This document shows, piece after piece, positions 1-64,000 of a stretch of 64,000 nt of DNA; the stretch's first letter is position 1; each line of letters opens with the position of its first letter. The stretch is from Diphasiastrum complanatum (lineage: Eukaryota; Streptophyta; Lycopodiopsida; Lycopodiales; Lycopodiaceae): positions 27,044,541 through 27,108,540 of the forward strand of contig CM055094.1 in the NCBI GenBank assembly GCA_029204225.1, given 5' to 3'. The notes beneath the pieces were generated by a model that was not told where the DNA came from, made no database searches, and saw only the letters and a list, made by a program, of their open reading frames with translations. The translations under genes and the position numbers were made by a program.

Positions 1-395
1 ACCACCAGTGGAAGTGCTCTTCATTCTCCAAGAGAGAATGAATGACAAGCTCATGGAGATCCACCTCTATATACATAGTCCAGGTGGGGTCGACTCCGAC
101 CATAAGAGTCACGCATGACCATCGACACACAGCAGTTGTGCACACTGAGCGGGTCCATAACAAAGAGTCATCGCGCGCCAATAAGACATTGGCACGTGGC
201 ACCCAAGAGACCTATAGCTCCAGTTCAGCATTCCGTCCCATGAATGGGACCGTCACCTCAAGTTTCCTGTTGCATGCCCTTATGGGTACGTAACAGAAGT
301 GCACTGGAAAACTATGCTGGAAACACTCTATTCCCTTCACAAGATGCATTGATATTCTGTTAGACTCCACCCGGCCATGTGCTCCCTCTATATAA

Positions 396-426
<31 letters not shown>

Positions 427-966
427 CCTGGATCCTAGTAGAGCCTGTTGACGTGCACGGTGCCAAGTGTTCTAACACCTCAATCAGCGTCACTGGACAT
501 CTAACTATTGTGTGCATGCTAACTTGGGGCCTTATCCACTGTTGGGCCCCTGTCCTCAGGTTAGGCCTATTCTTGCTAGTGCTTGGGCCCCCATGGGTGT
601 CTATCCCTAAATTAGGTCCCTATGCACACACGTGCCATTATCATTCTCTTGCCCTGCATTCTCTTAACTCCAGGAATGTCACAGGCTCGTAACATCCATG
701 CACACAATCACTCACCCCATCTCCTTCATGATGTAGACATACCAATCACCGTATTCTTCACACAAAGCACACCTATGAAGCAAACAAAGGTAGAAGGCTA
801 ATTAGCCTTCTTTTAGTTCCTCCACTGGAGCTTTTTGATGTGAGTTTACTCCTTGTTATCCACACCCACTATTGATTGTAGTTGACTATGCTACCACCTT
901 ACACATTATCCCTACTGCCACACCCATTGTCATCTCCCCCCGTCTGAGTTCTCGTTCTTTACTTTT
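1..966. other. No recognisable gene; left edge
   Basis: Short open frames occur on both strands, but none has a domain or composition that I recognise. The only structure I see is a GA microsatellite at 396-422. The LINE reverse transcriptase becomes recognisable from about 970, so part of this stretch may be its upstream sequence. Confidence 0.5.
396..422. repeat. (GA)n microsatellite
   Basis: A run of about 13 GA dinucleotides directly follows CTATATAAA. It is the first of several (GA)n tracts in the window; on the minus strand it reads (TC)n. Confidence 0.95.
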
Positions 967-969
967 GAC

Positions 970-1593
970 ATGGTTCTTGAAGCCATTAAGAAGATGAGGA
1001 CATCTCACGCATGTGACATCATGGACTTAGAATCTGAGCTCCTCACCCATGGCCTTGGTACACTTGCGCCTCTACTCATCTTTACAAAGCAATCATTATT
1101 GGGTTCCCCCCTTCTTGGTGCATGAGAATTATCCATCCCATTATAAGAGTGGTGATCTCATGAGAGAGATAATTACCGTACAATCATGATCAGGAATGTC
1201 ACTTTGAAGCTCTATGGCACTATCCTTCAGTCTGAAATTAGTACAATGGCAGAGAGCAAGAGACTTTATGTTATGGGTTTGGCTGGATTCAGGGCACATC
1301 GCACCACCACATATCATATCATTACCATCAGGTACATTATTGAGCAAGCCAAGTATAGAAGTGAGAGAATTTATTGTTGCTTTGTGGACTTCGGAAAAGC
1401 CTTCTACTCAGATCCATGGCCCTTGCTTATTCAGAGGTTGCGAGGCTTAGGCTTTTCTACATATATCATATTGGCAGTGATGGCACTCTATGAGAGGGTT
1501 TGGAGTTGTTTCAGGAGTGAATCTCGTGTTTCTGATCTAGTATGGCGCACCATTGGTGACGTGGCCCAGATAGGCTGCAGAGGTGTCCAGTGA
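970..1593 (+). pseudogene. LINE (non-LTR) reverse transcriptase, N-terminal half, decayed
   Basis: Frames starting with VLEAIKKMRTSHACDIMDLE and continuing through NYRTI, KLYGTILQSEIS, AGFRAHRTTTYHI, YIIEQAKY and IYCCFVDFGKAF follow the conserved order of a plant or algal LINE reverse transcriptase (fingers, then the palm block FVDFxKAF carrying the first catalytic Asp). Frameshifts separate the first block from the open frame at 1186-1593. The sequence stops resembling LINE just after TIG(V)..GC, where the canonical protein continues GVKQGCPLSP. The missing second half reappears in the same orientation at 16230, so the LINE was split by Gypsy-A. Known from the family: such elements insert by target-primed reverse transcription. 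This copy is dead. Confidence 0.75.
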
Positions 1594-1607
1594 GGTGTCA
1601 CAGTGCA

Positions 1608-1811
1608 CTACTAGTGGTGCATGGGCCTTGGAGGGTATAAGTATACCTATTGGGCTCTCACTAGTGTATGCTTGATTCTGTGATTGATAGCTACATGTTG
1701 CTAGTGTGATTCCTCTTTCCATGACTGTGATTGATCCATTGCTTGGGGGCTAGATCCGTACGATCTAGGTTTGGTTGGGTTGATTTATCCACCACGCGTT
1801 CCCTTTGTTTT
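1608..1811 (+). repeat. Direct repeat, left copy; candidate 5-prime LTR of Gypsy-A
   Basis: About 203 bp beginning CTACTAGTGGTGCATGGG and ending near CCACCACGCGTTCCCTTTG is repeated at 16012-16213 with about 14 mismatches by eye (roughly 93 percent identical). The pair brackets Gypsy-A coding sequence and sits at the two LINE breakpoints, as LTRs would. Against this, I see no TG...CA ends, no convincing primer-binding site after the left copy and no polypurine tract before the right copy. Confidence 0.55.
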
Positions 1812-2292
1812 TGAACCAAACCACTTCAAAAATGGCTTTACTGGCTGCTCCAAACTCTGCAATCACACAGTTAGTTTGCTGGAAAATGCAACATGAACCT
1901 ATACCTCTATAAGAATCCGCCATGCAAAACCTGTAAATCGCCACCAACACTCACAGCCAAGTGATTGGTGCATTTTTGCCTCTATTCATGCCTTTTCTCA
2001 CTGATTTTGTAACAGAACCAGTCTCACAAAAAGCAATAGACAGCAATCAAAATTACAGAAACCACTATTGGAAAGAACAAGAAGCTATAAGGGAAAAAAT
2101 CCAGCATAACCTCTAAAGAAACCGTTGCTTTATAAAAGTGCAAACAGGAAAGCAATCGGCAACAATGGAATTAAAACAGGAATTTCTTCCTAAAAACCAA
2201 TTTGAAATGCTTGAAATCGAACCGAATGTGATCCAGGTAGTGCACTTACCACACAAACGATTGCACTTCGAAAAAGTGATACAACGGGAAGA

Positions 2293-2430
2293 ATAATCCA
2301 AAAATTCCATGTCCCAGAGGATAAGTGGATATCCTCGGTTCTACTGTTTCTGGAAGGCAAGGCCTCCTCATGGTGGAGAGAACTTTCCACGAAACCGGTG
2401 AGTTGGGCTGAATTCCTAGCGGAATTCCAT
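2293..2430 (+). pseudogene. Gypsy-A gag remnant
   Basis: This frame ends FLEGKASSWWREL then SWAEFLAEFH and a stop at 2431. It matches the conserved core of the Retrotrans_gag domain (pattern LEGxAxxWW...L.....W..F...F). Only this piece of the capsid protein remains; the next codons belong to reverse transcriptase in another frame, so a deletion breakpoint lies at about 2430. No zinc knuckle or protease follows. Confidence 0.75.
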
Positions 2431-2431
2431 T

Positions 2432-3457
2432 AGGACCACGTTTGGCCACTACGAGTTTCTAGTTTTGTCCTTTGGTTTAACCAATGCTCCAGCAACTTTC
2501 CAGCAAATGATGAACGATTTATTTCGTCCATATTTGGGAACGTTTGTAGTAGTGTTTCTGGACGATATTTTGATCTACAGTAGAACACTCAAAGAGCATG
2601 CTAAGCATCTCCGTACTGTCCTACGTATCTTAAGACAAGAGATGCTTTATGCAAAGGAATCAAAGTGCGAATTCTTTAAAAAGGAACTTCTTTACCTTGG
2701 TCATAAGATCACCTCTTTTGAGATCAAGATTGACGAGGAAAAGGTGAAGACAGTAGTGGAATGGCCAGTCCCTCAAACGGTTCGTGAACTTAAGTCTTTC
2801 TTAGGTTTCACTGTGTTTTTCCGTAAATTTGTACAGGAATACTCAAAGATTGTTGCGCCTCTCAACAATAAGTTGAAAGGAGTTAAAAGTCGCAAAGGTA
2901 GGCCAAGTCCTCCCATAAGGTGGAATGAGAAGTTAGATGAGAGTTTTCGGAAACTCAAGCTTCTAATTGCCTCAACTCCAGTTTTGAGGATAGCGGATCC
3001 AGATTTGTCGTTCGTCATTAACACTGACGCGAGTGATACGGCTATTGGCGCTGTTCTCTTACAGGAGGGCCAGCCCGTTGCCTTTGAAAGTAAAAAACTA
3101 ACCGATGCACAGGTCAGGTATACCACGCAGGAAAAAGAGCTTTTTGCGGTGATCCATGCTTTGAAATCATGGAGACATTACCTGTATGGTAATAAGTTCA
3201 TGGTTAACACGGATCACCAACCTTTAAAGTATTTCTGTAATCAGAATGATTTGAGAGGTCGCAAGGCTAGATGGGCAGAAATCATGCAAGAATTTGACTT
3301 TGAAGTGCGGTATATCAAAGGCACCTCTAACCAAGTGGCTGATGCACTTAGTCAAATTGGTGAAGTGAACAAACTTTCCTTCACTGAGATCAGTATAGAC
3401 TTTTATCTCTCCCTGAGAGGTCTTTATGAGAAAGACCCACATTTTGGACCAATCTAG
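2432..3457 (+). pseudogene. Gypsy-A reverse transcriptase (C-terminal part) and RNase H
   Basis: A continuous frame of about 340 codons begins at TTFGHYEFLVLSFGLTNAPA (palm). The catalytic FLDDILIYS block follows at 2558-2584, then the thumb and connection (FLGFTVFFRKFV), then the Ty3 RNase H with TDAS (first Asp), EKELFAVIHALKSWRHYLYG and TDHQPLKYF, ending ADALSQIG. It would copy element RNA into DNA in the cytoplasmic particle and digest the RNA strand. The fingers and first catalytic Asp are missing because of the upstream deletion. The stop TAG at 3455 separates it from integrase. Confidence 0.88.
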
Positions 3458-3488
3458 AATAGGGTTCTAGCAGTTACATCAAGCGAGA

Positions 3489-4262
3489 CTGATGTTCATG
3501 GTGATCAGTCTGGGGGACAGGATAAAAAGGGTGCTGATGACTTCTCTATCCGTAATGGACTTTTGTTCAGGAAAGGGAAGGTTTGTGTGCCTGATGTGGA
3601 TGTTATTAAAAATAAAATTCTTTATGAATGTCATGACTCACCATGCGCTTGACATCTCGGCATACATCATACATTAGATTTGGTATGAAGGGACTTTTAT
3701 TGGCCAAAACTCAAGCCCTTTGTAGAATCTTATGTGGTCAAGTATGACCAATGCCAGTTGAATAAAGTTGAACACCATAAGGCTGGCGGATTGTTGCATC
3801 CATTGGATATCCCGGATAAGAGATGGGATAGTATTTCCATGGATTTCGTGGTTGGGGTACCGCGGATGAATAAACAGCATGATGCAATTTGGGTTGTGGT
3901 CGACCGTCTTACCAAATTGGCTACGTTTATTCTAGCAAAGACCACCGCAAAGGCTTCTGATTTAGCTCAGACATTTGTAGAGCGTCTGTTTAGACTTTAC
4001 GGATTACCAAGTGATATTGTAAGCGATCGCGATCCAAAATTCATCGGTCGCTTTTGGTCGGCCGTGTTTGCTAAACTAGAGACGACTCTGAGCTTGGGTT
4101 CTTCTGATCATCCTGAGACGGATGGACAGATGGAAAGAACAAATCAGACGATGGAAACAAATGCTTCGAGCATATGTTTCCCGATGGCAATCTGATTGGG
4201 AGAAGTATCTTCCATTGATCGAATTTGCCTATAACAGTAGTAAGCATTCGGCTACCAGTTAT
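3489..4262 (+). pseudogene. Gypsy-A integrase, N-terminal and catalytic part
   Basis: From about 3520 the frame resembles a Ty3 integrase: a decayed zinc region (HDSPC..., FYWPKLKPFVESYV, YDQCQ), then GGLLHPLDIPDKRWDSISMD. The catalytic core has Asp in SMDFVVGVP, Asp in VSDRDPKF and Glu in DGQMERTNQ. At least one frameshift lies near 3660-3730 and another near 4160. After the catalytic core the frame reads LIEFAYNSSKHSATS and is then broken by the Copia-1 insertion at 4263; it resumes at 15730. Confidence 0.85.
4258..4262 (+). repeat. Target-site duplication of Copia-1, left (GTTAT)
   Basis: GTTAT immediately precedes the TGTTAG start of the Copia-1 LTR. GTGAT, one mismatch, follows the terminal ACA at 15725-15729. 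A 5-bp duplication is the normal mark of Ty1/Copia integration, and the interrupted integrase reading frame rejoins across it. Confidence 0.7.
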
Positions 4263-4667
4263 TGTTAGAAATAAATAAATATGCTAAAGTTAATCCATAG
4301 GTTACTTTGACCCAAAAGGTGTGTAACCATGGGTATTTAGTTATTTAGGCCATCTTAAGTTTGTCTTAAGTTCAGATGGACCCAATTTTGGTCATGTACT
4401 GACTCATGGGTCCTTAGGGGTCTAATTTGGTTTAGAGGCCCTATCTTGACTTTTGGGGGTGCCCTACAGTCAGTAAGTAGGTAGAGTACATATTGGCTTA
4501 TTGTGTCACATTTTTCCGTTTGGCTAAGCATTGCTCTCCATTGCTCTTGTTGTTGTTTTCTCTCTCTCTCTCTCTCTTAGAGTCGGGCGCCCAGCCTCTT
4601 CTCTCTTGTTTCTTGTGGAGATTGATAAATAACTAGATCTTGATGACTTGACTCTTGCTTTCCTACA
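4263..4667 (+). repeat. Copia-1 5-prime LTR (405 bp)
   Basis: Starts TGTTAGAAATAAATAAAT and ends CTTTCCTACA, so it has TG...CA termini. It is followed at once by the primer-binding site. It contains a (CT)n tract near 4559-4576 and a GGGCGCCC palindrome at 4585. A full matching 3-prime LTR is not found; only the last ~44 bp recur at 15681-15724. Confidence 0.85.
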
Positions 4668-5097
4668 TGGTATCAGAGCTATCGGATCAACAACAAGCTT
4701 GTATGTTGGCGCCCTACCAGAAGAGGAGCTTCTCTACTTTTTGTTGTGAAATTTCAGCATCCTACTGATCTTTCCAAGTGGAGTTTGGATCAACTTTTTT
4801 GTCTCTTTTCAGGTTGGAGGGCGCCCATCCGAGATCTTGGAGGAGCAATTTGTGGCACCCAAAAATCAGCATCTCAAATCTAATTTTTTTGCTACCAGTT
4901 TTCAGCAAGTTTTGTTTGGCGGAGGGCGCCCAAAAATCTGCTACTGATTTTTGGTGTTGGAGCCTTCTTACCTTGTTGTTTTTGTTTTCAGGTTTGCATT
5001 TGTGTAGGAGGGCGCCCAAAATTCAGCAAACCCTATTCAGGGTTAGGTCAACTTGTGCCTGGAAATTTGCAAATTCTCAGCAAGCAGTAGGGCGCTT
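4585..5097 (+). repeat. Six spaced GGCGCC-type palindromes in Copia-1 LTR/leader
   Basis: GGGCGCCC occurs at 4585-4592, 4819-4826, 4924-4931 and 5010-5017. TGGCGCCCT occurs at 4707-4715 and a decayed GGGCGCTT at 5090-5097. Start-to-start distances fall steadily (123, 111, 105, 86, 80 bp). Several copies are followed by CAAAAATC or CAAAATTCAGC, which suggests degenerate repeat units. GC palindromes in untranslated leaders can mediate genome-RNA dimerisation in retroviruses; that role here is inference. Confidence 0.8.
4668..4680 (+). promoter_or_regulatory. Copia-1 primer-binding site
   Basis: TGGTATCAGAGCT starts at the base after the LTR. This is the standard plant Ty1/Copia primer site, complementary to the 3-prime end of initiator methionine tRNA, from which minus-strand DNA synthesis starts. 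Confidence 0.93.
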
Positions 5098-5377
5098 TTA
5101 ACAGCCCTATTGGAGTGTGTATTGATCACACTATTTGGCTTTTTAATTGGGTTTCGGTGTAGGCTTCAATCGAAGCTCACCTAATTTTCAAGAAGCTGGT
5201 TTTTTTGTGCAGAAAGACAGCCATCTATCCATTATCTTTTGGGCACTTTGGTTGCAGATTGAAAGACATCTTGTGCTCCTACTTTCAGCTCTTTGTTTGC
5301 CGCAAATTTTTTGAGTAGATTTGGTTGTGGAAAGGCTCTCTTTCCTATCTACTACAAGCTGAAATTCTGTTGGAGGT

Positions 5378-6225
5378 TTGTTTAGTGAAGATCGGTTGGA
5401 TGGCACAAAATACTCCTTGTGGAGTTACATGATGAAGAATCTTCTCATAGCGAAAGGGCTGTGGGATTTGGTCATTGGTGATGAGGAAAGACCTCCGTCT
5501 TTGGCACCTCCTACATCTCGTGGATCATCATCATCATCATCTTCTACATCTTCGGAAGAACAAAAGAAGTGGGATAGAAGCGATGCACAAGCACATTCTA
5601 TGGTTGCTCTTGCTGTGAAAAGATCTATCTTACCTCATATTAGGTCTTGTAAGACATCTAAAAGTGCGTGGGATACACTTTATACTATGTATAGAGTAAA
5701 AAATCCAGCAAGAGTGGTGTATCTCACAAATCAGCTTTCTTTGTTGAAGATGCAAGAAGGGGATCAAGTGACCAATCACTTGACGAAGATCAAGGATCTT
5801 CGTGAGGAGCTTCTCAATATTGATAAGATAATTGAGGATGCTCAATTTTTTTCCATTACTCTCAACTCATTACCTTCCTCTTATCTTCCATTTGTTTCAT
5901 CTTTGAGTATCTCTCTTAGGGGACACTCTTAGGGGACATCAACTCTCCTTTGATGAACTTGTTGGGCTGCTTCTTCAAGAGGAACAAATTTTGCGGGTGA
6001 CACTCAACAAGATCAAGCTTTCTTCACGAAAAGCAAGGGCAAAGGCAAGTCAAAAGGAAAGGGGAAGCCTCCTTCCAAGGATGAGCAAAAGCCCATTGGA
6101 GGTCAAGATGTCAACACTCAAAAGAAGAAAGGGAAGTGCCATTATTGCAAGAAGTATGGGCACTTCATCAAGGATTGTAAGAAGAAGCTTGCGAAAGAGG
6201 CGAGTAAAGGAATTGATACTAGTGC
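5378..6225 (+). pseudogene. Copia-1 gag with zinc knuckle
   Basis: The frame at 5378-5932 shows the Copia capsid fold (UBN2-type): GTKYSLWSYMMKNLLIAKGL, WDRSDAQAHSMVALAVKRSI, SAWDTLYTMYRV and LKMQEGDQVTNHLTKIKDLR. A short duplication of TTAGGGGACA(T/C)TC at about 5917-5940 shifts the frame. The nucleocapsid motif follows in another frame at about 6138-6180: C-HYC-KKYGHFIKDC, a CX2CX4HX4C zinc knuckle flanked by lysines. The first ATG in the capsid frame is at about 5449 and the true start is unclear. Confidence 0.85.
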
Positions 6226-6238
6226 TTCACTTGCTACT

Positions 6239-6982
6239 TTGGAGCAAGAGCTTGAAGCTAGTGGTGATCTCTTCAACCAAGACCATGCTTTTATGTCTAA
6301 TATTGCTTCTACTAGTACTTCTACATCTATGAGGAATTCAGAATCTGTTTTGCAAGTTGCTAATTTTCAACCCATTAAATGGGTGATTGATAGTGGTGCT
6401 AGTCGTCATATGACTTCTCGCAAGAAAGCATTCACTAGATTAGTGAAAGTGCAAAATGGAAGCAAGGTACAATAATGTGCAGATAATGCATCTTATTATG
6501 TTCATGGAATTGGAATTGTAGCCATCATTCTGCCTAATGGAGAAGAAAAGTACATTAAGAATGTGCTTTATGTTCCGGGAATCAAGAAGAATCTTCTTTC
6601 GATTTCAACTATGTTGAAGCAAGGACTAGTTGTTGAGTTCAAAGAAGATAAGTCTCTTGTCAAGGATCCTAAAAGATCTCTCTTGATTATTGTTTCGGGA
6701 ACAATGCATGCTGGCTTATTCATTATGGATACCTATGAGCGACGAATTCCCTCTATATGTCTTGTTGCTTCTACATCACAATCATTGGAGTTGGCTGAAT
6801 TGTGGCACGCAAGGTTTGGACATCTCAACTTTGCAAGTTTGAAGAAGCTGAAGACATTTAATATGGTAGAAGATTTTCCTACTATTGAGCAGCCGGAAGG
6901 GCATGTATGCGAGGGGTGCATACTTGGAAAGTTTCAAAGGAAACCTTTTCCAATTGATGGAACTATAAAGGTTCTTGATAAA
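6239..6982 (+). pseudogene. Copia-1 protease and pre-integrase region
   Basis: WVIDSGASRHMTSRKKAF at about 6379-6432 is the Copia aspartic protease active site (D-S-G-A). The frame is broken by TAA near 6472 and resumes as VLYVPGIKKNLLSISTML, the usual protease C-terminal segment. ELWHARFGHLNFASLKKL and CEGCILGKFQRKPFP then mark the GAG_pre-integrase domain with its His and Cys zinc ligands. The coding sequence ends abruptly at the Gypsy-B LTR at 6983 and continues at 13170. Confidence 0.88.
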
Positions 6983-7447
6983 AGTTACGGACTACTGGAT
7001 ACAGGCCTATTGGGCTACTTTGCATATATTCCGCAGGCCTCTTTACATTTACTGTTGGTTATGTATATTTCTGGTTACGCATTTTATATTAGTCATGTAC
7101 AGGCCCCATAGCCTTTTTATATGCTTATGACCCGCACTGGGTCCTTTTTTATGACATTGAATGGCCTTGGGCCCTTATTATATGGTTATATGTGGAGTGG
7201 GGGCCCGTAGGAGGGCGCACTATTTTCCCTCCACATTTTGCCTCCCTTTACTTTTGAATTCCTATTTTAGGGTTCATTGGTAGGGTATTTATAGGGGCAT
7301 TTGTACACTCATTTTTCAGATTATTGATTGGTATTGCTTGAGCTCTTCGTGAGAGAACCTATTGCCTTGTCTATTGCTTGTAGGGCTTTAGTCTATTGCT
7401 ATCTTTTATGCTTCATTGATTCAACACCTAAGATTTTGATCATAACT
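6983..7447 (+). repeat. Gypsy-B 5-prime LTR
   Basis: Begins AGTTACGGACTAC and ends TTTTGATCATAACT. The extreme ends are AGTTA...TAACT, a short inverted repeat that lacks the usual TG...CA. The boundaries are fixed by identity with the right copy and by the primer site starting at 7448. It contains GGAGGGCGCACTATTTTCCC and a TATTTATAGG box near 7284 that could be the promoter. Confidence 0.92.
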
Positions 7448-7460
7448 TGGTATCAAAGCA
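7448..7460 (+). promoter_or_regulatory. Gypsy-B primer-binding site
   Basis: TGGTATCAAAGCA follows the LTR directly. It differs from the common plant Met-tRNA primer site by A for G at position 9, a variant also known in plant LTR elements. The stretch 7461-8024 is untranslated leader without a recognised gene. Confidence 0.88.
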
Positions 7461-8024
7461 CTTTCCTGATTGCTGAATTTCAAATCTGATTTTCTGATTG
7501 GGTGCCCATTTTCCTTGCTGATTTTTCTCCCTTTGCTGAGGGCTTTCGTCTCTTTGCTTCAGCAACATTCAGCACAGTTAGGAGGAGGACCAACTCGCAT
7601 CAGAGCATTTTCCTTGGCGGAGCTTTAGCAGATAGTTAGCGGAAGTACTTCCGCCCATTGTTCCAGCAAAGTTTCAGCCATATTTCAGTTTTGATTGGAG
7701 GCTGTCCATAGCCCTATTTCATCACGTTTTCCACAGATTTCCAGCCATATTTTCAGCATTGATTGGAGGCTGTCCAGCGCCCACTTTCATTCTCCTTGTG
7801 GTCACATTTTCCAGCCAGCTCTTCGCACACGCTTGGAGCTCCATCGAGAGGTATCTTTGCTGGTTTTTCCTTGCTTTCCACACCTTTTCTTGACATTTGT
7901 CATTTCTTTTCTTGCTCTTAGTGTCGTTTGTGTACCTAAAGCGTATTTGGGGTGACGACAAAAGTCCGCTCCCTCCGATATTAAGCTTTTCTTACACTCT
8001 CTTCACTTCCGGCATTCCTTGACC

Positions 8025-10345
8025 ATGGATACTTCCCCTACATCTTCTGAGCCTCGCATACCGTCTTCCACTTACCTTGACGAAGTACGGCATGAATTTT
8101 GAGATCATCTTAGGGAAGCCATGAGTGATGTACGCACTAATTTACGCCAGGAGTTACGAGAGACGTTCACTGCTCTTTCTGCCCAGATTGCTACACTATC
8201 ATTACAGTCCAGTGTTTCTCCACCTGTTCCCCCATAGCGTACATTTCCACCACCCGAGACTCCTTCATCTTCTGGTCCTTTGCCACAAGACTTTAAGGAT
8301 AAGGTTCAGCTTACTGTGTATTATGGGTCCTTCGATGGGAATGAACTCGAGAATTGGTATTCTAAGCTTGAGACCTACTTCCTCATGTTTCCTAAGACTG
8401 ACATTCAGCGGATACATTTGGCTGCTTTACATTTGGAGGGCCGTGCTGCTACTTGGTGGCGCATGTTTCGCCAGACGGCTTCACACCCTGGCCTTGCTAG
8501 TTGGACAGAGTTTATGACAGCACTCCGCCTAGCGATGATTGATCCTCAGTGGCTTATTCGACAGCGCAACATCTTTCGCAATTTATCTCACACTGGTGAC
8601 TTGGCTGCTTATACGACACGGTTTACAGAGCTTTCCTATCTATTCCCAGATATTTCTACATTGGAGCTCATCTCTCGCTACGTTGCTGGTCTACGAGGCG
8701 CACTCAGGTATGATGTTTCTTCTTTTTTTTCATTCACTCTTTCTCACGCCATCTCCCTTGCTACCGCACTGCAGCACAAGTACTCTCCCATCTCTTCCTC
8801 TGTTTCTCGTCCTTCGCGTCCTTTCACACGTCCTAGTTTTTCCTCTCCATCCTCTGCTAGTCCCACATCTATCAGTTCACCTTCGTCCACTCTTCCTTCT
8901 GCACCACGTCCTCCTTTTTCTCCTCGTCCTATTTTTGTTCGTCGCTACTCACAGCCTGAGATGTCTGAGATCCGTGAGAAGCGCTTATGTTTCAACTGTA
9001 AGAGTCCTGATCATATCGCCCATGATTGCCGACAGCCTGCCACTGCTACTGCCGTCTATTTCCATGATGCTGACACACCTGATGATAGTCCTGATTCTGC
9101 CATATGCCTTCATATTCTTGATGATGCCCCACCTGTTGATCAGTTTGCCACACCCACTGAGCCTGTTCCTAATCCCCCTGATCTAGTTGTATGCCATGCT
9201 CAGCTTGCTTATGCTACTTGGGCCGGTAAGCCGGGTCCACGCCATATCCGTCTTTGCGTACGTATCATTGGTCGTGAGTTTATTGCCCTTGTTGACACGG
9301 GCAGCACTCACTCGTTTCTCAGCAGTCATATTACTACACACATTCGTGCTATGCCAGTCACTACACCTCACCCCCTGCATGTTGAGGTTGCCAGCGCACA
9401 CTCTTTTCCTAGCACGCAGATGTATCAGCGGCTTTCATATCGGATTGGAGACTTCCTTGGTCAGGCAGATTTTCATATTATTCCACTTACACGGTACGAT
9501 CTTATCCTCGGTGCTGATTGGTTTGCATCCCTTGGTGCGGTTACAGTAGACCTCCAGCAGCAGACATTGACATTCTCTCATGATGGTACTCAGCATATAT
9601 TTTTCGGTATTGATTCTCGGCAGGACTATCAGCTTATTTCCGGGAAGCAGTTCATACGGAGCCTCCCGAAGGCCCACTGTGCGGCTATTCTTTTTGTTCA
9701 GCCAGTTCAGCCTATTGCGGATGCACCACCTGTGCCACAGGTATTTTCTGAACTGTTGCGTGAATTTGAGCATGTTTTTAGAGAGCAGACTCAGTTACCA
9801 CCTTTACGAGATGTCAACCACCATATAGACCTTGTTTCCTCTGCATCACCTCCCTCTCGTCCTCCTTTTCGTATGTCTATTGTTGAGCGCGAGGAAGTCC
9901 AGTGTCAGGTGTCTGATTTATTACGTCAAGGCCTTATTGTTCCTAGCCATAGTCCTTTTGGTGCTCCTGTTTTACTTGTTGATAAGAAGGATGGTACTAA
10001 ACGTCTATGTATTGATTATCGTGCTTTAAATAAACTTACTATCCGTAATCAATACCCTATCCCTCATATGGATGACCTGTTTGACCAGTTAGGCCAAGCC
10101 AAGATCTTTTCTAAACTTGACCTCCGTTCCGGTTATCACCAGATTCGTATGCATCCTCCTGATGAGCACAAGACAGCTTTCCGTACCCACTTTGGTCTGT
10201 ATGAGTTTCGTGTCCTTCCTTTTGGTGTTACCAATGGCCCGCCCACTTTTCAGAATGTCCTGAATAACATCTTTCATCCTCTGCTTGGAAAGTGTCTCAT
10301 TGTTTATTTTGACGATATCCTCATTTATAGCACCTCTCTCTCTTC
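8025..10345 (+). pseudogene. Gypsy-B gag-protease-reverse transcriptase
   Basis: The ATG at 8025 opens MDTSPTSSEPRIPSSTY; TGA at 8100 and TAG at 8235 interrupt the same frame before the long open part from 8280. Capsid: [29 protein letters not shown] and [10 protein letters not shown] zinc knuckle [14 protein letters not shown] lies at about 8989-9030. Protease: [13 protein letters not shown], then [12 protein letters not shown]. Reverse transcriptase: [40 protein letters not shown] and the intact catalytic [10 protein letters not shown] single-base frame change in the CT-rich run near 10337-10350 moves the rest of the polyprotein to another frame. Confidence 0.92.
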
Positions 10346-12160
10346 ATGTTCAGCACGTTCGTTCTGTTTTTGTTTTGTTAGTTACTCATCATCTGTATGC
10401 TAAACGTTCTAAATGTTCTTTTGTTGTTGTACAAATCGAGTTTTTGGGCTTCTTTGTAACTAATGGTACTGTTCGTCTCGACCCTCGTAAGGTTCGTTCT
10501 ATTCTTTCATGGCCTGTGCCTGCTGATGTTGATGATGCTCGTATGTTTCTTGGTCTTGCTATCCATCTTCGTAAACCAGTTGCTCATTTTGCCACTCTTG
10601 CATCTCCTTTGCATGCTCTGTTGAAAAAGGAAACTTCGTTTGCTTGGACTCCCACATGTCAATCAACTTTTGATACTTTGAAGGTTACGCTTACCATTGC
10701 CCCTGTTTTATGTCTTCCAGATTTTTCCCAGCGTTTTGCTGTTGAGACTGATGCTAGTTCCACAGGATTAGGTGCTTTGTTACGTCAGCGTCAGTGTGTT
10801 ATTGCATATGAATCCCGTCGTCTTCGTTCGTATGAGCAGCGCTATTCCACTCATGAAAAAGAGTTGCTTGCTATCGTTTTTGCTTTAAAGAAGTGGCGTC
10901 ATTATCTATATCATGTTCCGTTTGATGTTTTTACTGATCACCAGTCACTTCGTTATTTGTATACACAAAAGGATCTTAGTGATCGTCAGTACCGTTGGCT
11001 TCAGTTTTTACAGTCCTTTCATTTTTATATTCATTATAAGCCTGGTAAAAGTAACGCTGCTGCTGATGCTTTGTCTCGTTTACCTGCTCTTACTTGCAGT
11101 CTTGTTACGTCTCCCCACTCTTGGTATGATGATCTTCCTCAGGCTTATGCCACATGTCCAGACTTTCGTGATGTTATGTCGTCTGCCTCTCGTCCTTCCT
11201 CTCACCCTCACCAGGTTTATTCCATTGTTAATCATCGTTTGTTTCACTATGGTTCGTTATGTATTCCCAGCACTCTCGACATACGTCCACAACTCCTTCT
11301 TGATGCCCATTCCTCTCCTGTTGGTGGCCATTTTGGTTTTCAGAAATCCTTGTTCCGTTTGAAAGAACATTTTTATTGGCCTTCCATGAAGCGTCAGCTT
11401 TCCCACCTTATTCATACTTGTGATTTTTGCCTTCGTAACAAGTATTCCCGTGAAAAACCTGGCGGTCTCCTTCAAAGTTGGCCTATTCCTTCCCGCCAGT
11501 GGACTGATATATCTATGGACTTCATTTTAGGTCTTCCCCGTACTCAGTGTGGTCATGACTCTTGTTTGGTGGTAGTTGATAGGTTTTCTAAACAAGCTCA
11601 TTTCATACCAGTCAGACGTACTATTACAGCAGAGCAGTGTGGTCGTATATTTATTTCTGAGATTTTTCGCTTACATGGTCTCCCACGATCTATACTTACT
11701 GATCGGGATACCAAGTTTACATCAGGTTTTTGGACAGAGCTTATGTGTATCTTGGATGTTAGGATACTTATGGGCACTGCTTATCATTCTTCTGCGGATG
11801 GTCAGTCTGAGGTTATTAAAAGGGTATTGGAGGATTATTTACGACATTATGTTTCTCCTTCTGGTCGTGATTGGGATCAGCATTTATGTTTGGCTGAGTA
11901 TAGTTATAATAGTTCTGTTAGTTCCAGCACAGGTGTTTCTCCTTTCCTGCTTGCTCATGGATACTCACCAGTTCTACCCGGTATGCCTGCTCCTCCAAAT
12001 GATGCACCTGTTACTATTTCATCTTATCTTTCGAGTGCTCAGGAGATTATTACTAGAGCTGCTACTCATTTACAGCATATTCAGCAGCGGTACAGGACCA
12101 TTGTTGATCGTCATCGGCGCCATGTTGAGTTTGCAAAGGGAGATACTGTTTTTCTCCGGT
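10340..12160 (+). pseudogene. Gypsy-B reverse transcriptase end, RNase H and integrase
   Basis: This continues as [20 protein letters not shown] and EFLGFFVTNGTV. RNase H has VETDASSTGLGALL, EKELLAIVFALKKWRHYLY and TDHQSLRYL, with ADALSRLPAL closing the domain. Integrase begins with a zinc region (GGHFGFQKS, HTCDFCLRNK). Its core has Asp in SMDFILGLP, Asp in LTDRDTKFTSGFW and Glu in DGQSEVIKRVLEDYL, so the D,D-35-E triad is present. The frame fails near 12155 after KGDTVFLRLR. Confidence 0.9.
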
Positions 12161-12628
12161 TACGTTTGCTCGCCATCGTTTTGTACAGGGTCTTGCTTCT
12201 ACTGAGAAGCTTGCGCCGCGCTATTATGGGCCTTTTCAGATTCTTGAGCGCCTCAGTCCAGTTACATATCGTCTTGAGTTACCTGCTGCTACTCGGGCTT
12301 GTGATATCTTTCATGTCAGTTTATTACGTGCTGCTATTGAGGATGATGCTCCTCGAGATTCCTCATTTCCTACAGATCCAGAGCTTTTTCCATTCCTGCC
12401 AGCTGCTATTTTACAGGTGCGCTTATTGCATAGTCGTCGCCATCGGCAGGTTCAGTAGTTTTGGTCCAGTGGGATGGTCGTCCTATTGAGGAGGCTACTT
12501 GGGAGCCCATTGATGTTTTTTATCATACCCCTATCCTGGCTGATCACGCTCGATCACTTGCAGCTACCATTGCTTCTCGGGATGCTCCGGCTTCTCTTGA
12601 TGTTCCTTTCTCAGATGGGATATCTTGA
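12158..12628 (+). pseudogene. Gypsy-B integrase C-terminus with chromodomain-like module
   Basis: In a shifted frame the sequence reads KLAPRYYGPFQILERLSPVT and IFHVSLLRAAIE, the GPY/F module of Ty3 integrases. A second shift near 12450 leads to VLVQWDGRPIEEATWEP, a short chromodomain-like motif, and a TGA at 12626. Such tails in plant chromoviruses can steer integration towards particular chromatin. Here the tail is split by two frameshifts. Confidence 0.85.
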
Positions 12629-12704
12629 TGCAGTATTTTTCTCTGGCACTGGTTCTTATCTTATTTTGCCTACATTGGGGGCAATGTTCTTTATAGTCAG
12701 GAAG

Positions 12705-13169
12705 AGTTACGGACTACAGGATACAGGCCTACTGGGCTACTCTGCATATATTCCGTAGGCCTCTTTACATTTACTGTTGGTTATGTATATTTCTGGTTAC
12801 GCATTTTATATTAGTCATGTACAGGCCCTAGAGCCTTTTTATATGCTTATGACCCGCACTGGGTCCTTTTTTATGACATTGACTGGCCTTGGACCCTTAT
12901 TATATGGTTATATGTGGAGTGGGGGCCCGTAGGAGGGCGCACTATTTTCCCTCCACATTTTGCCTCCCTTTATTTTTGAATTCCTATTTTAGGGTTCATT
13001 GGTAGGGTATTTATAGGGGCATTTGTACACTCATTTTTCAGATTATTGATTAGTATTGCTTGGGCTCTTCGTGGGAGAACCTATTGTCTTGCCTATTGCT
13101 TGTAGGGCTTTAGTCTATTGCTGTCTTTTATGCTTCATTGATTCAACACCTGAGATTTTGATCATAACT
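12705..13169 (+). repeat. Gypsy-B 3-prime LTR
   Basis: This is a 465-bp copy of the left LTR, from AGTTACGGACTACAGG to GATCATAACT. Upstream, 12629-12704 contains GGGGGCAATG, with no strong polypurine tract. Copia-1 integrase coding resumes right after it at 13170. Confidence 0.92.
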
Positions 13170-14171
13170 ATGAATTTCATTTGGTTCATAGTGATGTTTG
13201 TGGTCCAATGAGGACCGAATCCATTGGAAAGTGCATCTATTTTGTGACTTTTATTGATGACTTTTCCCGTTTTACATGGATCTATCCTATGAAGGCTAAA
13301 TCTGAAGTTTTTCAACATTTCAAAGATTTTCTTTTGTCGCACACTTATGGAGATGGCCCGTAGCATGCTCAAAGCAAAGGGGCTGCCTCACAAGTTTTGG
13401 GCTGAAGCGGTTATAACAGCAGCATACATAAGCAATCGTTGTCCTACTAAAGCATTGAAAGTATTAACTCCTTATGAAGTTTGGTATGGGAAGAAGCCTT
13501 CAATCTCTCACTTTCGCATTTTTGGTTGTACCGCTTATGCTTTTGTTCCGGATAAACTTCGTACAAAGCTTGAGGATGAAGGAGTTAAATGCACTTTTGT
13601 TGGCTATAGTAGTGAAAGCAAAGGCTATAGGCTGTTCAATTTGAGCAGTAACAAGATTAATGTTAGTCGTGATGTGCATTTTGATGAAAAGAATTCATTA
13701 GATGTGGCCCCAACTCACATCTTGAAGGGGGAAAGCCCACATAGTGTGAATGTTGAAGTTTTTCCATATTTGGTACCATCTTCTATTGCTGGAGATAAGG
13801 GGCAGCAATCAACCAGTTTCGAATTGCCCAACACCTCATCCAGTTTAGAGCCTAATGTTCATCAAGAACCGCTCATTGTTGCTGATAATCAGCCTGCAGG
13901 AACTGTTGGACAGCAAAGATCAGTTTTGGAAGATCTTCGACAGCCAAGTGCAGTGTCGGAAGATCTTGGACAGCAAATTGCAAGACATGGCTGTTGGACA
14001 GCCCAAAACAATCCCACGGTGGCTGTTGTCGACTTTGCGGGATAGCAAAGTAAGTTCATTTTATCATGGAAAGACACGTGCCTCTACAAAATCAGTGGAC
14101 TATGCTGATTTTTCGGATTTTGCTCTTACATCTCATGAAGACGTTGCGGAAGAACCTGATTTTTATGAGTA
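13170..14171 (+). pseudogene. Copia-1 integrase with active-site deletion
   Basis: HLVHSDVCGPMRTESIGKC and FIDDFSRFTWIYPMKAKSEV carry the first catalytic Asp. At about 13342 the frame jumps from FKDFLLSH straight to MEMARSMLKAKGLPHKFW, so the segment that normally holds the second Asp and the Glu (roughly 65-70 residues) is deleted. The C-terminal part then reads FGCTAYAFVP, FVGYSSESKGYRLF and VSRDVHFDE. A Gln-rich linker with repeated GQQ and DLRQPSAVSEDL blocks precedes the reverse transcriptase. The product could not integrate DNA. Confidence 0.88.
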
Positions 14172-14189
14172 GGCCAGGGGAGTAGATGT

Positions 14190-15340
14190 TGGGAGGATGC
14201 GATGCAAGATGAGTATGACTCATTCATGAAGAACCAGATTTGGGTTCTTGTTGATCTTCCTCATGGGAAGAAGGCAATTGGTTCTAAATGGGTATACAAA
14301 ATCAAGTATAAGGCAGATGGTACCATTGAAAGGTACAAGGCAAGGCTTATTGCCAAAGGCTATGCTCAGCAAAAGGGGATTGATTATGAGGAGACTTTTT
14401 CTCCTACTGCTCGGATGACTACCGTGACGGTAGTGACTCTTTGGCTGCCCATTTTGGTTGGTTTTTGCGGCAACTTGACATAAAGACAGCATTCCTCAAT
14501 GGTGATCTCAATGAGGAAGTCTACCTTCAACAACCTGATGGTTTTTTGATTGAAGGCCAAGAAGATAAAGTTTGTCTTCTCAAGAAGGCACTTTATGGAC
14601 TAAAGCAAGCCCCGAGGATGTGGTATCAAAAGATACATGCCGATTTTTGTGATCGTGGGTTTACTAATAGTCCTAGCGAATCTACTCTTTATGTCAAGCA
14701 TACTTCAGATTATATCATCGTTATTTTGCTTTATGTTGATGATATTATTATTACGGGAAGTAATGAGCAGCAGATTGATATCGTAATACTTGATCTTGGT
14801 ATGATTTTTGAAACCTCAGATTTAGGTCTATTGCACTTTTATCTTGGTCTTGAATTTGTACAAGAAGGGGCTGGAATTCCCATCTCTCAAGAACGCTACA
14901 TTGGGCAAATTTTGAAGCGGTTCAAGATGGAAGATTGCAAGCCGGTTGCTACACCTATGGAGACATGCCTAAAATTAAGTAGTCAAGGTGATGGTGAACC
15001 ACTTGATACTACTTTATATTGTCAAGCTATTGGCTGTCTCATTTACCTATGTAATTCAAGACCGGACATTTCTTATAGTGTCTCACTCATGAGTCAATTC
15101 ATGCATGCCCCGATGACATTACATTGGAAAGCGTTGAAGAGGATCTTTCGATATCTTCAAGGAACAAGAAGTCATGGACTGGTTTTTCCTTCTTGTGATG
15201 ATGCATATTTGGTTGGTTTTAGTGACTTGGATTGGGGTGGAGATCAAGACACTAGACACTCTACAAGTGGACATTGCTTTTTCTATGGAAATTTTGCAAT
15301 TTCTTGGTCAAGTAAAAAGCAGCCCACTCATTTTATTTAA
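14190..15340 (+). pseudogene. Copia-1 reverse transcriptase and partial RNase H
   Basis: AMQDEYDSFMKNQIWVLV-like start (MQDEYDSFMKNQIWVLVDLP), then IGSKWVYKIKYKADG and YKARLIAKGYAQQKGIDYEE, followed by a frameshift near 14440-14480. The second frame has LDIKTAFLNGDLNEEVYLQQ, LYGLKQAPRMWYQK and the catalytic LLYVDDIIITGS, all intact. RNase H follows (GFSDLDWGGDQDTRHSTSG, SWSSKKQPT). The normal continuation with the catalytic Glu and a second Asp is missing: the frame ends at HFI-stop at 15338. Confidence 0.9.
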
Positions 15341-15641
15341 ATTATAATTATTTTTTCTTTCTTCTTACTGATTGTCTTTTGCTTCTTAGTCAACACTGGG
15401 TATACCCAAGAGAATCCGGATTCTTTCGAAACCCAGTTAGCAACTTATGCTTGGGTACTGATGAGACATAAGCAATGCTATTTGGCTAAGATTTTTTGTT
15501 TATTGAATTTTATATTGTTGTTTTGACTTAGATCCTTTGACTTTTTGAGTTGCTCGTATATTGTTTCTAAGGTCTACCTTATGACATCACTGACTTCTCT
15601 ATATAAATTTGTGAAATTGGATATATTCTGATTTCACAAAT

Positions 15642-15683
<42 letters not shown>

Positions 15684-15724
15684 TGATAACTAGATCTTGG
15701 TGACTTGACTCTTGCTTTCCTACA
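15341..15724 (+). other. Rearranged 3-prime end of Copia-1
   Basis: The final 44 bp (15681-15724) match the end of the 5-prime LTR except for a 4-bp gap and one change. 15341-15680 does not resemble the rest of that LTR. It is AT-rich and contains an 11-bp perfect inverted repeat, ATTTGTGAAAT at 15607 and ATTTCACAAAT at 15631, followed by (TA)n at 15644-15679. A deletion plus acquisition of foreign sequence, or a recombinant LTR, would explain it. Confidence 0.65.
15644..15679. repeat. (TA)n microsatellite
   Basis: About 18 TA units lie directly after the ATTTCACAAAT arm of a small hairpin, within the rearranged Copia-1 end. Confidence 0.95.
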
Positions 15725-15729
15725 GTGAT

Positions 15730-16010
15730 AGCCTGTTTATGCTTATGTATGGATTTGAGCCAAGGTCACTCGGACAATCACGTTTCAGAAGGTAGCGGAT
15801 TTCCTACATGATATGCAGCAAATGCTACGGATTGCACGTGAAAATGTCTAGTGTGCCCAGGATAGGGACCGGCATTATGCAAATCTGAAAAGATCACCGA
15901 GAGACTTCAAGTGGGGGATTGGGTATATTTGAATCCCGAAGGATTCTAGTGTAATGCGTACCGGCAAGCATTATAAATTGTCCCCTAGATATAGAGGACC
16001 ATATCACATC
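15730..16010 (+). pseudogene. Gypsy-A integrase C-terminus
   Basis: This frame resumes the interrupted integrase: MYGFEPRS, then VADFLHDMQQMLRIARENV, QDRDRHYANLKRSP, and after frame changes LSPRYRGPYHI. That last block is the GPY-like motif of Ty3 integrases. It runs almost directly into the right copy of the ~203-bp repeat, leaving no room for a normal polypurine tract. Confidence 0.8.
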
Positions 16011-16011
16011 T

Positions 16012-16213
16012 CTACTAGTGGTGCATGGGCCTTGGAGGGTATAAGTATACCTACTGGGCTCTCACTAATGTATGCTTGATTCTGTGATTGGTAGCTACAT
16101 GCTGCTAGTTTGATTCCTCTTTCCATGACTGTGACTGATCCATAGCTTGGGGGCAAGATCTGTACGATCTAGGTTTGGTTGGATCGGTTTATCCACCACC
16201 CGTTCTCTTTGTT
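16012..16213 (+). repeat. Direct repeat, right copy; candidate 3-prime LTR of Gypsy-A
   Basis: Matches 1608-1811 with about 14 differences by hand. LINE-like sequence starts within about 100 bp downstream, as expected if this is the outer boundary of Gypsy-A in the LINE. Confidence 0.55.
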
Positions 16214-16229
16214 GTTGCTTTGTTTGGCA

Positions 16230-17050
16230 TGCTTAGAGTTGGATCCTAGAAGTAGGGCTTTATAATTGGGGTGAGACTGGGATGCTCCCTTTCCATATCA
16301 TTACTTGAAATGATGTGGCTTTTGTCTAACTGCCTAAAGAGGGGCTCCAACAACACCTGGACAGTTTGTGTACTTTTTGCACTAGATGGGGATTAAGAGT
16401 GAATACTTCGAAGACCAAAGTTATGGTCATCAACGCTTCCGGAGCCTTTATGTAGAAACAGTTGCATATTTTGACGGCCAGCCTTGGCGGTTTTATCCTA
16501 CACCTATCTGGGAGTACTGTTTAGTGGTCCTATCGTCCGTATGAGGCATGCAATGTTGGCTTGACTTGGGAAGGGTTATACTTCCCTTGTCCAGATGGAA
16601 AGATTCAACTTCAGGAGCTATAATCACAATGCTCCTAGTAGATGTCGTCTTTTCAATACTATAGTCCCTCCTACATCATTGTATGCAGCTAAGGCTTGGT
16701 GCACAGACCTTACTTCTTCAGACTGGAATAGTATATCCAAACTTCAGGTCACTGTGCTATCCCACATGATTTGGGACAAGCCTTCAACATTGCTGAGTTT
16801 GCAATTCCTCCCTTATTGGTCCATGCCTCCTCCGGCTCATAGTATAAATCAAGAGAGCTTTGACACTTCTGACAGACAGATACTCTCATATGACAATCAC
16901 CTCCTCGATGCAGCAGCCAGCTTCACAATCATGGCTTCCAGCTCTCATGGTACTCTCAGGCAGCTAGACATGTTTGGCATCGCTATCTCAACCCTCCCTA
17001 TAGGTAATCATGAGTATATTAGACAATCCATTTATTGCTTGGTCAATTGA
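16230..17050 (+). pseudogene. LINE reverse transcriptase, C-terminal half, decayed
   Basis: From about 16304 the reading NDVAFV, then KEGLQQHLDSLCTFCTRWGL and RVNTSKTKVMVINAS, is the region just after the catalytic Y(A)DD box of a LINE reverse transcriptase. The Tyr is replaced by a stop. After frameshifts come LGKGYTSLVQMER, LYAAKAWCTDLTSSDWNSIS and KLQVTVLSHMIWDKPSTLLS, the usual C-terminal domain. This completes the LINE begun at 970, about 14.6 kb away, in the same orientation. Confidence 0.75.
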
Positions 17051-17288
17051 CTTCATTAGGAATGAATATAGAAGCTAGAACATGAAATTTAGATGACAAT
17101 GCATGCACTATGTTACAACTTAAGAGCTTCACCCTTAATGATCAGATATTGTGAATGTGAGCGAACTTGTCAATATAATCTTTCCTACTTTGATTTAGCT
17201 GGAACGGCTCTCCAACGCAAGCAACAACTTGCAAATCTAACTTAGATTCTATTCTTGCTATGAAAATCATCTAGCCCGAAACACTTAC
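17051..17288 (-). other. Start of the intron (or truncated end) after the first WD40 codons
   Basis: Directly after exon 2 the minus strand reads GTAAGTGTTTCGG, a strong donor; the open frame runs only 15 more codons to a stop near 17242. No WD40 exon is visible before the LINE at 17050. Either the remaining exons lie left of this window, across a giant TE-filled intron, or the gene is truncated. Confidence 0.6.
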
Positions 17289-19814
17289 CACAAGTAATTA
17301 AAGCGGTGACAGAATCTGAATGGCCTTTGATGTTTGTTACCTCCACTGCGTCCAAACCAGATTCTTTGATGGCCTCTAGTGCTCCAATTGAGAAGTCTAT
17401 TCTTGAATCTTCATATTCATCAGGACTTGACGTATCCCTTTCCACTAGGTTTTCCTGATGTTCATCCCATTGTTGGATAGGCTGGGAATTATCACGAATA
17501 TCAATGCCGTCACCAAAAAGGCCTTCCAGACCAAAGCACCACAAGCTTGATGCATTTGATGGAACTTGGACTTCACCTGCACATAAATTCTCGGGCAATT
17601 CCTCACTACCGAGGCATGATCTCAATACCTTTAAAACATGCCAAAGCTCCCGCACTTCTGGTCTTTTCTCTGGCTCCATTTCAAAACATTTCCCTAAAAG
17701 ATGTTGCAATCTCGAAGATTTGTCAAGTAGCAAGCTTTTCTCATGAAGATCAACAGGGTTGATGCAATTGTTGAAATCTTGCAGATCATGGTCATAATGG
17801 CACCAAGCATCTGGCTTTTGCTTTTCAATTAAAACTTTTTGAAAAGTCTCTGAAAAGGAAAGGCTTTCACTTATCTCTGCAGCTGAAAATAGTTGAACCA
17901 AAGAGTAGGCCAAGGACCAAACATCTGCTTTTCGAGTGATAACCATCAGCAATTGTTTTATGCTGCAAGAGGTAGCTTCATCATCATATTTCCAGTTCTC
18001 GTTTTGAGAACTTGAGAGTACCGGCATGGATCTCTTTCCTTTTCTTCCAAAGATATCCAGCATTTCAGGACTGACAGACTGCCACAAAAATTTCAAACTC
18101 TTGTCAATTGGAGTTCCTGAATCTAAGGGCAAGATTGATTCATTCTGCAGAACACCTAGAGACTCCGGAATCAAAGAGGTCGAGTTCTCCCTTAGAAACT
18201 GATATAGGATCTTCCTGAAATGTAGCAAGCTTGCTGCATGAAGCATAACATGGTCATACTCATCAACAGTAACACAATGCAATCCAAAAATCCCGACCGT
18301 GATGCCTTCAGAGTGTAATTCCATAACAATCTCACACAATTCCAACGCCCATTGTACAATCTCTATCAATTTTGAATGCAAATGCCCTTCACAGCCATCT
18401 CTGCTATTGAATGACAAACCTCTTAACTGCTTTGAGGCAGTCAAGTGCGAGGTGTTGGAAAGTTCTGTTTCCCCAATGGACTCAATACCCTGCCCTCCAT
18501 CTGCCGGGGATGAAAACTCTGAATCAGCTTTCTGAAGGTGCTTTTCTCTGGAGACACTTTAAAGTTGAAATACAAGTCAAAACTTTAATCAAGGCTGTTC
18601 ATACCTGCTGCTTCTACCTTATCCACGCTCTTGTTTCTGGCAGTCGGACAATTATTTGACTTCCCCACTGTATCTGCTTCACCAAAATGTTTCACATCCA
18701 TGCTGCTCCTTTTGGACATGATCCTTCGCCAAATGCTCTGAGATTCACCCTCTTCTGAAACTTTACTGACCACAAAAAGGCACCCCTGTTCACCTAACCA
18801 CAAGCCAATAATCTGACACATACATTTGCAAAAGAACGAAAGCCTCAATAATAAAAGTAATTCATTTCTCATCATTATGCTTAAATTCTTCCAAACAGAC
18901 ACAATCAACTCCTTGTAGCCAGCCTCCTTATCTCTCTCATCTGAATCTGCAGCTCCGCTCTGTGCATGACGGCTATGGCCAACTTGTAGCAGAGACACGT
19001 TGTAAGACTTGTGTCGTCCGCCTTCGACAAAAGAAAATTCACCAACCCGAAAATCACCATTCGTGTAGGAATGAGAACCTTCTTTCAACTTTATAGCGCT
19101 GTGAGGTATTATTGACGGAATTGTTGATGGTTCACCATCCATTTCCTTCTCTGTATTAACCATGTAAAATGCAAACCCTTCTAGCAAGTTTCCAACCCTA
19201 ATTTCATCTTTCGAAGCCGATCCATCCTCCTTAGCTCTAAGCTTACCAAATGATCGTAATGGCTCGGGCGATTTCGAATTTTTATAGCAATTACCGCTGC
19301 TTTTGCCTGCTTCAGTTGGCTGAAATATGCCACTGCCGTCCAGCAAAGGTATACTGTCATGCAAATTCCCAATACACGAAACTTTCTTTTGAACTTTTGA
19401 TCCCACTTTTGCTTCTGCCGTCCGCATCTTTAAGCATCCAAGCAAGCGCAAGAGCTCGATGTTCTTTGGCAGCCCTAAATAGCCCTTGTAGGACAACCTT
19501 GTCCACTGGCTGCATTCCGGGCATCGCAACAATGAAGAAGCAGCAGAAACAGAAGCAGATGAAGAAGAAGAAACCGAAAAAGAGGCAGATGATGCTGAAG
19601 AAGAAGCAGAGGCAGCAGCAGCAGCAAGGGCAGATGGATTGGCTGAGGATGAGGCGGCATCGTGAAGGTGTATGGGAAGAGTTGCGATGCAGCTCTGACA
19701 AAGAGAATGGCCACAGTAGAGAACCCTTGGAGCATGTTGGGATTCATCATATTGCTGAAGGCATATTGCACAAGAGGGTAATTCATCATCATCATCATCA
19801 TCATCATCTTCCAT
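17289..19814 (-). CDS. RING / kinase-like / WD40 protein (5-prime exons only)
   Basis: Two exons. Exon 1 runs from ATG at 19814 (MEDDDDDDDD; another in-frame ATG lies at 19826) to 18605. Exon 2 runs 18545-17289. A 59-bp GT-AG intron (18604-18546) joins them in phase 1. The RING is CAICLQQYDE, YCGHSLCQSC, then RCPECSQW, with an Ala/Ser-rich insert of about 60 residues before the last Cys pair, followed by LPKNIELLRLLG. A kinase-like region follows (IIGLWLGEQGCLFVV; IVMELHSEGITVGIFGLHCV; KADVWSLAYSLVQLF; CFEMEPEKRPEVRELW), without an HRD or DFG motif, so probably a pseudokinase. Exon 2 ends in VTNIKGHSDSVTALITCG, the start of a first WD40 repeat, at a clear donor GTAAGT. This architecture matches a plant family with a RING, a kinase-like domain and WD40 repeats (Arabidopsis AT1G21651 type, from memory). 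Role: probable ubiquitin ligase. The WD40 exons are not in the window; the next sequence downstream is the LINE and its nested elements. Confidence 0.8.
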
Positions 19815-19844
19815 TTTTTTTTTCATTGCCCTCTTGATTTTTTT

Positions 19845-19950
19845 CACAAATGATCATCCATCATCTGATTTTCACAAATGATCATCCAGCACTAGCACTT
19901 TTTGTTCTGGAATGATTCTTTTCACTTTTTGTTTTGGAATGATTCTTTTC
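19845..19950. repeat. Short tandem duplications upstream of the RING gene
   Basis: TTTTCACAAATGATCATCCA occurs twice (about 19843 and 19870). A CTTTTTGTTYTGGAATGATTC unit occurs at about 19898 and 19926. These lie in the expected promoter or 5-prime leader of the gene on the minus strand. Confidence 0.8.
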
Positions 19951-19973
19951 TAGAGGAAGGTGCATGTAAAAAA

Positions 19974-20142
19974 AAATTACACGCATCACATCACGGAAGT
20001 CGCGTTATAAAAAAAATTTACGGTGAAAACAAAAAAAAAATCGAGACAGACAGACTGCGAAAATTACACGCATCCCATCACGGAAGTTGCGTTATAAAAA
20101 AAATTTATGGTGAAAAAAAAAAACCGAGACGTACAGACTGCG
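19974..20142. repeat. Two tandem ~85-bp copies
   Basis: Copy 1 (19974-20059) and copy 2 (20060-20142) both run from AAATTACACGCATC(A/C)CATCACGG through GCGTTATAAAAAAAATTTA(C/T)GGTG to CAGACTGCG. They differ at a few bases and in the length of poly-A runs. Position suggests the distal promoter of the RING gene. Confidence 0.85.
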
Positions 20143-20149
20143 CTAGGTG

Positions 20150-20900
20150 TGGCACGTCCATTTCCTTCATTAAAAAGCAAAAAGTGATTTTACGGAGTGC
20201 AAATCAATGCATAAGGTATAGATGTGTATTTAAGATGGGCACATGTTAAATGCCAAATGCCCATCCAAAAGCCCTGATGCTCCAAGGCAAGGGGCCACTA
20301 GTGCTGGCGTTTGGCCCCGGCCCAAAGTGTCCGTGAACGGTGCAATGCAATAGAAATACGATAACGGTAGAAAGATACAATGACGAATGGTAACATAACA
20401 CTTTGTCCCTGGCGTTTCCCAAGAAACTCTGCACATAATGAACTCCGCCCTTGAATGGCCATCTAGGGGCACTTAGCATGAATGCTTGTACAAGACCTCG
20501 TGAAAGGCACATATGTTCGTTGTATAGAGGTTTTGCCGATGTAGCTGCAAAGTGGGAGGATGGACAGCAATAGATGCATATAACATGTTCCATGTGGCAT
20601 CAAATTATTGGCTATCAACCAGAGTTATTTGCACCTATGGTTATGGTTTTATGTGAGCACAGTGGTGGGTTTCTCCCAAACAAGGGAGGCAACCTAGCTT
20701 GGCATTGGCAACTTGCAAAACACGTGTCAAGGTAGCAAAGTGTCAATTGAAAGGAGAATGTAGCAAAATGTCAATGGAAAAGAGAATGTAAGAGTTGCCC
20801 TTTTTTGTTGTAAGGTCATTTTGAAAACTTAAGTTTCACACAAAGTCAAAAACTTAAAAGTCAAAGTAGTGTTATGTTCAAAATACATGGAGTGCTCTTG
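20150..20900. other. No recognisable gene
   Basis: Short frames occur on both strands but none has recognisable domains. The sequence around 20230-20600 is not obviously repetitive within the window. From 20800 it becomes AT-rich with recurring AAAGTCAAAA words. Confidence 0.5.
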
Positions 20901-21440
20901 CACATTTAGATGGAAAGTCAAAATCTTAAAATTTTCTATTGAATTTAGAAAAGTTGGAGTCTTCTTGCATTAACAGGTTTAGGTTCAAAGTCAAAATTTG
21001 AGAATCTTTCTCATAAAAGTTAGCATTATCATGTTTAAAAATTTTGACATCCTCTTACAGAGTGCTTGGGAAACAACTTTTGAGTAATCCTCAAAAAACC
21101 TGCATTTTATAGAACTTCTCAGTTTTTTGAGGACTTATACTCATAAGAAGGTTATATGCTTGTATAAAAACCGTCAAATATTTTATGATATCGATTTTTG
21201 TGAAAACTTGTCGGTTCCATTTTTATAGGTTGTTGGTTATCCTGAGCAATGCTCTTACATTTTTAGATTGAAAGTCAAAACCTTAAAATTTTCTTCCAAT
21301 AATATAGCGATACTGTACTTAAAAAGATTGGAGTCTTCTTACATTAATAGGTTTAGGTTCAAAGTCAATATATAATTGAGATTCCTCCTAAAATGTAGCA
21401 TTGTGGTGTTAAAAAATTTTGACATCTTCTTACATTTTTA
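20901..21440. repeat. Degenerate duplicated AT-rich block
   Basis: 20901-21060 and about 21256-21433 share the same order of words: CATTT(TT)AGATKGAAAGTCAAAA, CTTAAAATTTTCT, GGAGTCTTCTT(G/A)CATTAA(C/T)AGG, TTTAGGTTCAAAGTCAA and AAATTTTGACATC. This is an old duplication of about 170 bp with a ~190-bp spacer. A partial third copy begins near 21440. Confidence 0.75.
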
Positions 21441-21883
21441 GATTGAAAGTCAAACTTTTTTTATCTTCCTCTTGAGGCATATCAATATTATGTTAAGTTT
21501 ATACTACATTTTTAGATTGGAAGGTGGCCTTTATACATGCACGTTAAAAATAGGACAAGCATTTGATTTGGATGGAAGCCACATATACATGTCATATTTG
21601 ACCGTATGGTTGCCTCATATGATTGCATAGGATTGGACACAACTTGTATCCGTTGTGCATACGACGAATACCATATAGGTAGATGTAAAGTGCTCGCTAA
21701 TTTTGGCTATGAGCAAATGTGTCATGGACACATGGAACAAGTTATCACACGATTGTTATCCATAATTTCACAAGGTCTCATCATTATGAATACTCTTGCA
21801 TTGTTTGTGTCATGAGATTTCATTGTGTTAAAATAAGAAATCATCGACCGCCAAGATCCAAAGCCATTAGAGGGTGGGGAGGG

Positions 21884-22001
<118 letters not shown>

Positions 22002-22069
22002 TCAATGGCTATAGAATCAATCAACTATAGATTTACAGAAAACAAGATCAATGGCTCCATCAAGAATTC

Positions 22070-22440
22070 TCTCAAACAAAATGATAGTGTACTTTGATGT
22101 GCTTGGTTTGAGCATGTAGAACTGGATTTTTGGCAAGATGAATGCAACTTTGGTTGTCGCAAGATAGAGTAGTCACATCCACTTGTGGTTGACCTAAATC
22201 AACAAGCAATCTTCGTAACCATATTGCTTCCTGTGTAGCATTGTTGAGTGCACGATATTCAGCTTCCGTCGAAGATAAAACTATTGTAGGTTGCTTTTTG
22301 CTGCTCCATGAAACTGCAACTGTACCATAACTGAATATATGACAGATCTTTTGTCATCAATATTACCTGCCCAATCAGCATCTGTATAACCTACCAACAT
22401 TAGCACTTCAGGCTGATATTACTTCAAACCAAAATTCAAT
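22070..22440 (-). pseudogene. Copia RNase H fragment
   Basis: On the minus strand, frames read LMLVGYTDADWAGNIDDK, then TVAVSWSSKKQP, STEAEYRALNNATQEAIWLR and QSCIHLAKNPVLHAQTKHI. These cover the Copia RNase H active-site region (Asp in DADWAG, Glu in EAEY). Only the C-terminal end of a polyprotein is present; no LTR was recognised. Confidence 0.82.
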
Positions 22441-22932
22441 AGGTGAGTCAAGAATAACGACCTCATTGTGCACACGACGACGACTATGAGAACTGGATGT
22501 CTGGTGTGAGGACTCAGCAAGCGTGTCTTCATACACAGATAGCACGACATCAGCAACAAACCCATGGATCTTATTATCAAGGTATGACATAATGTTGAAC
22601 ATTCGCCTAACTCAAAAACAGGTATCATCTCTGGAAAGGAACCTTTGCCCAACTCAGTATAGAAAAATCTGAGGTAGATGTATGATCTGAAATCTCGACG
22701 AAGGTTTCTAAGTCTCTTTGTGCAAAATATGATTCAAAAATGATTTTTTAATTTATTTTTCATCAAAAATTATCTTCTAAAAATACTTTCCTTTCTCTTT
22801 TTCTACTTTGATGACTTTTCTTGTCATTCTTCTTTTTTTTTCTTTTTTTTTTTAGAGAAAAGAAAAATCACTCAAGTAATAAAAAACAAGAAAATTGTAA
22901 AACAATCAAAATAAAACTGACAAGGTGTTGGA

Positions 22933-23357
22933 TCATTCTGATTGAACTAGCTGATCTGGCTGCCAACACGTGCGTAGTCGGCTGACATTCACTGGAGTGT
23001 CAAATATTTTTCCATCCAAATGTTCTAAAATGACTGCTCCATAGTTCAATATTTCTTTCACTCTATACGATCCTTCACCTGTGAACTTCAATCTGACTTT
23101 AATCAGTTTCGTCTTATACATAGTGCTAGATCTCCTTCCTTCAGATCTTTTTTGTGTAATCGGCAATCGTGCCATGCCTTGCGATGGGCTTTCTTTGCTG
23201 CTAATGCATGAACTGCCATCAATCTAGTCTCACAAAGTTTTTGTAAAGCCTCATGACGCATCTGGAAGGATTTCGCATCATCCAACCATTTCGTTGTTGC
23301 TATGCGTAGAGATGGTATCAAAAATTCAATTGGCATAACTACATCTTGTCCATACAT
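22933..23357 (-). pseudogene. Ty3 integrase C-terminus fragment
   Basis: MYGQDVVMPIEFLIPSLRIA, then KAHRKAWHDCRLHKKDLKEG, then after a shift KFTGEGSYRVKEILNYGAVI and HLDGKIFDTPVNVSRLRTCW. This is the C-terminal tail of a Ty3 integrase (GPY-like region). A copy of the same family is at about 35290-35720 on the plus strand (VVMPVEFLIPSLRIAT), so one family has left remnants in both orientations. Confidence 0.85.
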
Positions 23358-23369
23358 TCATGTGCATAA

Positions 23370-23960
23370 TGGATTCAATGTGGAAGTTTTAAAACTTCAA
23401 CTCTAAAGTTTAAGTCTTTGTGAACTTTGAAGTAATTCTAGAACTTTAACTTTGCACTTCTTTGAAGTTTAAGTTTTTTTGAACTATGAAGCTTAAAAAA
23501 GATGTAAATGGGCACAAAAAATATATGTAAATGATAAAAGTTTAAGTAAAATTCTCATAATCTAAATAATCTAATTAAGGTGAAAGTATTAAAATTTCGA
23601 CTTTAAATTAGAGTCCTTTGTGAACTTTGAATTTTACAAACCATTTAAATGGACAAGGAATCTATGTAACCTCATAGAATCTAATTAATGTGAAAGCTAT
23701 AAAACTTCATCTTCGAAGAAGTTTTAAAACTTCCACTTTGAAGTTCTTTGAAGCTTAACTCTTTTGTGAACTTTGAAAATTGAAGTTTAAAAAAAAAGAT
23801 ATAAATGGACAAGGAATCTATGTAATCTCATAGAATCTAATTGGAATCTATGTAATCTCATGAAACCTAATTAATGCAAAAGTTTTAAAACTTCAACTTT
23901 GAAGTTTAAGTCTTTGTGCACTTTGAAGTTTCAAAGAGATGGAAAATGAAAATGGAAAAT
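23370..23960. repeat. Degenerate AACTTCAA / TTTGAAGTT repeat block
   Basis: Words such as TTTTAAAACTTCAACTTTGAA, AAGTCTTTGTGAACTTTGAAG and CATAGAATCTAATT(A/G)A recur at least four times over 600 bp. Because TTTGAAGTT and AACTTCAAA are reverse complements, the block has many short inverted repeats. No coding potential is seen, and the AT-rich sequence to 24120 is similar. Confidence 0.8.
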
Positions 23961-24120
23961 GAAATACTATAACTATGAACTTTCAACTTGAAGTTACTTG
24001 AGAACATTGTAACATGCATTACTTCATAATTAACCTTTAACTTAAATATTCTCAAAACTTTAAGTGCAATGTGATGTATCATTACCCATTAATGCTTAAA
24101 TTTTCCTAAAACAATATTAA

Positions 24121-24600
24121 CCATTATAGGTGGGTGAGGGGGAGAGAGAGACGAGGGTTTGATGATAAATAAGGAAAGTTAAAGAAAGATCTATTTTATA
24201 ACATGGAGGTGGCAAAAACATAAGAGGAGGGCTTTTATGCAATAACAAAGGAGTTTTTGTTGGTTCTATAACAAAAAGAGAGGAAGTTGTATGAGGTGAG
24301 GCTTAATACCATAAAAAAGAGACTTATTGAGTAGCAAGGAGGGATCAAAAGAAAAAATTGCACGGGGAGGTTTAAGAAAACAAATTGGGGGGTTTTGGCC
24401 AAAGAAATAAGTGGGGATTTAGGGGGCAAGAAAGACACAAAAGAGAGGAGAGAAGAGAAAAAAAGTATGGAGAGGGTTCATGATGGTAACAAGAAGGAGG
24501 TATGGGCAAAAATGAGGTGGGAGGGCCATAAAGTGAGGAGGAGTGGTGTGTGTCTACAACCCAATATTGGCCGATCCAAATCGCCCGTCAATGATGGGCT
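24121..24600. other. Purine-rich stretch without a recognised gene
   Basis: A G- and A-rich plus strand (GGTGAGGGGGAGAGAGAGAC, AGGAGGGATCAAAAG, GAGAGGAGAGAAGAGAAAA). Apparent open frames are low complexity. It leads into two minisatellites. Confidence 0.55.
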
Positions 24601-24604
24601 TTTC

Positions 24605-24790
24605 GACGTTGCATCGACGAGTTGCATCCGATGAGTTGCATCCGACAAGTTACATCCGACGTTGCATTCGACGAGTTGCATCTGACAAGTTATATCCGAC
24701 GAGTTGCAGTTACATCTGGTGAGTTACATTTGCATCCGACGAGTTGCATTCAACAAGTTACATCCGACGTCTAGAACCGATGAGTTGCAT
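24605..24790. repeat. 14-bp minisatellite, unit GAGTTGCATCCGAC
   Basis: About 12 degenerate units follow each other: GAGTTGCATCCGAT, GAGTTGCATCCGAC, AAGTTACATCCGAC, GTTGCATTCGAC, GAGTTGCATCTGAC and so on. Near-palindromes GCCC(G)TCAATGATGGGC sit beside the repeats at 24583, 24848 and (inverted variant) 25274. Confidence 0.9.
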
Positions 24791-24881
24791 TGCATACAAA
24801 CACACATTTTGTACTAACACATTCTTTGTCGCCTTTGACCTCCAGCCGCCCGTCATTGATGGGCTTACCCACCCATCCAAT

Positions 24882-25090
24882 TGATCACTTATCACAAACA
24901 TTTGGTTGATCACTTACCACAGATATCTGACTGATCACTTGCCACAGACATTCGATTGATCACTTACTTCAAACATTCGGCTGATCACTTATCTCAAACA
25001 TTCGGTTGATCACTTACCTCAAACATTCAGCTGATCACTTACCACAAATATTCGGTTAATCACTTACCTCAAACATTCGGCTGAACACTT
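24882..25090. repeat. 24-bp minisatellite, unit TTGATCACTTACCTCAAACATTCGG
   Basis: About nine copies of a ~24-bp unit of the form (T/C)TGATCACTTACC(A/T)CA, then AACATTCGG, alternating TTGATCA and CTGATCA starts. Each carries the palindrome TGATCA. Unit length varies by a base or two. Confidence 0.92.
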
Positions 25091-25153
25091 AAATCACACA
25101 CACCATCGGACACAAATCATACACAAATCATCAGACACCATCGGTCACATAAA

Positions 25154-25154
<1 letters not shown>

Positions 25155-25202
<48 letters not shown>
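25155..25202. repeat. (CA)n microsatellite
   Basis: An uninterrupted CA run of about 24 units inside a tract rich in ATAAATCACACA. A second CA run is at 25426-25460. Confidence 0.96.
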
Positions 25203-25204
<2 letters not shown>

Positions 25205-25425
25205 AATCACATAAATCATCCTAAACTATCGGCCGCCATCCAAATCATCAGCCATCAGCTAAGATTGCCTGCCGCCCATCAATGACGGACATATATACTA
25301 AAAATGTCACCCATTTGCAAACGGAAAAGCTAAATAGGTTTTTAAAAAATGGTAAAAAAAAACACAGCCTCCAAAAATATATAAACACTTTTTGTGGGTA
25401 TGAACACATACACACTCATACACAT

Positions 25426-25460
<35 letters not shown>
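25426..25460. repeat. (CA)n microsatellite
   Basis: About 17 CA units, preceded by imperfect ACACATACACACTCATACAC. Confidence 0.95.
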
Positions 25461-25463
<3 letters not shown>

Positions 25464-25659
25464 CAAGGTGTTGAAGCTTCATATCGTCAAAACCATCCAA
25501 AACACCACCCCCCCAAATGACTGGCCGACAAGATTTTGGATGCTTCTAATTATGTTCTCTTTCAATCATCCATCGCCCGCTCTGAGCATCATCCACACGT
25601 CTCTCGACCACAAGCCGCCACCTAGATCGTCAGCCATCAGCAACGGTCACAAGCAACTA

Positions 25660-25700
<41 letters not shown>
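25660..25700. repeat. (TA)n microsatellite
   Basis: About 20 TA units immediately before a GA/CT hairpin. Confidence 0.96.
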
Positions 25701-25703
<3 letters not shown>

Positions 25704-25710
25704 TAATCCA

Positions 25711-25762
25711 GAGAGAAAGAGAGAGAGAGAGAGAGCGAGCTTGTACCTACAACAAGTACGTA

Positions 25763-25796
<34 letters not shown>
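25711..25796. repeat. Hairpin built from (GA)n and (CT)n arms
   Basis: GAGAGAAAGAGAGAGAGAGA at 25711-25735 and (TC)n at 25768-25796 are complementary, with a ~32-bp centre (CTTGT...ACAAG) that can extend pairing. The arms could arise by slippage or mark an inverted duplication. Confidence 0.85.
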
Positions 25797-25799
<3 letters not shown>

Positions 25800-25801
<2 letters not shown>

Positions 25802-27365
25802 CTTTGTTACATATGTATATTGCTTCATTCGTTTCACATGCTTCTGTGGATTGTAAATGTCTCGTACTAACCTCGTTTACTAGTGGGGGCAAAAACATGT
25901 CTTACTATGTTGAAAGATCCCACATAATAGAAAAAGTTTTTTTTTTTAAATTTGGTGGAAAAGTTGTGAATCATTCAATGGCCAGGATCTGTGCACATTT
26001 TGGAATACCTAAGTATCCTCTGGTTCTATAAAGAGGGAAATCACACAACCCTATTTACTTTTTCTCATGCTTTCTTGCTCTCTCTCTCTCCCCCTCATTC
26101 TTGCTCTCCTGGTGCTCTACCATACTATCATTGTGATTGAAGAAAAGGCTCGTGAGTGCTATTGGAAGAGCAATCAGTGGAACGATATTGCAAACAAAGA
26201 TGAGAATGATTTGAGAAATGGTAGCTCGTTGATAATGAAGGATGTATGGTGTGCTTTACGTTTTGGAATGACTGCTTACAACTTGCTATGATTACCATTG
26301 TGTAGTAGCAAAGATTGGCCTACAAATTGTGATTGAATACTCTTACAGACAAGCGCTGCTTCAAGGAGTAATTCTGGGCTTTTTTTAAGGTATTTTCTCA
26401 GCCTCTTTTGGTATATGATTGGCGCTGGATAGCCATCCAAATGTTGGCATAAACTTGCATACTTTGTTAGATGAGCATTATCGTTGGCTAGCACTCTTTC
26501 CGGAGCATATTTGGGCACTGGCCACCGCTGGTTTTTTGAAAGAAAACTTGATTTCTTCCTACGATTTTGCAGTACATTGCATGCATGCCTTACTGCACAC
26601 TTTTTGCAACATATAATCATGATAAAAGTGTGATGGACCGTTGGCCATCTGTAGGTGGTCCGGATATACGAACAATTCTAGCATATATATGATTGATAAT
26701 GGTGCTCTTTGTATACTCCAGTGGCTGAAACGTGTTGTCATTGATTGCTACGGATGATTGCTCTAATAGGATCACAGAAACTATGATGATAATTGCCTTA
26801 GATAACTGGTAGCATGGATGGAATATAAAGTAGTATAAAGTAAGGCTTGATCTTCTAATATCTTCTTGAAAAGACGTGTGCACTAAGGCTGATAATTTGT
26901 ATATCATGGATATGGCGGTGAATGGAATGCTCTTGAAAAGGAAAGCGATAAGCTAATGATCTTCTGGATTTCAGTGATTAACTATTGGTAAAGACTATGA
27001 TGTAGGTAGGAGTACTCTATGCTTAACGTAATAGTTTCGATTTGAATTCTCTAACACGTAGGTGATTCGTTTAAGCAACTGAAGATGGAGAGTACACAAG
27101 AGGTGACTTCGTCTATCATTCAGGTATGATGCTATATGGAATTTCATCGATATGGCGGGCAACTTGACTCACTATTGTGTACATTTTGATACATGCATAA
27201 TTTCGTCTATAAGGGTTTGTAATTAGATAATCCAGACAAGTTTGATCTTGCATGCGCAAAAGTTGATTTGGGCTTGAGTTTTTGCAAAAAAACAATTTTC
27301 GACATCCTAAGTCCAGATGGTATAAGTTAAGTCAGATACTCTTACAAGAATCGACTATGGTACAC
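25800..27365. other. No recognisable gene
   Basis: Contains a CT-rich patch near 26075-26092 and several short frames on both strands without domains. A TATA-like TATAAAGAGG lies at 26028. I see no retroelement motif. Confidence 0.45.
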
Positions 27366-27369
27366 TTGA

Positions 27370-27838
27370 ATGGCATGGAATTTTCCAAGTTGTTTAGTGC
27401 TTGGATCCTTGGAAAAAGTGGTACGGGGAATCCATGGGGCTAGTATGGCATGAAAGTGCTCTAGTACCTAGCATTGTGACTAACGTCAAGTCGTTGTCCA
27501 TCTGTGTAATGAAAAATAGCTGCTTACATGTAGAGTGTTTGTGAGCCTAATACGTTCCTTTATTGCTCTTTTACTGATCAGTATGGCTTCCGCCTTGATA
27601 CGACCTCGTTAAAGGGTGAAACATGTTGCTAATTTAGAAAGTCAATGATTGGGAAGATTGGACACATTATTGTTTCTACACATAAGAAACCATTACGTAA
27701 TACACTAAATACAAAGAGGCATGACTCCTACATCAGTGCTAGGTACTAGGGCAGATCCGTGCCATACTAGCCCCATGGATCTCCTATGAAAGACTGTAAG
27801 GAGTCCAAGCACCTTATAGCTTGGGCAACTCCATGCCC
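27370..27838. repeat. Inverted repeat, ~110-bp arms and ~240-bp spacer
   Basis: 27370-27480 and the reverse complement of 27722-27838 align over their length. Blocks ATCCATGGGGCTAGTATGGC and CTAGTACCTAGCA are identical, with weaker similarity outside (GGCATGGA, GTGCTTGGA). The spacer 27481-27720 has no recognised gene. The arms could be ends of a fold-back element or two opposed insertions. Confidence 0.85.
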
Positions 27839-27839
27839 T

Positions 27840-29150
27840 ACAAGCTTGCCAAAGTCAACCTTTTAGACAAGTACTAAGCTCACCAACCGCAGCCATATTG
27901 AATTTCCTAAATACTTTCCTTGCTTTTAAAATTGTAAAGCACATCTCATCACATTCACCATGAAACATAAGTCTTTCAAGCACATATCTTTGAAAAACCA
28001 TCATTCTTAGCATATATAGCAGTCCCTTATGTGTACATGAGCTATATAGCATTATCGGGTGAGAATACCATTCATACCATTGTTAAACATATAGCTTCGT
28101 ACATGGATGTGAGTCGAAGACATTTCTTGTGAGCTACCCATCTCCAACTGCTCAAGCGAGACCTCCCTTACGTACTAATGATCTCAAATTGAAAATAACG
28201 GCTTAATGGTAGTGTCATTTCCATACTAGAGTGTCTTATTTCCAGAGTGGTATTAGATTAGCCAAGCATGATTCTTTAAAAAGGAAGTAGTAGTGGCATC
28301 AAGTGCCATAGAATGATTCCTTTATTGGTTCCTTACTTGCATTCCAGCACATCTATCAATATTACTCTGAGTATCATTTTGTTCAGGGTTACTACCAAAG
28401 CCTCATAGAAACTTCCTTAACTATGACTAGAGATAGCCGTTTATTTGGATAGTTGTATGACCATACATCTATCATGTTCATTATCATTATCAAACAGTGA
28501 TACACAGATACATGCGCAGCCACATGCCAAGTATTAGTCAACACGAAAGGATCGTTCATCACAATCGCTTGAATATACAACACTTTCTTGTCTCTACTAC
28601 AAAAAAAACGTCATGTAGAGAAAGATTCCATCGCATTCAGGATGGTGGCCCATCACGCTTTTAGCATGGTGTTGTATATCATCATTACGTAGTTATAAGC
28701 AATGCGCTACTGGAGGTGCAATCTATTTGCCATCCTAATTCCGCTGGCCAACATACCATTTGAACGAGTATGAATAGCGTATATAGAATAGCGACTATTC
28801 ATCAACTGACTATTCACTGTCAAGCAACATCATACCAAAGATGTAAATGGATATCATACCTGTAAAATCATTTTTAGGATGCTCTTGAGGCAGTGCCCAA
28901 TCGTGATTGCTTCTGTTGTGCTTTTCGACCAAAGAAAACTCTATCTATCCATGATTATCATAGCATAAGTAAGCTTGATCTCATCCAGACTATCCAGCAA
29001 GTAAAACTTATCATTTATGAGCAATCATTAAGCCAAAAAATAGATAGCAATCATACCTCAGCTTGTAGTATCCTCCACACGAATACTCTTCCAATAGAAT
29101 TAGCAAGTATCCTCTCATCCAAGTAGAAACGTTCGTAGTAGAGAGAGGAA
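27840..29150. other. No recognisable gene
   Basis: AT-rich sequence with short frames only. CTACTACAAAAAAAACGTC at 28595 loosely recalls a CACTA-type terminus, but I found no partner. Confidence 0.45.
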
Positions 29151-29158
29151 ACAAGAGG

Positions 29159-29160
<2 letters not shown>

Positions 29161-29249
<89 letters not shown>
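29161..29249. repeat. (GA)n microsatellite
   Basis: About 43 GA units with one early interruption. Confidence 0.97.
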
Positions 29250-29250
<1 letters not shown>

Positions 29251-29551
29251 ATGAAGAGTGAAACTTAGGTTTATGTAACTTTCCTACATATAGAAAATCC
29301 AGCACATCTATGTGTACTGGTGCATCTTAGTGCCCACCGTTAGATCATATCCTTATAATGTGCACTTATCATAGCCAGTCAAGGAAAACAAGTTTCCCAC
29401 CAAAGGATTTCTTTAAAAAAACTTTCTGAGGGGATCATATTTCCAAGTTTAATAAACTAAGGCATTAACGTTGGTATGGTATCATAAGCGAACAATCTTT
29501 CCATGATGCTTCAAAGCTGGAATAAAACGTAATGCCCATACAATAGAGTCC

Positions 29552-29726
<175 letters not shown>

Positions 29727-30169
29727 AGTGACTACTCTTGAAACTTGAAATTGATTCAACTTGATGATGAATAAAATAAACTAATCTATTGATCTATTTA
29801 TAGTTGTTGATGGCACAACCCTCACAAAATGCGGTATTATTCATCTGGTAGGTGCCACGTGGAGATATGGGATTGGACCGAAAATGTGTAGTGGATAAAG
29901 ACTCGATAATCAAATATGCTAAAGTCATTATTTGGAACCCTCGAATAAGTGTTTTAGATATCTCCGAACAAGTAAAACTGTAGAGTAGTTCCACATTACA
30001 AAATGATTTAAGGAATGAAATCCAACACATATGACATTTCGATGAGACTGGTTCAAGCATTTTTCTTTGACACATCATGACAATATCATTCATATTACAG
30101 ACTCTAGCACTCTTAAGATCAAAGACAAAGAAATACTCACCATCAGATTTGATGATGGTTTATCTTGAC

Positions 30170-30430
30170 TTATCAAGAATGTCTTACATGTTTCAACTCT
30201 GACCAATAACTTATTATCTATCAATCAAATTGTTGATCAAGGCCATACTATTGTATTTGATGCAAATCAATGCCTTATTCGAGACAAAAACTTGAATGTT
30301 CTGGTCAAAGATTATAGAGATGGTCATCTCTATACATTAAGCCATAAACTTACATCAAAAGAAAAATCTTCATCTACACCTTCATCAGACAATAATATCA
30401 TATGGCATCAATGCCTACGACATCTCCTAT
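30170..30430 (+). pseudogene. Copia protease-end / pre-integrase fragment
   Basis: The plus-strand frame reads VSTLTNNLLSINQIVDQGHT, IVFDANQCLIRDKN, DYRDGHLYTLS and IIWHQCLRHLLFQ. These are the segment after the Copia protease and the start of the pre-integrase domain (WHxxLxH). It stops at about 30430, where an oppositely oriented Copia fragment starts. Confidence 0.8.
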
Positions 30431-30431
30431 T

Positions 30432-31440
30432 TCAAGAAACTGGTGCAGTAGATAAATAGAAACAATACCCAGAAGTAGATTTTTTGATGTCTAAGACTCC
30501 TCCCCCATCTGAATCAGAATAGCCGAATAACAATGTTGCAGCAAATTTAATATACTTCATCACTCTTTTGAGTGCTTTCCAATGTTGGATTCCTGGATTC
30601 GACACGAATTGAGAGAGTATACTAACTATATATGTCAGATCAAGTCTGGTGCACACCATCGCATATATCAGTGAGCCAATTAGTGAGTGGTATGAATATT
30701 TTTCATGTCAGAAATCTTAGTAAGTGTCGAAGGACACATATCTTTACTGAGTTTAAGACCTAGATCCATTGTTAAATCAATTAGTTTTGATTTGAGCATT
30801 TCAAATTTCTCAATAATGTTTTGTAAATATCTTTGTTGGCTTAGAAAGATTGTCTTCTTGGTTCAATTACGAAGGATCTGAATGCCAAGTAAATAATGAA
30901 CTAGTCCGAGATTTGTCATGTCAAATTCATTCAAAAAAATTGACTTGGTAATTTTTGACAGCTTAAAGCCAAATAGTCATCTACATGAAGTGCAATAATT
31001 GTGTAACTTGGACCATAATATTTAATATAATATAGACATTTGAGTTAGACAACATTTGAATAAACGTTAATGTATAGAAGATAATCATTGATTCGTTCGA
31101 ACCAAGCCCTAGGTGCCTACTTGAGCCCATAAAGAGCTTTATGAATCTTACAAACTTCGGTTGCTACATGTAAATGTCTTCATGGATGAAACCATTTAGA
31201 AATGCACTTTGTACATCCATTTGATGTGCTTCAAGGTCTTTTGTTGCTGCAATGGCCAACAAGGCTTGAATAGATGCAAGTTATACAACATGATTGAAGG
31301 TCTATGTATAATTGATTCCTGGTACTTGTGAGTAGCCTTTGGCTACAAGTCTCTTCTATTTGGACATCGAGCCATTAGAGTTGTACTTTCTCCTAAAGAT
31401 CCACTTGCAATTAATAATCCTTCTTTTGGTTTGACAAGAG
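30432..31440 (-). pseudogene. Copia reverse transcriptase / RNase H fragment, decayed
   Basis: Reading the minus strand from 31440 down: VPGINYT-like, LAIAATKDLEAHQMDVQSAF, then a decayed YVDD region, then YHSLIGSLIYAMVCTRLDLT, WKALKRVMKYIK and GGVLDIKKSTSGYCFYL. This is the normal Copia order from reverse transcriptase to RNase H. Many frameshifts and stops are present. It meets the plus-strand Copia fragment head-on at 30430. Confidence 0.78.
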
Positions 31441-31451
31441 TCCAGGTCTGC

Positions 31452-31500
31452 ATTAGAGAAAATATGGGCCCAAAGAGGGCCCTATAAGAAATGCCACGTA
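31452..31500. repeat. Junction word shared with 45071-45160
   Basis: ATTAGAGAAAATATGGGCCC, continuing AAAGAGGGCCCT and a nearby TGCCACGT, resembles ATTAGAGAAACTTAGAGCCC with AAAGAGGGCCTT and TGCCATGT at 45071. In both places it lies just beyond a truncated Copia reverse transcriptase. Confidence 0.55.
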
Positions 31501-31655
31501 GGAGAGAGAAAAATAACTATAAAGTAATTATAATATCATTTTCTAACTTCTTTATGCATATGTCCGCACTACTTTCTATGTAAATGAATGCACCTTAGAT
31601 TAGTCACATCAAACTTCACTGGTGCTTAACCGTAGTTAAAATAATAATTTTCAAA

Positions 31656-32490
31656 ATGCTAAAATATTCCCTCCCAATAGTTGGGAACACTAAAAAATTT
31701 GAATTAGGAGTGACATTTTTGAAACAAAGCCTACGCCATCTCTATCTCCAAGATCAAAAACAAGTGTTTGGCACCATCTCTATCTCCAGTAGAGTTGTTA
31801 GCGCCATCTCCAGCTTTCTTACTATCATTTCGTTTTTTCGTTACTATACTAATGTACTGATGACAAAGCTTTATCATCTTCATGTGGATCTGTCACCAGA
31901 ATATGCTCCGCTTAGGACAAGAAATTCAAAGCAACCCAAATTGTCAACTTCTGATATGGTCCGATATAGGGAGGAAAAGCTAAAGCATGTAGATTTATGG
32001 TCATCAGGAACATTGTATCCTATTGATCCATGTTCATTGCAACATCCAGATTTTCATTCGATTAGTGGGTTAATAATCTATATGTGTCATGGTAAAATTG
32101 GCCTTTTGGGTTACTGTGAGAATTTGATGCTCTATGGAATTGCACATTCAATGCAAAAAAATACATTATTTGGAAGAGGAATCAAGGAAAATATCAAAGG
32201 AGTGCGAAGAAAAATCTACAAAGTTGAAAACTTGTTTGGATAGAAATGAGATGCTCAAGAAGGAGATCCAAAGGTTGAAATCTTCTTTGCATCATTATAC
32301 AACTTGTAATGATGAGATAAAAATTGCATTTCAATCCATGCGTATCTCATATTTGTCTCTTGTTAAAGATATGGATGTGCTCAACAGAAAGGTCCGAAGC
32401 AATAAGAGGAAAAGACTGGTAAACAAGGATATATGTGATCTATCATCTAGAGGAGGTCATAGAAAAAAACGCATCCATGCATTCAAGTAA
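31656..32490 (+). CDS. Unknown protein fragments, second part coiled coil
   Basis: Two overlapping frames, 31656-32243 and 32134-32490, may be one gene broken by a frameshift near 32150, since both contain the same local sequence. The first has no domain I recognise. The second is rich in Lys and Glu with heptad-like spacing (EESRKISKECEEKSTKLKTC, LKKEIQRLKSSLHHY) and ends in basic clusters (SNKRKRLVNK, GGHRKKRIH) that could be nuclear localisation signals. It sits between a Copia fragment and a Ty3 element. It may be a passenger gene of an unknown repeat or a decayed host gene. Confidence 0.35.
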
Positions 32491-33155
32491 GTTATAGCTT
32501 ATTTGGTATCGAATAATGCTTGAACTTTTTGATTCATTCATAATCACTAATTTTGTTATTTATTCATTTCAACTTTCCGTTGATTTGCTTATTATATACT
32601 GCTGCGAATACTATGAGTGTCCTAATTTCTACTGACATTTTCATGAACATTATGTTTGCAATGCAAATCATCACCACCGCCCTCGGTCACTGACGACCAA
32701 CCCTCAACTTCAGCGCCATATCCAAATGTGAGGGAAGAAAGAAGACAGTACCAAAAGATACGACACTGTGTACAGAAGGCACAAGCGGAGGAAAAAGAGC
32801 AGGATAGGGACAATTCCACGGAACCTTTAGTTGGCGGCGAACAGGAACCACAAGCGGGCTCACAACTATGCATTGATCAGAATGATTGATTGCACCAACA
32901 TGAACTACCTTTTCACATGGTGGAGCCCGAGGAACGATGCACTGAAAGGCTCACACTTTTACTGGCAAGTCGTGTTAGTTTACCACTTGGGGAACTATTG
33001 CGGATTGCACAACAAGCGAAAAGCCTTCTAGTTGAATGGGCCAAAGCAGAAGAGGAGCAGTAGTGCTTGAGCCCATATATTATACGGGCTATAAAGAAAC
33101 AAATAACGTCCTCCACATCGGGGCAGCATGAGAAAGTGAAGAACACAACATCACT

Positions 33156-33869
33156 TTGCCAATCAAACACAAGAGGTACGAGGACGAGGCGGCAGTAGTA
33201 GATGGAGGATCAGGTGTCAATTTGATCTCGACTACTTTGTATGGAAAGTGGGGTCTACAAGGGTTGAAGCCAGCAAGATTCGCCATCAAGCTGGAGGATC
33301 AATCCTATGTGAAACCAAAAGGTGTAGTTGCCGATATCCCTATAAAAATAGCAGACATGCAGTTTGTCATTACTTTTGTAGTCATGGATATACCTGAATC
33401 TCCAATTGCATACCGTGTGTTACTGGGAGGACCATGGCTGAGGACTGCGCAAGTAGTACACAACTGGGGTACGAGAAAACTCACCTTCGAAAACAGAGAG
33501 CAGGCTGCGAAGGTTGATCCAACCACATGGGCGGTGAAACCTATTGCACCCAAGGCTGATGACGGATCATCTATGACAGATCACACGATTGATCGCCCAA
33601 GGATAGCCAAGGGAGGTCACTATGTCATGAGATGGACGGATGCATTAACAACTATTGACTGCTGGGCATGTCAATATGAATCGGATCTTGAACCCAGTAC
33701 ATCTTCACCCAAGTGTTACACTATGGACACACCAATCACATTTGGGGTGAATATGAATAACGTAGCATGGCTGTCAGCGGAACCTATTGAGAACCCAGTG
33801 GATGATGATTTAGTCCCTTGGCAACATGCTCTAACTTATAATAAGGAGATTGATCTGACTGATGAGTAG
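33156..33869 (+). pseudogene. Gypsy-C aspartic protease region
   Basis: AVVDGGSGVNLISTTLYGKW has the D-G-G-S-G form of the retroviral-type aspartic protease active site seen in some plant Ty3 lineages. IKLEDQSYVKPKGVVADIPI, VMDIPESPIAYRVLLGGPWL and RTAQVVHNWGTRKLTFE follow in the order expected for that domain. The 237-codon frame is intact but its upstream gag and downstream polymerase are not. Confidence 0.8.
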
Positions 33870-34217
33870 GTCCTACACCACATGCCCCAAATCATTACAA
33901 AATCAAGAAAGTATCAGCTCAACCACCGCAAAAGTCTGCTATGGTGAAAGTCTCAAGGATCGATCCATCCAAGGCACCTGCAAATAAGAAGAATCAGTTG
34001 AAGCAATACTACAACTAGGTGATCTGATGGAGTGATCTACCCGAAGAGGTGATAGCTATAGTGGATGTTGATATTCGCAACCACAAGGCGAATGTCACGG
34101 CAGTTTCGATGAAAGACAACAAAGACAAATCCACCAAAATGACAAAAAAGAGCAAAAAGAAGACGTTGGATTAAGTCAATCAAGATCGACTCAGATACAA
34201 CATCATCTTCTACACAG

Positions 34218-34655
34218 GTGATAGAAAACCAAAAGATGACCAGTCAAGCTAAGATCAATATGTTGAAAGAGGAATCTCGACGAGCTCTAGTTCACGAGAT
34301 GCTTGAGACTTTTAAAAATTATACCTTGGATGACGTGGTAATTATGATGCCGCAAGCCCAACGGGAACCTGATCAAAGTCAGGCACCAGCGGAACAAGTC
34401 TTTGAAGGACTTGCGCGAACACAACCAATGAACCTTGCCAAGCTAGGTAAAGAAGAAAAGATAGTGCATGTGGGAGAGCAGTTAACGCCCACACAGTTCA
34501 AGAGACTACGATCGTTGTTGGTGGAGTATAAAGACTATTTTGTCTGGAGTTACAGTGATCTGAAGGGCATTCCACTAACAGTTGTCCAACACACCATACC
34601 CTTGATGGATGGAGCAGTCCCCAAGGTAAGTTGTTTTATGTATTCTCCCTCATGA
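34218..34655 (+). pseudogene. Gypsy-C linker before reverse transcriptase
   Basis: This frame ends LTPTQFKRLRSLLVEYKDYF, VWSYSDLKGIPLTVVQHTIP and LMDGAVPKV, the standard segment immediately upstream of a Ty3 reverse transcriptase (WSYxDLxGIP...HxIPL). Soon after PKV the polymerase is missing and integrase sequence begins. Confidence 0.78.
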
Positions 34656-34669
34656 GGCCACCCAGATCA

Positions 34670-35720
34670 TTTCGCTTTCACATGAAGGCATGGGTGGAGG
34701 CCATTTTGCATCCGACATTACAGTTCACAAGATCTTGCAATCAGGATGTTGGTGGCCAACGATTCATAAGGATACGGAGGAATACCTGAGAAAGTGTGAT
34801 GTGTGCCAAAGGGCGAGGAGACCAACAAGATTGAATTATGACCTACTGCACCTGGTCTTAGCCCGAGCACCATTCAAAAATTGAGGATTGGATTACATTT
34901 GTCCAATTCACCCTGCAACAAGGAGTTCCCAAGTTCGATACATAATGGTAGCCACAGACTATCTCACCAACTGGGTCGAAGCCAAGGCAGTAAGAGTAGC
35001 TGATGCTAGGACCACTGCCAAGTTCCTTTATGAAAATATCATTGTGCGCTTCAGATGCCCAGTGGAGCTAGTCAGCAATCGCGGGTCATTTCATCAATGA
35101 GACCATCAAGGTCCTGTTGGAGAAATTTTTCGTGATCCATAGAACCAGTACGCCGTATTAACCTCGTGGTAATGGCAAGCAGAATCATCCAATAAGATCC
35201 TGTGTAGCGTGCTCACAAAAATAGTTGAAGCTAGCATATCAGATTGGAAACATAAGTTGCATGCTGTTTTGTGGGCATTCAGGACAACATATAAGGGAAA
35301 CACTGATCAAACACCTTTCCAATTGGTATATGGTTAGGATGTTGTAATGCCAGTAGAGTTTCTAATTCCTTCATTAAGGATTGCTACAAAGCAATGCCTG
35401 AATGAATCCAAACAACTACGCCATAAAGCTCTACATAAACTCTGTGAAACAGCTTACTAGTTGTACATGCATTGGCAGTAGAAAAGGAAAGACGCAAAGC
35501 ATGGCACGATCGCAGGTTACAAAAGAAGGATCTTCGCTCCGGAGATCTGGTCTTGCTGTATAAAACCAAGGCAATCAAGGGAAAATTAAAGTTCACAAGC
35601 GAAGGTCCTTATTAGATCAAGCTGTGAATTTAGAGAATCTAGATGGGACACCATTTGATACACCCATCAACGGTAGCCGGTTGCACAAATACTAGCCACC
35701 ACAGTGAGATAGATCCATAT
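34670..35720 (+). pseudogene. Gypsy-C integrase
   Basis: The zinc module reads GGGHFASDITVHKILQSGCW and YLRKCDVCQRAR. The core follows as LDYICPIHPATRSS, RYIMVATDYLTNWVEAKAVR and VELVSNRGSF. The usual Asp of the S-D-R-G motif is Asn here, so the enzyme would be inactive even without the stops. Decayed C-terminal sequence (WAFRTTYKGNTDQTPFQLVY, VVMPVEFLIPSLRIAT) continues to about 35720 and belongs to the same family as 22933-23357. Confidence 0.82.
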
Positions 35721-35759
35721 TGGTGGTGGCACATTATGAAAAGCTATTTTGATAGACCA

Positions 35760-36885
35760 TCATCACTAGATCTTGGAAGATAAAGCCAAATCAAGCTAGA
35801 TCCATCAAGATTCGGCCAAATCTGGCAAGATCGGGAAAATCCATCAGGATCCAAGAGGGATCCAGATCCAAATGGGATCAAGAAGGAAGCAGATCATCAG
35901 ATTATTCCAATAAGTCCCCTAAAATTGTAGATCAAAGACCTTGATCTCAGTAACTATGGCAAATTAAGGGCAAAATCTAACCAAAACTGATGGAACTATT
36001 ACCAATGATCCATCAAAACTTCCAAAGGACTACCAACAGTTAGATCAAGCATGGATGAAGCTGATTACCAGTTTGCAAAAGTTAAAAATAGACACTCTCA
36101 AGATCTCATCAAAAAACACTTTGAAAGAGTATTTTTTTCATGATTTTTAGATAATCCCCTGGCAGATAGCTCTTGAAACTTGGATAGTCACTAGATCTAA
36201 CCCATATGCATCCATAAAAATCTCTACCAGAGTTCATGATAGAGTAAACATTATTTTTCAGTGTGTGCGAGGGTTTCCAGAAGCTGAATTTTCAAAACTC
36301 TTGCAGAGCATCAAGATCATCCTACCAACCCTCGCAAGGTGCCTAAATAGAATCAGAGCTGTGAAATTAGCCTGCCTACATGGTCTGATATTGTAAATCC
36401 AATCACAGGAACATGTCGTGCGAGAGATCACTTCATGTGAGAGTTGAACCCTCGTAGACAGTCTAAACTCTTGTAGAACCTTCATAAGGCAGTCAAATTA
36501 TCACCTTCTGAACTCTCGCAGAATTCTCTGAGGTCTTAGAATTTTGTGAAGAAGGTCCCTGCTAAAATTTGGATGGAACTGAGCAAGGGAAAGTGGATTC
36601 CACCTAATATGCACTCTAAATTCCGCTATATAAGGGCTGATTTCAAGCCATTTGTCACCTTTGCTAGCAAAGCTTTGCTCAAATTTTCACTGGAATTTCC
36701 AAGTTCTCTGTTTGTGACCAAACTTCCTACAAGCTATCATCTGCTCATACTGAACATAGATCTATGCTCTGAACTACAGTTCTTGCCATCCAACACTCGT
36801 TATTCACAATTTTTTGTCATTTCCACACCTTTTTACCTTTTCCACCGTTTTTCCGTTTTTTCGTCCTTTAACTATCACTGCTAAC
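35760..36885. other. Non-coding stretch with GATCCA words and CTCTCGCA motifs
   Basis: 35770-35880 repeats AAGATC, GATCCAT and GGATCC words. At 36258-36530 several TGCGAGGGTT / AACTCTCGCAG-like words occur, of the type seen in the Gypsy-D leader at 54.2-54.85 kb. TATATAAGGGC at 36632 is a possible TATA box for the open frame at 36886. Confidence 0.55.
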
Positions 36886-37743
36886 ATGGCCTCCTCATCC
36901 TCTGAAGACCCTGGCACCAAGCAGGTGATCCAGCGTGAAATCCCCGAGGTCACACAAATTTGGCCCTTACGCTCTAACGCTCTGATCCAACCATGGCTAC
37001 AGACAACTGGCCCACTTCTTGAGGCAATGGAATTTTTTCCAGCACTCTTCCATTTTGAGATTAACATGGGCCTCACCCTTCACGCTTATGCCACCTGGGA
37101 CACGTCGAGGACACGCTTCCACTTCCTATACCAAGGTACCATGTACAAGGTCAAGATTAATGCAAACTCGATGGTCACCATTGGCATTATGTCTGGTGGC
37201 CGTCAGCCCATCTCCCATCGTCAGACAAAAATCTTGATCAGACCTTTCGTCACCCAAACTACACCAAAAATCCCAATCCAGACTAACAATGGTTACGTGA
37301 TAGATGCTATCACGGAACCCGTCATTCAGGCGGCTGCACATCTGTTGAATAACTTTCTGGTTATTTCAACATTTCGCAAGGACAGAATCCAGTCCAAGCT
37401 GTTGAGTCAGATAGTGGAATCTTTTTTGACATTCTCTGGCCCCTCAGTTGTGCCATATGACTGGCATAGCTTTCTCATTCATGAACTAACCATCTCCATC
37501 AAACCCAACAACCATGAGCGCATCGCAACAGGCCCCCTATTGTGTAATTTTGCCTGCACACTTTTTGAGGCGAAAGTGCGCAGTTTCCACCACTCAACCC
37601 TTTTGTCTACCCTTGTGTTGCACACTAACCTCTATCCGCCATCTCAAGCATCCACCTCTTCCCAACCTACAGTTATTGACACAACGGCCAACAAACGAAT
37701 GTGTGGCGCTGCCTCTTCATCTTCATCTCCACATACTACCTAA
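36886..37743 (+). CDS. Unknown 285-residue protein, possibly plant transposon-associated
   Basis: The ATG at 36886 (ACATGGCC) starts MASSSSEDPGTKQVIQREIP; the frame is open 24 codons further upstream but a TATATAAGGGC box about 250 bp before favours this start. The middle (LEAMEFFPALFHFEINMGLT, RFHFLYQGTMYKVKINANSM) loosely recalls the putative plant transposon protein domain (PF20167 type), with a strand pattern around a ligand-like V-x-G motif. The C-terminus is Ser/Thr-rich. The frame is intact, unlike its surroundings. It lies between Gypsy-C and an LTR, so it may be an extra gene of an LTR element. Identification is weak. Confidence 0.4.
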   Translation: MASSSSEDPGTKQVIQREIPEVTQIWPLRSNALIQPWLQTTGPLLEAMEFFPALFHFEINMGLTLHAYATWDTSRTRFHFLYQGTMYKVKINANSMVTIGIMSGGRQPISHRQTKILIRPFVTQTTPKIPIQTNNGYVIDAITEPVIQAAAHLLNNFLVISTFRKDRIQSKLLSQIVESFLTFSGPSVVPYDWHSFLIHELTISIKPNNHERIATGPLLCNFACTLFEAKVRSFHHSTLLSTLVLHTNLYPPSQASTSSQPTVIDTTANKRMCGAASSSSSPHTT

Positions 37744-39997
37744 AGATGCACCACCACCACCACACTAACGACTCCATCAACCACTGCCACTTCTTCTTCC
37801 GTGCAACCTTTCCCTATTGTCTCTATTGTCACCACTCCTATTTCTATTCCATCCACAACTGTTTCTGTTTTCATTTCCATTTCCTCTGTTGATATCACTC
37901 CCATTTATGTTCCATTATCCACTACTTCGTCCATCACCATCGCATCCTCCATCACTCCTGTCGTCATCATTGCTCCCTCACGTTTAATCCCTCCGATTCT
38001 CAGTTGTCTCCCGACACTCTGGCGTGGATGCAAGTCATCAATTTTTCACCCCCACGCCAGCGCATATCTACTCCATCCTCGCCTTCCATACTCCACACCA
38101 CACTTCAGTTCCCCTCTGTTCCTCCCATCCTCTCGTTTGGACAAACGGTCCTCACCCTCGTTTCCATTGTTGCTTCTAGCACCCCACCTGTTTTGCCATC
38201 AAAGGTTGCCGAGGGCAACCAACCATTGCCTGATGACGCATTTGTTCAAACAATTTTCATACCATCGTCAGATCAGACTGATCCCACCGCCCAGATGACA
38301 TCAGGTCCAACGAGAACCTGATTGAAGATGATGATGATGGAACTCCACAAGTCGTCGGGGCCGATATCAGACAAGCCCCTATCAGTGCCAGTGTACCGGC
38401 TGCTCAAACTGACTTAACGACAACATACCAGACTCTGGGCAAATACATCCTGGAGGCGGTAGCAGCCAAGGCTATTTTGGAAAGTAGGGTACTACACCTG
38501 GCAATAAGCAACACACAGTTGTGAGCAGAACTCACAAAGCTGCAGCACGAACTAATTCTATTACAACAACATAAACAATGGGCTCCGGAAGATTTTCAAA
38601 CTGCAGTAGAAAGAGGAGGGCCTCAATCTATACATCCAAAGCCTCTTCAAAGAATTGACAGAAGCCTCCACGAAGGTGCGGGAGCTTCAATCCGAAGCGT
38701 CTCAATGGCTTGCTCCACTCCAGGCGCAACTACAGATTTATGAAGTAGAGAATACGCACCTGGGGGCATAAGTCAAAGCCCTACAAAGTAAAAGCTCATA
38801 TGGTTAGCTCAACCTACACCAGACTCAAGGCCGCTATCTAAATCAGAGACGAATCTCTTTAGGCGTCAGGTGCAGGTATATAGTCAGACATTAAACAGCT
38901 ACCAGGCAGAGTTCGATAAATATCGAGCAAGCACAACTCACGAGCTCGCCCAGGGAAAACGAGCTCTCAAGGCTTGTCAAAAGTACATGGAGAAGAAGGC
39001 CCAGCCCACCCCCATGGTGATTCCACCGCCACCTGTTTCTAACGCTACACAGGCCAGTACAAGCCAAGACCAAAGCCAACAAGTAGCAGGGGGATTCAGT
39101 CAAGATCAAGGGTCCGAAGGCCAAGACCAAGGACCAACAGATACGGGTGCACCAAGGCCAAGGCGCAGGTACTAGCCAAAGTCAAGAGGAAGGACAAACA
39201 ACATCATCCAGAGGTTCGTGCACCATATCTGCTAGCCGAGTCTTCCGAAGACCAAAGTCCATGGAGGAGAAAATAAATGAATTCCTATCAAAGTATCCCC
39301 AAGAGTCATCAAGAGGCAGTTGGCAGATATCGTTTTCAGCTCAGACAATAAAGGGCAAGGAGCTGCAAGCATTACCCGCCCTCCAACCATAACCAAAGTG
39401 GCGTCAGCAGTTGTTTAAAAGAGACCATGCGGCCATCAGCGCCTATGTGACAAGTCCGCAACAATTATAGGTGAACGCGCACTTCTTGCCATGCACACGA
39501 CGATCCAAATGGGTGGAATGCAGCACCCCTCTGGACAAGATCACAATTCAAAATTTCAATCGCCCGATCATTCCATCAGAGTACGATTGGGCTACGGATG
39601 TAGATGCCATAAGGGCTCTCATCCTATTCACCAATAACTATTCAACTGACCTGTTCCACCAGTCCACGCGGCAGCCACTTACGTCCGGGACTTAGAAAAT
39701 TTAATGGGGATAGAAACTAAATGGGACAATCCCCCTCCATATTCTTTGATCTTAATAAGACGCTAGCATCCAACAAAGTCGAAGCTGCCCGTCGCTCGTG
39801 TGTATTACCAAGCCGCCCTTCTTAGCGATCCCTGGACGCGTAGATTCCAAGCATGGGTCGACCAAGACTGGCTCACAGGAGTGCACAAGTCCCTTCACAC
39901 GCCCAAGAACTTGAAGAAACTGGACCGCCTCAACTTTATGGAAGATGTCACGGGCAACCTGATCCAACAAAGGCGGGCCATAAAGACTCTTTACTGA
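37744..39997 (+). pseudogene. Decayed continuation: Pro/Thr-rich then coiled-coil coding
   Basis: 37800-38300 encodes Ser/Thr/Pro/Ile-rich sequence in two frames. 38390-38870 reads as a Gln/Ala/Leu-rich coiled coil broken by stops (KYILEAVAAKAILESRVLHL). 38870-39175 is an open frame (EFDKYRASTTHELAQGKRAL, Gln-rich tail, PRPRRRY). 39200-39997 has broken frames such as EKINEFLSKYPQESSRGSW and FQAWVDQDWLTGVHKSLHTP. Together they look like one long decayed gene following 36886-37743. Confidence 0.4.
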
Positions 39998-40042
39998 CCG
40001 GCCGAGTGCCGAGGGACCGGCACTACTTCAGGCCATGGGTCC

Positions 40043-40855
40043 TGTTGGGGGTATTTCCAATGAATCGTAAATAAATAAAATCAACTAATAAAATGTGTTG
40101 CGAGGACATGACATCCTGCGCGCATAAGCCCATGGCCCAATGAGCACGCAAGCTTAAGTTGTAAATAAAATAAAATAGACTTGGGCCTTTGAATTAAAAT
40201 AAAAGTAGAGGCCCAAAGTCATTTTTAAACTTAGAGATTACTTTTTAGAGTTGGGTCCAAATTGGGACTTACATGAATCTTGTGAATTTCAATGTACTTT
40301 TTGTGGACCCTTGGATCAAGTTGGGTCAAAGATAAATGGATAGGATCAATGTAAATACTAGCCAATAGGATTTTGGGGCAAGGGCCTTTCCCATTTTATA
40401 AAAAGGCACCATTTGTACTCTATTTGCATGCTTAATAGAGAGGAGGAGACTCCATCATTTTGAGAGCTCAAGCATCCTCATTTGCTAATCACTCTTGCTT
40501 ATGCTATTGTTGTGGTTGCTTGTTATTTCCATTTTCCATGCTTTTTGTTTATGCTAGTTAAGGTTTTTCCATAAGCAATGAAATTGAGCATTTGAGCTAA
40601 CCTCCATCTCATCTCTCTCTCTTTCTCTCTTCTCCTTCTTCTTCCTCTTCTATTCTATTCTTTCTCTTCACCAACAATCATGATGAAGTTAGTTAGGGGA
40701 GTAGAGTTAGTGTGAGTAGTGTTAGGGGAGGTAGAATTAGAAGAAAGGAGAAAACTAACTAAAAGTAGCATCTATGCATAGTTAGGTACCTATCCAGTGA
40801 ACTAACCCTTGTTGACAGGTGGGAGGGCTATACTACATAGATCTTCGACCCTACA
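40043..40855 (+). repeat. Gypsy-D family LTR, plus orientation (813 bp)
   Basis: TGTTGGGGGTATTTCC to CGACCCTACA, with TG...CA ends. The reverse complement is at 55159-55974. A tRNA primer site does not follow (ATTTCTTCTC instead), a polypurine tract does not precede, and no 5-bp duplication flanks it. It could be a truncated element end. It contains TTTATAAAAAGG near 40396, a TATA candidate, and a CT-rich patch near 40612-40660. Confidence 0.9.
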
Positions 40856-42050
40856 ATTTCTTCTCTGAAGAATTGTTTATAATCATGTGAATCACTACTT
40901 GGATAAGGCTTGGAATTTGAAATGTTCCAGGATGTTGGTATTTTCAATTTCTTAATCCTAGATTGTCTCTTATGCATAGATAGTGTTCAAATAGATGATA
41001 GTTACTATCACTTGTATTGAGAATACTTAGAAGAAAAGTCGTGTGTATAATAGAATGCATCCTTTTAGGAAGGCACTTATTATTGACTTTTCACGATTAT
41101 GAGATTTTCATTTATCATCTCTCTAGAAATACCTTTATAAGAAATTGGAAATTTCTTTTAAAAGAAGGGGTGAAGTGATGAGTAAGATCCTATTATAAGG
41201 ACCTATCAGTTGCACAGAGTTGAGATGAAATTCTCTAGGGATTGTGTGGAACAATTTGGAACTAGAGAGGATTGAAATGGAATCATCATAAGTGGTAAGA
41301 TCAGAAGCTACTAACCCTAGTTGTAGGGATAGAAGTAATTTTGATAATGGAGTGTATATATTGAATCCACTTGATCTTAGTTGAGTACTAGGATTTTGAA
41401 GAGGTTGATTATATGGGAGAAATTTGGTGGCAAGAGGTAAGTGGGTTGGAAAACTCATGAGAGAAAATGCGTTTTTTGTCTCAGAGATTTCTGAGATATG
41501 TTATTTACCCAAGACACATAGAATTCTTTAGTAGCTGAGTTACAAGATTCTTAATGAGATATGAGAGTAACATATGCGGATTTTGGAAGAATCTGGTAGA
41601 TAAGGATATATGTGTTTATGTACTGGGTCATAGTGAGATTATTCTCATATGTGCATGATCAATCTTGTTTGGATCTACTATGTATTCCTAGTGTAATCGG
41701 GTGCACTTAACCTAGTCAATGAACATAGACATATGATCAAGTATTGTTGAAACAGATACTTGTAGAGTTAACAGATCTGTTCTGATAGATCTATTGGTTA
41801 ACTTAAGAGTTATTTGGATAAGGATCTAAATGTGGTGTTGTACTAGGACAATCAAGAGCTGCACCTAGACATTTGAGATTGTGGATTGCCACATGGCATC
41901 TTGGCCTCACATGTGTGGAATCCACTTATGTACAAAATTTACATTATACTACTTGGTTTTTTATCAAGCTAGATTTACCAATGTTTGGCAATTCATCACA
42001 CTCCTCCTCAAATTTAGCCTGATCTATTTACAACTCTCTTGATAGATGAA
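40856..42050. other. No recognisable gene
   Basis: AT-rich sequence; short frames on both strands show no domains. It may be part of the neighbouring Copia element or of the disrupted Gypsy-D. Confidence 0.45.
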
Positions 42051-42059
42051 TGAAAGCTT

Positions 42060-44260
42060 TTAGAAGTGTCTAAAAAATCCAGCTACAAACAAGGAACTTT
42101 TGAGACTCCAATAGAGAATGATGTCCATGAAGGATCTTTCACCACTTCTTAAAGGATCCCTTACAAGATGTTCCATAAATGTGTCTATATACATGTAGCA
42201 CACTTCAAAACTAAACATCACCCCAAGCCACGGATTCAAAGACATTTTGTGCACTTGAAGATACATCAATTAAACTATTAAGTGCATACTTAATATTTCC
42301 AAAAACAACTTGCCTTGCTTGATTCATATGATTGAGCCTTGATGACTCCATCTTGATAGTCATGGTTCTTCTTGGAGTCCTCGGGTCTTGAGCTTGTTCC
42401 TCCACTTGACTTGACTCCAAACCATCAACGAATTGAATAAGGTGTTGATCAAGGTGCTTCTTCAAGTTTACAAATATTCCACTCTTGAAAGATCACATTT
42501 CCACCATTGACAACTTCTTTGATGGAAAACAAGTAGATTCTACAATCTCTACTTAAAGAGCAAAACACTACCATTATTCCTATAATTGCAATAGGATAAT
42601 CTTTGGTCCTTACATTGGAATGATCATGCTCAAAGCATGTGGACCCAAAGATTTTCAATACAAATGATATTTCAACTTTTAGGACACTATTTAAACTATT
42701 ACAAAAATAGTTATCCAATGAAATTGATTTATCAACAACAAATGGAGATTTGAAAGCATCTATTTTCATTGTCTTGTCATACAAAGTACTAAACATCATA
42801 TATCTTAAAGATAAGCAACAAGTCACTCCATGTCTACTAATACACTCCATTTTCATAGTCTACTATTCAAAGATAGTAGACTCTCCAATGCTAACCATCC
42901 TTGCAAGATGCACACTCGAATGGACAATTTGCATGCAATTTGATGACTCGGCCATTTTCATTGAGGAATCCCTTGGAACTCTCATGCTTTGAGGCTGATC
43001 CTCAAGATCTTCCTCCTTTTGATGCTCCTCCTCAATGCAAAACACTAGCTTCCAACTTAAATAATCTTCCATGTTTAAATCCCTTTGCAATGCAAACATC
43101 ATTCTTCAAAATGAAACAAACACCATGCTTAAAGTTGACATCCAAACCACTTTCTATGAGTAGACCAACACTAAGCATATTCTTGGTGATTGATAGTACA
43201 TAAAGGACATTTTCTAGGTCCATACTTATTGAGAGTTCTAGACACAAAGATATGGTACCAGCACCATCTATCCTACACTCTTCATCACTTGCAATAAAAA
43301 CAAAATTTTCAGCATCTTTGAATGAGTGTAAGGTTGAGAAAAAGTCCTTTTCACAAGACATGTGGGAGCTAGCCCCACTATCAATCCACCATATATCTCG
43401 TGAATTGCCATTGATTGTTGGTGAGGATGTAGATGCCATCAAGAATACATCTACTTCATCCTCCTCCTCCTCATGTGCAAGGTTTTCTTTTTTGTCCTCC
43501 TCCTCTTGTGCCCTTAGCCTCTTGTAGCATTCAGATGCATAATGCCCCTTCTTTCCACAAAAGAGGCATTTTTGCTTTGACTTGTCCTTTGAGCTTGATG
43601 CATCATCCTCTTCTTTGGCCTCCTTTGGATGCTTCTTCTTTCCATTGGTCTTATTTTTTTCCTTGAATGATAAATTGGCTTTCTCATCTCCATCCTACAA
43701 AGACAATAAACTCACTATTGCCTTGGTGTGGAGCATTCCACACTTTTCAAACACTAATACATTGTGAAGTTTTTCTATAGTTGGCAAAGTGTCTTGAATG
43801 GCAAAACTTTGGACCAAATTTGCAAAGTCATCTCCTAGACCATTAAGAACAATTTGTACAAGCTCTCCATCTTGAATCTTCTCTCCAATGGAAGCCAACT
43901 CCCTATTTAGAGACTTGATTCTAAGCACATAATTATGTGCACTTTCATCACTTCTCTTCATGCTTTGTAAACTTTGATTTCTAAGCATCGAAGTGTTACT
44001 AGATTCATAGGTTGATTTTATAGAGTTCCAAGCCTCTTTAGCACTAGTACATGCGATACTTCTCTCAACAAATCATTGCTTACATTCATCTTCACACAAT
44101 GAAGTGCAAGCCTAGATCTCCTCTTGTATCTAGCTAACTCCTGTGCACCTAGAAATTCATCTTCATCTTCAATCAGGAACTCATAAAGGTCTTGGAGTGT
44201 GGATATGGTCTTGGATAAATCTGCGATAGCAGGTGTCTTGATCAGTGTTAGGGTTTTGGA
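42060..44260 (-). pseudogene. Copia-2: gag, zinc knuckle, protease, integrase part
   Basis: On the minus strand from 44260 down: LQDLYEFLIEDEDEFLGAQE, HNYVLRIKSLNRELASIGEK and LVQIVLNGLGDDFANLVQSF (UBN2-type capsid). Then a zinc knuckle C-LFC-GKKGHYASEC (about 43570-43530), then the protease active site WWIDSGASSHMSCEKDF (about 43395) with LENVLYVLSITKNMLSVGLL. After a gap come FGSTCFEHDHSN and IYLFSIKEVVNGGNVIFQE, matching the Copia integrase C-terminus. Catalytic integrase and reverse transcriptase are lacking. It lies antisense to the Copia fragment at 44925. Confidence 0.82.
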
Positions 44261-44479
44261 TGGATCTATAATAACATGTGCCTTGATCTGTGCTACTTCT
44301 AATATTCGCTATAGGAAACATCATGCATCCATTATCCCTTTTGATTGTTTTCTATTTCCATCAGTTCATTTTGGTAGTGTCAAACCAATTGAAAACTTTC
44401 AATGTAGGTGGTGTTCATCCTTCAAACAAGATTTGATTGATTTAGATCAGCTGATGAAAGCCCAGTATAGTATCTAGTC

Positions 44480-44924
44480 CCTCCTTAGATCTGGATCTAT
44501 ACTTTCGATCACTATTATACCCTTTAACTCCATTATTGCCTAATACTAGTTCTTCCTATCAGGGATAATCACATCATCAGAGCAAGTAGATAGGCTCTAA
44601 CAATAGGAAGATCCTTGATCAAACTACCTTTTTCTTTTGACCAACAAAACACATAAAAAGAGAAATAGACCTAGAAAATAGTATATATCGAAAAGGGGAC
44701 AAGTACCAAGGTAATATTTCTTGGATATCTATCAAATTGTAAGGCCTACAAAAATTTCATGATCTCAAAATGAAAAAACATGAATTCATTTCTGGTTCGA
44801 ATATCTAACCATAGAGTACCAATATCGAAGACAACTTTGTCTCGATTTCTTTCACTTTTGTACCTTTCATTCTTCTTCTGATTTAGATCACGATAAACAA
44901 TAAAATGTTCAAAGATCTACTCAA
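44480..44924. other. No clear gene; possible Copia leader
   Basis: CATCATCAGAGCAAGTAGAT at 44571 resembles a mutated Met-tRNA primer site (..ATCAGAGC) in plus orientation, in front of the Copia fragment at 44925. The resemblance is only partial. Confidence 0.3.
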
Positions 44925-45080
44925 ATGAAGCATCCACTAGAGAGGTATACTTCTCAAACTTTCTGGCTAGCAGTAGAAAAGCCACCTATTGTTCAAGATG
45001 CATTATCGAATGAAAAATCTGATATGTTAATGGCAGCAATGGATAGTGAATATAATTCACTAATCAAGAACCCATTAGAG
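44925..45080 (+). pseudogene. Copia reverse transcriptase N-terminal scrap
   Basis: PIVQDALSNEK, then MAAMDSEYNSLIKN, is the well-conserved start of a Copia reverse transcriptase (EALSxxxW..AMxxEYxSLIxN). The sequence then changes abruptly at about 45070, at the junction word shared with 31452. Confidence 0.75.
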
Positions 45081-45400
45081 AAACTTAGAGCCCAAAGAGG
45101 GCCTTTGAAAAAGATGTTCTTTTTAATTTTTTTTCTTATTTTCGTTGCCATGTGGACCAATTGAAACCTTGTAATCGGGATTCTACGTAACATAGAATTT
45201 TTCAAATATAAATAAAATAAAAACTTTTAAAATATATTGCTGTTTTGTTGAACAACATGTGGAAATGCTATTGGTTGATGAGGCCTGCCCTTTCAACTCA
45301 TCACTGCCCGAAGAGACCCAAAAATATTGAAAATGAATATGACAAATGGTTGAGATGAGAAAATCGATGTACCATTAATGTATATGCATTGTCAAATCAT

Positions 45401-45417
45401 GGTTAACAGGGTTAACC
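45401..45417. repeat. GGTTAAC inverted repeat upstream of gene A
   Basis: GGTTAAC-AGG-GTTAACC is a perfect 7-bp inverted repeat with a 3-bp centre, about 150 bp before the first ATG of gene A; another GTTAA follows at 45421. Confidence 0.7.
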
Positions 45418-45553
45418 AGAGTTAATTCGTGACACCAAATAGATCAGTGTTTCAAATTTACACCAACACATTTTCTCAGGTTCATGGCTTTTTGTCTACG
45501 CAAATTTTCATATTCATAGTTCATTGTTTCGAATTTTTGCATGCACATTACGA

Positions 45554-46919
45554 ATGGCACCATCAAGGAAGTCGTGCTCCTCAATCGACTATGTGCTTCT
45601 ATTCAACAAGACAGATGATAATGGATTATGGGTGCCAAGAAAGTATTCAGAAAACTCTTGGGCTTTCATGCATCCATCATCAAGAGGAGCATTTCAAAAA
45701 AGCAAAAGGTCAAAACTATCATTTCAATCTTATTGGAAGGCCAGAATTTTGGATTTCAGAACATCATCAGGAGAAAAATCTATTTTTGAAATTATAGTCC
45801 AACATGTATATATGCATTCAGAGATAAATGTGCAAGGATTCAACCGTCAGGATCACAAAAAAATCAACTATGAGTATTGATATTTTTGATACTTAGATTT
45901 TTGTCATTCATAAATATCTAATAGTAAACTTACCAATCTGACCATTTTCTCTTGCAGATTTATATCCATCCAACATAAATGAATAGGAGCCGAGTGGATT
46001 TTTAACAAGTGTGTTAGATGTTATTCACACTGATATTGGACAACTGCAATATCGAAGTAGAACTGCAAAAGATCTAGTTGATAGTTGGATCTTTTTTTAT
46101 GAATCAATGTACACTCCTGATACAAAAGAAAATTTTGGACAAATAGTACCAATTCTACTACTTAGTTTTGAAAGTGATGAATGGATTTCACCAGATGCTA
46201 CAGTTTCAAAATCATTTCGTTGCAAGATATATAATGATGTAAAAAAATTCACTAAAAATGAGCACGAGATCAAAAACAATCAGATAGAGTTGGTTTATTT
46301 TCTTAAATATATTTGTGGGTTTCTTTTCAAGTGTCAATGTACACAAAATCCCAATGATGTTTGTATGCAAAAGTTTATCAGATAGTTTATTATCTGAACT
46401 TATGGATGAAGGCTGAGACAAAAGATCAGATGGAGAAATAGAACGCAAAATTAAAATGTCTTCCATGTGCTTCCGTTATCAAATTGAAAAACAAATGTTG
46501 AGTTTATGCTTCTAGTATCAAAAATGGAAAAAAAATAAAGGTAAATGGGTGTTACTCGATCAAGACTTGGAAGCCAGTGGACATTCAAAACGAAAAAATA
46601 TTGAAATTATATACAATGTTGTCGTTTTGATGTGTGTTGAGGTGAAAGAAGATTGGAGTCTAAATTACATCAGGCAGAAACTATTGCTCCTACAAGATAA
46701 TGTACTTTCAGACTTCAGATTCATTTTCAATGGTAAACTCGTAAGTAACTATAAACATTCGATCTTTTATGAATAGTTTCAATCAAAACTTTCTAATACA
46801 ATCTCTATACTAATTGTAGCTCACTTTGTATTAGTTTTATGCAGGTACGTAAAAGACATGAGTTCGAGATTTACTATCAACAAATACATGCCAATCATCA
46901 TGTCTTTTTATCAATATAG
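45554..46919 (+). pseudogene. Gene A: unknown intron-containing gene with possible ubiquitin-like end
   Basis: ATG at 45554 opens MAPSRKSCSSIDYVLLFNKT, through YSENSWAFMHPSSRGAFQKS. A likely intron runs from about 45874 (GTATTG) to CTCTTGCAG at 45957. Coding continues as SGFLTSVLDVIHTDIGQLQY and YESMYTPDTKENFGQIVPIL, with a TAG near 45985 and a frameshift near 46375. A final part reads ASGHSKRKNIEIIYNVVVLM, VKEDWSLNYIRQKLLLLQ and SDFRFIFNGKL. A clean intron (46741 GTAAGTAA to GCAG 46844, 104 bp) leads in frame to VRKRHEFEI and a stop at 46917. The last ~60 residues have the V-x-V...IRxxL...FxFxxNGxxV pattern of ubiquitin-like folds; that is only a suggestion. It is convergent with gene B. Confidence 0.5.
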
Positions 46920-47169
46920 AAAATTGCATTCCAGTATTACACTATGGACACAACTTGATTGTAAGAATCTATATTGATATCAATAAAAAAAAAAAATCCA
47001 TAAATGGGTTGTTTACATATAAAATGATTGTATTTTTTATTTATTTATCTCTATTTACAAATAGGTCTCTATCTAGTCAATTTTTCTGTATTTTTTTTTA
47101 TCAGTATTAGGAACTGATAAGGGAACAGCTCTTTCTATAATCTTGTCTTCCTCTATTTTGGGAAGGGCC

Positions 47170-49162
47170 TCAGTCAAGAGGACTCTCTGTTATAATATAG
47201 CCTTCCTCTATATTAGGAAGGATTTCTATTCTTTTTTTATCATATATAATAAGATCTGTATCCTGAACAACCTGAAAGGCTGTTAAGGTAGGAGCAGCTT
47301 GTTTTTGAGGGCCCTCGATCTCAGGTGCAACGCTTACACCGTTCTGGACATAGGTTCTTATCAACTCTTGCCAAAATCCATATACATCATCAGGAGTATA
47401 CGGCTCAAGAGTGAACTATCATCACAAAATACAAGAATCAGCAAATTACAAACAATGATAGTAAAGAAATATGAATCAGAATGAATACAAATGAACAGAA
47501 TATTACCTTTTCAATATTTACATTTACTTGTAAGTAATACCACTCAAAAAATAACTTCGTATTGTACAGGACGAACCATGCACAACTAAAAGCGTCCTTT
47601 TGTTGTACACACTACATATATAGAACGAAAATTAGTAATATTATGATAGAAAATTCATTTATGCTATGATGATAGATTTGAACTTAAAAAAAAATACATG
47701 CATATCAGAGATAAATTGAATATACCTTGAGAGATCTAATGGTTATCTCTCCAATTGAGGTTGTCGTTGTCGGTATTTCCCGAACGGCATCATGAAGTAG
47801 AGAATCAAATTTTTTATGTGTATTTGCAGCTGAGTTTAATTTTACACATAGAAAATTTGATACTCTCTCTTTATTTATCTTTACAAAAAGATTATTCAAG
47901 CTCCAATGTCGATTGCAACAAACAAAATATAGATATCGATATATCCATACTTATGAAAGCAATCCTTACTTATTAAAGCAATGCCGCATGCAACAATCCA
48001 GATTGAAGCAACAAAAACAAAAGAGCAATCCTTACTTATTTTCATATGGAATCAAATAGAATTTCGTCACAGGACTGCATTCGATAAAATATATAGCCTT
48101 CTCAAAATTGGCTTCTTTTGTCTTTATCGTTTCTATGAAAAAAGGACTAACAGCAAAAACTATACCATGGGAATCAGAACTAATACTTTTTTAGCAAAAA
48201 AGATCCTCCGGCTTCTACTATTACATCTAAAATTTCTGAAGTTTTATCTTTCAGCTTGGCACAAAATTTGGGACCTAATCTAAAGCTTTTACGTGAATTT
48301 GGAAGAAAAAAATCAAAAAAATTGTCGAGAAGATCAATTTTATTAGCTAGGTAGGTCTCGTACTGGTTATAATGGTCAGAATCAAAATATACTTGGGTAG
48401 GATCGTATGGAATTCTAAAAAAAGATTATATACATGAGCTAAAAAAGAAGCAGATACAATATTTACAGATTTTTTTGTTATTTTGTCGAGCTCCTCTTGG
48501 GTAATCAACACTTTTGGTGAAGAAACCTGCTGAGGAGCTGGACGAATAACAGGAGGAGGAAGGGGTGATGATTCTCGATCTGAATTAGATTCTCCAACAT
48601 CTGACTCAGAGCTCAAGACGATCCGAGGTCTCTTGGCCGGGATAAATCTAGGAGAAAAAGAAGCAGTTGGCCTTCGATATCCAGCCTTCTTGGAGACAGA
48701 CTACTTCCTCTTCCTCCTAGAGGTAGTCGACAAGTTGGTTCTATCCAGAGGTAGGTCTCTGGAGGTACTGGCATTATCAACATGTAGACTAAAATAACGG
48801 TCCCGAAGTCTTCTGAGAATGATGAAATCTTTTGGCATGATGGTGACACGCTTACCATGCACTTTCAAAAGATAGGTATCTTCAAAAAATCGGGACAAAA
48901 AATCTTTTGCAGCACCCTGTAAGGCCTGCATGGCTGTCACGACAAAATGAACATTTAGCCCAAGTGACAGAGTGACATTTCTTACAGATCGGCCGAAAGG
49001 AGCTCTAGGAATCAACAGTTCAATTGATCTTTGGAGTTTTCTAATCTCTCTCAGTCAAATCTGCTTTCAGCCACGTCTACGGCCAGTACCAGGGGGAATA
49101 TGGGCATGGGATGGCTGTACAGTGGGTATGGCATGGGCAGTGGATTTGGTCTTGGCCATCAT
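47170..49162 (-). pseudogene. Gene B: histone H3-fold fused to Ulp1-type (C48) peptidase
   Basis: From ATG 49162 the frame reads MMAKTKSTAHAIP (compare the H3 start MARTKQTA), then LREIRKLQRSIELLI, RAPFGRSVRNV, VVTAMQALQGAAKDFLSRF, FEDTYLLKVHGKRVTIMPKD and ILRRLRDRY. This is a full H3 fold of canonical loop-1 length. A basic SRRKRK and a Pro/Ser-rich linker follow. After one or two frame changes come VFAVSPFFIETIKTKEANFE and KFYLIPYENK, then RHWSL (47908), KKFDSLLHDA (Asp near 47805), an intron 47725-47612, and CVQQKDAFSCAWFVLYNTKL (Cys near 47583). These match Ulp1 His, Asp, Gln and Cys sites. A further intron, 47506-47416, leads to FTLEPYTPDD. Both introns are GT-AG and phase 0. Stops: two TGA in the H3 tail-to-alphaN stretch and one TAG after SRRKRK. 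A product could bind chromatin and cleave a ubiquitin-like modifier; that is inference. Confidence 0.75.
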
Positions 49163-49264
49163 TTTGAGAAGAAAAAAATTAACAAAAAAAGTCTGAACAA
49201 AAGCGTAGGGAATGAAAACAAAAAAATTTGCGAGAAGGGAGGGCTTGAGATCAATACCAGAACT

Positions 49265-49421
49265 GAATATCGGTTTCAAGTGCAAGATATACACAGAATA
49301 TTTTAAGAAACGAGATGCGCGTTCAAAAGCGATATTGGACTAACAGTGGTATCGGTCTCGAGTGCACTGTGAGAAGGTGGACGATTAAACGGTGTAAGAG
49401 CGCGCTTGAGAGTGATATTGG
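49265..49421. repeat. Leader motif array, gene B side (4 copies, alternating)
   Basis: Minus copy 49265-49283 (GCACTTGAAACCGATATTC), plus copy 49317-49338 (ending TTCAAAAGCGATATTGG), minus copy 49348-49365 (GCACTCGAGACCGATACC), plus copy 49402-49421 (GCGCTTGAGAGTGATATTGG). Each minus/plus pair spans 74 bp and the pairs are 9 bp apart. Spacers inside the pairs are not alike, so only the motif is conserved. Confidence 0.85.
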
Positions 49422-49800
49422 GTGTGAAAACCGAAAATTTTGCAAAAAAAAATGAAATTTTTGAGGACTTATATATACAAAATTTTCGCACGTGTGAAAA
49501 GACGACAAAATACATGTGTCATCATCTGATTGTTCCATGTGGAATGTCCGTACTGACAATGATGACCTCATTATGAGGCCACGTGGGTTGAGACACGTGC
49601 ACGAATATCTTTTCGACGCGTGTCATTCTCGCACATGACAGATGTCAAATTAATCATTGTCTGTATGACGGCGTATTAATTCTGACCAATTATACGTTGA
49701 CACGTGTTTCTTCATAACTACTCCACACGTGCAATTTTTTTTTTTTATAAATAGGTCATTTTGGACTCGGATTTTCATGCAAATTTTTTATTTCTTGGAC

Positions 49801-50023
49801 GGATATCGATTTCAGGCGCGCCATTTGCATTGATTACCCTCCGTTGACTAACTTGCGCTTGGATCCGATACTGCCTCATCCAGTATTCGCATTCAAGTGC
49901 GTCTTACATCTCCTTTGTTCACGCACTCGGATCCGATACTCTAATTTCTAATATTTCTTTCGAGCGCACATTTTCTTGAGGTTCTTGCCTGACCTACAGT
50001 TTGCGCTTGAGAGCGATATTTGG
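49801..50023. repeat. Leader motif array, gene C side (6 copies, alternating)
   Basis: Minus 49801-49819 (GCGCCTGAAATCGATATCC), plus 49855-49873 (GCGCTTGGATCCGATACTG), minus 49881-49900 (GCACTTGAATGCGAATACTG), plus 49923-49941 (GCACTCGGATCCGATACTC), minus 49950-49967 (GCGCTCGAAAGAAATATT), plus 50003-50023 (GCGCTTGAGAGCGATATTTG). Pairs span 73, 61 and 74 bp with 7-8 bp between pairs. The array ends 28 bp before the gene C ATG. Confidence 0.87.
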
Positions 50024-50051
50024 AATTTTACATTTGTAGTTTTTGATTAAA

Positions 50052-51527
50052 ATGTCTAATTTTCATTCTAGTTTGTTTTTTTTTTTTCATGAATTTGGTA
50101 TTACTGATAGTTTGGAGTATTTCAAATATATATATTTTTCTTTTCTTTTTATTCTTCCTTCTATTATTGAGGGTCTTGGTGTGGAGACATTTTCTGAGAT
50201 ATATCTCAGGTTTAAGTCTCTACTCAGTACTCCATTATTCAGATCTCAGAATAAAGACATGATTCATTATCAGGACCTAGTGGCACTCGACAAACATATC
50301 TATAAAGCTAAGCTTGACAGAATATTCACCAAGTTACATAATGATTTCAAGTCTGTAGACGAGTGCCCAATTCACAATAAAAAATGTAGATTTGTTGATT
50401 TTCAGTCTGCATTTGGTTTTTTTTTTTTTTTTGTTAAATATTTTTGACGATTCGAAAGTTGTTTCTTCCAGTGGTACAAAGTCTAAAAAGTCAAAAATTG
50501 TAGATATAGATACTTTTTTTTATTGTTACGAACGTTAATTTAGATGATTGTTTAGATTTTGATCCTGTTCAAAATAGGTCATCGTTTATAGGCCCTAGAA
50601 CACCCACTACCCTTTCTCTTTCTGATAAATCTTTGATCATTTTGCCTACTTATAATATAGATAAAAATTCGTTTTTGACAACATCAGATATATCGGATCT
50701 TTTTTATTTCACTGAAGCTGAGACTCTTTGCATTTTGAACAAAGAGCTTGATGAATTTTCGGATATAATTGATTTTAATGTTGATGATCTTCTCCCTGGT
50801 GTTGACGATGTACATAATGATAAGTTTTATTTAGGGAAAGATTGCATGAAAATGGTTGTGGAGGAAATGCGCAATAAAGAAGATGATCTACCTTCTGAGA
50901 CGAAGTTTCTCATAAATCAAGGTCAACTTGGTTTTCCTCAACCAACTGTCTATTCACCAACAATATTGACATCAAAAAGTGGACATAATATCGATGGAGA
51001 GACAGTAATTAGGGAAGACAAAGTCGAATGCGTAAGTTTTTGTATCTTATCATGTACTAGTAGATTCTTTATGTCAGATTATATATTGGAGCTTACTTTG
51101 TTTTTTATCATTTTAGAAAACAATTTTTCTTGATGATTTTGCAATTCGTCGAGGAGGGCAGAGATCTTTTGCTGAAGAATTTTCAAGAGATCATGCACTG
51201 GGGCACTATGTAAAGTTCTTCAAGAATAATGAGATAAAAGTTGCCCATTCAAAGTTTCATCAACATGGTGAGACTATGATTATGGCAATCAAGGCACTGT
51301 CTCATTTTCTTGGAGGACATAATTTTAATAAGGTGCATAGAATAATTTTTGTAAAAAAAATAATTGCACTTAAAATTTTAGGATATGGACCAATGAATTT
51401 CCTATTCAGATCATCTCATTTTGCATTGTATGCTGCTTACGTTGATCTGAGTAAGCATGAAAACTATAAACTGTTGGATTCATACAAAAGAAGAAAATTG
51501 TTGTATGATTCTAAATTGCAACTTTAA
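50052..51527 (+). pseudogene. Gene C: unknown intron-containing gene divergent from gene B
   Basis: ATG at 50052 (AAAATGTCT) opens MSNFHSS and ITDSLEYFKYIYFSF, then EGLGVETFSEIYLRFKSLLS and HYQDLVALDKHIYKAKLDRI. A poly-T expansion near 50418-50432 shifts the frame. Coding then continues as VSSSGTKSKKSKIVDID, a stop near 50536, and a long acidic frame (KSLIILPTYNIDKNSFLTTS, ADVDDLLPG-like FNVDDLLPGVDDVHNDKFYL, MVVEEMRNKEDDLPSETKFL). A GT-AG intron at 51032-51116 (85 bp) leads to TIFLDDFAIRRGGQRSFAEE, ALGHYVKFFKNNEIKVAHSK and AIKALSHFLGGHNFNK, open to 51527. I do not recognise the family. It shares the divergent promoter with gene B and is convergent with gene D. Confidence 0.5.
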
Positions 51528-51649
51528 TTGGAGAAAATATTGGAAGCAGAGTAGATACTACTGAATTGTACTCTGTAAATATTTTTATTTAATATACAAA
51601 ATTTTATTGTGTGTCTATTGCCTACTGGCTTGTATAAATTTGCATGCTT

Positions 51650-53190
51650 TTAAAAAAAAATTATAATCCATCGATTTTGTATTATGATGAATTTGGATTC
51701 TTTTGTATGACCATTGGAAAAGTTTAGTATATAGCTATTTTTTGTGCTAGTCTTGTCATGTTGTGTACTTTTATGAAATGTCGCTCTTGCTTGCCAATGA
51801 GATTTTTTCATTCCTTGCGATGACCATGTGCTAAGACTTTCACTATTTCTTGCAAAGAATGTGGAATGATGTCGTAATATGTGATGCATGTCATAGAAAC
51901 ATAGTCTAAATCAGTACCAAAAGTATCTAATTTAATTGCACATATTTGTCTATAGTAGTGTAACATCGAAATCTTACGATATAATGTGTTATATGATCAA
52001 CAGCCCATGCACTTTGAACTGCATCCACAAATTCACTGGTTGTTTTCTGTATCATTTGTACATCAATATTTGGAAATTTATCTTTTCTCAAGTATTTCAC
52101 CATGTTGTCTAACTTTTTCCAAACTTCTACTTTGTGTATACGAGTAGTACCTTCTTCTTCGAAATCTTGAGTTGCTGCAATAATTTTTTTCCAAACCGTG
52201 TATTGAAACTTGGATTGTTTGCCTAAATAATTTGATAAAAATCTTCGAGCTTTGGATCCTCCAATGCTCGACTTGCATGAAATATTTCATGTTTTACCTG
52301 ATAGCTTGTCGTATTTTTTTATTTTAATGTGGCCTTTATGTAAGCCTGCTTTGGACAACACATCCTCTAATCTGGAAATAGCTTCCTTCGTAAAGGCCTT
52401 TGGCTCGGAATTCCATGCAAACAAGATGTGAAGATATATTATTTTTTCTATAATATGCACCTCCACATGCAATGTACAAATATGAACATTTTGAAGAGAA
52501 ATCGGTAGTACAGGTTTCCAATTAGGATCTTCTCGATCTCTTGATATTCCTGTACTCCTTGTCATGTCTTTTGTTATTTTCATGCAGTACAAACAAGGGT
52601 GTTTAGAGTTAGCATCATGAGATACATTGAACATACATTTTAATGTCTTCAGATCTCTTGCTAAATGCCATTCAATGTTGAAAGTGCCAATTTTAGAAAT
52701 ATTGAGTGGAAGTCCCTCCATGTGATTTTTTATGGTGGCAAGATTTCAGACTCATCTAACTTGAGAACAACTATCAACTTGTTATTGACATTCTCATTTG
52801 TAATACTGTAAAAATTTATGATGAATGTTAGTAAATGATTAATGTCAATAAATAAATTGTTGGAATTGTTATAAGCTAAAATTTCTCCTTTCGAGCAATA
52901 CACTTCATTGGATTACCAACTATTTTCTACATACCTTGGTTTAACATGTCTTTTTAAAAAAAAAAAGATGAAATGGTCGTGGGATTGGAAACTTTTTAAT
53001 ATTTACATGTGCAAATGCCTCCTTTATCATCTTAAACATTGTTACATATGCTTCCCTACTGATGCTAGAAAAGTCACATGCTCCCTAAAGCAATGTAGTG
53101 TCTAATATTTTTCCAACTTCATCCATAATGCTATCAGTATTTGAAGCCTTGATCTTTTTCATTTTGTTATTGTTTAACATTGATTTCATA
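51650..53190 (-). pseudogene. Gene D: transposase-like protein with C-x2-C motif
   Basis: On the minus strand from about 53190: GACDFSSISREAYVTMFKMI and HVNIKKFPIPRP, then KLIVVLKLDESEIL. The frame 52721-52287 reads FNIEWHLARDLKTLKCMF, NSKHPCLYCMKITKDMT, WKPVLPISLQNVHICTLHVE and HILFAWNSEPKAFTKEAISR. Further frames read SSIGGSKARRFLSNYLGKQS, VEVWKKLDNMVKYLRK and FVDAVQSAWAVDHITHYI, ending SESLSTWSSQGMKKSHWQAR and TFHKSTQHD. The order (LxxDLKxL, HPCxxC, PLxPIxLxxVHxxxLH, late G-(L/M)-E/K-K-x-H-W) recalls a large unnamed family found in mobile DNA of algae, oomycetes and cnidarians, from memory. I cannot name the superfamily. Frameshifts and a stop make it inactive. Confidence 0.5.
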
Positions 53191-53269
53191 GATTTAGAAG
53201 TCAAGATAGAGCCTAGTGAGTTTCCAATGTGGCATTATTGCTATAGCTCCTTGTAAGACCTTCAGTTTC

Positions 53270-54085
53270 TGATCAAACTACGTCGTAAGTTGCTCCATCT
53301 ACTGTTTGTGTAATTTTGCAATTTGCTCCAACAACAGTTTTGTGGATAGAACGGATGCGTTTGATGATGACTATGCTATCGAGGAAGTAGGAGTATGGGT
53401 GGATGGATATTCATCGTCAGATCCCTCGTCCTCTTCCCTGATGGCATCTTCCACAGCTTCTTGAAAAGTAGCATACTGCTCCCGCCATTTCGGTTCTCTT
53501 CTGATGCTTCGTGGTAGTTTGGCTGGGAACCACATAATTGGGAGTTAGGGATGCACTGCACTTGGATCGTATATGTTTGACCCGTTCAATATAGTCTCTG
53601 ACCCTTTCTCGTTTTTTCATCTTGACTTTACTCAGCAGGAGAAATAGGTCTTCCAGAAAGTTTTTTGGTTTAAAGCGCGTAATGAGAGTCGCTTTAACTG
53701 CTTCCCAGATGGAGTTTTCTTCCTCTGACAGGTTGAAAAACCAATCCCAAGCTACTGCCAATAAGGACATGGGAAACAACATCAGTTTTTCGTAGGTGTC
53801 CGTTCGCCGTAGATTTTGCAAGCTTGCTCGTAGATATGGAGAAATCGGATGGGATCTGATGATCCGTCATATTTTGGTATTTCCATCTATGGTGCTCTCC
53901 AGACTTCTTGCAAGAGAACAACAGGTACGGGTTGGCCCATTGGATCCATTGGTGATGGTTCCGGTTCTGCCTCTTGTTGCGCAACTACTAATCTGGGAAG
54001 GTGTGGTCATGCGATGGTGGATTCCAAAGTCGTTGGATCTTGCTTGCACAAAGGGATGCAGTCTGGATCTTAAGGATCTGATCAA
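53270..54085 (-). pseudogene. Gypsy-D gag
   Basis: Frame from about 54085 with a stop near 53867, then NLRRTDTYEKLMLFPMSLLA, VAWDWFFNLSEEENSIWEAV, ATLITRFKPKNFLEDLFLLL and RVRDYIERVKHIRSKC. This is the Retrotrans_gag domain (pattern L...A..WF..L......W......F...F). It ends in EDAIREEDEGSDDEYPSTHT and further decayed sequence (LLLEQIAKLHKQ, then stops) to about 53270. Confidence 0.85.
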
Positions 54086-54199
54086 TCTGATCGGCCAGAA
54101 GTGAACTTTAGGCCTTTTACAATGCTTTTTCCTTGATAACTTCTTACTCCATGCACTGATTGACGTGAGATTTTGACAGTAGGTGGATCTGGGTCAGAT

Positions 54200-54860
54200 C
54201 TCACTATGGAATTCTCTACGAGAGTTAACTCTTGCACTAAGTGAAAATTTCAGTGTATGCGAGGGTTCAGAACCACTATTTTGGCTTGATATTCACCAAA
54301 TCTCAAAACTAACTCTTGTAGGCTTCATCATTGATGGAAATTATCATTTTGAATTGATTGAGAGGGTCTGCGAGAGTTCTTACTGGAAGGATTTGCTGGA
54401 TCTTCAATTTTTAGTGATTTTTTAACACTTAAACCCAATTTTCTGCTTACTGGAATCAAACTAACTCTCATAGTCTTTTCTGTGTCCTTTTTCACTGAGA
54501 CGGAACTTCAGAATCTTCTGTGACAGTTCTTGTCCACTGGAACTGAAAAATTTGGTGTCTGCGAGGGTTCTCTGGTACTTTCTCGTCTTTTTTCAATGGG
54601 AACTCTCGCACAGGCACTCAAACATCAAACTAACTCTTGCAAGCTTCTTTATGTCTTGATCTCACTGAGATGGAACTTCAGAGGGGTCTGCGAGAGTCCT
54701 GGTGAAGTTTTAAATTTTTTTGAATTTTTTCAAGGGTTTTTTTGAATTTTTCTCTGATTTTTGCAATTTGCTTGGAACTAACTCTCGCAGGCTTCTATGT
54801 AGGTCTGGGACAGTACCCTGGAGCTGCTGCCAGTCATGCAAGGGTTAATTCACACTGGTT
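54200..54860 (-). repeat. Gypsy-D leader with alternating CTCTCGCA / TGCGAGAG words
   Basis: In plus-strand terms, words of type AACTAACTCTYGYARGC occur near 54218, 54304, 54456, 54600, 54632 and 54775. The opposite type, GTCTGCGAGRGTTC, occurs near 54249, 54366, 54554 and 54687, with weaker versions near 54518 and 54836. They largely alternate every 30-150 bp. Similar words are at 36258-36530. Such inverted words could fold into many hairpins in the RNA leader. Confidence 0.75.
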
Positions 54861-55139
54861 TTGGAGATATTAAAATCTGATGACATTGTAGGCTCTTTTT
54901 TCCTCCAAAATACAGATTTGTGTGCTTTTTGGGTTTTTTGGCTGGTTGGTTTGGGTTTCAAGCCCTTAGAGGCTGTTCAGGGCCTCCTCTACTCTCTCAC
55001 ACCTCCTCCGCTATCTGTGAACAGTCCAAACAAAAAAAATACAGAAAACTAGCTCTAAGCTCCCAAAAATCTACCTAAAACTACTCTAAAAAGCAAGAAA
55101 AATAGTTAAAATTCAACTACACTAGTTAGTAGAAACCTA

Positions 55140-55157
55140 TCCCTGGCAACGACGCCA
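55140..55157 (-). promoter_or_regulatory. Gypsy-D primer-binding site (tRNA-Asp type)
   Basis: One base after the LTR the minus strand reads TGGCGTCGTTGCCAGGGA. This is close to the complement of the plant tRNA-Asp 3-prime end (TGGCGCCGTTGCCGGGGA), with two differences. The one-base gap and orientation show that 55159-55974 is a 5-prime LTR. Confidence 0.85.
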
Positions 55158-55158
55158 C

Positions 55159-55974
55159 TGTAGGGTTGAAGATCTTGCGTAGTATAGCCCTCTCGTCTGT
55201 CAACAAGGGTTAGTTCACTGGATAGGTACCTAACTATGCATAGATGCTACTTTTAGTTAGTTTTCTACTTTTTGTCTAACTCTACCTCCCCTAACTCTAC
55301 TCACACTAACTCTACTCCCCTAACTAACTTCATCATGATTGTTGGTGAAGAGAAAGAATAGAATAGAAGAGGAAGAAGAAGGAGAAGAGAGAAAGAGAGA
55401 GAGAGATGAGATGGAGGTTAGCTCAAATGCTCAATTTCATTGCTTATGGAAAAACCTTAACTAGCATAAACAAAAAGCATGGGAAATGGAAATAACAAGC
55501 AACCACAACAATAGCATAAGCAAGAGTGATTAGCAAATGAGGATGCTTGAGCTCTCAAAATGATGGAGTCTCCTCCTCTCTATTAAGCATGCAAATAGAG
55601 TACAAATGGTGTCTTTTTATAAAATGGGGAAGGCCCTTGCCCCAAAATCCTATTGGCTAGTATTTACATTGATCCTATCCATTTATCTTTGACCCAACTT
55701 GATCCAAGGGTCCACAAAAAGTACATTGAAATTCACAAGATTCATGTGAGTCCCAATTTGGACCCAACTCTAAGTAGTAATCTCTAAGTTTAAAAATGAC
55801 TTTGGGCCTCTAGTTTTATTTTAATTCAAAGGCCCAAGTCTATTTTATTTTATTTACAACTTAAGCTTGCGTGCTCATTGGCCATGGGCTTATGCACGCA
55901 GGATGCCATGCCCTCGCAACACATTTTATTAGTTGATTTTATTTATTTACAATTCGTTGAAAATACCCCCAACA
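55159..55974 (-). repeat. Gypsy-D 5-prime LTR, minus orientation (816 bp)
   Basis: Minus strand: TGTTGGGGGTATTTTC to CAACCCTACA. It is nearly identical to 40043-40855 with few changes by eye, including GACAAAAAGTAGAAA versus AGAAAGGAGAAA. The flank beyond (GAAATTCTC) gives no matching target duplication in the window. Confidence 0.92.
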
Positions 55975-55979
55975 GAAAT

Positions 55980-56545
55980 TCTCATGTTGGAAGGATCATA
56001 TGAATTTTAGTGTGAGGTCCATATCTAAGAAATCCAAAAGAAGTAAGGGTTCTATAAAAAATGAGAAATAGCTTTTAAGGGTTTTCCAGTTTGAAATTTA
56101 TGAGATACCATTTAGGGATCCATATCTATATCTCATAACCTCTCCAAATACCTTGATGTAATGTTAGGGCAATTTTCGGCAGGGGGTTGGTCCAGCCAAA
56201 ACGTCATAAAAGGGTCAAGGGGCCCCACCTCTAATGGCGGTTCGGACCTACATGAGCAACAGAGGGTTTGCCACTTCCAACCCTGATGGCCTTCTCTATT
56301 GCCCCGTGCTCCCCAACCGATGAGAGTTTTCCAGGCTCTCAGAGATACGGTTGCAAGGAGGGGGTGCTAGTACTTTTGGTGCAATGATTCACTAGCTTTC
56401 TAGAATTGTGGTTCCGTAAAAGCTTCTGATCACTAATTCGCTAATGTCTCTTTTCCCATTGAATTCGGCTTATAGTTAGTAAAGATCTTACATGGGCTGA
56501 AAACCGATTTTCTAACTATGATGTGCTCGTGGGGTGCAAGTTATA
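55980..56545. other. No recognisable gene
   Basis: Moderately GC-rich around 56190-56330 (GGCAGGGGGTTGGTCC, AAGGGGCCCCACC). No domain is found in any frame. Confidence 0.45.
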
Positions 56546-56549
56546 CACA

Positions 56550-56711
56550 CCGCTTTGTTTGCTAAGCGGCGGTATTTTTGTTTACCGTCGGGTCTAGGTA
56601 TTTCGCTAGACAGTACCGACGGCGGGTGTGACTAGTGTGACGCTTAACCAAGGCGGTGTATTTCAACCGCGGATGGTGGACGGCCCGCTCTGGTGTTTCA
56701 CAGAGGTCGGG
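56550..56711. repeat. Cluster of four hairpins with near-identical 8-nt loops
   Basis: H1 56550-56569: CCGCTT / AAGCGG, loop TGTTTGCT. H2 56585-56622: CCGTCGG GTCTAG / CTAGAC (AGTA) CCGACGG, loop GTATTTCG. H3 56653-56670: GCGGT / ACCGC, loop GTATTTCA. H4 56684-56711: CCCG, CTCTG / CAGAG, CGGG, loop GTGTTTCA. Stems differ in sequence while the loops of H2-H4 are nearly the same. CGGTATTTTTGTTTACCG at 56570 could form a fifth. Confidence 0.85.
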
Positions 56712-56714
56712 TCC

Positions 56715-57840
56715 AATTAATACGCATCATAATGAAAAACAAACGATTCCAACTTGACGATTTCCACAATTTATCAATCATGCCGTATGTCAACTAGTTT
56801 ATAGACCGGCCAACAACCACATGCAGTTACGATGAAGGAAAACCAGGCTCCACTACTAGCAATGTATGATCTACTAGTAAAATATTGTTTTAACTTTAAA
56901 ATGAAGAAGTGATTCCATGGTAAGTACAATTCAACTCATGAACCGGTTGTCCTCTCTTTCCTAACGGAAAACAATTCCATTGTCAGTCTAGTTCAAATCA
57001 TTTAAAAATAGCAATTACGGCGTAAATACTGATACCCTAGATGACACATGGAGTAAATGGAAAACCTCAATAGCTACTTACCCTATCCGGCCAAAATCAC
57101 AAACAATTTCATCATGTCAAAACAATAGCAAGTACGGAATCTTTGGAGTGCATGGTTCCTGAAACACTACACACCGGCATACTACCATTCTGGTTCTAAA
57201 CTTTTTAGTATGATTCACTATAGTGCACAATCGACCCGTTATTCATCAGTTGAACGAGCGTAACCACAAAATGCAAACGCACCCGAACTCAAATTTATAT
57301 GACCTTGTTACTAAACAGATGTTAGCGGTCTATAAAACCTTTCTTGCTTCACAAAAACGTTTTATAAAAAACTTATTCACATGTAGCTGACTATAGCAAT
57401 AACCTCACATTGCATTCCGATTTAACTTAAAAAACTTACAGCCAGAACTTCATGAAACTTACTTGCTTCCCAACAAAAACGCTTATAACGATTTAGTTGG
57501 AAATGTGGAAAAACCCTACTATTACACACCATAACATGTTCATGACAAAACATACTACTTTATGTTTATTGGTACAAATAGAGTTTGAAAAATTAGAACA
57601 TACCTCAATGCGCAATTAGGTAGCTGGTTCGTGGAAACTCTAGTCATGAACCTTGTAGCAAAAATCAGAGCCAAGCATGTTGATGTAGTTTTCTCCACTT
57701 TATGCGTGTCCGATCGAATTGGTGTAAAAAGAGAAAATGAAGAAAATAAAAGTTTCTGGAACATGAACGATGCGATTGAATTGTTAACGGTTCAGTTGAG
57801 AGAAAACTGAATCGAAAGTCTGTAAAAAAAAAACAAGCCA
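56715..57840. other. No recognisable gene
   Basis: AT-rich single-copy-like sequence with short frames only. It has no microsatellite or retroelement motif that I can see. Confidence 0.45.
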
Positions 57841-58540
57841 GGAAGATACAATGGCTAAAAAAATCAGCAACCCATCACTCACGCCAAGCCCTCAAACAAA
57901 CCATCCCACTCATTCAAGATATAAGCCTACTAGTACGACAATGGACTACAACCAACCAACCAACCAACCCTCACCATGAAATCACTCTCAACAAAAGCAA
58001 TTCTCTCAACACATTACTCTAATGTTCAAGCACAACCCACTTTTCCCATCAACAAGCATAGATTCAATCTCAAGGAGTGCAAACAAAAACTCCATCAACC
58101 CAATCAAGCCTCCAACAATCAATCAACTAATTGGAGGGAAAAACACAACTCTCAAACCAAACCACAAGCACCCAACCCATCCATTGTTATCAACTACAAG
58201 TGAGTCTACTTTCAATCCACTAACAAGCATTCAACCCCAACATCCATCATTCCACAAGCAACTATACAAGACAATACTTGTACCAATGCATAAGCATACT
58301 ATAAGGCAAAAACTACATTTAACCATCCATCAAACCAAACTTACAATGAATCAAACCTACTTATCAACAAAGGTCTCTCAAGCAAGCACCCATCTTCCAA
58401 AAACTTTCAACTCTAAAAAACTCTCAAACAACATCACATCAAACTATCACATCATCATCTAACTCACCCAACTATCATCCAACTATCAATCAACTACCAA
58501 TCAACTATCATCCAACTATCAATCAACTATATCTTAACAC
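57841..58540. repeat. G-poor, C/A-rich strand tract with short tandem repeats
   Basis: The plus strand is almost free of G for about 700 bp, with recurrent CAACCAACCAACCAACC (57945) and, at 58460-58530, tandem CATCCAACTATCAATCAACTA units. Open frames at 57976-58462 are Asn/Thr/Pro/His-rich by composition and are unlikely to be genes. Confidence 0.75.
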
Positions 58541-59740
58541 AAAGAGTGGCCTTCTTACATAGTAAATCCCAAGTGTCCCCCTTCAAAATGAGGCTTTGCC
58601 AATTCACATGCCCTTCAAGCCCTCTTTGCCATTTGTCCTCAACCCATTTGATAGTACACCTAGTGGCCTCCATAAGAGAGTGGGGGAGTGGTGCATTCAA
58701 GGCCCTCTTCCAAAACTAGCCAAGATGCCATTTTTGTCAAAGGCTAGGGAGGCCATTCAAGTTTCTCCTTTTGTACACCTTAGAAGCCCAAAATGTCAAT
58801 GGCTAGTGGGTGTACCTCCCAATTTTTATAGCCTCCAAGGTGTTTTGGCATTTATTATCTAGGTTTTGGGTGAGACCCTTTTTCAACCCCTATTTTCAGT
58901 AGGCGGCCTTCATTTTTTCTTTGGGTACCTTCGTTTTTGGCCTTTCTTCATTTTTTCAAGGGTCGTGCGCCTACTGCTCATTTGTCTGGGTTTTTGGCCT
59001 GTTGGGTAACCACTTGGCCCACACATTTCGTTAATTGCTCGTAAATTGCCCAAAATTTGCCGTTAGGATTTCTGTGACTCCTTGACACTGAATCCATATT
59101 TCCCTGTCCCGTTTTTACCCAAAATTTTTCTTTCTCGGTTTTTTCTTATGTGGTTGACTTTTCTGGCATTCATGACTAGGGCTCCCACGACAACACGGTT
59201 TCCTTGAAAAATACACTGAGTGATCATATATTAGTAAATGTGGAATCAGTACATGGTGAGATTTTAAGACGATCATACCGGCTATTTTTTTACAACTGGC
59301 CATTTTTTTGAAAAGCCGTAAAATATTTACCGGCCATTTCTAAGGCCGCAAAATTTGCTCTAGCCTCATTTAGGACGGGCTGGGACCCAATTCTAGGTGG
59401 GCCGACACTTTTGGCTCGGTCTTACAAAACTTGACCACAAAATATTTTTGACGATTTTTTTGAAAGTCAGTTTCTTACTTTTAAACTGTGTCTAGCCACT
59501 TTAGGACGGGCTGGGACCCAAACCTAAGGCAAATTTGTGCCGATTTTTCTCTAATAATCGGGTTTTACATGCCGGTTTTTTCAATTATTGCGAACTTAAA
59601 CTTCAATATTAGTCCAATTTTTCGTGCAGAAATATCGGCTAGCACTTAAATAAGTGTAACCAATGGCTTCAACTATCAACAATACTAATAATGTAAATAC
59701 TAACCATTGGTCTACAAATCATTCTTGCACAAGAATTCTC
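58541..59740. other. Non-coding stretch with a duplicated 22-mer
   Basis: TTTAGGACGGGCTGGGACCC occurs at about 59369 and 59501. The frame 58596-58862 (88 codons) has no recognised domain. TTTTTGGC and ATTTTTTC words recur at 58900-59000. Confidence 0.5.
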
Positions 59741-59749
59741 TCTTTGAAA

Positions 59750-60370
59750 TCACTGATGTCTCATATCATCAGTTTTCCCTCCAAGAAAGTTCTTTGCTTT
59801 TAGATTTGCTTGACAAAAAGTCAAAAAGATTATCTGACCATCCTATATCCAAACATAGGATATGATCTTCAACCAATTCCAAAAAATACCTCCCACCACT
59901 GAATTCTCCCTTGTTCCTTAAGCAATTCATTGTAGATGACAATATCATCTAAGAATACCACTAGGCGTTGTCCCCGATATGGACGAGAAACCTCGATCAT
60001 ATCTAGTTGAAATAACCCAAGTGTATTCATCAGAACCCAAAAGGAACCATTAAAAATTCAAAATAACTGAAGTATAACCAGTAGATATCCAATATCTATA
60101 TCTGAAATGGTATAAGAAATTCCTCCAAGAAGATCTTAAACTACATTATTTAATAATCCATAGATCTAAAAAAACTCCATCTGGATTTCCTATATCAGAT
60201 ATGCACATATCTATTCCACCAAGTACTGGAGTACTCTCATATTTGTTCTTAATGGATCACAATAATTCATTGACAGAAGTATAATTTAACAAAAATCTGC
60301 ACATGGTTTTCTTCGTCACATAAAATAATCCATCTGTTTGGTACTATCATTCCTTAATTCCTACCATCTG
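59750..60370 (-). pseudogene. Ty3 reverse transcriptase, heavily decayed
   Basis: On the minus strand LVVFLDDIVIYN (59959-59924) is the catalytic palm motif, preceded by RPYRGQR-like sequence and MVPFG. Further upstream, MCRFLLNYTSVNE and KNKYESTPVLGGIDM follow the order of the fingers region (RFCVDYRxLN, KNKYPLP). Numerous stops and shifts are present and no LTR was recognised. 60371-61500 shows no clear gene, although it may hold more of the same element. Confidence 0.65.
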
Positions 60371-61500
60371 AGAGTGCCAACTTTAAGGAATAAGACTCTT
60401 TACAGTAAAATATAAACCAAGTGTCATTCTTGTTCCATGTCACAATTTTCAATAACAAATAGGATCAACTCATGGTCCTATAGATATTCAAAATATATTT
60501 AACTTAGTGGAATTCAATAAACCGGTGCTATGTGATTTCCTTACAGGGATTGTTTACCAATCCAAATTACATAACACAATCACACTCGAAAATTTTCATT
60601 AGCGAAGGCCCTAAAAACTCCTTTGCCACAAGTAAATGCTAGGTTACTACCCCTTAGACTACACTAGCTTAAGTATTACATCGTTAAAGTTGTCTGAACC
60701 TAATGGAAAATCCATAAAATTTGGACCCGGGTACTCTTTTACGATATTCGATACACCTTTTTTTTTTTTTTTTATCGAATATAGAGATACCTCCAAATAT
60801 TATGACCTTTATTCCATTTATTCACTTTAACAAGTATCTCAAAAGCTTTAGCTTGCCCATTCCTAAAGAAAAAACATTTAGGATAAGCCTATCGGTGCAA
60901 CACCGAAGTCAAAAAGGAAGAACCATAATCACCATTTAACTCAATTTACTGGGAGTACCACTCCAGAGTTAAGTGGCTAACTAGCATAATACCAAAGAAT
61001 CAAATCCCTTTACATGGTACATGCTTGAGAATCAAACCACTACCATCGTTTTGTCAAGATCGGTTTAACAAAATTCAGACCGATTACAGCTTGACACAGA
61101 AACAACGGTACCAAAGTTCCACAAAAACTGGCTTACTGGTAACTGTCAAGGTGGTAAGGCCTTATCAACTTGATAATCAATGTAAAGACCAGTAGGGATA
61201 AACCCTAAGATGAGGATTGGAAAACACAATAAGAGAGATTATGGAGCAAAACCACCTAACCAATCCTAGATCCCTCCTGAAGTTTCCTCCTGAATCTAGC
61301 CCCCAAGCCATGCCATGTGATAGCAAGAGAAAAAGAGCTCAACTGGTAACCTAGGCCAAAGTCGTCGACGAGATAATCTCTACCTCAATATATAGAGAGT
61401 AGGATCCTGTGCATGAACCCATGCAATCCCCATGTAGGTAAACTATAAATAGGTCACAACTCTTCATGCATTCCTCCTACCTATCGTCATTTTCTATGGT
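60371..61500. other. No clear gene
   Basis: Short frames only. A poly-T run (60757-60773) interrupts the longest one. It may contain further decayed Ty3 sequence, but I could not place any motif. Confidence 0.4.
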
Positions 61501-61521
61501 GAGGTACTCCAAGGGATAGAT

Positions 61522-63577
61522 TCATAAGGCATTATCATCGACATGAGATTGCTCCTTATCCAGAAATGAAAGAGCATCTATCTTGTTTATGAAACAAATA
61601 TCATCAATATACCAGAAAGTATGTTTGAACGCACGTAGGTATTCCACCTTACCAAGTCTGGCAAGTACTTTCATAAAATGTAATTCATAAAACGACAAAT
61701 ACCAGTTACACCATGTAGGGGAACAAGCAAAACCCACAAGAATACCACAGACCTGTTTCCAAGTCATGTTTCCTAATCTTACTATGCAATTGTCAATGAG
61801 TATATCGTTCCACTAGCAAAGAAGTTCTATGTCAATCACAATCCAATTATCAGTTTGATTGTTTACCCATTTTCAGTCAAATTGCTTAAGGTTTGATTTC
61901 TATTGATAGACAAGCTTTTTGTTTTTACAAGACTTGAATGCATACCCGATCATTCTCCATATTACTATTTTTAGCCTGTCAGGACCATTAAGAGGGATAT
62001 TCTCATAGCATTTTGCAATGTCAATAGACCACATCGAAGTGATTTTGTTTGGCACATTAAGATAGAATTCAGTGGATGAATCACACTGCCAGAATAGGTT
62101 GGTATCCACATTTAGAATACTCCAGTATGAGGTTGCCTTAAGGCCTGCCCTCTTCATAAGGAGGAGTCAATATACCAAGAGCTCCAGAAATAAACGTGGC
62201 CACCTTAGAAAAATAGCAGCCATGTGCATTTGTAATCCATCTGAACGTATTTTTATGTGCTTTGAAAGTACAAAGTAAGAAAGGTAATTCTTCTTTCCCT
62301 ATTAAAGTATTTTATTAGAAATGTATCTCAGATCTTAACCCTAGCCATGTCTAGTGTATTGTTATTTGCAAAATCTAGACTAGACAATCTAACCAAAGCT
62401 AAGTTTCTTACAAAGTAGATGCACATAAATCATGGGTTGTGTTGAGCTTTATTCACACCATTTACATACAGATTGGTAGTAATCCAATTATGCTCATCAA
62501 TGGCATTTTTAAGTTTGTTATTCGTTATACTTTTCCCATGCAACCATTTGGTTTTTTTCAAAAAGTTTGTCACAACATCTTTACAAGTCAGGGCATGTTC
62601 CATAACAGTCTCATGATTAATATTTTGATAAGTAGGTAAAATTCTTGCCAATTCAAACCATCCACGGTAAAGTTCTAAAGCAACCTCATTTATATTAGAT
62701 GATACAATGGGATGTGATTAAGTCCTTTGTTTAGATCATTCTTTAAAAATTTGTTTCTAACAATTTCAGTATCCATCGAGACAACATGCCAAAAAATTCC
62801 GAAAATGAACTCTTTAAAACATTTATTGTCAATGCAAGTACATGCTGCAATATTGTCAACATCAAAATCACAAAAGACTTGAAAGGGTTTATACCATTCA
62901 TGCTTCAAATGTGGAAAATAAGACCAACCAAACACAATAAACTCAAAAGTCTCATCAATATGACCAAAAATTTGAAGTAAGATTTCAGCATATAGTCTCT
63001 TAACATCAATCCTCTCAAGGCATCTGTTATAATAACGTAAATACAGAAAAAAACTTCCCTCTATCTTTTCTAACCACCAGTCATTGTCTACCAATATTAC
63101 TGACCTCCAAAATCCTTGTCCTCCTGCACATGGATCAATCACGGTAGAAGTTCAGCTTTCTAATAGGAAGATCCTCCTTACTCCCACTGCTTTGCCCTTC
63201 TTTGACTTTGTTCAAAAAATATTTTATCTTTCTATTATTGTCGCTGTCTGATATGACTGAGCTTGGATTGTTCAGATTGAAGGACCTGTTTTCTTGCTAG
63301 TATTCTGGAAGTATTTGTCTTGCAAGGTGGAGAAGCTGGGTTTTTTCAAAAGGCGTTCAATTTCTCGAATGTTTTCAGCATCGCCAAGGTGTGTGAGGAG
63401 CTTAGCAGTAGGGTTTATGGAAAGTTCAATGACAGCATCAATCATGTATTGTCGGATGTACAGAAAGACAAGGTGGGACTTGACAACCTCTCTAGCAGGT
63501 TTATGCAACCAAAAAAAGAAGGCATTAAGGTGATTTTGCATAGACGCACCAAGAAAGAAAATAGAAAGATTATTCAT
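61522..63577 (-). pseudogene. Penelope-like element reverse transcriptase, decayed
   Basis: From 63577 down the minus strand reads PAREVVKSHLVFLYI, EIERLLKKPSF, CACTCIDNKCFKEF-like, HVVSMDTEIVRNKFL and KGLNHIPL. These are Cys-rich and GH-V-x-T-D-L-like blocks known upstream of the polymerase in Penelope-like elements. Polymerase blocks follow: ILNVDTNLFW, MWSIDIAKCYENIPLNG, MTWKQVCGILVGFACSPTWC (primer grip region, GIxxGxxxSP), ELHFMKVLARLGKVEYLRAF and the catalytic FWYIDDICFIN. Frameshifts and stops separate the blocks. No GIY-YIG endonuclease is visible after the polymerase; the sequence ends near 61522. Confidence 0.6.
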
Positions 63578-63689
63578 TATGTACCAGATAGAGTGATCAA
63601 ACCATATAATAGAAGAATTGTTTTTGTATTTATCATCACATCTGTATTTAAAGAAAGTCTTTTTCAGTTTCAGATTCTAGCTTGATATA

Positions 63690-64000
63690 GTTTCATTCTG
63701 TTAATGCCAATGTCAAAATGACCTCTAGTTCTAGCCCAAGTCTGCTCAGAAAGACATCTCGAAGGTTCAAATCTGGTGATCTTGATGACAATATCAAAGG
63801 CAATAGGAGCATCAAAAGTAGGATTCTTATGCAAAGCAGCAAGCTTGGACTTCTACATCAGTGAGATGAGCAAGAGCAATTCAAAGCACAATAGAGACAT
63901 GTACTAGAAAGTTGACAGAAGGAGGGCTCCAAAGTCTATAAGCAGTCTTAGCAGATTTAAACTCAATGATACGACTCGGTACCAACGGTACTTGGCAGCT
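63690..64000. other. No recognisable gene; right edge
   Basis: No domain, repeat or regulatory motif was recognised. It may be the upstream part of the Penelope-like element. Confidence 0.4.

Follow-up and report, generated by a model that had tools for sequence, protein, structure and literature searches.

A histone H3 fold joined to a C48-like peptidase domain in a high-copy DNA transposon of Diphasiastrum complanatum

The window analysed here, a stretch of 64,000 nucleotides within contig C3 of the 1.74 Gb genome of Diphasiastrum complanatum, carries on its minus strand (49162-47155) a broken four-exon gene coding for a histone H3 tail and fold, a linker and a Peptidase_C48-like domain. 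This gene is a dead copy belonging to a high-copy plant DNA transposon. The pairing of H3 and C48 is confirmed as real, and is not a matter of adjacency, and both the H3 fold and the N-terminal half of the C48-like domain have been under purifying selection during the spread of the element. Selection and architecture together favour a function. The one that we infer from the sequence, with a probability of about 55%, is that of a transposon protein that would carry a SUMO-protease-like domain to chromatin, with the H3 fold as its anchor, and would keep the element transcribable or mobile.

The element copy that contains the gene is aligned with the longest copy examined (C577, about 9.92 kb, an insertion that is also carried by contig C8) in three blastn blocks, 53226-52743, 52744-46866 and 46870-45073, at 86-92% identity, and is devoid of the first ~1.4 kb of the element. 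The features of the window that belong to this element family are as follows.

45073..53228 (-): copy of a DNA transposon of ~10 kb, 5'-truncated (blastn with the C577 copy)
45073..45103 (+): terminal inverted repeat at the 3' end of the element, CATTAGAGAAACTTAGAGCCCAAAGAGGGCC inward (located by search)
45990..46776 (+): what is left of the second opposite-strand gene, close to the 3' end; it holds a faintly ubiquitin-like stretch (E=0.026 for Pfam ubiquitin, under the cut-off)
47155..47415 (-): exon 4 of the fused gene, C-terminal part (FTLEPYTPDDVY...; join visible when the 14 copies are aligned)
47507..47611 (-): exon 3, in which VQQKDAFSCAWF supplies the putative Gln and catalytic Cys (alignment, spliced copies)
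47726..47912 (-): exon 2, with RHWSL and FDSL for the putative catalytic His and Asp, within the Peptidase_C48 match of the joined exons
48036..49162 (-): exon 1, broken here (alignment of 14 copies; Pfam)
Parts of exon 1 (-), from the alignment: H3 tail 49162-49055; H3 fold 49054-48797; linker to about 48440; C48-like N-half to 48036
50040..51527 (+): what is left of a gene on the opposite strand, belonging to the same element (ORFs; like frames in copies; Pfam matches below cut-off only)
51650..52745 (-): remains of a transposase-like gene (WHLARDLKTLKCMF..PCLYCMK), collinear in other copies
31451..32670 (+): second copy of the same element family, a 5'-end fragment (blastn, 93-96% to positions 2-1351 of the C577 element)

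The exon model of the fused gene is based on the alignment of 14 copies. Exon 1 is a single long frame, in which (M)MARTKSTARAITTVQPSHSRVPPGTGRRRGRKQVW-LREIRK... leads into the fold, followed by the linker (SRRKRKQPVPKK ... SSESDAGESDSDRESS), with one basic and one acidic serine-rich stretch, and by the first peptidase-like half; exons 2 and 3 contribute RHWSL, FDSL and QQxDAFxCAWF, and the encoded protein has at least about 540 residues. The motifs noticed in the first-pass annotation, namely MAKTKSTA, LREIRKLQRS, FEDTYLLK and GKRVTIMPKD for H3 and RHWSL, FDSL, QQKDAFSC, SPFF and FYLIP for the peptidase, are all present on the minus strand, and the two phase-0 introns through which it had joined the last exons (47725-47612 and 47506-47416) indeed run from GT to AG in the window. 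When the 14 aligned copies are counted by eye, the donors of these two introns are kept in 12 and 9 copies and their acceptors in 12 and 11, respectively, and the acceptor of the upstream intron (48035-47913) is AG in 12 copies and AA in the window and the C2 copy. An extra intron at about 48466, our first assumption, was abandoned, as this stretch is coding in other copies.

Besides this lost acceptor, the window gene has two stops ahead of the fold, one behind it and a frame-shifted stretch in the C48 N-half. Other copies are better preserved: three of them (C577, C10 and C18) have an exon 1 without interruption, and codons 36-300, from the fold to the C48 N-half, are devoid of stops and gaps in six of 19 copies (C577, C10, C2, C18, C12 and also L007, whose tail does contain a stop). 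None of the 14 spliced copies is without stops or shifts over all four exons, and in C577 and C10 a stop lies right behind the Cys.

A TAG between the H3 part and the linker in the window could suggest that two neighbouring genes have been taken for one. This explanation is extremely improbable, being refuted at the DNA level by a genome search with a junction query (251 residues, from the C10 copy): all the 150 loci scored among 8,217 first-look candidates, some rows of which represent one locus on two contigs, show a match that stays in one frame and covers 232 residues or more. The reading frame of other copies runs across the junction without a break, and the matched stretch is stop-free in 37 of the 150 rows by our own count. 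The 22 H3 loci that were fetched, including that of the window, were selected on H3 similarity, C48 not being a criterion, and contain the near-duplicates L007/L008, L013/L014 and L003/L006; the linker and the C48 N-half are found downstream in all 22, exon 2 in 20 and exon 3 in 19, a deletion bringing exon 3 closer in L011. As these loci were picked by their H3 part, the junction query is the stronger test. The single fused protein of a mobile element that had been proposed from the window alone is thus found again in 150/150 scored and 22/22 fetched loci, and its homologues are fused rather than separate genes. The idea of a mobile histone-protease is testable, in that many other copies in the genome keep both parts joined.

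Comparison of loci shows that the shared unit starts with CATTAGAGAAA and ends with CTAATG. Its ends are imperfect inverted repeats of 31 bp, with 25 of 31 positions matching between the two ends of the C577 copy. CTAATG is present at the 3' end of 7/7 copies compared, and CATTAG at the 5' end of the C577 (and C8), C13, C2 and C15 copies and of the second-copy fragment, at window 31451; deviant 5' ends are ATTAG in one C14 copy and CTTTAG in the other, and the C3 copy is without CATTAG. Dispersal is extensive: the H3-part query (117 residues) gives 6,896 first-look candidates and matches all the 150 loci scored, at 100% for the window itself and 79-90% for the others, and a query made of the 5' terminal 140 bp gives 1,462 candidates, of which the 40 scored all match at 97-100%. 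The element is therefore a class II DNA transposon, on account of its 31-bp inverted ends and of many dispersed copies, with 150 scored loci per query. By eye, no target site duplication is seen in the five insertions with both ends (C577 = C8, C13, C2, C15 and the C14 copy at 31.13 Mb), which could reflect either duplication-free insertion or rearranged ends.

The hallmarks of CACTA/EnSpm elements are CACTA termini, a 3-bp duplication and a Transposase_21 or DUF4216/DUF4218 domain. The present element has CATTAG termini, no visible duplication and no Pfam match to Transposase_21, DUF4216 or DUF4218, and was not assigned to this superfamily. A hAT element with H3L was also rejected, no hAT family being among the Pfam matches and the H3 being fused rather than separate, as was a Mutator-like element of Kaonashi type, since no MULE family matched the joined transposase-like protein with an E-value of 1 or less. 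The termini of PlavakaB (CATCA..TGATG; PMC12730594) resemble the CATTAG..CTAATG of this element, and this likeness is a lead only.

The transposase-like gene lies upstream of the H3-C48 gene on the same strand, and an ORF containing a coiled-coil-like stretch lies ahead of its protein. No convincing Pfam family was found for this protein, nor any PDB match at E up to 1, so that its putative role as transposase is deduced from position and size. The faint ubiquitin-like stretch (46519-46773, plus strand) lies in an opposite-strand gene of the very element in which the C48-like domain is found; it did not recur, no Pfam family being found for the version of the opposite-strand gene joined from copies.

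The H3 part is Histone H3 (PF00125) by a significant profile match, and is closest to H3. The histone fold seen in the first reading is borne out by a Pfam Histone match at 49054-48704 (-) with an E-value of 3.4e-20 (73 bits, cut-off 26.4), and by matches of 4.9e-23, 1.3e-24 and 1.9e-23 in three copies; CENP-T_C also scores in this part, with 28.6 bits against 28.1 in one copy. Solved H3 chains match the H3 part of the window at 1.7e-19, the best PDB relatives among the matches listed are H3 types, and a five-copy profile finds its best match in an H3.1 chain, at 8.6e-25 and over the tail as well. AlphaFold gives a pLDDT of 43 for the H3 part of the window with no alignment supplied, and this model was set aside.

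The majority H3 core is identical to plant H3.1 at 46 of 86 positions, gap-free, and single copies are identical at 39-45. Both the H3-specific tail start and the C-terminal residues of the four-helix bundle are present, the roles of H3 residues being assigned here from general knowledge: ARTKSTAR retains tail residues 1-4 and 6-8, and H113, K115, V117, T118 and K122 are kept in 19/19 copies, D123 in 18, R72 in 17, R69 in 16, R49 in 15 and R116 in 14. Changed residues are R63, which is Pro in 18 copies, R83, kept as Arg in 9 copies and replaced by His in 8, and L126, which is Ile in 19. The element protein thus has the fold, the gap-free core identity and the tail start in common with plant H3.1, and differs from it by a tail replaced from K9 on, by Pro at R63 and by a long C-terminal extension with the peptidase-like domain. 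LLIP in place of LLIR is reminiscent of plant CENH3 and could hint at a CENH3 origin of the H3 part, but loop 1 is as long as in canonical H3, and H3.1 is its best match in the PDB.

What bears on this origin is a second, apparently high-copy H3-like family. A search of the genome with the plant H3.1 core finds 13 host H3 genes in full length (97-99%), ten matches that are partial (79-93%) and many further loci at 51-59% (150 scored among 6,086 first-look candidates), and by eye none of the latter was found among the places matched by the H3-part query. One locus of this second family (L045, C17:36125700-36126950) ends directly behind the H3 fold, its open frame running upstream of the fetched stretch, and neither linker nor C48 was found in ~0.8 kb downstream of this one copy. 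It has LIPRAPF and VHGKRVT in common with the fused family. The H3-like repeats of this genome are therefore not always fused, whereas in the family of the window each tested locus is.

The C48-like domain is the weaker half of the fusion, and is C48-like as judged by residue order, spacing and a marginal profile score. The H, D, Q and C occur in order (HWSL..FDSL..QQxDAFxC) and are invariant in 5/5 aligned copies, with the Gln six residues ahead of the Cys, as in the host SENP8-like protein; His, Asp, Gln and Cys have catalytic roles in such peptidases. The Peptidase_C48 (PF02902) domain claimed in the first-pass annotation is upheld as a match, but one that stays under the curated cut-off (20.7 bits). 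Taken singly, the exons of the window give no Peptidase_C48 match in the Pfam search, the joined exons score 15.3 bits (E=0.018), three spliced copies 19.1, 16.0 and 14.3 bits (0.0013, 0.011 and 0.036) and the majority sequence of five copies 19.9 bits (0.00073), so that none reaches it, and we therefore name the domain C48-like and do not file it as a PF02902 member. No other Pfam family was found in this stretch of the majority sequence.

Direct comparisons speak against C48. With hhalign, the SENP8-like protein of the genome is matched at a probability of 0.5 percent (E=0.12, effective depth 1.2) over the QQ..C part only; a PDB profile search with the C48-like part returned two chance-level chains and no C48 structure; in a plain alignment the His is not placed opposite the host His, and the residue behind the Cys is Ala and not Gly. 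A PF02902 family search of the genome gives three matches, none at the places of this element, which from their translations appear to be host SENP8- and ULP1-type genes. The host SENP8/DEN1-like protease gene (L034, C5:76129325-76129789) is a single open frame of 257 codons with a PDB match of 3.5e-37.

Selection was assessed in 19 copies by comparing the changes common to two or more copies with those private to one, as site counts and not on a tree, with neutral weights of our own choice (transitions double, CpG sixfold). L008, which duplicates L007, was omitted, and the near-duplicate pair L003 and L006 was included, which shifts some private changes to the shared class and thus works against the contrast. 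In the H3 fold, the nonsynonymous/synonymous counts are 29/27 for shared changes (0.39 of neutral) and 51/18 for private ones (1.02; Fisher p=0.015), and in the C48 N-half they are 70/40 (0.63) and 174/54 (1.15; p=0.019). Shared nonsynonymous changes are depleted and private ones are near neutral, which points to past selection on these two parts. No such contrast is seen over the same 19 copies in the linker (71/35, 0.77, against 79/31, 0.96; p=0.46) or in the tail (32/17, 0.59, against 26/14, 0.58; p=1.0).

Transposons are known to carry single chromatin or ubiquitin-pathway genes. Each half of the fusion has precedents in transposons, and for the fusion itself none was found in searches of open-access literature; the first-pass annotation likewise knew of no described protein with this pairing. 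Its remark that H3 folds are normally not carried by transposons needs correction, since a hAT DNA transposon of the fungus Pyrenophora tritici-repentis carries a histone H3-like (H3L) gene, described there as a separate ORF in 26 copies and with no peptidase (PMC3538342); here, in contrast, the H3 is fused to a C48-like domain, no hAT domain is recognisable and up to 150 loci were scored per query. That plant DNA transposons carry C48 was rightly stated, and such domains are described in transposons of plants and animals: CACTA elements have Peptidase_C48 (PMC8978399), Ginger1 has Ulp1 or OTU, and Mutator elements have Ulp1 (PMC2836005). These elements share with ours a C48 domain on a DNA transposon, but the word histone does not occur in the main texts of the two papers, and no Pfam transposase of these groups was found here, where the termini are CATTAG. 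Fungal transposons with a TET/JBP dioxygenase, interpreted as silencing escape, likewise have a chromatin-modifying type of protein on a DNA transposon, and differ, as described, by the enzyme, the host and a separate gene (PMC12730594). Viral histones have also been described (PMC9145170), and a viral origin was considered and rejected, no relatives of the H3 part or of the transposase-like exon being found in IMG/VR by scans that reach close relatives only.

In the function that we propose, the H3 fold would pair with H4 and/or via its own H3-H3 surface and would thereby keep the protein on chromatin. There, the peptidase-like domain could strip SUMO or a related tag off silencing factors, histones or the transposase, and this removal would leave the element transcribable and mobile; the action would probably be directed against silencing. 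A histone fold and a peptidase-like domain in one protein, selected during multiplication of the element, would allow an element to act directly on its own chromatin. A single protein is enough to test how elements escape SUMO-linked silencing, and the fusion shows that even H3, one of the most conserved proteins, can become a domain of a parasite's protein. A more specific form, which we hold to be unlikely, is that the transposon makes a nucleosome subunit of its own: this H3 variant, equipped with a SUMO/ubiquitin-like protease, would be assembled into, or held at, the chromatin of element copies and would strip silencing tags in cis, as a self-carried epigenetic shield spread across a plant genome.

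The fusion could instead act inside the transposition complex, where the histone fold would serve the transposase as a module for DNA binding and dimerisation while element proteins would be processed or stabilised by the peptidase-like domain, silencing not being the target. A role in transposition has been suggested where Ulp1 or OTU accompanies the transposases of Ginger1 and Ulp1 that of Mutator (PMC2836005), and the same element here has a transposase-like gene and the gene with the faint ubiquitin-like stretch. The ARTK start and most of the H3-H3 interface residues are nevertheless kept, and would be needless for a mere DNA-binding module; this explanation is likewise unlikely. It is rather doubtful that the protein acts as a decoy, its H3K4-like tail or fold titrating readers, erasers or chaperones and its C48-like domain being a degenerate, inactive remnant. 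The tail residues retained in ARTKSTAR and the marginal peptidase score would fit such mimicry, but the C48 N-half has been selected in its own right (0.63 shared against 1.15 private), the H, D, Q and C of the C48-like domain are invariant in the five aligned copies, and the constraint on the tail is equal in shared and private changes.

Passive gene capture, in which the H3 and C48 pieces would have been taken up and copied without use, has the backing of the transduplication of host pieces by plant transposons (discussed in PMC3538342) and of the 0/14 spliced copies intact throughout. The depletion of shared nonsynonymous changes in the H3 fold and the C48 N-half, with private changes near neutral, and the retention of splice sites in most aligned copies argue against it, and we consider it quite improbable. 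The chromatin-anchored SUMO-protease-like protein remains the reading that we prefer.

Other sequences surround the element in the window. The H3 region is flanked by an LTR-like pair in opposite orientation, 40042-40855 (+) and 55159-55975 (-), 96.6% identical over 818 columns. A large-TIR transposon with these inverted repeats as the ends of a 16 kb unit was rejected: the repeats start with TGTTGGGGG, and TGGCGTCGTTGCC comes after the right one, which resembles an LTR and its primer site; they are presumably inverted LTRs. Copia-type remains adjoin the element at 42600-44100 (-), with Pol_BBD, Retrotran_gag_2 and a weak SH3_retrovirus match. Two simple-repeat arrays, at 21886-21999 and 29140-29728, match each other, and two long ORFs at 17242-19853 (-) look as if they belonged to a host gene that combines RING and kinase-type parts.
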